A DNA stretch of 45,051 nucleotides from Myxococcales bacterium (GTDB lineage: Bacteria; Myxococcota_A; Polyangia; Haliangiales; Haliangiaceae), in the NCBI GenBank assembly GCA_016794525.1, contig JAEUJY010000089.1, positions 1-45,051 of the forward strand, read 5' to 3'. Position 1 is the first letter of the stretch. The number at the start of each line of letters is the position of its first letter. A model generated the notes under the pieces. It worked only from the letters and a program-made list of their open reading frames with translations, made no database searches and was not told the origin of the DNA. This document shows, piece by piece, positions 1-45,051 of the stretch. The position numbers were made by a program, and so were the translations under genes.

Positions 1-230
1 TGCCGCTGCCCGAGCCCGCCGCGACGTCGGTGCCGCTGCCCTAGCCGGCGGCTGCGGTGCCGCTGCCGGAGCCCGCCGCCGCCGTGCCGCTGCCCGAGCC
101 CGCGGCGACGTCGGTGGCCGTGCCGCTGCCCGAGCCCGCCGCGACGTCCGTGGCCGTGCCGCTGCCCGAGCCCGCCGCGACGTCCGTGGCCGTGCCGCTG
201 CCCGAGCCGGCCGCGACGTCGGGGGTGGCG
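1..230. repeat. 36-bp tandem repeat encoding a 12-residue Gly/Ser/Ala unit
   Basis: The motif GCGACGTC recurs at 105, 141, 177 and 213, exactly 36 bp apart, and again at 21. On the minus strand each unit encodes the 12-residue repeat DVAAGSGSGTAT. Between 30 and 104 the units are shorter and lack the DV step. The repeat runs through the TAG stop at 41-43 to the window edge, so part of the array lies beyond the present reading frame. Confidence 0.85.
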
Positions 231-403
231 GTGCCCGAGCCCGCGGCCACGCCGGGCTCGCTGGAGCCCGAACCGCTGCCTTCGCTATTCTCGGTCGAGG
301 CCTCGGACTTCTTGCCGGTGCCGACGCCGAAGTACAGGCCAGAGAACGTGCCCGCGGCGACAGCCACGGACACCAGGATGGGGACGATCTTCGGCGTGCT
401 CAT
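41..403 (-). CDS. Gly/Ser-repeat exported or membrane protein, cut by an in-repeat amber codon
   Basis: This 120-residue protein has an N-terminal hydrophobic stretch at about residues 6-26, which could be a signal anchor. A low-complexity Gly-Ser-Ala-Thr region of 12-residue repeats fills the rest. It follows the TPR-PEGA gene by 21 bp on the same strand and is probably co-transcribed with it. The frame ends at TAG (41-43), where neighbouring units have the Ser codon TCG. The repeat reading continues in phase beyond the stop (GSGTDVAAGSGSG) to the window edge. The gene may therefore be a truncated version of a longer protein. Function is unknown; a flexible surface linker or stalk is possible. 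Confidence 0.6.
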   Translation of the reverse strand: MSTPKIVPILVSVAVAAGTFSGLYFGVGTGKKSEASTENSEGSGSGSSEPGVAAGSGTATPDVAAGSGSGTATDVAAGSGSGTATDVAAGSGSGTATDVAAGSGSGTAAAGSGSGTAAAG

Positions 404-424
404 GGGGACCTCGTTCGGCGACTG

Positions 425-1561
425 CTACAGCTCACCCGCGACCACCAGCCCACCCGCTCCGGCTTGGACCCACGGCGTCACCCGAACCTTGGGTGCCACC
501 GCGTACTCATCGAAGGCGTTGGCGCGCTCGGTGGCGCGCTCGCGGTGCAGCCGGGCTTTCGGCCGGTACACCTTCACGTAATAGAACGTCACGACGCTGG
601 CCGCGACGATCGTCCCGGCGATCAGCCCGTCGGTCAGGAGCGCCAGCCGGCGCCCCGACACCCGCGCGTCTTCGCGGGCCTGGGCGGTGCCGCTCTCGTC
701 GGTGAACTCGCCGTGGCGGCCGATCGCCATGATGCCCGCGGCGGTGGCGCCGCCGAGCAGGCCGACGGTGATCGCGCCGCCGACGTACAGCGGCACCTTG
801 CTCGGCGCCGGGGGCACGATGACGACCGGCTTGGGCGGTGGCGGGCGCGGCGGCTCGACGATGACCTCGATCGGCTTGAGCTCGAACGTCCGCTCGGACT
901 CGCTGCCGGCCTCGACCGACAGCGACTGCTCGAGCGGCTGGTAGCCGTCGGCGTCGAACGCCAGCGTGTACTCGCCGGCGTCGAGGAACAGCGGATCGGG
1001 CAGCGGCGAGACGCCGATCTCGGTGCCCGACAGCGTCACGTGGGTGCCGTCGGGCGCGACCACCAGCGACACGACGCCGAGGTTCAGCTTGACCGCCTCG
1101 AGGCGCTTCTCGGCCTCGGCCTTGAGGCCGGGATCGGGGGCGGCGACCTGGGTCAGGAACCGACGGTAGTTGCGCGCGGCGTCGGCCCAGTGGCCGAGCT
1201 TGTCGTGCGCGACCGCGACCGGGAACAAGATCTGCGGGTTCGGCACCAGCTCGAACGCCTTCTGGTACGCGGCCAGCGCGCGCTCGTACTGCGCCTGGGC
1301 CTCGGCGGTCTTCTTGCGCTTGAGCAGCTTGTCGCCGGCCTTGAGGAAGCCGTCGCCACCGTCGAGCAGCTTGCGCGCGGCCGCCTTGGCCTCGGCCTCG
1401 CTCATCGCCGGCGGCGCGTCGGGCGCCGGCTCCTCGGGCGCGGGCACGGCGTCGGGCGCGGCGTCGGGCGGCGGGTCGTCCGCGGCCGGCTGCTCGGCGC
1501 GGGCCTCGGCCGCGACGAAGCACACGCAGGCCAAGGCGATCCCCAGGCGTGTCGATCCCAT
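425..1561 (-). CDS. TPR and PEGA domain membrane protein
   Basis: The start chosen is the ATG at 1561, giving 378 residues that begin with a clear signal peptide (MGSTRLGIALACVCF..., cleavage near AEARA). An upstream in-frame start would put a charged leader in front. A Pro/Ala/Asp-rich linker follows, then TPR-like helices (YERALAAYQKAFEL), then a PEGA domain with the typical ending LFLDAGEYTLAFDADGYQP. A transmembrane segment (VPLYVGGAITVGLLGGATAAGIMAIG) and a second hydrophobic segment come next. Proteins of this make-up are common in myxobacteria as envelope proteins of unknown role. The sequence TAGACT lies 7 nt before the ATG, suggesting a leaderless transcript. Confidence 0.75.
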   Translation of the reverse strand: MGSTRLGIALACVCFVAAEARAEQPAADDPPPDAAPDAVPAPEEPAPDAPPAMSEAEAKAAARKLLDGGDGFLKAGDKLLKRKKTAEAQAQYERALAAYQKAFELVPNPQILFPVAVAHDKLGHWADAARNYRRFLTQVAAPDPGLKAEAEKRLEAVKLNLGVVSLVVAPDGTHVTLSGTEIGVSPLPDPLFLDAGEYTLAFDADGYQPLEQSLSVEAGSESERTFELKPIEVIVEPPRPPPPKPVVIVPPAPSKVPLYVGGAITVGLLGGATAAGIMAIGRHGEFTDESGTAQAREDARVSGRRLALLTDGLIAGTIVAASVVTFYYVKVYRPKARLHRERATERANAFDEYAVAPKVRVTPWVQAGAGGLVVAGEL

Positions 1562-1568
1562 GCTCCGA

Positions 1569-1574
1569 AGTCTA
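1569..1574 (-). promoter_or_regulatory. -10-like box TAGACT, 7 nt upstream of the TPR-PEGA start
   Basis: On the minus strand TAGACT precedes the ATG at 1561 by 7 nt, the spacing expected if transcription begins at or next to the start codon. The same hexamer at the same distance occurs before the lipoprotein gene starting at 35462. No clear -35 element is visible. Confidence 0.4.
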
Positions 1575-1645
1575 CACCGCGTCGGCGACGAGATCATCCC
1601 GGCGGCGCAGCTCGACGCGTCGGGGCGCGGCGCGCGTGGCGAGGC

Positions 1646-2431
1646 TCAGCGGCCGGCGAGCCCGCCGTGGACCTGGGTCACGAACTCGAGCGTCGTCAGC
1701 GGGTGCCCGACCAGGTGGGTGATCACCCCGAGCATCGCGTCGCGGGCGCCGAGCCGCACGTCGGCCTCGACCGCGATCTGCGGGGCGGCCGCCAGCGGCA
1801 CCGCCGCCACCGCGCGCAGGTAGGCGCGGACATCCTCGTCGAGCGGCCGCACGCCGAGCCCGGTCGAGCGCGCCGCGCACGCGCCGCACACCGCCCCGCC
1901 ACGCGCCGGATCGAACACCGCGCCGACGCCCAGCTGGTGTGCGCCGCACGCCGCGCAGGCGTCGAGCACCACCGCCGAGCCCAGCTCGGCGCACAGCGCC
2001 AGCTCGAAACCGCGCAGCAGCGCCGGCGACGGCCCCGCCGCCAGCGCGCGCCACAGCTCGACGACGTGATCGAGCAGCCCGGGATCCGGCGCCTCCGGCG
2101 GCGCCAGCTCGCGCACCAGCTCGAGCGCGTAGCTGGCGTGGCCCAGCCCGATCGGATCGAGCGCCAGGCCGCGGTGATCGTCGACCAGCTCGGCGCCGTC
2201 GAGGCTCCACAGCTCGCTGCCGCGCCGGCGGCGCCCCAGCGTCACCGACAGCACCGCCAGCATCTCGAGCCCGGCGGGGAAGCGCTTGCGCGATCGCCGC
2301 GCGCCGCGCGCGACCGCGCTGACCCGGCCGTGGTCGCGGGTGAACAGCGCGACGATCAGATCCGACTCGCCCACCGGCGTCCGCCGCAGGATCACGGCGT
2401 CGGTCGGCGCGAGCGCGCCGGCCTCGGTCAC
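1646..2431 (-). CDS. recO: DNA repair protein RecO
   Basis: This 261-residue protein matches RecO, which helps load RecA at gaps by displacing SSB in the RecFOR pathway. The N-terminal OB-fold signature is visible (DAVILRRTPVGESDLIVALFT, then GRVSAVARGARRSRKR). The central helical part includes LRGFELALCAELG. Zinc-ligand cysteines lie at 159, 162, 182 and 185 (CAAC, CGAC), as in typical RecO. The start is GTG at 2431; its GTG overlaps the TGA of the upstream RodZ-like gene in a GTGA junction, so translation is probably coupled. It is the last gene of the Tgl-like, RodZ-like, recO operon. Confidence 0.9.
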   Translation of the reverse strand: MTEAGALAPTDAVILRRTPVGESDLIVALFTRDHGRVSAVARGARRSRKRFPAGLEMLAVLSVTLGRRRRGSELWSLDGAELVDDHRGLALDPIGLGHASYALELVRELAPPEAPDPGLLDHVVELWRALAAGPSPALLRGFELALCAELGSAVVLDACAACGAHQLGVGAVFDPARGGAVCGACAARSTGLGVRPLDEDVRAYLRAVAAVPLAAAPQIAVEADVRLGARDAMLGVITHLVGHPLTTLEFVTQVHGGLAGR

Positions 2432-3612
2432 CCGAGCTCAGCGGCGGGTGTGGCGGCGCGGGTGATGCCCTCGCCGGTCGAGCTCGGACGGCGCATCAGG
2501 TACGACAGCGTCAGCGTCGCGACGATCAGCAGGATGATCACGGCGAGCGTGAGGCCGCCCTGCCGGCTGCCCCGCTCCTGATCGAGCAGCGCCGGCGGCA
2601 GGAAGCTGCGCCAGCCGCCGTCCTTGGCCCGGGCGCGCTCCTCGCGGGTGCGCTCGGCGTCCTCGGGGTGGTCGTCGTCGATGACCAGCGACGGCGCGGC
2701 GAACGCGCGGCTGGCCCGCGGCGGCGTCACGCGCATCGGCGCGGTGATCGGCGCCGTGATCGGCGTGGCGACCGGGGCCAGCGTGGCCTCGACGATCGGG
2801 GTGATCTCGACGACCGGCGGCGCGGCCACGACGGGCGCAGCCTCGACGGGCGCGCTGGCGGCCGCGCGATCGGCGGCGTCGAGCGCCTCGGCCTCGGCGC
2901 GGGCCTCCTCGGGCACGACCACCGCGGCCATCTCGACGCTCTTGCGGACGAAGCGGCCCTTGGCGTCGCGCTCGCGCGTGCCGGGGATCGTCGCGGCGCG
3001 CTGGCGCGTGGTGCGCTTGCGGGCGGGCGCCTCGACCAGCGGCGCGACCTCGATCGCCACCGGCGCGGCGACGACCGGCTCGGTCGCCGGCGCCGCGTCG
3101 GCCACGGCGAGGATGCGCGGGGCGTTGGTCACCGGCGCGGCCGACATCGGGCGCGCGGCCACCGTCGACGGCGCCAGCGTGGCCATCGTGTCGAGCAGCG
3201 CCTGGGCCTGGGCCGAGGCGACGGGCGCGGCGGTGAAGCCGCAGCCGCTGTAGCGGGCCAGCGACTCCTCGACCGACAGGCCGACGCACCGGGCGTAGCT
3301 GCGGAGGAAGCCGCGCACGAAGACGTCGGCGGGGAGCTCGTCCCAGCGACCTTCCTCGAGGCTATCGAGGGTCCGCATCGGGATGCGCGTGACGCGGGCC
3401 ACGTGCTCGCGCGTCATCTCGCGCGCCTGCCGCCCCTCGACCAACCACACCGACAGCGCCGCGCGGGCCGTCATCACCTCGTCCGAGATCGCACCATCGC
3501 TGGGCGTCCGCCGTCCCGCGACCCGGGCCGCGCGCTCGACGGCCGACGACAGCACGCCAGTGGAACGCCGCTGGGTCGATTCGCCGTTCGCGGGCGTCTT
3601 GCTCTGGGTCAC
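2428..3612 (-). CDS. RodZ-like helix-turn-helix protein with C-terminal membrane anchor
   Basis: With the GTG start at 3612, which overlaps the stop of the upstream gene as GTGA, the protein has 394 residues. Residues about 53-120 form an HTH_25/RodZ-type domain (GRQAREMTREHVARVTRIP, LDSLEEGRW, FVRGFLRSYARCVGL). A long Ala/Val/Pro-rich low-complexity region follows, and one transmembrane segment (LTLAVIILLIVATLTLSYL) lies about 40 residues from the end. RodZ links MreB to the cell wall machinery. Here the anchor sits near the C-terminus and only about 20 residues follow it, so the usual periplasmic domain is missing. Its position after a Tgl/PilF-like gene recalls the pilF-rodZ order in gammaproteobacteria. 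Confidence 0.75.
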   Translation of the reverse strand: MTQSKTPANGESTQRRSTGVLSSAVERAARVAGRRTPSDGAISDEVMTARAALSVWLVEGRQAREMTREHVARVTRIPMRTLDSLEEGRWDELPADVFVRGFLRSYARCVGLSVEESLARYSGCGFTAAPVASAQAQALLDTMATLAPSTVAARPMSAAPVTNAPRILAVADAAPATEPVVAAPVAIEVAPLVEAPARKRTTRQRAATIPGTRERDAKGRFVRKSVEMAAVVVPEEARAEAEALDAADRAAASAPVEAAPVVAAPPVVEITPIVEATLAPVATPITAPITAPMRVTPPRASRAFAAPSLVIDDDHPEDAERTREERARAKDGGWRSFLPPALLDQERGSRQGGLTLAVIILLIVATLTLSYLMRRPSSTGEGITRAATPAAELG

Positions 3613-4472
3613 CGGGCGCCTCCGGCGGAGAAAGAAGCGGTGCGGCACTGGGCGGCGACACAGCTCGCCGGCGCCTGGGACAGGCATTGCGCCTGCGCCG
3701 CGCGGGCGTCGTCGAGGAGGCCTTGTTCCAGTCGCGCCTTCATGAGGTAGAGAGCAGCTTCCTGCACATGGCAGTCGGTTTGATCGCTAACTTCCTGAAA
3801 CTGCTCGGCGGCTTTTTCCCATTCTTCGCGGGCAAAGTAAACCCGTCCGAGCCGATAAGTTGCGACGCACATCCCGGGCTGGAACTGGACCGCCTGCCGC
3901 AGCTCCTTGAAGGCCGAAACCATGTCGTTCTTGGCGAAGTAGGCCCAGCCCAGGTGAGCCCGCGTCAGCCCCGGGCTGACCAGGCGGGCGGGCGCCGCCA
4001 GCGCGTGCTCGAAGTCGTCGCGGGCTCGATCGGCGTCGCCCAGCAGCAGCGCCGCCGTGCCGGCGTTGGAGAACGCCTCGCCGAAATCGGGAGCCAGCGC
4101 CGCCGCCTTGCGGAAGTCGGCCTCGGCCAGGCCGAGCTCCTTCTCCACCTCGTCGCGGAGCGCCTCGGCGTCCAGCCCGGTGAGGCAACCCTCGATCTCG
4201 AGCAGCCGCTGATCGGCCAGCGCGCGCAGGTGATGCACGAGGCCGCGGACGTTGTACGCCTCCTCGTTGGTGTTGAGGTAGGCGATGGCCTTGTTGGCCT
4301 CGGCCTCGGCCGCCTCGAGCTGGTTCTTCAGCAGGAAGTCGCGGGCCAGCTCGAGCCGGGTCTGGCTCTTGGCCGGATCGCCCTCGGGGCGAGGACATCC
4401 GCCCAGCGCGAGCGCCGCGATCGCGGCGCCGAGTAACCCGACGCCGTGCGTAAATCCATGCAGTTTTGACAT
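3609..4472 (-). CDS. tgl: TPR lipoprotein, Tgl/PilF-like type IV pilus secretin pilotin candidate
   Basis: The ATG at 4472 gives 287 residues with a lipoprotein signal (lipobox LGGC, Cys26); the longer frame upstream has no signal. The mature part consists of repeated TPR helices (LELARDFLLKNQLEAAEAEA, NEEAYNVRGLVHHLRA, LGWAYFAKNDMVSAFKELRQ, YRLGRVYFAREEWEKAAEQF). Tgl in Myxococcus and PilF in Pseudomonas are TPR lipoproteins that help the PilQ secretin assemble in the outer membrane. Domain order, length and the following RodZ-like gene all fit. No other pilus gene is in the window, so a generic TPR lipoprotein cannot be excluded. It is the first gene of the three-gene operon. Confidence 0.7.
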   Translation of the reverse strand: MSKLHGFTHGVGLLGAAIAALALGGCPRPEGDPAKSQTRLELARDFLLKNQLEAAEAEANKAIAYLNTNEEAYNVRGLVHHLRALADQRLLEIEGCLTGLDAEALRDEVEKELGLAEADFRKAAALAPDFGEAFSNAGTAALLLGDADRARDDFEHALAAPARLVSPGLTRAHLGWAYFAKNDMVSAFKELRQAVQFQPGMCVATYRLGRVYFAREEWEKAAEQFQEVSDQTDCHVQEAALYLMKARLEQGLLDDARAAQAQCLSQAPASCVAAQCRTASFSAGGAR

Positions 4473-4570
4473 GTTAGAACGTGGTGCCGGGAGCTTGCCC
4501 AGCGCCGGCCGCCCTGTCAACCGCCCCGCCGATCCCGGTCCTCCCCCCACGCGTGATACAGAACCTCACG

Positions 4571-5425
4571 ATGACCGCCGCGCCCGGCCCGATCGACCCG
4601 ACCCGCACGCTCGAGCTCACGTCGTCCGGCGGCACCCGCCTCCACGCGGAGGTCTACGTGCCCGCCGCGCCGCGCTGCGTGGCGCTCATCGTCCACGGCT
4701 ACGCCGAACACTGCGGCCGCTACCGTGAGGTCGCCCACGTGCTCCACGCCGCCGGCTGCGCGGTGCTGGCGTTCGACCTCCGCGGCCATGGTCGCTCGAC
4801 CGGCAAGCGCGGCCACGTCGGCAGCTTCCGCGAGTACCGCGACGACCTCGAGGCCGCGCGCACCGCCGCGGTCGCGCTGGCCCCGGACCGGCCGCTGCTG
4901 GTCGTCGGCCACTCCAACGGCTCGCTGATCACCCTGGCGGCGCTGACCGACGCGGTCCCGCTCGCGTGCAAGGCGGCGGTGCTCTCGTCGCCGTTCCTGG
5001 CGCTGCGGCTGGCGGTGCCCGCCCCGAAGATCTGGCTCGCCAAGGCCGCCAGCACCATCTACCCGGCGTTCTCGCAGAAGAACGATCTGCGTCCCGAGGA
5101 CCTCACCAGCGATCCCGCCAAGCAGGCCGAGCGCGTCGCTGACACGCTGTGCCACGACGTGGCGTCGGCCCGGTGGTTCACCGAGGCGCGCGCCGCGCAG
5201 GCGCGCGTGCTGGCCCACGCCGATCGCATCAAGGTGTCCACGCTGTGGCTGATCGGCGGGGACGATCCCATCGCCGATCCCGCGGTCTCGGAGCGGTTCG
5301 CGCGCACGGTCGGCGGCGCCGACGTGCGCCGGCTCGACGGCTACAAGCACGAGGTGTGGAACGAGCGCGAGCGCGCCGTGCCGCTGGCCGCGCTGGGCGA
5401 GTTCGCCCGCGCGATCACTCCCTGA
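4571..5425 (+). CDS. Alpha/beta hydrolase, monoacylglycerol lipase-like (S33 type)
   Basis: The ATG at 4571 gives 284 residues without a signal peptide. Landmarks of the serine hydrolase fold are the oxyanion-hole HG in LIVHGYAEHCGRY, the strand AFDLRGHGRS, the nucleophile elbow GHSNGS, an acid candidate in LIGGDDPIAD and the catalytic His in YKHEVWNE. The HGYAEHxGRY and DLRGHGRSxGxRG pair is typical of monoacylglycerol lipase/lysophospholipase-type enzymes. It probably hydrolyses lipid esters in the cytoplasm. It is divergent from the Tgl-like operon, with 98 bp between the two starts. Confidence 0.8.
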   Translation: MTAAPGPIDPTRTLELTSSGGTRLHAEVYVPAAPRCVALIVHGYAEHCGRYREVAHVLHAAGCAVLAFDLRGHGRSTGKRGHVGSFREYRDDLEAARTAAVALAPDRPLLVVGHSNGSLITLAALTDAVPLACKAAVLSSPFLALRLAVPAPKIWLAKAASTIYPAFSQKNDLRPEDLTSDPAKQAERVADTLCHDVASARWFTEARAAQARVLAHADRIKVSTLWLIGGDDPIADPAVSERFARTVGGADVRRLDGYKHEVWNERERAVPLAALGEFARAITP

Positions 5426-5446
5426 TTGGCGGATTCCCCAGGCTGC

Positions 5447-5452
5447 TATACT
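5447..5452 (+). promoter_or_regulatory. -10 box TATACT before the amidotransferase-like gene
   Basis: TATACT matches the sigma-70 -10 consensus at five of six positions. TTGGCG at 5426-5431 is a weak -35 with 15-bp spacing. The box ends 6 nt before the GTG at 5459, suggesting transcription starts at that codon. Confidence 0.5.
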
Positions 5453-5458
5453 CGGGCG

Positions 5459-6250
5459 GTGCTGGCCGCCTGCATGTGCAACCACCCCGAGCGTCTCGGC
5501 GCCGCGCTGGGCCCGCTCGGCCTCTCGGTGCCCGGGCCGATCACGCGGTGGGCGATGGCGTGGGTCCACGGGGGCGAGGTGCTGGTGGCGCGCACGCCGC
5601 GCCCCGCCGAGGCCGGCCTGGACCTCGGACCGACGCTGGCCGACCCGCGCTCCGACTGCGTCCTGCTCACGGCGCTGTCGGCCGACGACGGCGGCGATCC
5701 CGACGATCAGCCGCCCAGCCGGTTCCGCCGCTGGATGCTGTCCGAGGACCCGACGCTCACCGTCGACGCCGACCGCTGGCCGGAGCTGGCGGCGCACATC
5801 CCCGAGTTCCTCCGCCGCAACCTGCGCGGCCGCACCACCGCCGAGCTCACGCTGCACACGCTGGTGGCGCTGCTCCACGATCAGGGTCGCGCCGACGAGC
5901 TGACCATCCGGGTCGGCGAGCTCGCCCGGGTCGTGATCGAAGCCACCGCGCTGGTCCGCGGCGCCCTCGAGCGCGCCGGCCTCCCCGCGCCGGGCGGCGC
6001 CGTCGCGGTGTCCAACAGCCGCGCGCTGATCGTCGCGTCGCGCGATCTGCCGCTGGCCATCCACGCGCTCCACGTCGACAACGACCGGGGCCAGCGCGAC
6101 CCGTCGTTCCGCGGCGTGCTCGTGACCGCCGGGCTGGCCCCACCCGCCACCCACGACCCGGATCGCGCCGTGCCCGAGCTGGTGCCCGCCGGCTCGCTGG
6201 TCACCGTGAGCCGCGACCTCCAGCTCACGATCGCCGCCCTGCCCCGCTGA
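5459..6250 (+). CDS. Class II glutamine amidotransferase-like protein, probably inactive
   Basis: The protein has 263 residues from the GTG at 5459, chosen because a good -10 box ends 6 nt before it. The alternative ATG at 5474 would give Met-Cys-Asn. From memory of the family, the landmarks SRFRRWML, IPEFLRRNLRG and LLHDQGRADE correspond to FRFRRWLFAHDG, LPDFLRRNIRG and FLHDAGRLD in myxobacterial class II amidotransferases. In this protein the N-terminal Cys2 (with the GTG start), the HxR motif (reads LLTAL), the THPF motif (reads QPPS) and the HNG/HDG motif (reads LSEDP) are all missing. It is probably a pseudoenzyme with a retained fold. Palindrome array A follows its stop codon. Confidence 0.55.
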   Translation: MLAACMCNHPERLGAALGPLGLSVPGPITRWAMAWVHGGEVLVARTPRPAEAGLDLGPTLADPRSDCVLLTALSADDGGDPDDQPPSRFRRWMLSEDPTLTVDADRWPELAAHIPEFLRRNLRGRTTAELTLHTLVALLHDQGRADELTIRVGELARVVIEATALVRGALERAGLPAPGGAVAVSNSRALIVASRDLPLAIHALHVDNDRGQRDPSFRGVLVTAGLAPPATHDPDRAVPELVPAGSLVTVSRDLQLTIAALPR

Positions 6251-6273
6251 TCGTCGCGGCCCGCGGCGCCGTG

Positions 6274-6399
6274 GGCCATCTCCCACGTGGGACGTCGCGG
6301 CCATCTCCCACGTGGGACGCCGCGGCCATCTCCCACGTGGGACGTCGCGGCCATCCCACGTGGGATACCGCGGCCATCTCCCACGTGGGACGGCGCGGA
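6274..6399. repeat. Palindrome array A: five TCCCACGTGGGA units, 25-bp period
   Basis: The perfect 12-bp palindrome TCCCACGTGGGA occurs at 6281, 6306, 6331, 6354 and 6379. Spacing is 25 bp, except for one step of 23 bp where two bases are lost. Flanks are conserved and asymmetric: GGCCATC before and CGYCGC after. The array fills most of the 160 bp between the convergent stops of the amidotransferase-like gene (6250) and the VWA gene (6411). The palindrome does not extend beyond 12 bp and there is no T-run, so it is not a typical terminator. Confidence 0.95.
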
Positions 6400-6410
6400 C
6401 CGTCGGCGAC

Positions 6411-7844
6411 TCAGCGCGCCAGGTCGTAGGCCTCGGCGCGGCGCGCCTTGACGCCGCTCTTGGCGGCGGCGGCGCTGGGCGGCGGGGCGGCGAAGCCCGC
6501 GGCGGCCGCGCCGGCGTACTTGCGGACCTTGGCGTCGAGCTCGGCATCGCCCAGCTCGCGGGCGGCGGTCGCCGCCTCGGTCGTGCGCGCCCGGAGGATC
6601 TGCTGCGCGCGCTCGATGCGCCCGTCGGCGTACTCACCCGCGGCCTGGTCGATCGCCTCGGCGGTGCGGGCCTCCTCGACCATGCGGACGATGGCGGGGT
6701 CCCGGCCGGCCGCGACCGCGGCGAGATCGGCGGTGACGATGGCGCGGGCGTCGGCGACCGCCTCGACCTGCCGACCGCCGACCAGGCGGTAGCGCCAGCG
6801 CACCGAGGCCACGTCCAGCGCGCCGCTGCGGTAGCCGGCGGTGGTCGGCGCCAGATCGGTGCGCAGCCGCACGACGACCTTGGTCTGCTGCTTGGCGCGG
6901 AGGTCGGCCACCGGCACGCGCACCGCGCTCGGCCCTAGCCGCTCGAACGAGTAGCCGAGCACGTCGACGATCGTCACGCCCGGCGCGGCGTCGATGCGCA
7001 GATCGCCCGCGGCGATGACGGTCTGGCCGAGCGTGTCGAGCTCCTTGATGAACATGCCAGCGAGCTGCGTGCCCTGCTCGACGAAGTAGTAGTTGCCGCG
7101 GCCGGCCGACGCGATGCCGGCCATGACGTGCTCGTTGTAATCGAGGCCCATCCCGATCGCGCTGATCGACACGCCGGTCTCGGCGCGGGTACCGGCGAAG
7201 CGGATCAGGTCCGCCGCGTTGGAGATGCCGTCGGTGGGCTTGCCGTCGGACAGCAGCACGATCCGCCGGACGTCCTTGTGCGCGCGGGCCAGCTCGTCCG
7301 AGCCGGCCCACAGCGCCGCCGAGATGCCGGTGTTGCCGCCGGGCTGCAGCTGGGCGATCGCCGCGCGCAGCGCGGCCTTGCCAGCGTCGTCGGCGGCGAT
7401 CAGCGGCACGTCGACGGTGGCGCGCGAGTCGTAGCTGATCAGCGTCGCCTCGTCGTCGGGGCCGAGCCGATCGACCAGCGCCTGCGCGGCGGCCTTGGCC
7501 TGGCCCAGCTTGCCGTCGTCGGCCATCGAGCCCGAGCGGTCGATCACGATCGCGATGCTGGCCGGCGCGCGCACCGACGTGGTCGCGTCGGGGGCGGTGA
7601 TCGAGGCGGCCAGGTAGGTCTCGTTGGGCCCCGCGGCCAGGTGCGTCGAGGGCAGCGCCAGCACCAGGCCCGCGGCGGTGCGCGGCGGCGGGTCGGGCTG
7701 GGCGGGCGGCGGCGGCGACGCGGTCGTCGACCGCCCCCGAGGCGCCAGCAGCGCCGCCACGATCGCCGCGCCGGTGGCGCTGGCCAGGACCAGGCCGGTG
7801 CGGATGCGAGCGCGACGGGCCGACGCGACGGGGATCGTGGTCAT
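6411..7844 (-). CDS. Membrane-anchored von Willebrand factor A domain protein
   Basis: The ATG at 7844 gives 477 residues. A basic N-terminus is followed by a signal anchor at about residues 17-34, then a Pro-rich linker. The VWA domain starts near residue 95 with an intact MIDAS metal site: DRSGS at 102-106, a Thr in GGNTGIS and an Asp in LLSDGKPTDG. After the VWA domain comes a beta-rich segment and a C-terminal Ala-rich helical region. This resembles secreted VWA proteins of the YfbK/inter-alpha-trypsin-inhibitor type, which bind partners through Mg-dependent contacts. The partner is unknown. It is divergent from the TetR gene and ends next to array A. Confidence 0.8.
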   Translation of the reverse strand: MTTIPVASARRARIRTGLVLASATGAAIVAALLAPRGRSTTASPPPPAQPDPPPRTAAGLVLALPSTHLAAGPNETYLAASITAPDATTSVRAPASIAIVIDRSGSMADDGKLGQAKAAAQALVDRLGPDDEATLISYDSRATVDVPLIAADDAGKAALRAAIAQLQPGGNTGISAALWAGSDELARAHKDVRRIVLLSDGKPTDGISNAADLIRFAGTRAETGVSISAIGMGLDYNEHVMAGIASAGRGNYYFVEQGTQLAGMFIKELDTLGQTVIAAGDLRIDAAPGVTIVDVLGYSFERLGPSAVRVPVADLRAKQQTKVVVRLRTDLAPTTAGYRSGALDVASVRWRYRLVGGRQVEAVADARAIVTADLAAVAAGRDPAIVRMVEEARTAEAIDQAAGEYADGRIERAQQILRARTTEAATAARELGDAELDAKVRKYAGAAAAGFAAPPPSAAAAKSGVKARRAEAYDLAR

Positions 7845-7860
7845 GAGGCGATGGAACGCA

Positions 7861-7876
7861 CGCCTGTCAGCAGGCG
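7861..7876. promoter_or_regulatory. Inverted repeat between the VWA and TetR genes, candidate operator
   Basis: CGCCTG-TCAG-CAGGCG is a perfect 6-bp inverted repeat with a 4-bp centre. It lies 17 bp before the VWA start and 25 bp before the TTGACA of the TetR promoter. TetR-family proteins often bind an inverted repeat in their own divergent intergenic region. This is a candidate only. Confidence 0.35.
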
Positions 7877-7900
7877 ATCTACCCGCCCCAAACTCTCTGC

Positions 7901-7928
7901 TTGACACATCGCGTTAGCGGGATAATGC
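7901..7928 (+). promoter_or_regulatory. Sigma-70-like promoter of the TetR gene
   Basis: A perfect -35 TTGACA lies at 7901-7906. The -10 is either GATAAT (7921-7926, five of six matches but a short 14-bp spacer) or TAATGC (7923-7928, 16-bp spacer). A transcript would start at about 7935, next to the ATG at 7937, so the mRNA may be nearly leaderless. Confidence 0.5.
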
Positions 7929-7936
7929 TACGCGTC

Positions 7937-8551
7937 ATGATGAACGCTCACGATCGCAAGCGGCAGGAACGAGAAGCCCGTCGGCACCGTATCCAGGACG
8001 CAGCGCGCCCGGTGTTCTTCGAGCGCGGGTTCGCCCGCGCCTCGATCGAAGACATCGCCAAGCAGGCGCAGCTCTCGGTCGGCGCTATCTACCTGTATTT
8101 CAAGTCGAAGGAGGACCTGTACCTGTCGATCCTCGAGCGCAGCCTGCGGGCGCTCGGCGAGTCGCTGGACAAGGCCAACGACCCCCGCACGGCGTGGGAT
8201 CAGCTGGCGGCCTGGGCCGCGGCCGAGCCCGAGTGCGCCCGGGCGCTGGCCATGGTCGCGCGCCCCGAGCTGCGGGCGACGCTGACTCAGGAGGTCGCCG
8301 ACGGCCTGGCCGTGGCGATCCACCAGGTCCGCTCGGCGCTCATCGCCAGCGTGACGCGCGCCGTCAACAGCCGGGCCTACCGCTCGTGCGACGCCGGCGC
8401 GGTCGGTGAGACGCTGTGGGCCACGTTCCTGGGCGCCACCGCGGTCGCGGCGGCCGCCGGCAACGTCGGCGGCTCGGCGCCGGTCGCGAGCGACCTGTTC
8501 GCGGTGATCGACGGCAGCCTGCGCCAGAACTCGGTCCGCGCGGCGGCCTGA
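7937..8551 (+). CDS. TetR/AcrR family transcriptional regulator
   Basis: Residues about 18-65 form a typical TetR DNA-binding domain: RIQDAARPVFFERGF, ASIEDIAKQAQLSVGAIYLYF, KSKEDLYLSIL. The rest (about 140 residues) is a helical ligand-binding and dimer domain with no recognisable ligand signature. The start is the ATG at 7937, giving 204 residues. The ATG at 7940 is equally possible, and the ATG at 7925 lies inside the -10 region. It is divergent from the VWA gene and convergent with the Cys-rich exported protein, only 8 bp apart. Its targets may include itself and the VWA gene. Confidence 0.9.
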   Translation: MMNAHDRKRQEREARRHRIQDAARPVFFERGFARASIEDIAKQAQLSVGAIYLYFKSKEDLYLSILERSLRALGESLDKANDPRTAWDQLAAWAAAEPECARALAMVARPELRATLTQEVADGLAVAIHQVRSALIASVTRAVNSRAYRSCDAGAVGETLWATFLGATAVAAAAGNVGGSAPVASDLFAVIDGSLRQNSVRAAA

Positions 8552-8559
8552 TCTCGATA

Positions 8560-9129
8560 CTACTCCCCGCCCGGCGCCGGCTGGCTGAGCCCCGCGGCCG
8601 GTGGCGGCGGTGGCGGCGGTGGCGGCGCAAAGGTGCCCCCGCCCGGCACGAGGTCGTCCGCGGTGGGCGCCTCGTCGGTGCGTACCAGGCACGTGGTCAT
8701 CCGCCGCCCATCGCGGCATGGCCCGATCCGGTACAGCATGCCGTCGATGGCGATCAGCACGCGCCCCGGCCGGCGGATGACGTTGCGGACGAGCGCGGTG
8801 CGCGTGGTCGTGACCCCGACCGGCTGTGCCGCCGCCACGGCGCGCGGATCGACCAGCACGAGGTTGGCCGAGCCCACCATCGACCCCGCCTGGGGCCGCC
8901 AGGTCGAGCCGGTCAGCAGCCGGATCAGGCGGGCGCCCCGCGCGCGCCCGAGCAGCGCCGGCTGCGCGCGGACGTAGACGTCGGCCAGCGGCCCTGGCTC
9001 CGGCGGCATCATGTGATCGTACTTGCTGCACGGCCCGCAGCACGGGCACGCCTCCGCGGCCGGCGCCGTCGCGACCGCGGTCACGACGACGATCCCCAGG
9101 GCGATCCACCAGGCCAAGCGCTGCGTCAT
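8560..9129 (-). CDS. Exported Cys-rich hypothetical protein with poly-Pro tail
   Basis: This 189-residue protein has a signal peptide (about residues 1-27, ending APAAEA). The mature N-terminus starts at once with a CPCCGPC cluster (residues 28-34), a candidate metal site or redox cluster. A conserved-looking globular middle follows (GSMVGSANLVLVDPRAV, RPGRVLIAIDGMLYRIG) with two more cysteines, then a Pro-rich C-terminal tail with ten consecutive prolines. No family is recognised. The signal peptide and Cys cluster suggest a periplasmic protein, possibly metal-binding. It lies 34 bp downstream of the FadL-like gene region, on the same strand. Confidence 0.6.
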   Translation of the reverse strand: MTQRLAWWIALGIVVVTAVATAPAAEACPCCGPCSKYDHMMPPEPGPLADVYVRAQPALLGRARGARLIRLLTGSTWRPQAGSMVGSANLVLVDPRAVAAAQPVGVTTTRTALVRNVIRRPGRVLIAIDGMLYRIGPCRDGRRMTTCLVRTDEAPTADDLVPGGGTFAPPPPPPPPPAAGLSQPAPGGE

Positions 9130-9163
9130 GGGCGGTGTCGACGCGCGAGCGCGCTGGTTCGAT

Positions 9164-10519
9164 CTACAGCGACCGCGACAGGCCGAGGCCGGCGACGATC
9201 CACGACGCGCGGTAGTCGCCCCAGTTGACGAACGTGGTCAACGGCATCGCCGAGGTGTCGCGGATCGGGTTGACCTGCGGCGCCTTGCCGACCGTGGGAT
9301 CGACCGTCCGCTCCCCCATCGTCGCGAACGCGAACACCAGGTCGACGTCCCAGCCCTTCACCGGGTAGCCGAGGCCCGCGCCGATCAGGTGCTTGGCACC
9401 GTCGATGGTGAGCACCGACAGGTACTCGGTCGGTGACGCCTCGGTCTCGTACGCGTAGCCGGCGCGCACCGTCAGCGGCGTGCCCTTGGCGGGCTGGCCT
9501 TCGACGCCGAGCGACACCGCGTAGGTGTCCTTGAAGTTGCGCGGCAGGTGGATCGGGCCGAACTCGTACGTGCCGACGCCGGGGGCGTTGGTGATGCGCA
9601 CGTCCTTGGGCACGATCAGGATCTCCTCGTGGGTCGACCAGCGCTCGACGTCGAGCGCCGCCTCGATCCGCCACCGCCCGGGCCGGACCTCGACGCCGGC
9701 GCGGATCGACGCCGGCAGGTCGAGCGAGATGTCGGCGCGGTCGCCCTCCACCGCGGCGCCGTTGAAGAAGCCCGACGACGGCAGCCGCGACGACAGCGTG
9801 CCCTCGCCGCGCACCGCGACCGGCAGCTGCAGCGCGACGCCGACGGTGACCTTGTCGGTGGCGTCGAGCTGCACGCCGATCGAGCCCGACGGCTGGAAGT
9901 AGCTCTGCTGCTCGATGCGGTTGAGCGAGTCGAACTCGGGATCCTCGGGCGCGCAGACGGTCTGGCCGGGGCACCCCGACAGGACGATGTCCGAGGTCAG
10001 CGCGACGATGTGATCCTGCACGGTCGCGCCCAGCCGCAGCCGGCCGAGGTCCACGGCGACGCCGAAGCCGATCGTCGCGATGATCGACCTCGACATGTCG
10101 ACCGACGAGTAGCGCTGCGCGCCGTCGGCGTCGAACTTCGCGAGGCCGGCGTACGGCGCCCACACGCCGCCGCCGATCACCACCTTGGCGCCGACCCGCT
10201 TGGCGAAGCCGATCGATGGCACCGGCAGGCCCGGAGCCTGGTTGGAGACGGTGCCCGCGTCGTTACCGCCGGAGTCGATGCGGTGGTAGTCGGCCGACTG
10301 GTGGACGAAGCCCGCGTCGCCGACGAAGCCCCACTGCCGCAGGTGGGCCAGGCCGGCCGGGTTGAACCACAGCGCCGAGGCGTCGTCGGCGCCGGCGACG
10401 AACGCGCCGGCGCGACCGGTCGGCCGGACGCCGCGGGTCGACAGGTACATGCCGCCCGCGGAGGCGACGGAGGGGACGAGGATCGCCGCGACGGCGGCGG
10501 CGAGGGTCAGGCGGGGCAT
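9164..10519 (-). CDS. FadL/OmpP1-type outer membrane transporter
   Basis: The ATG at 10519 gives 451 residues with a signal peptide (MPRLTLAAAVAAILVPSVASAGG). The mature N-terminus matches the FadL/TodX family, whose N-terminal hatch plugs the 14-strand barrel: RPTGRAGAFVAGADDASALWFNPAGLA. The rest is a series of amphipathic strands (LPASIRAGVEVRPGRWRIEA, ERWSTHEEILIVPKDV), as in outer membrane channels for long-chain fatty acids and other hydrophobic compounds. It starts 17 bp after the stop of the 1124-residue lipoprotein gene, so the two form an operon. The substrate cannot be told. Confidence 0.8.
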   Translation of the reverse strand: MPRLTLAAAVAAILVPSVASAGGMYLSTRGVRPTGRAGAFVAGADDASALWFNPAGLAHLRQWGFVGDAGFVHQSADYHRIDSGGNDAGTVSNQAPGLPVPSIGFAKRVGAKVVIGGGVWAPYAGLAKFDADGAQRYSSVDMSRSIIATIGFGVAVDLGRLRLGATVQDHIVALTSDIVLSGCPGQTVCAPEDPEFDSLNRIEQQSYFQPSGSIGVQLDATDKVTVGVALQLPVAVRGEGTLSSRLPSSGFFNGAAVEGDRADISLDLPASIRAGVEVRPGRWRIEAALDVERWSTHEEILIVPKDVRITNAPGVGTYEFGPIHLPRNFKDTYAVSLGVEGQPAKGTPLTVRAGYAYETEASPTEYLSVLTIDGAKHLIGAGLGYPVKGWDVDLVFAFATMGERTVDPTVGKAPQVNPIRDTSAMPLTTFVNWGDYRASWIVAGLGLSRSL

Positions 10520-10536
10520 GGGGCTGGGCACTCGGC

Positions 10537-13500
10537 TCACGGGAGATTGCGCGACTTGATGATGGCGATGAACTTGCGGAGGCCGCGCTTCTCCTCGTCG
10601 AGGAAGTCGGCGACGCCGCCCAGGATCGAGGCGTAGTCCTCGGCGGTCAACCGCTCGCCGAGGTCGTCGTACGGCCGGGCCCGCAGCACCTCGGTCAGGC
10701 CGTCGATCAGATCGCCGACCGCGGTGCGGCCCGGGCGATCCTCGCTGTACAGGTTGACCATGATCCGCGCCAGCGCGCGGTTGTCGTCGGCGCCGCGCGC
10801 GCGCTTGACGAACTCGAGGTGGGCCTCGAGCCAGCCCTTGTCGGCGGCGATCGACTGCCCGAGGATGTTGGCGATCGGCACCAGGTCGGCGTCGTCGAGC
10901 GCGAGCTGCGCGACGTCGGCGATCGCGGTCAACGCGGCGACGAACTGCTCGTTGGCCTGGGCCTCGCTGACCAGGTACTGCAGCACCTTGTCGAGCTGGA
11001 CCCGGGTCTCGGGCGACGCCTGCAGCGACACGATGAAGTCGGCCGCGCCGGCGAACACCGGCGACACCACCAGGTCGTGCATGTCGGTCGGCAGATCGGT
11101 CGACAGCCAGCGCGCGCGATCGTTGGCGGCGTCGTGGAACGCGATCCGCTGCTGCGCCAGCTCGAGGCCGGCGTCGAGCACGCCGCGCACCCGCGGGTTC
11201 TTCCACCGCCAGCCGACGCTCGGCACGTCGGCGGCGCGCAGGAGCGTGTCGACCAGCTCGCTGACCGACTCGCCCCAGGCCGCGCCCTCGGCGCCGGCCG
11301 CGCCCAGCCGCGCCTGCTTGCCGCGGTAGGCGTCGGCCAGCAGGTGCCACGGCGACAGCTGCGCGACCGCGCGGCCGTCGGCGGTCGTGGTGGTGGTGCG
11401 GCCCTGGCGATCGGCGAGCCCGGCCTGCGGCGTCAGGATGTACTGCACCGCGCCGCGCAGGATCGTCGGGTAGGTCTTGCCGCGGACGGTGACGCGGTTG
11501 AGCGTCGGCGCGGTCGCGACCAGCGTCTGCATGAACGAGCCGTCGGCGAGGATGTCGGCGATCAGCTCCTCGTACTTCATCGCGCCCGAGCCCCAGACGT
11601 AGCCGGGCGAGGCCGGCGAGGCCGACTGGTGGTTGGTCGAGTTGCGGGTCGCCCAGTGCTTGTGCAGCACCGACAGCAGGTCGACCAGCAGCTGCTCGGC
11701 GTTCTGATCGGCGAACGCCTGCACGACCGGGCGCATCTGCGCGTAGAAGCCGTCCTTCTCCAGCACCGGCAGCGTGCCGGCGTGCTGCGACTGGTAGAGG
11801 TCGCCCTCCCGGTCGCGCAGCGGATCGATGATGTTGGTCAGGTACGCCGGCGTCGGGTTCAGGAACAGCACCCGGTTGAGCGCCTCGGGCGTCGGGTGGC
11901 TGCGCATGCCGGCGATGCCGACGGTGTCCTCGAGGAAGCCGTCACCCCCGAACAGGTCGATCGAGGTCGAGACCACCCCGCCCCACTGGTAGTTGAAGTT
12001 GGCCTTGGGCCGCGGCCGCCGGCCCTGGCTGACGCAGCCCTCGGGGGTCGCGGCGGTGGTGGTCCCGTCGAACTCGCCGGCGTCGGTCTCGCACAGGTAC
12101 TGGCCGCTGGCGTTCTTCGCGTAGGCCATCGACTGCAGGTAGAACAGCGCGAGGTTGTCGACCCGGAACAGCGCGCACTCGCTGTAGGTGCCGAGCGTGA
12201 TGCCGATGAACGGGTCGACGACGCGCGCGTTGTTCTTGTTGCAGGCGCGGGCGCCGTTCGAGTCGGCGATCAGGTGCAGGAACCGCTGGAACACCGAGCG
12301 GTCGTAGTTGGAGTCGTTGCGGGTGCGATCGACCAGCGTGCTGAAGCTGCCGGTCACCGCCTGGGTGGTCGGGTTGATGTCGAAGCGGTCCTTGTAGACC
12401 ATCAGGTTGCGGAAGCGCGCGCCGAGCTGCGCGACCTCGGGCTTCTCGAGCGCGGCCATCAGCGCGGTGAACAGCGCCGGGTTGCCGGTGATCTGGCGCA
12501 GCACCGGGATCAGGTCGTCCCACAGCGGCGCGTCGGCGGCGACCACCGCCTCGGGGTGGTTGTCGCCCTTGCGGAACGCGACGATCACCGCCTCGGCCAG
12601 CCGGGCCAGCTCGGCCTCGTGGTTGCCGACGAGATCGCGGCCGAGCGCGAGCGTGTCGAGGATGTTGGGATCGCGCAGGAGCTGGGTGAAGCCGTAGCCG
12701 AGGTCGAGCAGCGGCGACTGCGCGGTGTCGTAGCCGCGGTAGGTCAGCGTCTCGCCGTTGGCGAAGGTCTTGGTCGCGCTCTGGCGCGCGCCGACCAGCG
12801 CCGAGGCGCCGCGCAGGAGGTCGAGCGCGGTGCCCTTGCCGGGGTCGAACAGCGCGAGGCCGTCGCGCGCCAGCGCCGCCAGCACCGTCGAGTCCAGGTC
12901 GACGTAGCGGTAGACCGGCGCGCCGCCCGAGGACGCCAGCGCGCGGCCGGCCGGATCGCGGTTGGGCCACGGGGTCGCGACGTCGCCGTCGGGCACGTCG
13001 AACGGCGTCGGGGCGTCGATCGCCGCGCCGGTGGCGTCGACGAACCGGCCGATCGCGTCGACGTCGGCGGCGCCGTCGTTGTTGAGGTCGACGAACGGCG
13101 GCGCGATCGTCGCGACCTGGGCCACGCCGCGGGCGTCGCGCAGGGTCAGCGGCGCCGAGGCCGACGTCCCGAGCAGCGCGCGCTCGCGCAGGAGGAAGTC
13201 GAGCGCGATCGCCAGCGTGCGGTTGCGATCGGCGGGGTTGGCGTCGGGGCGCGCCGCGCGCAGCGTCGCGCCCAGCGCGTCGATCAGGTGCTGCCACTCG
13301 CCGCGGGCGCTACCGCCCTCGGTGATCGCGGTGGTCAGCGTCAAGAGCAGCTCGTTGAGCTCGGGGTAGCTCATGAAGGCGCGCACCGCGCCCAGCGCCG
13401 GGCGCAGCGGCCGGTAGCCGATGCGGTGGCCGAGCCGCTCGAGCGCGGTGACCGTCGCCGGATCGTCCTTCATCAGCCGCAGCATCCCGATCAGCGCGTC

Positions 13501-13911
13501 GACCGCGCGATCGGTGGTGGCGTCGTCGTACAGCGCCAGGAAGTCGTTCTTGGTCAGGTACGCCTGCAGGTCCCCGAGGAAGCTGTCGGGGAAGATCGCG
13601 TCGGTCGCGGTGATCAGCCGATCGCGCTCGACCAGGAGCGCCTTCATGCGCGGCGTCGCGCTGTCGGGCGCGGCCAGGCCTTGCCGGCAGATGTCGCGGT
13701 AGGCGTCGCCCCGCACGTCGGTGGTGCCGCCGTCGGCGAGGTCGTCGGCGTACGCGTACCGCTTGCACACCAGCGTCAGCACGGTCGTGCCGAACGTGCC
13801 GGTGTCGTCGGACGTCCGGCTGGTGTCGAGCGGGTTGGTGCAGCCCGCCGCCACCAATGCGGCGGTGGTGGCGGCGGCGATGACGCGGGTGGTCAAGCTT
13901 CGGCGCGGCAT
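10537..13911 (-). CDS. Very large lipoprotein of unknown function
   Basis: The ATG at 13911 gives 1124 residues with a lipoprotein signal ending LVAAGC. A ribosome site (GGAG followed by ATCTC) lies just before the ATG, which favours it over the GTG at 13941. The body is mostly helical with repeated segments such as LRLMKDDPATVTALERLGHRIGY. One calcium-loop-like motif (DLNNDGAADVDAIG) resembles a dockerin or FG-GAP-type EF-hand. Several cysteines in the middle (about residues 555-640) could form disulfides. No known domain is recognised. It is co-transcribed with a FadL-like porin, so it may act with that channel at the outer membrane. Confidence 0.7.
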   Translation of the reverse strand: MPRRSLTTRVIAAATTAALVAAGCTNPLDTSRTSDDTGTFGTTVLTLVCKRYAYADDLADGGTTDVRGDAYRDICRQGLAAPDSATPRMKALLVERDRLITATDAIFPDSFLGDLQAYLTKNDFLALYDDATTDRAVDALIGMLRLMKDDPATVTALERLGHRIGYRPLRPALGAVRAFMSYPELNELLLTLTTAITEGGSARGEWQHLIDALGATLRAARPDANPADRNRTLAIALDFLLRERALLGTSASAPLTLRDARGVAQVATIAPPFVDLNNDGAADVDAIGRFVDATGAAIDAPTPFDVPDGDVATPWPNRDPAGRALASSGGAPVYRYVDLDSTVLAALARDGLALFDPGKGTALDLLRGASALVGARQSATKTFANGETLTYRGYDTAQSPLLDLGYGFTQLLRDPNILDTLALGRDLVGNHEAELARLAEAVIVAFRKGDNHPEAVVAADAPLWDDLIPVLRQITGNPALFTALMAALEKPEVAQLGARFRNLMVYKDRFDINPTTQAVTGSFSTLVDRTRNDSNYDRSVFQRFLHLIADSNGARACNKNNARVVDPFIGITLGTYSECALFRVDNLALFYLQSMAYAKNASGQYLCETDAGEFDGTTTAATPEGCVSQGRRPRPKANFNYQWGGVVSTSIDLFGGDGFLEDTVGIAGMRSHPTPEALNRVLFLNPTPAYLTNIIDPLRDREGDLYQSQHAGTLPVLEKDGFYAQMRPVVQAFADQNAEQLLVDLLSVLHKHWATRNSTNHQSASPASPGYVWGSGAMKYEELIADILADGSFMQTLVATAPTLNRVTVRGKTYPTILRGAVQYILTPQAGLADRQGRTTTTTADGRAVAQLSPWHLLADAYRGKQARLGAAGAEGAAWGESVSELVDTLLRAADVPSVGWRWKNPRVRGVLDAGLELAQQRIAFHDAANDRARWLSTDLPTDMHDLVVSPVFAGAADFIVSLQASPETRVQLDKVLQYLVSEAQANEQFVAALTAIADVAQLALDDADLVPIANILGQSIAADKGWLEAHLEFVKRARGADDNRALARIMVNLYSEDRPGRTAVGDLIDGLTEVLRARPYDDLGERLTAEDYASILGGVADFLDEEKRGLRKFIAIIKSRNLP

Positions 13912-13956
13912 GAGATCTCCTACCGGCCCCGGCGGGGCCACGTCACGGAACGATCG

Positions 13957-13986
13957 AGGCTATGCGCGCTACTGACCTCGGGTCAA
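13957..13986 (-). promoter_or_regulatory. Promoter and inverted repeat of the lipoprotein-FadL operon
   Basis: On the minus strand TTGACC (13981-13986) and TAGCCT (13957-13962) are separated by 18 bp, giving a plausible sigma-70 promoter. The inverted repeat TGACC-TCG-GGTCA at 13973-13985 overlaps the -35 and could be an operator. Unlike many genes here, this one has a leader of about 40 nt and a Shine-Dalgarno site. Confidence 0.45.
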
Positions 13987-14121
13987 TCACACTCGTCGCG
14001 CCGGATCGCGCGGCGTGACGTGCTGCGCCGTAACGATGGTGGGCGCCCTCACAAACCGCCACGTCGTTGATTTCTTACAGAATGCCGAAGCCGCGGGCGC
14101 CGTCCTACCTGCGTGCCGACC

Positions 14122-15363
14122 ATGACCGACCTCGCCGCGTTGCCCTATCGGCTGGGCGCCTGCGTCGGCAGCGGCGGCGGTGGCGAGGTGTTCGCGGCCT
14201 GGGACGGGGACGATCGGCGGGTCGCGCTGAAGGTCGCGTTCGGCGCCGACGATCAGACCGCGGCGCGGTTCGCCCGCGAGATCGCCAACGCCGGACTGCT
14301 GCCGCCGCGCTTCTTCCCGCGCGTCCACGATCACGGGCGGCTCGCCGACGGTCGGCCGTGGCTGGCGATGGAGTGGCTGGGCGGCGGCACGCTCGGACAG
14401 CGGCTCGACGCGGCGCCGTGGTCGGTGGCGGCGACCGCCGAGATCGGCGCGGCGGTCGCGCGCGCCCTGGCCGCGGCCCACGCGGTCGGCGTCGTGCACC
14501 GCGACGTCAAGCCCGACAACGTCATGTTCCGCGCCGACGGCGCGGTCGTGCTGGTCGACCTCGGGCTGGCCCGCGCCGACGACGATCCGGCGTCGAGCGC
14601 GACCCGCTGCGCCGGCACCCCGGTGGCGATGGCGCCCGAGCAGGTGCTCGGCGAGGCCATCACGCCGGCGACCGATCTGTACGCGCTGGGCGCGCTCCTC
14701 TACCGCCTGCGCGCCGGCCGCGATCCGTTCGCCGGCAGCGCGCTCGAGGTGCAGCTCGCCCACCTCGGCCAGACGCCGGCGCCGCTGCCGGTGTCCGCCG
14801 AGCCCGGCGCGGCCGCGCTGGCGGCGCTGATCGGCGAGCTCCTGCGCAAGCGACCGGGCGATCGGCCGGCGAGCGCCGCCGCGGTGGCCGCGCGACTGCG
14901 CGCGCTGGCGCCGCGCCGCGGGCTGGCACGGCTGGGTCGCGTGGCGGTGGCGCTGGCCGCGCTCGCCACGCTGTCGCTGGCGCCGGCCCGTGACGCCGCG
15001 CTGGCGCCGGCCGCGCCGGTGGCGATCCGCCCGGCGGTGCCGCGCCCGAACCAGCCGTGGGTGATGACCGACGCGGGCGACTACACGCTGCGCGCCAGCT
15101 GGAGCGCCGCGGCGCGCGCCGGCGGCACGCTGCGGGTGACCGTCGAGCTGTGGGACGCCGACGGCCGCCCGCTCGGCCTCGGCGCCACCGCTGGCGCGCT
15201 GCGCGATCCGACCGGCCAGGTCACCGCCCTCGCCGGCCGCGCGCTGGGCTCGCTCGAGCTGCCGCTGCGCAAGGCCGGCGACTACGTGCTGACGGTGTTC
15301 GCGCCCGACGGCGACCTGACGATGGCGGTCACCATCCCGGTCGGCCACCGCCCGAACTCGTGA
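14122..15363 (+). CDS. Transmembrane Ser/Thr protein kinase with small extracytoplasmic domain
   Basis: This 413-residue eukaryote-like kinase (start ATG 14122; GTG 14113 possible) has the glycine loop GSGGGGEVFAAWD, the ATP-anchoring Lys37 in VALK, the catalytic loop HRDVKPDN (Asp128), and APEQ followed by TDLYALGALLY. The metal-binding DFG motif reads DLG (Asp146), a common bacterial variant, so activity is expected. A transmembrane segment near residues 270-290 is followed by about 115 residues of beta-sandwich character (DYTLRASWSAAARAGGTLRV, LPLRKAGDYVLTVFAPDG). This is a likely periplasmic sensor domain. It is divergent from the large lipoprotein operon across a 210-bp gap. Confidence 0.85.
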   Translation: MTDLAALPYRLGACVGSGGGGEVFAAWDGDDRRVALKVAFGADDQTAARFAREIANAGLLPPRFFPRVHDHGRLADGRPWLAMEWLGGGTLGQRLDAAPWSVAATAEIGAAVARALAAAHAVGVVHRDVKPDNVMFRADGAVVLVDLGLARADDDPASSATRCAGTPVAMAPEQVLGEAITPATDLYALGALLYRLRAGRDPFAGSALEVQLAHLGQTPAPLPVSAEPGAAALAALIGELLRKRPGDRPASAAAVAARLRALAPRRGLARLGRVAVALAALATLSLAPARDAALAPAAPVAIRPAVPRPNQPWVMTDAGDYTLRASWSAAARAGGTLRVTVELWDADGRPLGLGATAGALRDPTGQVTALAGRALGSLELPLRKAGDYVLTVFAPDGDLTMAVTIPVGHRPNS

Positions 15364-15388
15364 CCGCGGCGGGAACGCCGCCTGGGAA

Positions 15389-16564
15389 TCAGTCGCCGCG
15401 ATCGGTGGTGATGGTCTCGGCGTCGGGGCAGCCGTCGGCGTCGCGGTAGCCGTCGCGATCCTCGGGCTGCGCCGGGCAGCGGTCGAAGCGATCCTCGATC
15501 CCGTCGCCGTCGTCGTCCAGATCGGGGCAGCCGTCCCAGTCGTCGTGGCCGTCGCGATCCTCGCGCTCGGTCCAGCACGCGTCCTGGCCGTCGCGCACGC
15601 CGTCGCCGTCGCGATCGTGGATCGGATCCTGGTGGAACGTCAGCTGCGCGATCAGCCGGTAGCCCGGCGAGCCGACCTCGTCGCGGGTGAAGCCGCCGCC
15701 GCCGGCCAGCGCCACCGACCAGCAGTGGGCGACGTCGGCGCGCACGCCGACGCGCGCCTCGGCCGGCGACGGTCCGCGCGCGCCCTTGCCGGCGTCGTCG
15801 CCGAGCGCCGCCTCGACCTCGACCATCGCCCACGCGCGATCGCCGCCGCCGAACTGCCGGCCCAGCGGCGCCAGCCGCACCGCGGCGCCGAGCGACGCGG
15901 TCAGCTCGTTGCCGTGCGGGCGCGCCGGCGACAGCAGCACGACCTCCTCGGTGCGCAGCCGCAGCCCGGCGCCGCCGGTGATCGCGACGTCGGCGGTGCG
16001 GTAGCCGGCGCGCAGCCCCCACGCCAGCACCGGGCCGGCCTCGCCGGCGAAGTCGCCGTCGTCGCCGGTGGGCAGGGTCAGCGCGACCGCCACCGCCGCG
16101 GCCAGGCCCGGCTCGCCGGGCGCGCCGACGACGCGGGCGCGGCCGTGCAGCCGCAGGTCGCCGAGCACCGCGCGCTGCAGCGCCGTCTCCGACAGGCCGA
16201 TGCCCGCGAGGCGATCGCCCCACTGCAGCGCCGCCGGCGCCGCCAGGCCCACCAGGTAACGCGCGCCGACGCCGCGCGCGACCGCGACCTCGGTGCCCCA
16301 GCGCAGGCGCACCGGCTCGGTCGACTCGGCGCCGGTCGACAGCGCGCGCAGCACGATCGGCCGCGACGCGATCCACGTCGACGAGGTCACGACCCAGCGC
16401 CCCGCCGCGGGGACGTCCGCGTCCTCGACGCCGATCCACAGCGCCGAGCCGGGCGCCGGCGTGAACCGCTCGACCGAGAACGCCGGCTTGCTCGCCGGCG
16501 CGATCTGCGCGGCGGCCGCGGTGGCGCTGCCGGCCAGCGCCGCGACGACGATCGCCGCCCTCAC
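15389..16564 (-). CDS. Outer membrane protein with thrombospondin type 3 calcium repeats
   Basis: The GTG at 16564 overlaps the stop of the upstream gene (GTGA) and gives 391 residues with a signal peptide (AAIVVAALAGSATAAAAQ). About 290 residues look like an outer membrane beta-barrel. The C-terminal 70 or so carry thrombospondin type 3 repeats with calcium loops: DRDGDGVRDGQDAC, DRDGHDDWDGCPD, DDDGDGIEDRFDRC, DRDGYRDADGCPD. In myxobacteria such repeats usually join a barrel to an OmpA peptidoglycan-binding domain. That domain is absent and the protein ends soon after the last repeat. It is the last gene of the pyrC-carA operon. Confidence 0.75.
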   Translation of the reverse strand: MRAAIVVAALAGSATAAAAQIAPASKPAFSVERFTPAPGSALWIGVEDADVPAAGRWVVTSSTWIASRPIVLRALSTGAESTEPVRLRWGTEVAVARGVGARYLVGLAAPAALQWGDRLAGIGLSETALQRAVLGDLRLHGRARVVGAPGEPGLAAAVAVALTLPTGDDGDFAGEAGPVLAWGLRAGYRTADVAITGGAGLRLRTEEVVLLSPARPHGNELTASLGAAVRLAPLGRQFGGGDRAWAMVEVEAALGDDAGKGARGPSPAEARVGVRADVAHCWSVALAGGGGFTRDEVGSPGYRLIAQLTFHQDPIHDRDGDGVRDGQDACWTEREDRDGHDDWDGCPDLDDDGDGIEDRFDRCPAQPEDRDGYRDADGCPDAETITTDRGD

Positions 16565-17216
16565 CGCTCGCCCAGGCCGCGCTCGTACAGCTTGGCCGGC
16601 GGCACGTGCCGGTAGCGCAGCACGCGGGCCCGCAGCTGCGCGGTGTGATCGAGCACCGCGCGGCGATCGCCGCCGGCCGCGCCGATCTTGCGGGCCTGAT
16701 CGACCAGCGCGTCGCGGGTGCCGCGCGGGTGGTACAGGATCGCGCGGCCGAACCACACCCGATCGGCGTAGCCGATCACGCGCAGCTCGGCCACCTCGCC
16801 GACCGCGACGCCGTGCAGCTCGCGCGGCTCGGTCACGCGGACGTGGGCGCCGCCCAGCAGGTCGAGCAGCTCGACCCAGCCAGCGCCGATCCGCTCGACC
16901 GACCACAGGCTGCGGTGCGAGGTCAGCCACGCGGCGATCGCCAGCGCACCGGCGTCGTCACCTGCGGCGCGGGCGGCGGCCAGCGCGTCGACCGCCACCG
17001 GCGCGGCGCGGCCGACGCCGACGTGCTCGAGCACGAACCACTCGACGAACGTCGCGCTCCAGGTCTCCCACAGGTCCTCCTCCTGGAAGACCTTGCCGCG
17101 GCGATCCTCGAACCGCTGACGCGCCGCCAGCACCGCGGCCTCGTCGCGGGTCCCGGCCGCCACCAGCCGATCGAACGTGTCGGCCAGGACCGCGGCGGCG
17201 CTGCCGTCGTCGACGG

Positions 17217-17220
<4 letters not shown>
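16561..17220 (-). CDS. Hypothetical protein coupled to carA
   Basis: The GTG at 17220 overlaps the carA stop (GTGA), giving 219 residues; longer readings upstream overlap carA in another frame. There is no signal peptide or transmembrane segment. The N-terminal half is helical ([38 protein letters not shown]). The C-terminal half looks like a small beta domain ([33 protein letters not shown]). Conserved-looking Trp-rich segments suggest a real fold, but no family is recognised. Its stop is fused by GTGA to the outer membrane protein gene, so translation of all four operon genes may be coupled. Confidence 0.6.
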
Positions 17221-18349
<1,129 letters not shown>

Positions 18350-18353
<4 letters not shown>

Positions 18354-19642
18354 GCCAGCCTCTCGTCGCGGTCGCAGGTGATCGCACCCGCGAGCAGGGT
18401 GAGCACCGCGCGGCCGACCAGGGCCTGGCCGGTGAGCGGGGTGTGCTTCGACTTGCCGACCAGCTCGCTGGCCCCGACCGTCCACGCCCGGCCCGGATCG
18501 ACGACGCACAGGTCGGCGGCGCCGCCGATCGCCAGCGCGCCGGCGTCGAGGGCGAAGGCCCGGGCCGGCGCGGCGGTCAGCGCGTCGACAGCGCGGGCCA
18601 GCGGCAGGTGGCCGGCGGCGACCAGCCCCAGCACCACCGCCAGCGCGGTCTCGAGCCCGACCGCGCCGGGGACGGCCTCCTCGAACAGGCCCTCCTTCTC
18701 GGTCAGCGCGCTCGGCGCGTGGTCGCTGACGATCGCGTCGATCGTGCCGTCGACGATGCCGGCCAGGAGCGCCTGGCGATCGGCCTCGCTGCGCAGCGGC
18801 GGCGACAGCCGCGCCCGCGGGTCGTAGTCGACGCACGCGGCCTCGGTCAGCGCCAGGTGCAGCGCCGAGACCTCGGCGGTGATCGGCAGGCCGCGGCGCT
18901 TGCCGTCGCGGAGCAGCTCGACGGTGCGGGCCGCGCTGACGTGGGCGACGTGGTAGCGACCGCCGGTGCCGGCGACGATCTCGAGGTCGCGCGCCACCAT
19001 CGCGGCCTCGGCCATCGCGGTGTGGGCGCGCAGGCCGATCCGGGTCGCCAGCGCGCCCTCGTGCATGACGCCGCCCTCGGCCAGCGCCACGTCCTCGGCG
19101 TGCTGCACCAGCGGCAGGTCGAAGGTGCGCGCGTACTCGAGCGCGCGCCGCAGCACCGCGGCGTCGGCCACCGCGCGATCGCCGTCGGCGACCGCGACGA
19201 TGCCGCCGTCCTTCATGTCGGCCATGTCGGCGAAGCGCTCGCCCGCCAGGCCGCGGGTGATCGCGCCGATCGGCCGGATCCGGGCCAGCCCGATCTCGGC
19301 GGCGCGGCGCACGATCAGCTCGGTCACCGTGCGCTGGTCGTTGACCGGCGTGGTGTCGGGCATCGCGCAGATCGTCGTGAAGCCGCCGTGGGCCGCGGCC
19401 CGCGCGCCCGACGCCAGGTCCTCCTTGTGCTCCGCTCCCGGCTCGCGCAGGTGGCAGTGCAGGTCGACCAGCCCGGGCAGCACCCACAGATCGGTGACCG
19501 CGACCTCGCGACCGCCGCGCAGGCCCGCCGCGATCTCGACGATCCGGCCGTCGCGGATCCGGACGTCGGCGGCGACGTCTCGCGCCGGCCCCGCAGGGCC
19601 CGCTGCACCGAGGACGCGACCGCCGCGCAAGACGAGGTCCAT
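18350..19642 (-). CDS. pyrC: Dihydroorotase
   Basis: This 430-residue enzyme closes carbamoyl aspartate to dihydroorotate in pyrimidine synthesis. Metal-binding and substrate motifs of the amidohydrolase family are present: [10 protein letters not shown] near residue 60, MPDTTPVND, the His in LVQHAED, the His in YHVAHVSA, and the catalytic Asp in SDHAP. The SDDG motif of type I dihydroorotases reads ADGD, but its first Asp is kept. It is the first gene of the operon. pyrB, which commonly precedes pyrC, is not here; the upstream gene is a divergent cinA-like gene. Confidence 0.95.
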
Positions 19643-19758
19643 CGGGGGGGCGTCTTACCCCGGGGGCGTTGCGACTTTCAAGCACCGCGCCCGCGAACCC
19701 TCGCCGCCGGCGGATCTCGGCGCCGCCGCCCGGCCGGCCCGGCCCGCGGGTTCCGCGC

Positions 19759-19764
19759 TACCCT
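19759..19764 (+). promoter_or_regulatory. -10-like box TACCCT, 6 nt before the cinA-like GTG
   Basis: TACCCT fits TAnnnT and ends 6 nt before the GTG at 19771. This spacing would place the transcript start at the start codon. It also supports this GTG over longer in-frame readings. Confidence 0.35.
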
Positions 19765-19770
19765 GCCCCC

Positions 19771-20505
19771 GTGCCGCGCCCCACCGCCGCGATCGTCGTC
19801 ATCGGCGACGAGATCCTGTCGGGCAAGTTCGCCGAGGAGAACGCCGCGTTCCTGATCGGCGAGCTGCGCGGGCTGGGCGTCGAGCTGCGGCGAATCACCG
19901 TCATCCCCGACGACGCCGACGACATCGCCGCGACCGTGGCCGAGGCTGCCTCACGCCACACCTGGGTGTTCACCTCGGGCGGCGTCGGCCCGACCCACGA
20001 CGACGTCACGATCGCCGCGGTGGCCCGCGCGCTGGGGACCGACGTCGTCCGCGATCCGGATCTCGAGGCCCGGCTGCGCGCCTACTGGGGCGACGGCATC
20101 GCGCCGGCCAACCTGCGGCTGGCCGACGTGCCGCGCGGCGCGACGCTGGTCTGGGGCGAGTCGACCACCTGGCCGGTCGTGACGATCGCCAACGTCCACG
20201 TCCTGCCCGGCGTGCCCAAGCTGTTCCGCAAGAAGTTCCTCGACATCCGCGAGCGGTTCCGCGCGGCGCCGGTCGCGCTGGCGCGCCTGTGGATCGCCCG
20301 CGAGGAGGGCGAGCTGGCCCCCGATCTCGACGTCGTCGTCGCCGCGCACCCCGGCGTGAAGCTCGGCAGCTACCCGCGGTTCGACGAGGCCGACTTCCAG
20401 GTGATCATCACGCTCGAGGGCGCCGAGCGCGCCGCGGTGGTGGCCGCGACCGACGCGCTGGCCGCGCGGGTCGGTGCGGCCGTGGTCCGGCGCGCCGATC
20501 CGTAG
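19771..20505 (+). CDS. CinA-like molybdopterin-binding-domain protein (short form)
   Basis: The GTG at 19771 gives 244 residues. The N-terminal 170 residues form the MoCF/MoaB-type domain of CinA: AAIVVIGDEILSGKFAEENA and the signature TSGGVGPTHDD at 69-78, followed by LPGVPKLFRKKF. The rest corresponds to the second half of the CinA N-terminal region. The C-terminal nicotinamide-nucleotide amidase domain of full CinA is absent. Short CinA-like proteins exist widely and some relatives act on ADP-ribose or FAD-type substrates; the reaction here is uncertain. It is divergent from pyrC and followed by palindrome array B. Confidence 0.8.
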   Translation: MPRPTAAIVVIGDEILSGKFAEENAAFLIGELRGLGVELRRITVIPDDADDIAATVAEAASRHTWVFTSGGVGPTHDDVTIAAVARALGTDVVRDPDLEARLRAYWGDGIAPANLRLADVPRGATLVWGESTTWPVVTIANVHVLPGVPKLFRKKFLDIRERFRAAPVALARLWIAREEGELAPDLDVVVAAHPGVKLGSYPRFDEADFQVIITLEGAERAAVVAATDALAARVGAAVVRRADP

Positions 20506-20960
20506 CGCCATCCGACGCCGCGCCGCTCGACCGAGGCACCCGGCCGGGCTGGCCGCGTCCCACGTGGGAGATGCCGATCGTCCGCGCGGTGTCCCACGTG
20601 GGAGATGACAACAGCCGTCGCGCGCCCCGTCCCACGTGGGAGATACCGCATGGCGCGCCGCGCGCCCCGTCCCACGTGGGAGATGCCGCATGGCCCGCAG
20701 CGCACCGCGTCCCACGTGGAGATGCCGACTCGCCGCGCGCCCCGTCCCACGTGGGAGATACCGCCTGGCCAGCCGCGCGCCCCGTCCCACGTGGGGAGAT
20801 GCCGCCCGGCCTGCATCGCACCGCGTCCCACGTGGGAGATGCCGCCTGGCCCGCCGCGCGCGGCGTCCCACGTGGGAGATGCCGACCGCCTGGCCCGCCG
20901 TGTCCCACGTGGGAGATGGCGACGGTCTGGCCCGCCGCGTCCCACGTGGGAGATGGCGAC
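20506..20960. repeat. Palindrome array B: eleven units, about 40-bp period, inverted orientation
   Basis: Units of TCCCACGTGGGA begin at 20558, 20592, 20630, 20670, 20710, 20745, 20785, 20826, 20866, 20903 and 20940. Nine are perfect; 20710 lacks one G and 20785 has one G too many. Spacing is 34-41 bp, most often 40. The conserved flank is CG before and GATGCCG after, the reverse complement of the flanks in arrays A and C, so this array points the other way. The sequences between palindromes resemble one another (CCTGGCCCGCCGCGCG), unlike CRISPR spacers. The array fills most of the 521 bp between the cinA-like stop and hisS. Confidence 0.95.
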
Positions 20961-21011
20961 CGGCCACGCCGCCCCGACGAGGGGCGCGGCGACGCGTCCC
21001 AGGAGACATGC

Positions 21012-21017
21012 TAGCGT
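21012..21017 (+). promoter_or_regulatory. -10-like box TAGCGT, 9 nt before hisS
   Basis: TAGCGT fits TAnnnT and ends 9 nt before the hisS ATG. An AGGAGA at 21001-21006 is too far (20 nt) to act as a normal ribosome site for that ATG. Confidence 0.3.
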
Positions 21018-21026
21018 GCGCCCGCC

Positions 21027-22298
<1,272 letters not shown>

Positions 22299-22387
22299 GC
22301 TCGGCCGCCGCACCAGGCCCTCGCCGCAGAAGGCGTCGGCCGTGGCGCAATCCCGCGCCGTCGCGTCGTCGGTGTCTCGCCCGCCGG

Positions 22388-22606
22388 TCTCCGTGGGACA
22401 CCGGTCGATCTCCCACGTGGGATGCCGCGGGACCTCCGACGTCGGATGCTGCGGGACCACCCACGTGGGACGCCGCGGGACCACCCACGTGGGACGCCGC
22501 GGGGTCTGGGACGCAGGTCGATCTCCCACGTGGGACGCCGGTCGATCGCCCACGTGGGACGCCGGTCGCTCTCCCACGTGGGACGCCGCGAACCTCCCAC
22601 GTGGGA
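22388..22606. repeat. Palindrome array C: eight clear units plus remnants, 24-bp period
   Basis: Units start at 22411, 22435, 22459, 22483, 22524, 22548, 22572 and 22595, mostly 24 bp apart. Perfect TCCCACGTGGGA occurs at 22411, 22524, 22572 and 22595. ACCCACGTGGGA occurs twice and GCCCACGTGGGA once. The unit at 22435 reads TCCGACGTCGGA, with both arms changed together. Decayed copies lie at 22388 and about 22505. Flanks (GTCGATC before, CGCCG after) match array A. The array fills most of the 321 bp between the convergent stops of hisS (22298) and the next minus-strand gene (22620). Confidence 0.95.
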
Positions 22607-22619
22607 CGACCGCGCGCCG

Positions 22620-23366
22620 TCAGGCGCCGAGGGCGAGCAGCCACGCGAGCGGCGAGCCGGGTGGCGCCCAGGCGACCCGCGGCAGCTCGGGCGAGGCCAC
22701 CCGCAGCGCGTACCACACGCCGTCGGCGTCGGCGTGGTCGGCGCTGGTCAGGCAGCCCAGCCGGCCGCCGCCCTCCTCGAGGACGATCACGTCGTCGAGG
22801 CGGTCGTGCAGCGCGTCGCCCAGCGGCCCGAGGGCGACCACCTCGCGCAGCGCGTGCGCCGGCAGCCCGGCGAACGCGGCCAGGCCGGCGGCGAGATCGG
22901 CGTCGGTCCACGCCGGCAGGATCAACACCGCCGGTCCGTCGCCGACCGCCGCGTCGATCATGTCCGCGTCGCTGACGATCGTCAGCGCCAGCGGCAGCGG
23001 CGCGACCACCGCCACGCTCACGGTCTGCGCGTAGAGCCGCATCGATCGATGCTCGTGCGACAGGCACGCGGCCACGCCGTCGAGCTGCGCGGCGCGCAGG
23101 TCGTCGATCCGCAGGCCCCCCGCGCACGGCGCGCCGTTGATCAGCTCCGGCAGGTGGCCGTGGACGACGCCTAGCCGGACCCGCACCGCGACGCCGTCGT
23201 CGGGCGATGCCATCCGCATCACCAGCACCACGTCGGTGCAGCCGGTGTCCGGCACGCGGACCGCGCTCAGCCGATCGATCGTGACGAGCCTGGCGATCGC
23301 GAACCCCGGCACCGCCGCCGCCACGTCGTCGAACCCCTCGATCCACGCATCCGGGTGGGCCGCCAT
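22620..23366 (-). CDS. Hypothetical protein
   Basis: This 248-residue soluble protein is not recognised. It opens with MAAHPDAWIEGFDDVAAAVP, then alternates beta-strands and helices (TGCTDVVLVMRMASPDDG, SVAVVAPLPLALTIVSDADM, ADLAAGLAAFAGLPAHALRE), and ends in LASPELPRVAWAPPG-like strands. There is no signal peptide, metal motif or nucleotide motif. TACGAT lies 6 nt before the ATG at 23366, suggesting its own leaderless promoter, although the genes upstream run the same way. Array C follows its stop. The regular codon pattern and end-to-end coding character support a real gene. Confidence 0.6.
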   Translation of the reverse strand: MAAHPDAWIEGFDDVAAAVPGFAIARLVTIDRLSAVRVPDTGCTDVVLVMRMASPDDGVAVRVRLGVVHGHLPELINGAPCAGGLRIDDLRAAQLDGVAACLSHEHRSMRLYAQTVSVAVVAPLPLALTIVSDADMIDAAVGDGPAVLILPAWTDADLAAGLAAFAGLPAHALREVVALGPLGDALHDRLDDVIVLEEGGGRLGCLTSADHADADGVWYALRVASPELPRVAWAPPGSPLAWLLALGA

Positions 23367-23372
23367 GCCGTT

Positions 23373-23378
23373 ATCGTA
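23373..23378 (-). promoter_or_regulatory. -10-like box TACGAT, 6 nt before the 248-residue hypothetical
   Basis: On the minus strand the sequence reads GGCTACGATAACGGC then ATG; TACGAT fits TAnnnT and the 6-nt gap suggests a leaderless transcript. Confidence 0.35.
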
Positions 23379-23409
23379 GCCGCGGCGCCCGCGCGGCGCA
23401 GCGGTGCCG

Positions 23410-23997
23410 TCAGCGCACCATCCGCGCGAGCAGCCCCGGCGTCAGGCGCTGCGCGGCTGGCGCGGCGCGGGGCTCGAACGCCGCGACGACCTCGATCTGG
23501 TTCACCCGCTCGATCGCGCGCTCCTCGCCCAGCTCGCCATCGACGAGGGTGGCCGCCACGATGCCCAACGTCGCCGGCGACGCGTCGGTGGGCGGCGGGC
23601 GGAACACCAGGTCGCACACCCCGTCGTCGAAGCGGTAGGCGACCACGTCCCAGGTGGTGACGTCGAACGATCGCGGGCCGTCGTCGAGGTGCAGCACCAG
23701 CGCGCGAAGATCGGTCACGCGCGGTGGCTTGGCCGGCAAGAACGACCACCCCGGGACCGTCGGTGCACGCGCCACCGCGGCCCGGGTCAAGGCGAGGCGC
23801 GCGGCGTCGCCGCTCGGCGACAGCGCCAGGAAGCAGCCCCCGTCGTCGGCCGGCCCGGCCTCCCAGCTGAAGCCCAGCGCGACCACGCGGCGATCGAGCT
23901 CGCGGTAGCCGCCGGCGGCCAGGTGCGCGAGGTCGAGGTGCGGGACCTCGGCGGCGAACCAGGCCCAGAAGTCGTCGACGTCGCGGTCGCTCACCAC
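23410..23997 (-). CDS. Hypothetical protein with N-terminal FWxWF motif
   Basis: From the GTG at 23997 the protein has 195 residues; a TTG at 24033 is an alternative. It opens with FWAWFAAEVPHLD and later has VPGWSFLPAKPPR. This pattern (a Phe-Trp-rich start, then a short Pro-Gly-Trp segment before a strand) occurs in a loosely defined family of cytoplasmic bacterial proteins of unknown role. The C-terminal part (TLGIVAATLVDGELGEERAI) is typical of the same set. There is no signal peptide. It follows the PH-like membrane protein gene on the same strand. Start choice is uncertain because no ribosome site is clear. Confidence 0.55.
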   Translation of the reverse strand: MVSDRDVDDFWAWFAAEVPHLDLAHLAAGGYRELDRRVVALGFSWEAGPADDGGCFLALSPSGDAARLALTRAAVARAPTVPGWSFLPAKPPRVTDLRALVLHLDDGPRSFDVTTWDVVAYRFDDGVCDLVFRPPPTDASPATLGIVAATLVDGELGEERAIERVNQIEVVAAFEPRAAPAAQRLTPGLLARMVR

Positions 23998-24036
23998 GGC
24001 GTGGACGGTCGCGCGGGCGCGGCGATGGCGCAAGCG

Positions 24037-24615
24037 TCAGCGCGCCGGCGGATCGTCGAGGTCAGGGGCGCCCAGCGGCTCCGCGGGCGGCACCAACCCG
24101 AAGTGCTCGTCGATCACGGCGGCCAGCGCGTGGGCGTCCCCCTGCTGTTCGAACCGCGCGATGGTGCGCTCGCCGCGGGTGGTCCGCACGATCACGGCGT
24201 GCTCCGTCGGCCGCTGGACTTCCTCGCCCTTGGCGCGATGGAACGTGGTCCTGACCCGCACGGCGGTGATCGCGCCGTGGAGCGCCGGCCTCAGGCTCGG
24301 CACCCAGACGGTGGCGGCGCGGTCCTCGACCACGTCGTCGGCGATGCGGATCTGGCGTCTCCCGATGAGGCCCGCCGCGAGCCACCACAGCGCGACCGCG
24401 CCCACCACGCCGGCGACCCAGCCCGCGACGAACACCGCCGACGCCACGACGGCGCCGATCGCGATCAGGACCGGCGTTAGGTTCAACCGCCGACGGACGA
24501 ACACGTGCAGCTCGTCGCGGCGCCCCTCGAGCGGATACGCGGCCGCGCCGCGGTACGGCTCGCCGGCTGGCAACGCCGCCGGCCGCCGGCGGATCCGCTT
24601 GATCCGGAAGCTCAT
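24037..24615 (-). CDS. Small membrane protein with PH-like C-terminal domain
   Basis: The ATG at 24615, only 4 bp after the metallophosphoesterase stop, gives 192 residues; the longer frame overlaps that gene. A very basic N-terminus (FRIKRIRRRP) precedes two transmembrane segments close together (LTPVLIAIGAVVASAVFVAG and VVGAVALWWLAAGLI). The cytoplasmic part then has strands resembling bacterial PH domains (IRIADDVVEDRAATVWV, ITAVRVRTTFHRA, HAVIVRTTRGERTIARF). This arrangement of paired membrane helices followed by a PH-like sheet is common in proteins of unknown function. A similar layout is seen in the protein after glnD. Confidence 0.6.
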   Translation of the reverse strand: MSFRIKRIRRRPAALPAGEPYRGAAAYPLEGRRDELHVFVRRRLNLTPVLIAIGAVVASAVFVAGWVAGVVGAVALWWLAAGLIGRRQIRIADDVVEDRAATVWVPSLRPALHGAITAVRVRTTFHRAKGEEVQRPTEHAVIVRTTRGERTIARFEQQGDAHALAAVIDEHFGLVPPAEPLGAPDLDDPPAR

Positions 24616-24619
24616 CGCG

Positions 24620-25942
24620 CTACTTGCGCTTGCGGACCAGGACCAGCGCGGCGACCGCGACCAGGCCGCCGACGGCGGCGACCGGGACGATCGGGACGCC
24701 GGCGCCGCCACCGGACCGGCGCGGCGTGATGCTGGCGGCGACGTCGCCGGCGGCCACCGTCGCCGGCGCGGGCGCGGCGGCCGCGGGCGCCCCCGCGGCG
24801 GCCACCAGCGGCGCGGGCGCGGCGGGCGCGTCGTCGCCCCACGCGATCGTCTCGATCGGCGTGCCGTCGACGCGGACCGCGGTGACCTCGATGCGCGCGC
24901 CGATGACGTGGACGCGGAGGTAATGGCTGACGCGCTCGTAGCGCTGGACCGCGGCGCGATCGATCGCGGCGATCCGCTTGCCGCGGGCGTACAGCGGCGC
25001 GCCGCCGCCGCCCGACACGAAGTAGCGCACGCCGTTGGCCTCGGCGCGCTCGTAGCAGTGGTCGTGGCCGGAGAACACCGCGGCCACGCCGTACTTCTCG
25101 AACAGCGGCGTCCACCGCTCGCGCAGATCGCGCTGGCCGCCGTGGATCGAGATCGAGTACGGCGGGTGGTGCATCACGACGAAGACGTGGTGGATCGCCT
25201 TGTCCTGGCGCGCCGCCGCCAGCTCGCGCTCGAGCCACGCGGTCTGATCGGTCAGCGCGAACGACGCCGAGTTGGAGTCGAGCACGAGGAACCGCGCCGG
25301 CCCGTAGGTGAACGCGTAGACCCGCTCGGGATCGGTGCCGCCCTCGGGCAGCGCGAACCGCGCGCGGTAGGCCTCGGCCGACCGCGCGCGGCCCTGGCGA
25401 TCGTGGTTGCCGAGCGCCGGGTAGAAGACGTTGTCGGCGAGCAGCGGCCCCTCGACGTCGAAGAACGTCTGCCACTGGCTCTTGACCGCGCCGTCGTCGA
25501 CGAGGTCGCCGGTGCCGAGCAGGAAGTCGGGCACCTCGGTGCGGATGCGCTCGACCAGCTGGCGGTGGGCGTCCGACGACGACCGGGTGTCGCCGTAGAC
25601 CACGAAGGTCAGGGGCACCGGCGCGCCCGGCGGCGGCGCGGTGGTGAGCTCGCCCTTGGCGACGCGATCGCCGAGCTTGACCTCGTAGCGGTAGCGCGCG
25701 CCGGCGGCCAGCCCGTCGACCACGACCTCGGCGTGCGCGGTGGCCGCGACCTCGATCACCCGCGGCGCGGCGCCGGCGGCGCCGTGGATCGTGACGGTCG
25801 CGGGCGCGACGCTGTCGCTCTCCCACATGAGCGTCACCGACGCCGGCGTCGCGTTCTGCAGGTACGGCCCGTTGACGAACCGATCGGCGCGCGCCGACGG
25901 CACGGCCGCCAGCACGCCGGCGAGGATCAGCGCGCCACGCAT
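24620..25942 (-). CDS. Exported metallophosphoesterase of the purple acid phosphatase type
   Basis: This 440-residue protein has a signal peptide (to about residue 19) and an N-terminal fibronectin-III-like domain (about 20-105), as in purple acid phosphatases. The calcineurin-like domain follows with metal ligands in order: GDTR (117-120), GTGDLVDDG (143-151), GNHD (178-181), MHHPPY (around 258) and SGHDHCYER (292 on). A phosphate monoester or diester is the likely substrate, in the periplasm or outside. The C-terminus has a linker, one hydrophobic segment (VPIVPVAAVGGLVAVAALVLV) and a short basic end, RKRK. This resembles a MYXO-CTERM sorting tail but lacks its Cys. Confidence 0.88.
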   Translation of the reverse strand: MRGALILAGVLAAVPSARADRFVNGPYLQNATPASVTLMWESDSVAPATVTIHGAAGAAPRVIEVAATAHAEVVVDGLAAGARYRYEVKLGDRVAKGELTTAPPPGAPVPLTFVVYGDTRSSSDAHRQLVERIRTEVPDFLLGTGDLVDDGAVKSQWQTFFDVEGPLLADNVFYPALGNHDRQGRARSAEAYRARFALPEGGTDPERVYAFTYGPARFLVLDSNSASFALTDQTAWLERELAAARQDKAIHHVFVVMHHPPYSISIHGGQRDLRERWTPLFEKYGVAAVFSGHDHCYERAEANGVRYFVSGGGGAPLYARGKRIAAIDRAAVQRYERVSHYLRVHVIGARIEVTAVRVDGTPIETIAWGDDAPAAPAPLVAAAGAPAAAAPAPATVAAGDVAASITPRRSGGGAGVPIVPVAAVGGLVAVAALVLVRKRK

Positions 25943-25948
25943 CGCTCC

Positions 25949-25954
25949 ATGCTA
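25949..25954 (-). promoter_or_regulatory. -10-like box TAGCAT, 6 nt before the metallophosphoesterase
   Basis: On the minus strand TAGCAT is followed by GGAGCG and then ATG. The GGAG could also serve as a ribosome site, though it is very close to the ATG. Confidence 0.35.
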
Positions 25955-26028
25955 GGGCGCGGCGCGCGTCGGCGGCAAGTTTCCCGTGGCCGCCACCGGG
26001 ATCACCCGGGAGCGGCGAGCGCCCCCGC

Positions 26029-28248
26029 TCAGCGGTAGCGGGTGCGGGCCATCAGCGCGACCAGATCGCGGGCGCTGTCGCGCTGGTAGCCGTACTTGGT
26101 CTCGAGCGTGGCCAGCGCCGCCTCGGCCCGGGCCCGGGCGTCCTCGGCGAGGCCGGCGCCGTCGGCGGTCAGCAGCTGCACCAGCTCGGTCACGCCGGCG
26201 GCGATCGCCTTCTTGTGCTTGACGAAGTAGGCCTCGCGCAGCTTGCGCACGTGGTCGGCGAAGATCTCGGTCAGCACCGGCTTCTCGCCCTTGTGGTCCA
26301 GCGACCACGCGCCGATCTTGGCGATCAGGCCGCCGCGGAACTCCTCGGGCTTGCCGGTGACCTCGAGGGTCTTCTCGACCTCGGCCAGGAACGCGGCGTC
26401 GGGATCCTCGAGCCGTCCGGTCGACGGGTTGCGCAGCTTCTCCTTGCGCAGCCAGTGGGTCACGTGCGCGACGTAGCGCTCGAAGACGCGCTGGTACTCG
26501 GACTCCTCGACCATGCCGAGCGAGGCCCGGACCTCGTCGTCGACGCGCGCCAGCAAGCGGTCGCGGCACAGGTCGACGAACTTCTTGTGGTCGTGGTAGC
26601 CGCCGGGCTGGACGTCCTGGCGCAGGAACTCGAACAGCGAGGTCTGCTTGGCCAGCTCGACCAGCTCCTCGAGCACCGCCAGCGGCGACACGTACGCGTA
26701 ACGCGGCGACGCCGCGGCGTTGAGCAGGACGCCGTGGATCTCGCGCGGCGACGCGCCGATCTTGCCCTCGTAGTTCGGGTAGGTGTCGCTCTCGGCGTAC
26801 AGGTCCTTGAGGTGCGCGGTCAGCTCCTTCGCCGCGACGCCGGCCAGCCCCGCCGGCAGCGTGCCGTCGGCGTACAGCTCGGCCTTCTCGAGCGGCCCCA
26901 GCTTGCCGATCGTCTCGGCCAGGCTCGACGGGAACCGCTCGACCTGGGGCCGGCGCATCCGGGTCAGCACCGCCCACAGCGCCGCGACGTAGGCGGTGTG
27001 CGGCGCGACGTGGCGACCGCCCGCGGCCTCGCGCAGCTGCACCTCGTACAGCGCCGCCTCGTGGCGGTAGTTGAGGATGTACGGCACGCGCACCAGCTCG
27101 AGCCGACCGCGGAACGACGCGAAGTCGGGGATCTCCTTGAACGCCGACAGGTGGACCTCGTTGGTCGACCCGACGAACACCAGGTCGAGGAACAACGACG
27201 CGTTGGCCAGCGATACGGCGCCGCGCTCGACGGCGGTCAGCAGGTACTTCCACGCCTCGAGCGGCCGCTTGAGCAGGTCGTCGAACTCGAGCAGGCCGCG
27301 GTTGGCGCCGACGATCTCGCCGCCGTACTCGAACAGCGACACGCTCTGCAGCGACGGCGGCAGCGCCGCGAGCGAGCGGTCGGCGGTGATCTGCCGCTCG
27401 CTTGCGTCGACCGACATCTGCGGCTCGACGGTGACGTAGCCGGTGCGGTAGCGGTGCGAGACGTAGAACCGCTCGATCGCGACGTGGCGCAGCACCTTCG
27501 TGTAGTCGCCGTGGTAGCCGGCCAGGAGCGCCTCGAAGATCGCCCGGTTCTTGGGCGACAGCTCGCCGAACCGCAGGTAGTCCGAGACCGGGAAGCCGGG
27601 CGCGGCCTCGGCCAGCAGCGCCGCGCGGTGCTCGCGCGGGATCAGCAAGAGCGGGTGATCGCGCAGCTCGTCGATCAGCCGGGCGTCGACCGCCTCGTCG
27701 GGCAGGAACGCGTAGGTGTCGACCGCCGCGGCCTCGCCGCCGGCGGCGCCGGCGAAGCCGATGCCGCCCTTGCCGCTCTTGCCCGACGGGAAGACCCACG
27801 CGAACCGGTAGCAGGCGCCGTCGTCGAGCGACGAGTAGTGCTCGAGCGCCTGGCCGATGCAGCGCAGCAGCGTCGACTTGGCCGAGCCGTTGGGGCCGTG
27901 CAGCAGCACCAGCCGGGACGGCATGCCGTCGCGCACGAACCCGGCCAGCGCGCGGTAGATCTGCGCCTGCGCCGCCTCCTGCCCGATCAGCCGCCCTTGG
28001 CCGTTGGCCCACGGCGCGTCGAACAGCTTCCACCGCTGGACCTCGCCCCACGGGTAGCGCACGGCCTCGGTGCCGTAGTGATCGAAGCAGGCGACCAGGT
28101 ACTGCGCCGCGCTGCGCAGCTGGCGCGCGGGCTGCGCCAGCACCAGCTCGACGTAGTCGGCGAACGACATCATCCGCCGGGTGGCCGCGAACTGCCCACG
28201 GATGGCCTCGCCGAGTCCGGCCAGGCGGGTCTTGACCGTCGAACTCAT
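26029..28248 (-). CDS. prkA: PrkA family serine protein kinase
   Basis: The 739-residue protein has an AAA-type N-terminal region with Walker A GPNGSAKS (118-125), and the PrkA landmarks FVFPSGKSGKGG-like (reads WVFPSGKSGKGG), GELSPKNRAIFEALL, EFDDLLKRPLEAWKYLL and FLDLVFVGSTNEVHLSAFKE. The C-terminal half corresponds to the PrkA C-terminal domain. Family members phosphorylate proteins in response to starvation or sporulation signals. PrkA is usually encoded with a VWA protein (YeaH) and SpoVR; neither is adjacent here. It is somewhat longer than the usual 640-690 residues. Confidence 0.9.
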   Translation of the reverse strand: MSSTVKTRLAGLGEAIRGQFAATRRMMSFADYVELVLAQPARQLRSAAQYLVACFDHYGTEAVRYPWGEVQRWKLFDAPWANGQGRLIGQEAAQAQIYRALAGFVRDGMPSRLVLLHGPNGSAKSTLLRCIGQALEHYSSLDDGACYRFAWVFPSGKSGKGGIGFAGAAGGEAAAVDTYAFLPDEAVDARLIDELRDHPLLLIPREHRAALLAEAAPGFPVSDYLRFGELSPKNRAIFEALLAGYHGDYTKVLRHVAIERFYVSHRYRTGYVTVEPQMSVDASERQITADRSLAALPPSLQSVSLFEYGGEIVGANRGLLEFDDLLKRPLEAWKYLLTAVERGAVSLANASLFLDLVFVGSTNEVHLSAFKEIPDFASFRGRLELVRVPYILNYRHEAALYEVQLREAAGGRHVAPHTAYVAALWAVLTRMRRPQVERFPSSLAETIGKLGPLEKAELYADGTLPAGLAGVAAKELTAHLKDLYAESDTYPNYEGKIGASPREIHGVLLNAAASPRYAYVSPLAVLEELVELAKQTSLFEFLRQDVQPGGYHDHKKFVDLCRDRLLARVDDEVRASLGMVEESEYQRVFERYVAHVTHWLRKEKLRNPSTGRLEDPDAAFLAEVEKTLEVTGKPEEFRGGLIAKIGAWSLDHKGEKPVLTEIFADHVRKLREAYFVKHKKAIAAGVTELVQLLTADGAGLAEDARARAEAALATLETKYGYQRDSARDLVALMARTRYR

Positions 28249-28276
28249 CGCCTGCGGTTGTACCGCGGCGGCGCGG

Positions 28277-28816
28277 TCACTGGGCCTTGAGCGCCAGGGC
28301 GATCGCGTGCTTCTTGGGGTTGCACGTCGACTCGGTGCACACCGCGAACTTCAGCGTGCCGGGGATCGAGTAGTCGCCGGCGCTGGCCGCGGTCAGCTTG
28401 ACGGCGAACGCCAGCTGGTTGTCGTCGAAGGCCTCGGCGTCGGCCGGCTCGAGGACCGGCTTGACCGACGTGACCCCGGCCGGCAGCTCGAGCGACAGCT
28501 TGGTCGGGTAGTCCTTGTTCATGTGGAAGCCCTTGCCGGGCCGCACGACGACGCGCGCCACAGTCTCGGCGCCGGGCGCGCCGGTCACGGCCACCGCCTC
28601 GACCTGGTACTGATCGTCGGGGCCGGTCGGCGCGGCCGGGCCCGCGCCCTCGCCGCCGCCCTTGATCGCGCCGCTCGGGCCGCCGGTCGCGCCGCGATCG
28701 CCGCCGGCGGCCACCGGCGCGGTGCCGCCCGGCGGCGAGCCGCTGGGCTTGGTCGAGTCGGCCTTCTTGCAGGCGACGACGGCGAGGAGGACGGCGGCAA
28801 CGGCGAGGCGACGCAT
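28277..28816 (-). CDS. Lipoprotein with DsbD N-terminal-like domain
   Basis: This 179-residue protein has a lipoprotein signal (LAVVAC, Cys16), then a flexible Gly/Pro/Ser-rich linker to about residue 68. The last 110 residues resemble the immunoglobulin-like alpha domain of DsbD: FHMNKDYPTKLSLELPAG, GDYSIPGTLKFAVC, and a C-x4-C pair at 160 and 165 (VCTESTCNPKK). DsbD-alpha passes reducing power to periplasmic proteins. Whether the two cysteines here are redox-active is unknown. It is separated from prkA by 28 bp, and divergent from the soluble kinase. Confidence 0.65.
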   Translation of the reverse strand: MRRLAVAAVLLAVVACKKADSTKPSGSPPGGTAPVAAGGDRGATGGPSGAIKGGGEGAGPAAPTGPDDQYQVEAVAVTGAPGAETVARVVVRPGKGFHMNKDYPTKLSLELPAGVTSVKPVLEPADAEAFDDNQLAFAVKLTAASAGDYSIPGTLKFAVCTESTCNPKKHAIALALKAQ

Positions 28817-28823
28817 GGCGCGG

Positions 28824-28829
28824 ACTATA
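28824..28829 (-). promoter_or_regulatory. -10 box TATAGT, 7 nt before the DsbD-like lipoprotein
   Basis: TATAGT matches the -10 consensus at five of six positions and ends 7 nt before the ATG at 28816. The placement strongly suggests a leaderless transcript. No -35 match is evident. Confidence 0.45.
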
Positions 28830-28931
28830 CCAGGCCGTTTCGCCGACGCCCGTAGGTGGGGGCTGGGCGTACACCGCGCGCGGGATCCGTCGATGGCGGC
28901 GCCGGATGTTTGTGCGATGGCGACGAACCGC

Positions 28932-28937
28932 TACCAT
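28932..28937 (+). promoter_or_regulatory. -10-like box TACCAT, 8 nt before the soluble kinase GTG
   Basis: TACCAT lies 8 nt before the GTG at 28946. The same hexamer and gap occur before the YbjN-like gene at 33280. It supports the GTG over longer in-frame readings. Confidence 0.4.
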
Positions 28938-28945
28938 GGCACCCG

Positions 28946-30358
<1,413 letters not shown>

Positions 30359-30384
30359 CACCATCGGCGCGACACGGAGGGCCG

Positions 30385-33207
30385 CTACTCGAGCGTCAGG
30401 TCGACGCCGCCGCGCTCGTCGCCGGGACGCAGCTCCAGCTCGAGCTGCGCGCGCAGCCCGCCCTTGGTCGCGCGCAGCGTGACCGTGCCGGTCGGCACGT
30501 CGCGCAGCCGGAACTCGCCGAGGCTGTCGGTGGTGGCGCGGGCCTCGGCGTCGGCGTCGGCGGCCAGCGTCAGCGCGACCCCGGCGACCCGATCGCCGGC
30601 GCGATCGCGGACCACGCCAGTGACCGTCGCGCCGCGCTCGAGCTCGAGCCGCAGATCGGGCGCGGTGATCTGCGCCGGCCGATCACCGGGGGGGACGGTG
30701 ACCGCGAGCGCGCGCGCGACGTAGCCCGGCGTGCGCACCGCGAGGGTCCAGGCGCCGGGCACGATCGGCGTGAGGCGGACGCGCCCGGCGGCGTCGGTGG
30801 ACAGCTCGCGGCGGGCCTTGCCCGGCCCGGTGGCGAGCACCGGCAGGCCTGGCAGGTTGGCGCCGGTGTGGTGATCGAACACGACGAGCTCGAGGCCGCC
30901 GCCCCAGCGCAGCACCACCCGCGCGGCGTCGCCGGTGGTGACCGTCGCGCGCTCGCCCGGGTAGTCGGGGTGCTCGACCCGCAGCTGGATCGGCCCGGCG
31001 GCCAGCATCGTCAACCGGAACCGTCCGCCGGGGCCGGCGACGGTCGCGCGGCCCGCGCCGGCGCCGGCGTCGATCGCGATCCGCGCGCCGACGACCGGGA
31101 GGCCGGCGGGATCCTCGACGACGCCCTCGAGCTCGGCGTCGGCGACGACCAGCGTCACGTCGTAGGGGACGTCGCTGCCGTCGGCGGGGCGCTTGACGTC
31201 GAGGACGCCGGCGAAGTCGCCGTGGCCCCAGGCCCGCGCGCTGACCGCCTGCGCGCCGGCCAGCGGCCCCGCGCGGTAGTTGCCGTCGGCGTCGGTCGCG
31301 ACCTCGACGACGCCGCGGCTGCCGATCGGCTCGGCCGGGGCGAAGCGCACGATCGCGCCGCCGACCGGCGCGCCGCGCTGATCGCTGACGCGCCCCGCGA
31401 CCATCGCGCCGCGCGGCAGCACCAGCTCGACGCCGACGACGATCTGGCCCAGCGCCAGCGTCAGCGGCGCGCCGCGACCGACCGCGAAGCCCGGCGCCTC
31501 GGCGACCGGCACGTAGCCGCCCGCCGGCAGGCCGGTCAGGCGGAAGCGGCCGTCGGCGCCGGTGGTCCAGATCGGGACGTAGGCCGGATCGACCGGCAGC
31601 GGCGCCACCGGCGTGTCGGGATCGAAGGCCGGATCGTCGGCGTCGGTCAGCATCGCGACGGTCGTCCGCGCGGCGCCGGGCGGCGGCGCGAACGGGATCG
31701 GGCCGAGCATCACGCCCAGCTCGCCGCGCGGCACGAACTGCGCGTCGGCCCCCAGCGGCGCGGCGGCCAGCGCCGGCCGCACCGCGAGGCCCAGCGCGCG
31801 CCGCAGCTGCTCGTCGGCGCCGGCGGCGCTGACCTCGAGGCCGCCGCTGCCGCGCCCGGTCGCGGTCACCACCGCGCCGGCCACCGGCGCGCCGGTGTCG
31901 TCGACGACCTTGCCCTCGACCACGCCGCCGGGGATGAGCTCGAGCGTCAGGTCCCCGCGGCCCGGCGTGAAGCTGACCGTGCCGGCGAGCAGCCAGCCCG
32001 GCGCCCACGCCGACGCGGTCCACTTGCCCGGCGGCACGCCCTCGGCGCGGAACCGCCCGTCGGCGTCGGTGCGTACGTGGCGCGGCGCCTCGTCGGCGGC
32101 GTCGGCCGACAGCGTCACCGCCGCGGCCAGCCCGGCGCCGGTCTGGCGATCGACGACGCGCCCGAGCACGATCGCCGCTGGCTCGAGCGCGAGCGTGACG
32201 TCGGCGAACGGGCCGCGCCCCAGCCGCGGCACCCGCAGCGAGCGGGCCGCGCGATCGCCGCGCCACGCCCACACGCGGTAGCTACCCTCGGGCAGCTCGT
32301 CGAACGCGAACTTCCCATCGGCGCCGGCCGTGACCTCGCGGGTGCCGTAGAGCGCGTCGCTGTCGAGCGCGACCGTCGCGCCGGCGGCCGGCTGCCCGCC
32401 GTCGGTGACCACGCCGGCCAGCGCCACGCGCCGCGCCGCGACCAGCCGCATCACGTCGGCGGGCACCGGCACGTACCGCACCTCCGACGTGAAGATCGCC
32501 GCGCCCTCCAGCGTCACCCGGTACCGCCCCGGCACCAGCCCCTCGAGCTCGACGTGCCCATCGGGCCCGGTCACCGCGACCACCGCCACCGCCGGCTCGG
32601 TCGCGCCGACCTTCACCGCCGACTCCGGCACCGCCGTCACCGCCACGTCGCCCACCGGCAGCCCCGCGCCATCCACCACCAGCGCCACCAGCGTCTCGTC
32701 GCCCGGCCCCTTCACCGGCGTCGGCAAGGTCGGCAGCGCCTGCGGCACCAGCGCCGCCCCACCCGCGTCCTTCGCCGTCGCCATCGACGGCCCCATGCCC
32801 ACGCCTCTCGGTCGCATCCGCCGCACCCCGATCACGACCACCAGCACCACCACCGCCAGCAGCACCACCAACCCGATCCACCGCCCCCGCCCCCGCCCGA
32901 TCCCCGTGCCCGTGCCCGTGCCCGTGCCCGTGCCCGTGCCCGTGCTCGTCTCCGTCCCCGTCTCCGTCCCCGACTCCGTCCCCGTCTCCGACTCCGTTCC
33001 CGACTCCGACTCCGTCTCCGATTCCGTGCCGGTCTCGGTCTCGGTCGCGGCGACGGTCTCGGTCTCGGTCGCGGTCGCGGCCACGGTCGCGGCCACGGTC
33101 GCGGTCTCCGTCGCGGTCGCGGTCGCGGCCACGGTCTCGGTCGCGGTCGCGGTCTCGGCCCCGGTCTCGGCCACGCTCTCAGTCTCCTCGTCGCGCACTC
33201 CTGCCAT
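30385..33207 (-). CDS. Membrane-anchored multi-domain carboxypeptidase-regulatory-like protein
   Basis: This 940-residue protein starts with about 100 residues of Thr/Glu/Gly/Ala repeats, then a short basic stretch (GRGRGR), one transmembrane segment (108-126) and RRMRPRG. The rest, about 800 residues, is a chain of roughly eight carboxypeptidase-regulatory-like / Ig-like beta domains. Each shows the signature G-x-V-x-D-x-x-G-x-P-V-x-G-A followed by a DGRF strand and LPxGxY (examples: VVDDTGAPVAGAVV, TGADGRFRLTGLPAGGY, VSDQRGAPVGGAIV). Such domains act as extracellular structural or adhesive modules. It is convergent with the soluble kinase, 26 bp apart. Confidence 0.8.
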   Translation of the reverse strand: MAGVRDEETESVAETGAETATATETVAATATATETATVAATVAATATETETVAATETETGTESETESESGTESETGTESGTETGTETSTGTGTGTGTGTGTGIGRGRGRWIGLVVLLAVVVLVVVIGVRRMRPRGVGMGPSMATAKDAGGAALVPQALPTLPTPVKGPGDETLVALVVDGAGLPVGDVAVTAVPESAVKVGATEPAVAVVAVTGPDGHVELEGLVPGRYRVTLEGAAIFTSEVRYVPVPADVMRLVAARRVALAGVVTDGGQPAAGATVALDSDALYGTREVTAGADGKFAFDELPEGSYRVWAWRGDRAARSLRVPRLGRGPFADVTLALEPAAIVLGRVVDRQTGAGLAAAVTLSADAADEAPRHVRTDADGRFRAEGVPPGKWTASAWAPGWLLAGTVSFTPGRGDLTLELIPGGVVEGKVVDDTGAPVAGAVVTATGRGSGGLEVSAAGADEQLRRALGLAVRPALAAAPLGADAQFVPRGELGVMLGPIPFAPPPGAARTTVAMLTDADDPAFDPDTPVAPLPVDPAYVPIWTTGADGRFRLTGLPAGGYVPVAEAPGFAVGRGAPLTLALGQIVVGVELVLPRGAMVAGRVSDQRGAPVGGAIVRFAPAEPIGSRGVVEVATDADGNYRAGPLAGAQAVSARAWGHGDFAGVLDVKRPADGSDVPYDVTLVVADAELEGVVEDPAGLPVVGARIAIDAGAGAGRATVAGPGGRFRLTMLAAGPIQLRVEHPDYPGERATVTTGDAARVVLRWGGGLELVVFDHHTGANLPGLPVLATGPGKARRELSTDAAGRVRLTPIVPGAWTLAVRTPGYVARALAVTVPPGDRPAQITAPDLRLELERGATVTGVVRDRAGDRVAGVALTLAADADAEARATTDSLGEFRLRDVPTGTVTLRATKGGLRAQLELELRPGDERGGVDLTLE
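32905..33187. repeat. Hexanucleotide tandem repeat in the N-terminal coding region
   Basis: Six perfect CGTGCC units occupy 32905-32940, with a variant CGTGCT next. Hexamer-like variants (CGTCTC, CGTCCC, GGTCTC, GGTCGC) continue to about 33187. On the minus strand they encode Gly-Thr, then Glu-Thr and Ala-Thr alternations in the N-terminal tail of the 940-residue protein. Because the unit is 6 bp, changes in copy number keep the frame. Confidence 0.85.
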
Positions 33208-33265
33208 CGCTGCCGCCTATCCTCGCATTGCCCCCGGGTCCGTGCACGCGTCGAGCAGATCGCGC

Positions 33266-33271
33266 TACCAT
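33266..33271 (+). promoter_or_regulatory. -10-like box TACCAT, 8 nt before the YbjN-like gene
   Basis: TACCAT ends 8 nt before the ATG at 33280, with the same context (CGCTACCAT) as before the soluble kinase gene. Confidence 0.4.
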
Positions 33272-33279
33272 CGCCGTCC

Positions 33280-33744
33280 ATGGCGGCTGGTCTGTTCGAT
33301 CACTCCGGTGAGATCCGCGTCACCTCGACCATCACGATGGTCGAGGACGTGCTGGTCACCCTCGGCCACTTCCTGAACGACTGCCGCGACGACGCCGCCG
33401 ACGCCATGGCCGGCTGGCGGGTGAAGCACGGCTCGGCCACCGTCGAGATCCAGCTGCTCCCCCGCGGCGCCGACACCCACCTGCGGGTCGCCTCCGGCGT
33501 GGTCCACGCCGGCGACGGCACCGATCGCGCGGCGCTGTGGCAGGAGCTGCTCAGCCGCAACGCCGACCTGTGCGGCGTGGCGTTCGCCATCCGCGGCGAC
33601 CAGGTGCTGCTGGTGGCCGAGCGCTCGACGCTCGACCTCGATCGCACCGAGGTCCACGACATGATCCAGCGGACCGCCGCGCTCGCCGACGACGTCGACG
33701 ACGATCTCGCCACCCGCTACCACGCCCACCTCGGCGTCCGCTGA
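33280..33744 (+). CDS. YbjN-like / type III chaperone-fold protein
   Basis: The ATG at 33280 gives 154 residues; the frame upstream is only an incidental opening. The pattern of alternating strands and helices (EVEDVLVTLGHFLNDC-type first helix, ADTHLRVASGVVHAG, LLSRNADLCGVAFAIRGDQVLLVAERS, LDRTEVHDMIQRTAALADDVDD) is that of YbjN/type III secretion chaperone-like folds. These small cytoplasmic proteins often bind partner proteins. No type III system is in the window, so a chaperone role is a guess from fold only. It is divergent from the 940-residue protein and convergent with the Sm-like gene. Confidence 0.65.
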   Translation: MAAGLFDHSGEIRVTSTITMVEDVLVTLGHFLNDCRDDAADAMAGWRVKHGSATVEIQLLPRGADTHLRVASGVVHAGDGTDRAALWQELLSRNADLCGVAFAIRGDQVLLVAERSTLDLDRTEVHDMIQRTAALADDVDDDLATRYHAHLGVR

Positions 33745-33781
33745 GTCGGCCTGCGGGCGCGGCCCGCGCGTCCGCCCGCGG

Positions 33782-34039
33782 CTACCGCACGTCGCGGCCG
33801 CGGGGGCCCTCGTCGACGGCGAAGCCGACACAGACGTTCGGGCAGATGGTCAACTCCTTGACCTCGCGCACGAGCTTGCCGCTGGAGCCGAACAGCTTGG
33901 CGTCGTGGATGACCACGAACTCGACGGGACCGGACGACGGCTGACACGAGGCCAGCATGCCGACGACCTTGGCGCCGGTGTCGTACTCGATCGCGATGCG
34001 ATGGCTGATCAGATCGTGGATCTTCGAGTAGTCGGGCAT
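33782..34039 (-). CDS. Small Sm-like-fold hypothetical protein
   Basis: The ATG at 34039 gives 85 residues; a longer in-frame reading overlaps the divergent phosphatase gene. The pattern helix (MPDYSKIHDLIS), then strands HRIAIEYDTG, KVVGMLASC, VEFVVIHDAKLF and a closing strand LTICPNVCVGFAV, resembles an LSm/Hfq-type barrel. In such barrels the loop after the first strand carries D-x-G and the second strand ends with a small residue. Sequence identity to Hfq is not evident, so this is a fold guess. It shares a palindromic -10 element with the phosphatase gene 27 bp away. Confidence 0.55.
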   Translation of the reverse strand: MPDYSKIHDLISHRIAIEYDTGAKVVGMLASCQPSSGPVEFVVIHDAKLFGSSGKLVREVKELTICPNVCVGFAVDEGPRGRDVR

Positions 34040-34050
34040 GGCGCGGCGAC

Positions 34051-34057
34051 GTATACC
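34051..34057. promoter_or_regulatory. Shared symmetrical -10 element GTATAC for two divergent genes
   Basis: The palindrome GTATAC at 34051-34056 gives TATACC on the plus strand, 9 nt before the ATG at 34067, and TATACG on the minus strand, 11 nt before the ATG at 34039. The whole intergenic gap is only 27 bp, so both transcripts probably start from this one element. Confidence 0.5.
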
Positions 34058-34066
34058 ACGACCGCG

Positions 34067-34702
34067 ATGGCGACTGCTCCGACCGAGCTCCTGCTGGTGC
34101 GGCACGGCGAGGCCGACTCGAACCGCGACGGCCGCTTCGGCGGCTGGAGCCCGGTGCCGCTGACCGAGCGCGGCCGGGCCCAGGCGGCGCGGGCCGCGGC
34201 CGAGCTCGTCGAGCGCCGGCCGGTCGCGGTGATCACCAGCGACATCGTCCGCGCGGTCGAGACCGCGGCGCCGATCTGCGCGGCGCTGGGCGTCACCGCG
34301 CGCCACGAGCCGGGGCTGCGCGAGCGCTCGCTGGGGGTGTTCGACGGGCTGGCCTTCGCCGAGGCCGAGGCCCGCTACCCCGACCTGTGGCGCCGGCTGA
34401 TCGCCCGCGACCCCGACGCCGTCCCCGAGGGCGGCGAGACCGCGGCGGCGGTGTTCGCGCGGGTCAGCGGCGCGATCGCCCGCATCGTCGCCGACCACGC
34501 CGGCCAGCGGGTCGTCGTCGTGACCCACGGCCTGGCGCTGTTCCACGTGTTCTCGTACGTGTGCGGGCTGGGCGTGCCGTCGCCCGACGCGCCGGTGTTC
34601 GTGCTCGTCGACAACGCCTCGATCACCCACGTCGAGCACCGCGCCGGCGATCGCTGGCGCATCGTCACGATCAACGACACCGCGCACCTGCGCGGCATGT
34701 AG
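34067..34702 (+). CDS. Histidine phosphatase (phosphoglycerate mutase-like)
   Basis: This 211-residue cytoplasmic protein has the RHGE phosphohistidine motif at 12-15 (LLLVRHGEADSN), the second substrate region PLTERGRAQA, RAVETAAPIC, the acid in LRERSLGVFDGL, and the second catalytic His in VVVVTHGLALFHVF. All catalytic residues are present. The family includes cofactor-dependent phosphoglycerate mutases and broad phosphatases. The length and the E-R-S-L-G-x-F-D-G pattern suit a phosphatase of the CobC/GpmB type. The substrate is unknown. Confidence 0.9.
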   Translation: MATAPTELLLVRHGEADSNRDGRFGGWSPVPLTERGRAQAARAAAELVERRPVAVITSDIVRAVETAAPICAALGVTARHEPGLRERSLGVFDGLAFAEAEARYPDLWRRLIARDPDAVPEGGETAAAVFARVSGAIARIVADHAGQRVVVVTHGLALFHVFSYVCGLGVPSPDAPVFVLVDNASITHVEHRAGDRWRIVTINDTAHLRGM

Positions 34703-34715
34703 CCGCGCGCCGCGC

Positions 34716-35462
34716 CTAGAGCGTCGTGTCGAGCAGCAGCTTGACGCCGGCCGACGGGATCGTCGCCTCGGCCTTGCCGGTGACGTCGCCCGGCTGCTTG
34801 CTCATCGCGTCCGAGTCCTGATCGAAGCGCGCCGACACGACGACCGAGCCGGCGAAGCCGGTCCCGCCGATCATCGCCTGGGCCTCGGTGAGCTTGAACG
34901 TCATCGGCCAGGTGCCGGAGGCGACCAGCTTGTCGACGGCGATCGGCGCGCCGACGCCCTGCCCGGTCGCGGCGTCGCGGGTGCGGACCGAGATGAAGAT
35001 CGCGGCGCCGGCGGGGATCTTGGCGCGCAGCGCCTCGGGCGCGTCGATCGTGCCGGCGAGGTACTTGTTGGGGTCCATCGGCCGCGTCGGATCCGGCGCG
35101 GGCAGCCCCATCTGGGCGACGTCGACGCCGCCACCGCCGCCACCGCCGCCGCCGATCGGCGGCGCGCCCGGCACCCCGGCGTGGGGATCGCTGCCGTCGC
35201 CGCCACCACCCAGCGGCGGCGCCCCCGGGACGCCGGCGTGAGGGTCGGCCCCCATGCCGCCGCCGATCGGCGGCGCGCCCGGCACGCCGGCGTGTGGATC
35301 GGCCGCGGCGGGGCCGCCGCCGCCGGTGCTCGGCATCGGCACCGACGAGCCGGCCGCTGGCGCCTGCCAGTCGGTGGCCGGCGGCAAGCCGTCGGGCTTC
35401 TTCTTGTCGCAGCCGCCGAGCAGCGGCACCAGGCACAGGGCGATCGTCGCGGCGCGCATCAT
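34716..35462 (-). CDS. Lipoprotein with CcmI-type C-terminal domain
   Basis: The lipobox LLGGC puts the lipid-bearing Cys at 18 of 248 residues. A Pro/Gly linker carries three copies of DPHAGVPGAPP (residues 55-106), followed by a poly-Gly run. The C-terminal 110 residues match the C-terminal domain of the cytochrome c biogenesis protein CcmI/CcmH: AIFISVRTRDAATG, APIAVDKLVASGTWPMTFKL, GSVVVSARFDQDSDAM, QPGDVTGKAEATIPSAG. In CcmI this domain binds apocytochrome. Here it hangs on a lipid anchor with no other cytochrome c maturation gene nearby, so the role may differ. Confidence 0.75.
   Translation of the reverse strand: MMRAATIALCLVPLLGGCDKKKPDGLPPATDWQAPAAGSSVPMPSTGGGGPAAADPHAGVPGAPPIGGGMGADPHAGVPGAPPLGGGGDGSDPHAGVPGAPPIGGGGGGGGGVDVAQMGLPAPDPTRPMDPNKYLAGTIDAPEALRAKIPAGAAIFISVRTRDAATGQGVGAPIAVDKLVASGTWPMTFKLTEAQAMIGGTGFAGSVVVSARFDQDSDAMSKQPGDVTGKAEATIPSAGVKLLLDTTL
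35145..35300. repeat. Tandem repeat encoding DPHAGVPGAPP
   Basis: Three units of about 54-57 bp encode DPHAGVPGAPP plus a Gly-rich spacer in the lipoprotein linker. The unit lengths are multiples of three, so copy change would not shift the frame. Confidence 0.8.
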
Positions 35463-35469
35463 CGCCGGC

Positions 35470-35475
35470 AGTCTA
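35470..35475 (-). promoter_or_regulatory. -10-like box TAGACT, 7 nt before the CcmI-domain lipoprotein
   Basis: TAGACT on the minus strand ends 7 nt before the ATG at 35462; hexamer and gap are identical to those before the TPR-PEGA gene. Confidence 0.4.
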
Positions 35476-35478
35476 GCA

Positions 35479-36045
35479 TCACAGCGCGACCAGAGCCGTC
35501 AGCGCCGCGACCGCGACCGCCGCCACCACCAGCAGGTCGAGCACGCGGCCGTAGCTCTGGAGGCGCGCCGTCCACGGCGCCCGCCGGTCGAGCTCGGCGC
35601 ACGGCAGCCCGGCGGTCACGACCGCGCGGCGCAGCGCCTCGAAGCGATCCCAGTCGCGGGCGAACAGGAACCACGCCGAGCCCCGGCGCGGCACGAACGC
35701 GATCGCGTCGCGGTACACCCGCACCGCGGTGACCCGGCGCGCCTCGAGCCGCACCACCAGCGTGCCCCAGCCCCAGCGCACACCGTCGGGGCCGACCCCG
35801 ACCCGGGCCCGCCGCACCGCCCACGCCAGCGCCGCGATCGCGACCGCGGTCACCAGCACGATCAGCCGCGCCGCGCCGTAGTCGGCCGGCGGGTGGCGGC
35901 GGGTCAGCAGCGCCGCGACCACCGCCAGCGCCACCGTCCCGACCAGGCCGCGCCACGCCAGCCGCCGCGGCCCCGGCCGCGCGACGAACCACCCGACCTG
36001 CGCCCCCGCGAGGCCCAGCCCCGGCGGGGTGTCGATCGCGGCCAC
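35479..36045 (-). CDS. Small membrane protein translationally coupled to glnD
   Basis: The GTG at 36045 shares one base with the glnD stop (TAGTG) and gives 188 residues. Two transmembrane segments (LAWRGLVGTVALAVVAALL and LIVLVTAVAIAALAWAV) are followed by a PH-like sheet (VGVGPDGVRWGWGTLVVRLE, VTAVRVYRDAIAFVPRRG, AWFLFARDWDRFEALRRAV). A third hydrophobic segment closes the C-terminus (LDLLVVAAVAVAALTALVAL). The role is unknown. It is the last gene of the acyltransferase-glnD operon. Confidence 0.6.
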   Translation of the reverse strand: MAAIDTPPGLGLAGAQVGWFVARPGPRRLAWRGLVGTVALAVVAALLTRRHPPADYGAARLIVLVTAVAIAALAWAVRRARVGVGPDGVRWGWGTLVVRLEARRVTAVRVYRDAIAFVPRRGSAWFLFARDWDRFEALRRAVVTAGLPCAELDRRAPWTARLQSYGRVLDLLVVAAVAVAALTALVAL

Positions 36046-38705
36046 TACGCGTCCTCGTCGATCGCCGCCGTGACCCGCGCCGCGACCGCGGCCAGCGCCT
36101 CGGGCTCGGTGACCTTGGCGCCGCCGGCGGTCACGTAGAACACGTCGGACACCTTCTCGCCCTCGGTGGCGATCTTGGACACCGAGATGTCGAGGCCGGC
36201 GTCGGCCAGCGCCGCGACCACCGCGTACAGGAGGCCCGGGCGATCGCGCGCGAACACCTCGACGATCGTCGCGTCGCTCGACTCGTCGAGATCGAAGCGC
36301 ACCTCGGTCGGCACCGCCGGCGTGACCCGCGGCGGCAGGCCGGAGCGCGGGCGGCGCCGCGCCACGAGCGCGGCCACCGCGGCGGCGGTCGGCGGCCCGC
36401 CGGCGCACAGCTCGGCCAGATCGTCCTCGATGCGCTTCCACCGCGGATCGCCGGCGGCGATCGCCGCGCCCGCCGGCCCGCGCACGACGAACAGGTCGAG
36501 CGCCAGCGCGCCGTCGGGGGTGACCGCGCGCCCGACCACCGCGCCGAGCACGTCGACCCGGTGCGCCGCCAGCACGCCGGTGATCGCCGCCAGCACGCCG
36601 TGGACGTCGGGCGCCACGACGGCGATCTCGCCGACGCCCGGCGTCGGCAGCGCGGTGACCGCCAGCCCGACCGCGGCGCCGTGGCCCTGGACGTGGGCCG
36701 CGAGGCGCACGTGGCGCGACGCCTGCTCGGCGGTGAGCTGCGCCGCGAACCGCGGATCGAGGCCGGCGGCGATCGAGCCGGCGATGCCGGGATCCATCTC
36801 GCCGGTCGCGCGCGGCGGCAACGCCGACGGCTCGCCGCCGCCGAGCCGCTCGCTCGCGCGCACGTACAGCTCGCGCAACAGCTCGGCCTTCCACGCGGTC
36901 AGGCTGTCGGGCGCGGTCATCGCGGTGTCGCACAGGGTCAGCACGTACAGCGCCGCCAGCCGCTGCGGATCGCCGACCCGCTCGACGAAGCGCGCCACGA
37001 CGTCCGGATCGCTGAGGTCGCGGCGCTGCGACACGTGGGCCATCGTCAGGTGCTGGCGGATCAGGAACTCGACGGTGTCGGCGTCGCGCTCGTCGAGCCC
37101 GAGCCGCCGCGCGACGACGCCGCCGATCACCGCGCCCTTCTCGGCGTGGCCCTTGCCGTGGGGCTTGCCGACGTCGTGCAGGAGCGTCGCCAGGTACAGC
37201 GGCGCGACCCGCGCGACCTGCGCGTAGGCGGTGGTCGCGATCGGGTGGACGTCGGCCAGCTCGCCGCGCGCCAGCTGCTTGAGCATCGCCACCGCGTAGA
37301 GCTGGTGCTGGTCGACGGTGTAGACGTGGTAGAGGTCGTGCTGGACGCGGCCGGTGCACGGCGCCCACTCGGGGACGATCGCGTCGGCGACGCCGAGCCG
37401 GTGCAACCACTCCAGCGCCGACGGCTGCGCGCGATCGCGCGGGTCGCACAGCGCGTCGAGGAACTGCCAGCCGGCGGCGCGGTCGACGAACAGCGCCGCG
37501 CCGGCGGTGACCGCCGCGTCGGCGATCGCGTCCTTGGTCGCGGCGGCGACCGCGAGGCCGTGATCGACCGCGACCCGGAACACCCGCACCTGCTCGGCCG
37601 GCGCCTCGACCAGCCGCGCCGGCGCGATCGCCGCCAGCTCGCCGTCGATGACCGCGACGACCTCGTCGAGCTTGCGCACCCGCGGCGCGCGCCGCCGCGG
37701 CAGCCGGGCGCGGGCCAGCAGCCGCTCGGCGAGGTCGCCGATCGCCCGGGCGTGCAGGTAGAAGTCGCGCATCAGCGCCTGGACCGCCGGCGCCACCGCG
37801 GCCCGCGACTCGGCGGCCGGCGCCAGCGCCGGGTACCACGCCGGCGCGATCGCCTCCTGCAGCTCGAAGGTCAGGTGGTCGTTGGCGCGCCCGACCCGCA
37901 GCTGCACCCGCGCCCGCAGCGCCAGCAAGAAGTCGCGCGCGGCCAGCAGCGCCGCGGCCTCGCGCGGCCGGACGTGGCCCAGCGCGGCCAGCCGCTCGAT
38001 GCTCTCGGCCGGCGACGGCCACGGCGACTCGGCGAGGAGCCAGCGCGCCCGCGCCGCCCACACCGCGATCGCCAGATCGCGCAGCCCGCCGATGCCCTGC
38101 TTGAGGTTGGGCTCGAGGCGGTACAGCGAGTCGCCGAACCGCGCGTGGCGCCGCGCCTGATCGTCGGCCAGCGCGGCGATCAGCCGATCGGCGTCGCCGG
38201 CCGGCGCGATCGCGGCCCGGGCCGCGGCGAGCAGCGTCTCGGTCAGCCCGAGGTCGCCGACGATCGGCCGCAGGTCGCACAGCGCGGTGGCGGTCGCCAG
38301 ATCGTCCTTCGCCAGCTTCGCGCACTCGCGCGGCTCGCGCACCGCGTGGCCGACCGCGACCCGCGCGTCCCACAGCGGGTACAGCAGCCGATCGGCGACC
38401 CGCCGCGCCGCGGCCTCGGCGCCGGCGTGGACGACGATGAAGTCGATGTCCGAGTACGGCGCCAGCTCGCGGCGGGCCCAGCCGCCGGTCGCGACCAGCG
38501 CCAGCGGCGCGGTCTCGCCGGCCATCGCCGCCCGCCAGCGCGCGACGATCGCGCGATCGTAGACGTCGGCCAGCGCCGCCGCGGCCACCGCGCCGGCCGG
38601 CGTGGCCTCGAGGCCGGCGGCCAGCTGCCCGCGCACCCGGCCCAGCTCGGCGCGCAGCGCGGCGCCCGCCTCGGCCCGCGCGGCGTCGATGGGCGGCGCG
38701 GTCAC
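36045..38705 (-). CDS. glnD: Bifunctional uridylyltransferase/uridylyl-removing enzyme
   Basis: The GTG at 38705 overlaps the upstream stop (GTGA) and gives 886 residues. GlnD adds or removes UMP on the PII protein in response to glutamine. The nucleotidyltransferase motif is GG (74-75) with Asp86 and Asp88 in SDIDF. LEPNLKQGIGGLRDL is a strong GlnD signature. The HD hydrolase domain has its His-Asp at 510-511 in LLHDVGKPHGKGH. Two ACT domains follow (IAVVAPDVHGVLAAITGVLA, and VEVFARDRPGLLYAVVAALA). All key residues are present. It is embedded in an operon with lipid-related genes, with no nitrogen gene next to it. Confidence 0.95.
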   Translation of the reverse strand: MTAPPIDAARAEAGAALRAELGRVRGQLAAGLEATPAGAVAAAALADVYDRAIVARWRAAMAGETAPLALVATGGWARRELAPYSDIDFIVVHAGAEAAARRVADRLLYPLWDARVAVGHAVREPRECAKLAKDDLATATALCDLRPIVGDLGLTETLLAAARAAIAPAGDADRLIAALADDQARRHARFGDSLYRLEPNLKQGIGGLRDLAIAVWAARARWLLAESPWPSPAESIERLAALGHVRPREAAALLAARDFLLALRARVQLRVGRANDHLTFELQEAIAPAWYPALAPAAESRAAVAPAVQALMRDFYLHARAIGDLAERLLARARLPRRRAPRVRKLDEVVAVIDGELAAIAPARLVEAPAEQVRVFRVAVDHGLAVAAATKDAIADAAVTAGAALFVDRAAGWQFLDALCDPRDRAQPSALEWLHRLGVADAIVPEWAPCTGRVQHDLYHVYTVDQHQLYAVAMLKQLARGELADVHPIATTAYAQVARVAPLYLATLLHDVGKPHGKGHAEKGAVIGGVVARRLGLDERDADTVEFLIRQHLTMAHVSQRRDLSDPDVVARFVERVGDPQRLAALYVLTLCDTAMTAPDSLTAWKAELLRELYVRASERLGGGEPSALPPRATGEMDPGIAGSIAAGLDPRFAAQLTAEQASRHVRLAAHVQGHGAAVGLAVTALPTPGVGEIAVVAPDVHGVLAAITGVLAAHRVDVLGAVVGRAVTPDGALALDLFVVRGPAGAAIAAGDPRWKRIEDDLAELCAGGPPTAAAVAALVARRRPRSGLPPRVTPAVPTEVRFDLDESSDATIVEVFARDRPGLLYAVVAALADAGLDISVSKIATEGEKVSDVFYVTAGGAKVTEPEALAAVAARVTAAIDEDA

Positions 38706-40195
38706 GGCCGCGGCGTCCGGTACTGCACGACGACGGCGCCGCGGGCCACGCCGTCGGGCGCGACCGTCACCACGCGGCGCCAGCGATCGTGCTTGAGCAC
38801 GCCGCCGCCCTCGGCCGCCTCGGGCCGCTCGAACCGCACCACCGCCGCGCCCGGGTAGCGCAGCTCCTCCTCGATCGTCACCTCGACCGGCGCGTCGCCG
38901 TGGTTGGCGACCGAGTACAGGATCTCGTCGACGACGTGGCGGTCGTCGCGGGCCAGCTCGCGCTTGTGGCGGTAGCCGATCAGCGTGGCCGAGCTGGCCA
39001 GCGGCACCCGGACCGCGACCGGCGGCTCGAGCGCCGGCGCCGGCAAGATCGCGCGCACCCGGCGGGCCGCGTCGCCGTCGAGCACGACCTCGAGCGGCCC
39101 GGCGACGTCGGTCGGCGCCGGCGCCAGCGCCAGCTCGCGCCAGACCAGGCCATGGGACGCGGCGTGCCAGTACTCGCCGGCGGGTGGCTCGTCGGCGCTG
39201 CCCAGCGCGCCGCGGTAGACCCAGCCCGCCCGCGCCGGCCGCGCGGCGGTGGCGCCGGTGACGACCACCGGCCCGCCGCCGAGCGTGAGCTCGCCGCGCC
39301 ACGCCTCGGCCGGCGCGAACGGCCCGTCGGGCAGCCCGGCCACCAGCCGCACCGTCGCGGCGCGCGGCGTGGTCAGGCCCGGCGCGACGATCGTGTAGCG
39401 CGGCGTCAGCGGCGCCTCGGTGATCGCCGCCTCGCCGCGCAGCTCGACGCGGTAGCTGGCCGTCCAGCCGAAGCCGGGGCTGGCGTAGCCCAGCCGCACC
39501 AGCTGCCGGCCCGGCGCGCCGCTGGTCACGTGGCAGCGCAGCCCGGGGCGATCGTCGTCGAGGCGGATCGCGGCCACCGCGTCGAGCGGCACCGCGCGGG
39601 CCTGGCCGTCGGCCAGCCCGACGGTCACCGACCGCGGGCGCACGCTCACCACCGGGCCGAGGACGCGGTCGCCGCCCGGCGTCTCGCCGCGCACGACCTG
39701 CCCCACCGCCGGCGCGGCCGCGAGCGCCTCGCCGCCGCCGTCGACCAGCGCGCCGGCCTCGACCTGGCCGAGCGCGTCGTCGGCGACGATCGTCACCGGC
39801 GCGCCCACCGCGAGCAGCGTCCCGGCCACCACCTCGCCGCCGGCGATCGTCACCTGGACGGCGCGGCCGAGCGCCGCCGGCAGCTCGCCGGTGCCGCGGG
39901 TCACGCCGGCCGGGCGACACGCCGACGCGGTGAGCGCGCCGCGCCCGTCGACCGCGGCCAGCACCACCGAGTCCAGCTCGACGTCGGCCGCGACGTCGGG
40001 CAGCTCGAGCCAGCCGTCGGCCGGCACGACGACCCAGCGGCGATCGTCGACGAAGGCCCGCCCGGCGCCGGTGGCGCGATCGACGTGGATCGCGATCGCC
40101 AGCCCCGGCGTGACCGCCGGCCGCGCGCCGCCGCCGTGGACACAGCCGACCAGCGCGAGCGCGCCGACCGCGAGCCCGCGCGCGCCGCGCGCCAT
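38702..40195 (-). CDS. DUF4139-like lipoprotein
   Basis: The ATG at 40195 overlaps the upstream stop by one base (TGATG); a GTG one codon earlier is also possible. The protein has about 497 residues with a lipobox ending LALVGC. An N-terminal beta-rich domain (RATGAGRAFVDDRRWVVVPA, ELPDVAADVELDSVVL) is followed by a part resembling DUF4139/mucoidy-inhibitor-like proteins: LGYASPGFGWTASYRVELRG, AATVRLVAGLPDGPF, VPLASSATLIGYRHKRELA, LYSVANHGDAPVEVTIEEEL. These are usually periplasmic or surface proteins of unknown role. It lies between the GpsA-like gene and glnD. Confidence 0.6.
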   Translation of the reverse strand: MARGARGLAVGALALVGCVHGGGARPAVTPGLAIAIHVDRATGAGRAFVDDRRWVVVPADGWLELPDVAADVELDSVVLAAVDGRGALTASACRPAGVTRGTGELPAALGRAVQVTIAGGEVVAGTLLAVGAPVTIVADDALGQVEAGALVDGGGEALAAAPAVGQVVRGETPGGDRVLGPVVSVRPRSVTVGLADGQARAVPLDAVAAIRLDDDRPGLRCHVTSGAPGRQLVRLGYASPGFGWTASYRVELRGEAAITEAPLTPRYTIVAPGLTTPRAATVRLVAGLPDGPFAPAEAWRGELTLGGGPVVVTGATAARPARAGWVYRGALGSADEPPAGEYWHAASHGLVWRELALAPAPTDVAGPLEVVLDGDAARRVRAILPAPALEPPVAVRVPLASSATLIGYRHKRELARDDRHVVDEILYSVANHGDAPVEVTIEEELRYPGAAVVRFERPEAAEGGGVLKHDRWRRVVTVAPDGVARGAVVVQYRTPRP

Positions 40196-41177
40196 CACTC
40201 CTCCGCCGCCACCGTGTCGGCGGCCAGCCGCGCGGCGTCGGCCACCGACGCCTTGCCGGCCACCACCGCGGCCAGCCCGGCGAGGAGCGGCATCCGCACG
40301 CGCTTGCGCTCGGCGAGCCGCAGCGCGGTCACCGCCGCGCGCGCGCCCTCGGTGGGCCGGGTCGTCGCGGCCTCGCCGCGGGCCAGCGCCTGGCCGAAGG
40401 CGTAGTCGGGATCGTCGGCGCTGGCGCCGCGCACCAGCAGGTTGCCCAGGCCGGCCAGCCCGGCGAACGTGCGCGCCTGGCCGCCGGCCGCCTCGAGCAG
40501 CCGCGCCGCCTCGGCCACCGCGCGGGTCACCAGCACCGCCCGCGGGCCGACGCCGACCTTGACGCCGTCGGCGAGCCCGAGCGCCGCGGTGTAGGCGCCG
40601 GCCAGCGCCGACGCCAGCTCGACGCCGATCACGTCGCGCGAGCCGTACAGCCGCAGCGCCGGCGGCAGGTTGAGCAGCCGGCGGGTCTCGGCGGTCACCT
40701 CGTCGAACGCCGACGCCACCACCATCGACGCGAACCGGCCGGCGGCCAGATCGCCGGGCAGCGCCGGCCCGGCCAGCACGCCCGCGCGCAAGACCGGCGT
40801 CGCGCGCTCGATCAGCTCGCTGACCCGGACGTCGTCGGGCGCGGCCAGCGCGCCGACCGCGTGGACGATCAGGTGGCTGCCGTCGAGCACCGCGCCCAGC
40901 TCGACGAGGCGCGGCCCGACGTCGGTCGAGGTCACCGCGATCACCAGGAACCGCGCCGCCGCCGCCAGCTCGCGCGGCGACTCGACGACGCGCACCGCCT
41001 CGGGCACCGCCACGTCGGGCAGCCGCGGGCAGCGCCGCGTCGTCGCGATGGCCTGCGCCACCGCCGGCGTGCGGGTGTAGAGCACGACCGCGCGCCCGGC
41101 CCGGGCCAGCGCCACGGCCAGCGCGGTGCCGAAGCTGCCCGCGCCGACGATGCCGACGGTGTCGCCCTTGGTCGCGG

Positions 41178-41181
<4 letters not shown>
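40195..41181 (-). CDS. GpsA-like protein lacking catalytic residues (pseudoenzyme)
   Basis: The GTG at 41181, overlapping the acyltransferase stop (GTGA), gives 328 residues that align end to end with glycerol-3-phosphate dehydrogenase. The NAD-binding GAGSFGTALA (13-22) and the C-terminal TFAGLAGLGNLL region are clear. The catalytic residues are changed, compared with E. coli GpsA: the Lys of ATKG is Val109 (HAVGA), the Lys of VKNV is Ala194 (ALAGA), the Asp of GLGDL is Asn247, and the Arg-Asn of QSRN is Pro258-Asp259. The protein should bind dinucleotide but not oxidise or reduce glycerol 3-phosphate. Placement after a PlsB-like gene suggests a regulatory or sensing role. Confidence 0.85.
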
Positions 41182-42791
<1,610 letters not shown>

Positions 42792-42807
42792 GGTGTACTC
42801 ATACACC
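42792..42807. promoter_or_regulatory. Inverted repeat abutting the acyltransferase start, with -10-like TATGAG
   Basis: GGTGTA-CTCA-TACACC is a perfect 6-bp inverted repeat lying directly before the ATG at 42791. On the minus strand it contains TATGAG (42798-42803), a four-of-six -10 match 6 nt before the ATG. A protein bound here would block the promoter; in RNA it would form a hairpin at the start codon. Confidence 0.4.
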
Positions 42808-43117
42808 GGGCTCGCCGCCTCTGCCGATCGCCGCCCACGCAATTTCGGGGTCAGTCGCCCAGCCCCCGCGCCCGGCGATGCCCTGAGCGCGCCTCCACCC
42901 GGGACGATTTCGTCCATCCCCCCTAGCCGGCCGCCGCGGCCGTGTTAAGGTCGCTCCACGCGCGGCGCTCGTGCTGGGTACGAGCGACGCGACGGATCGC
43001 CCGCCGGGCTCCCGGCAGTGCATCCAACCACTCGACGGACCATGGGATTGCCATGGCGGCAGTGGGCGCGGCTCGAGCATCTGTGGCTTGAGCCGACCCA
43101 GGCGAAGGCCAGGATCG
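42808..43117. other. Divergent intergenic region between acyltransferase and recQ
   Basis: About 310 bp without a credible gene. It must hold the recQ promoter. A weak ribosome site (GAAGG at 43104-43108, 9 nt before the ATG at 43118) is visible. No palindrome array, tRNA or clear terminator was seen. Confidence 0.5.
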
Positions 43118-45051
43118 ATGGCAACGAGCAAGCGGACCAAGACCGGCGCGGCCGGTCCCACCAAGGCAGCCAAGGCGGCGCCCACCAAGGCGACCAAGCC
43201 GGCGGCCCCACGCTCGCGCAAACGCGCCGAGCCGGAACCGGAGCCCGCGCCCGCGCCCGTCGCCGCTGCCCCCGCACCCGCGCGATCATCGCGCAGCAAG
43301 AAGGCCGCCGAGCCGCCCGCGTCGCCGCCGGCCCCCGCCGCGCCGCCGCCGCCGCGCCTCGCCGAGGTCAACCCCGACACGCTGCTCGCGCTCGGTCGCG
43401 AGGTCCTCGGGATCACCGACTACCGCCCCGGCCAGCGCCAGGCCATCGAGCACATCCTCGCCGGCAAGGACGTGATCGCGGTGATGCCCACCGGCTCGGG
43501 CAAGTCGCTCCTGTACCAGCTGCCGTCGCTGGTCTTGCCGGGCCTGACCGTCGTCGTGTCGCCGCTGATCGCGCTGATCAAGGATCAGGTCGACAAGATG
43601 GTGGCGAAGGGCGTCGCGGTGGTGCGCATCGACTCGACGCTGACCACCCGGCAGCGGCGCGAGATGGACGAGCTGGCGCGGGCGCCGGGCGGCAAGCTCT
43701 TGCTGACCACGCCCGAGCGCATGGCCGATCCCGAGTTCCGCACGTTCTTGCGCGAGTGCGCGGGCGCCACCGGCGTGTCGCGGTTCGTCGTCGACGAGGC
43801 CCACTGCGTCTCGCAGTGGGGCCACGACTTCCGGCCGGCGTACCTGTCGCTGCGCAAGGCGCTCGAGGACGTGGGCCGCCCGCCGGTGCTGGCCACCACC
43901 GCCACCGCGCCGCCGCACGTCCGGCTCGACATCGTCGAGCAGCTCGGCATCGACACCGCCGAGATCGTCACGACGACCTTCGATCGCCCCAACCTCCACT
44001 ACGAGGTGATCACGTTCCCGGGCGAGGACGACAAGGTCAAGACGCTGGTCACGCTGCTCAAGAAGCTGCCGCGCCCCGGCATCGTCTACTGCGCGACGGT
44101 GAAGAAGGTCGAGGAGCTGCACGAGGCCCTCGCCCGCCACGGCATCCCGGTGGCGAAGTACCACGGCCGCCTCACCAAGACCGAGCGCGACGCCGAGCAA
44201 GAGCGGTTCATGGCCAGCAAGGATCTGGTCATGCTGGCGACCAACGCGTTCGGCCTTGGCGTCGACAAGAAGGACGTCCGCAACGTCCTGCACTACCACG
44301 TGCCCGGCTCCCTCGAGGCCTACGCACAGGAGGCCGGCCGCGGCGGGCGCGACGGCAAGCCCACCCGCTGCGTGCTCCTGTTCTCGCCCGACGACGTGGC
44401 GATCCAGGAGTACTTCCTGTCGGGCACCTACCCGACCCGGCGCCAGGTCAAGTCGGTCTACGACTCGCTGTGCGCCTACGCCAACCACACCGACGACACG
44501 CCGGCCAACGTCGCCAACATCGCGCTCGGCGCCGGCGTCGGCGCGCAGCGCACCCGGACGGTGCTGTCGCTGCTCAAGGACGAGGGCTTCATCGTCGAGA
44601 AGGGCGACGGCATCTACGAGCTGGCCGATCCGCCGCTGCCCGACGAGCTGCTGATGGAGAAGGCCCGGCAGTACGAGGGCCGCCGCATCGCCGACCGCCG
44701 CCGCCTCGACGCGCTGCTCCTGTACGTGAAGGTGCCGGGGTGCCGCAACCAGGCGATCCTCGACTACCTCGGCGAGGCCGGCGCGCCCAGCTGCGGCCGC
44801 TGCGACAACTGCCTGCGCTCGCGCGACGCGGCGCTGGCCGCCGCCACCGAGGCCAGCGTGCTCGGCGCCCGGGTCACCCGGCAGCTCGACGAGGAGGGCG
44901 CCGGCAACGACAAGCCCAAGCGCATCGTCAAGCACCGCGTGGTGCGCATCGATCAGCCACCGGCCGAGGCGGTCGCGGCGCCCGCCCCGGCGCCGCTGCC
45001 CCCGCCGGCCCCGGCCCCCGCGGTGCGCCGCCGCGCCGCCGAGGTCGCCCC
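43118..45051 (+). CDS. recQ: ATP-dependent DNA helicase RecQ, 3' end outside the window
   Basis: The frame from the ATG at 43118 stays open to the window edge (644 full codons). RecQ is a 3'-5' helicase in recombination and fork repair. After an 80-residue Ala/Lys/Pro-rich tail come motif 0 (YRPGQRQAI), Walker A MPTGSGKS (123-130), SPLIALIKDQV, DEAH at 226-229 with the aromatic loop HCVSQWGHDFRPAY, TATAPPHVR, FDRPNLHYEV, and motif VI QEAGRGGRDG. The RQC zinc-binding cysteines are visible in CRNQAILDYL and CGRCDNC. A Pro-Ala-rich region begins near the window end. The Lys-rich tail resembles histone H1-type tails seen in myxobacterial proteins. Confidence 0.95.
   Translation, partial: MATSKRTKTGAAGPTKAAKAAPTKATKPAAPRSRKRAEPEPEPAPAPVAAAPAPARSSRSKKAAEPPASPPAPAAPPPPRLAEVNPDTLLALGREVLGITDYRPGQRQAIEHILAGKDVIAVMPTGSGKSLLYQLPSLVLPGLTVVVSPLIALIKDQVDKMVAKGVAVVRIDSTLTTRQRREMDELARAPGGKLLLTTPERMADPEFRTFLRECAGATGVSRFVVDEAHCVSQWGHDFRPAYLSLRKALEDVGRPPVLATTATAPPHVRLDIVEQLGIDTAEIVTTTFDRPNLHYEVITFPGEDDKVKTLVTLLKKLPRPGIVYCATVKKVEELHEALARHGIPVAKYHGRLTKTERDAEQERFMASKDLVMLATNAFGLGVDKKDVRNVLHYHVPGSLEAYAQEAGRGGRDGKPTRCVLLFSPDDVAIQEYFLSGTYPTRRQVKSVYDSLCAYANHTDDTPANVANIALGAGVGAQRTRTVLSLLKDEGFIVEKGDGIYELADPPLPDELLMEKARQYEGRRIADRRRLDALLLYVKVPGCRNQAILDYLGEAGAPSCGRCDNCLRSRDAALAAATEASVLGARVTRQLDEEGAGNDKPKRIVKHRVVRIDQPPAEAVAAPAPAPLPPPAPAPAVRRRAAEVA

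Follow-up and report, generated by a model that had tools for sequence, protein, structure and literature searches.

The question raised by this locus is why an operon should keep, directly behind an acyltransferase gene, a relative of glycerol-3-phosphate dehydrogenase (GPDH) in which the active-site residues have been replaced. We analysed a stretch of 45,051 nucleotides (the window), in which the features relevant to this question are as follows:

41178..42917, minus strand: act, a PlsB-like acyltransferase of 579 aa as called, with the motifs HSSNMD and GTRCR kept
41178..41181, minus strand: GTGA overlap, combining the TGA stop of act and the GTG start of gpsA2
40195..41181, minus strand: gpsA2, a catalytically degenerate GpsA paralogue of 328 aa, with a GTG start at 41181 and a TGA stop at 40195
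38702..40198, minus strand: protein of 498 aa without a Pfam match; the gpsA2 stop overlaps with its GTG start
36045-38702, minus strand: GlnD (PII uridylyltransferase, PF08335), downstream of gpsA2
42971-45049, plus strand: RecQ-like helicase, oriented divergently to the act-gpsA2 operon and a conserved neighbour in the family
30385-33207, minus strand: protein of 940 aa with seven carboxypeptidase-regulatory-like repeats

The first-pass annotation described gpsA2 as a protein with the NAD-binding loop and overall GpsA alignment kept, and as an intact frame coupled to the acyltransferase gene by the GTGA overlap, and these descriptions are borne out by the data. Both the N-terminal and C-terminal GPDH domains are matched (PF01210, E=1.3e-23; PF07479, E=6.3e-24), the loop GxGxxG is retained in the family alignment, and the 328-aa open reading frame and its overlap were confirmed. 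The protein scores below every NCBIfam GpsA cut-off, with 195.5 bits for the top model against a cut-off of 257, while the canonical GpsA from the same genome reaches 413 bits with that model.

Residue positions were set by alignment to the solved GpsA 3K96 and to the GpsA family alignment, and seven conserved active-site residues were found to be replaced in gpsA2 (K→Gly110, K→A194, N→G195, D→N247, T→R251, R→P258 and N→D259), so that neither the catalytic Lys-Lys-Asp (now G110, A194 and N247) nor the phosphate-binding Arg-Asn (now P258 and D259) of GpsA is left. Both alignments agree with the earlier reading of the Asp as Asn247 and of the Arg-Asn pair as Pro258-Asp259; the loss of both catalytic lysines also holds, as does Ala194, but the ungapped alignment places the first lysine at Gly110 rather than at Val109, an error of one position, and the replacements at Gly195 and Arg251 had been missed. 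The six catalytic residues tabulated (K, K, N, D, R, N) are present in every one of 102 reference or intact sequences, so their loss from gpsA2 is not a matter of chance. The equivalent residues in human GPDH, matched to the bacterial positions by motif order, are K120, K204, N205, D260, T264, R269 and N270, where the single changes K120A, K204A, D260G, R269A and N270A cost 3 to 9 kcal/mol, R269A alone lowers kcat/Km 4.5 million-fold, and R269 and N270 hold the substrate phosphate (PMC12874384). With all seven residues lost, GPDH activity of gpsA2 is very unlikely, and judging from these residues the protein would lack catalytic activity. Binding of glycerol 3-phosphate or dihydroxyacetone phosphate (DHAP) in the old way is likewise unlikely, and the earlier suggestion that gpsA2 perhaps binds either compound is weakened by the absence of the Arg-Asn pair that corresponds to human R269/N270.

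To place this loss in time, we compared 64 act-linked copies from the class of the window (Myxococcota, Polyangia) with 22 canonical and 75 further GpsA sequences. The latter two groups retain K, K, N, D, R and N without exception, whereas only 5/64 act-linked copies are catalytically intact (L034, L036, L037, L176 and L177), and K194 and N195 survive in those five only; the other 59 show that residue loss is shared among homologues with the same neighbour, the comparison by which the first-pass annotation had proposed to check its reading. In the degenerate set of 62 sequences, which includes three unlinked copies, K110 is kept in three, T251 and R258 in two each, and K194, N195 and N259 in none, while D247 is retained in 39%. 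Sixteen other invariant positions, including the NAD-loop glycines, E224 and E278, are 92-100% kept in the same set. The erasure is concentrated on, albeit not confined to, catalytic and substrate-binding residues, as these were lost while the sixteen invariant positions stayed. With the loop glycines kept in 93-98% of the degenerate copies, binding of NAD(H) by gpsA2 is plausible. The loss is common to the compared orthologues within the family of the window, where H107, N247, R251 and Y260 are invariant, whereas across the class the replacements vary by lineage (K110 to G or R; K194 to V, S, A or others; D247 to N or E, or staying D). One genome (G031) contains two act-gpsA2 pairs, one intact (L036) and one degenerate (L049), plus a canonical gpsA, and offers a natural comparison.

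The dN/dS values of degenerate gpsA2 are mostly 0.12-0.31 (0.17-0.31 for most pairs; 0.12 for L097/L115, from 0.16/1.32), with two close pairs lower at 0.04-0.06, and the values for comparison are 0.18-0.31 for act and 0.11-0.23 for canonical gpsA; gpsA2 is thus under purifying selection. Recent decay is rejected by these values together with the class-wide shared loss. Extra unlinked GpsA-like copies were also seen in two genomes (L041 and L042, in G044 and G052), and these are strongly degenerate with a dN/dS of about 0.04. The search for a second, intact gpsA in the genome of the window (9.8 Mb, 177 contigs), which the first-pass annotation had called for, found a canonical copy on contig C95 (L054), ruling out gpsA2 as the sole GpsA; a weak PF01210 match on contig C37 was left out of the GpsA count. 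The annotation's proposal of a maintained pseudoenzyme agrees with these results, as the loss is old and shared by orthologues, the gene is under purifying selection and kept with the acyltransferase, an active paralogue is present, and gpsA2 is neither the only GpsA of its genome nor a case of recent decay.

Retention of a second GpsA follows the presence of act. Among 212 genomes that are at least 90% complete, at least two GpsA-family genes were found in 147/151 genomes with act vs 13/61 without (Fisher p=1.1e-30, a value which ignores phylogeny, of which the counts are not independent), and in an earlier set of 56 genomes this was true for all 44 with act and for none of the 12 without, which have one. 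The exceptions with act and a single GpsA-family gene are G064, G111 and G195, where assembly gaps are possible, and G039, where gpsA2 is cut at the contig end. In nearly every locus act is directly upstream of gpsA2, mostly with a 4-bp overlap. In G046 the two genes are on different contigs, non-adjacent, and both survive, and in L082 (genome G018) about 1.9 kb is inserted between them. No gpsA2 was found in the fetched flank of act in four of 20 further act loci (L180, L186, L191 and L192). Some genomes have a second act copy without an adjacent gpsA2 (L077-L080), and act may therefore work without gpsA2 in cis.

With regard to the partner, homology of act starts at about residue 34-60, and translation may in fact begin at a later ATG. 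It contains the PlsB motifs HX4D and G(G/T)RxR, and in a motif search HX4D and GTRxR were kept in all act sequences but one, while the score of 53.7 bits does not reach the PlsB equivalog cut-off of 618.5 bits. PlsY was found in none of the five genomes of the genus of the window in the class search (G000, G001, G002, G004 and G006), and because of the motifs and the lack of a PlsY match in its own and four same-genus genomes, act is probably a glycerol-3-phosphate 1-acyltransferase starting phospholipid synthesis; the presence of PlsX twice and of twelve PF01553 domains in its own genome counts against certainty in this. A role as strict PlsY replacement was rejected, as PlsY is present in many act-bearing relatives, though absent from the genus itself. 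The 498-aa protein has relatives with 28-40% identity, located downstream of gpsA2 in many family members; it is probably co-transcribed with gpsA2, and as its relatives were found only in the family of the window it probably lies outside the conserved core. In several relatives glnD also follows gpsA2 (L025, L027, L048, L050 and L052).

The pairing of the two genes is older than the catalytic death of the dehydrogenase, because sampled Bacteroidota carry act beside an intact GpsA: a homologous acyltransferase gene precedes it in many of the sampled loci (e.g. L099, L104 and L105), and these GpsAs share a histidine, three residues before the first lysine, which marks all act-linked copies. In the gpsA tree, which has long branches, the canonical GpsAs fall apart from those act-linked copies that are intact, and both from a large group of degenerate sequences. 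In a quick tree of act, the degenerate partners sit in three separate places (the main clade; L043/L044/L047; L046), which suggests at least three losses of the catalytic residues.

We consider it somewhat more probable than its opposite that gpsA2 is a pseudoenzyme maintained for its role as a non-catalytic partner to the acyltransferase. Its ancestor would be the active dehydrogenase encoded in a two-gene operon of acyltransferase and GPDH, still intact in sampled Bacteroidota and a few Polyangia, and most Polyangia would have lost the catalytic residues, in one event in the main lineage and probably in two others. We propose that this loss was possible because the separate canonical GpsA makes glycerol 3-phosphate, and that a need of the acyltransferase for the protein explains its retention. 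Most likely gpsA2 would bind the acyltransferase as a non-catalytic subunit, with the retained NAD(H)-binding fold used to stabilise or tune the step in which glycerol 3-phosphate is first acylated; that the two proteins touch, that gpsA2 binds NAD(H) and that it regulates the acyltransferase is what we infer. A bolder version, which we regard as speculative and rather unlikely, is that the first acylation in Polyangia is performed by a two-subunit enzyme in which the dead GPDH subunit senses NAD(H) and ties membrane synthesis to redox state, as what is left of a channelling complex of GPDH and GPAT that Bacteroidota would still have in active form.

The same retained fold could also serve a neofunctionalised oxidoreductase, with the active site rebuilt around new catalytic residues for another substrate, e.g. 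acyl-DHAP or another lipid intermediate that the acyltransferase produces. The lineage-conserved replacements, such as the four invariant family residues, are what a functional pocket would show, and the partner is an acyltransferase; against this, the replacements differ between lineages of the class, no common new acid/base was found and the phosphate-binding Arg-Asn is gone, making this reading doubtful. Less probable still is that gpsA2 forms heterodimers with the active canonical GpsA and modulates it, for which there is precedent in dead paralogues activating their active relatives (trypanosome AdoMetDC prozyme, PMC5201418; deoxyhypusine synthase, PMC3663545), whereas it is act, not canonical gpsA, that gpsA2 adjoins and co-occurs with, 48/61 act-free genomes having at most one GpsA-family gene. 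The lost residues, the redundancy with canonical gpsA and the long branches would also fit a decaying or neutral remnant, kept solely through translational coupling in the operon, but frames are open and the gene is retained throughout the class with the dN/dS values given above, and it also survives in G046, where it is not adjacent to act, so we give this explanation very little credence.

If the non-catalytic partner reading is true, a large bacterial class would rely on a pseudoenzyme subunit when it commits to making membrane lipids, and the Bacteroidota pair with its intact dehydrogenase would become a candidate dehydrogenase-acyltransferase complex. As this partner has probably died more than once, in separate lineages, and its copies range by degrees from intact to dead, what a pseudoenzyme is kept for could be tested directly here. 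An automatic annotation would be inclined to label gpsA2 genes as glycerol-3-phosphate dehydrogenase, which is probably wrong as to activity. We found no description of a GpsA-type pseudoenzyme or a GpsA-PlsB complex in the titles and abstracts of the open-access papers returned by our literature searches.

Compared with known systems, gpsA2 resembles GpsA, the NAD(P)H-dependent glycerol-3-phosphate dehydrogenase (PF01210 and PF07479), in full-length homology, both domains and the NAD-loop glycines, and differs from it in the replacement of all seven compared active-site residues and in falling under the NCBIfam cut-offs. Similarly, act shares the acyltransferase domain and the HX4D and GTRxR motifs with PlsB and GPAT1, but is shorter (about 540-580 aa) and far under the PlsB equivalog cut-off. 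The trypanosomatid prozymes of AdoMetDC and deoxyhypusine synthase are likewise catalytically dead paralogues kept alongside an active relative, although these bind their own active paralogue, whereas the conserved partner of gpsA2 is an unrelated acyltransferase, to which binding is putative. The act-gpsA pair of the Bacteroidota is like that of the window in gene order, in its homologous acyltransferase and in the histidine three residues before the first lysine, with the difference that the dehydrogenase is intact there.
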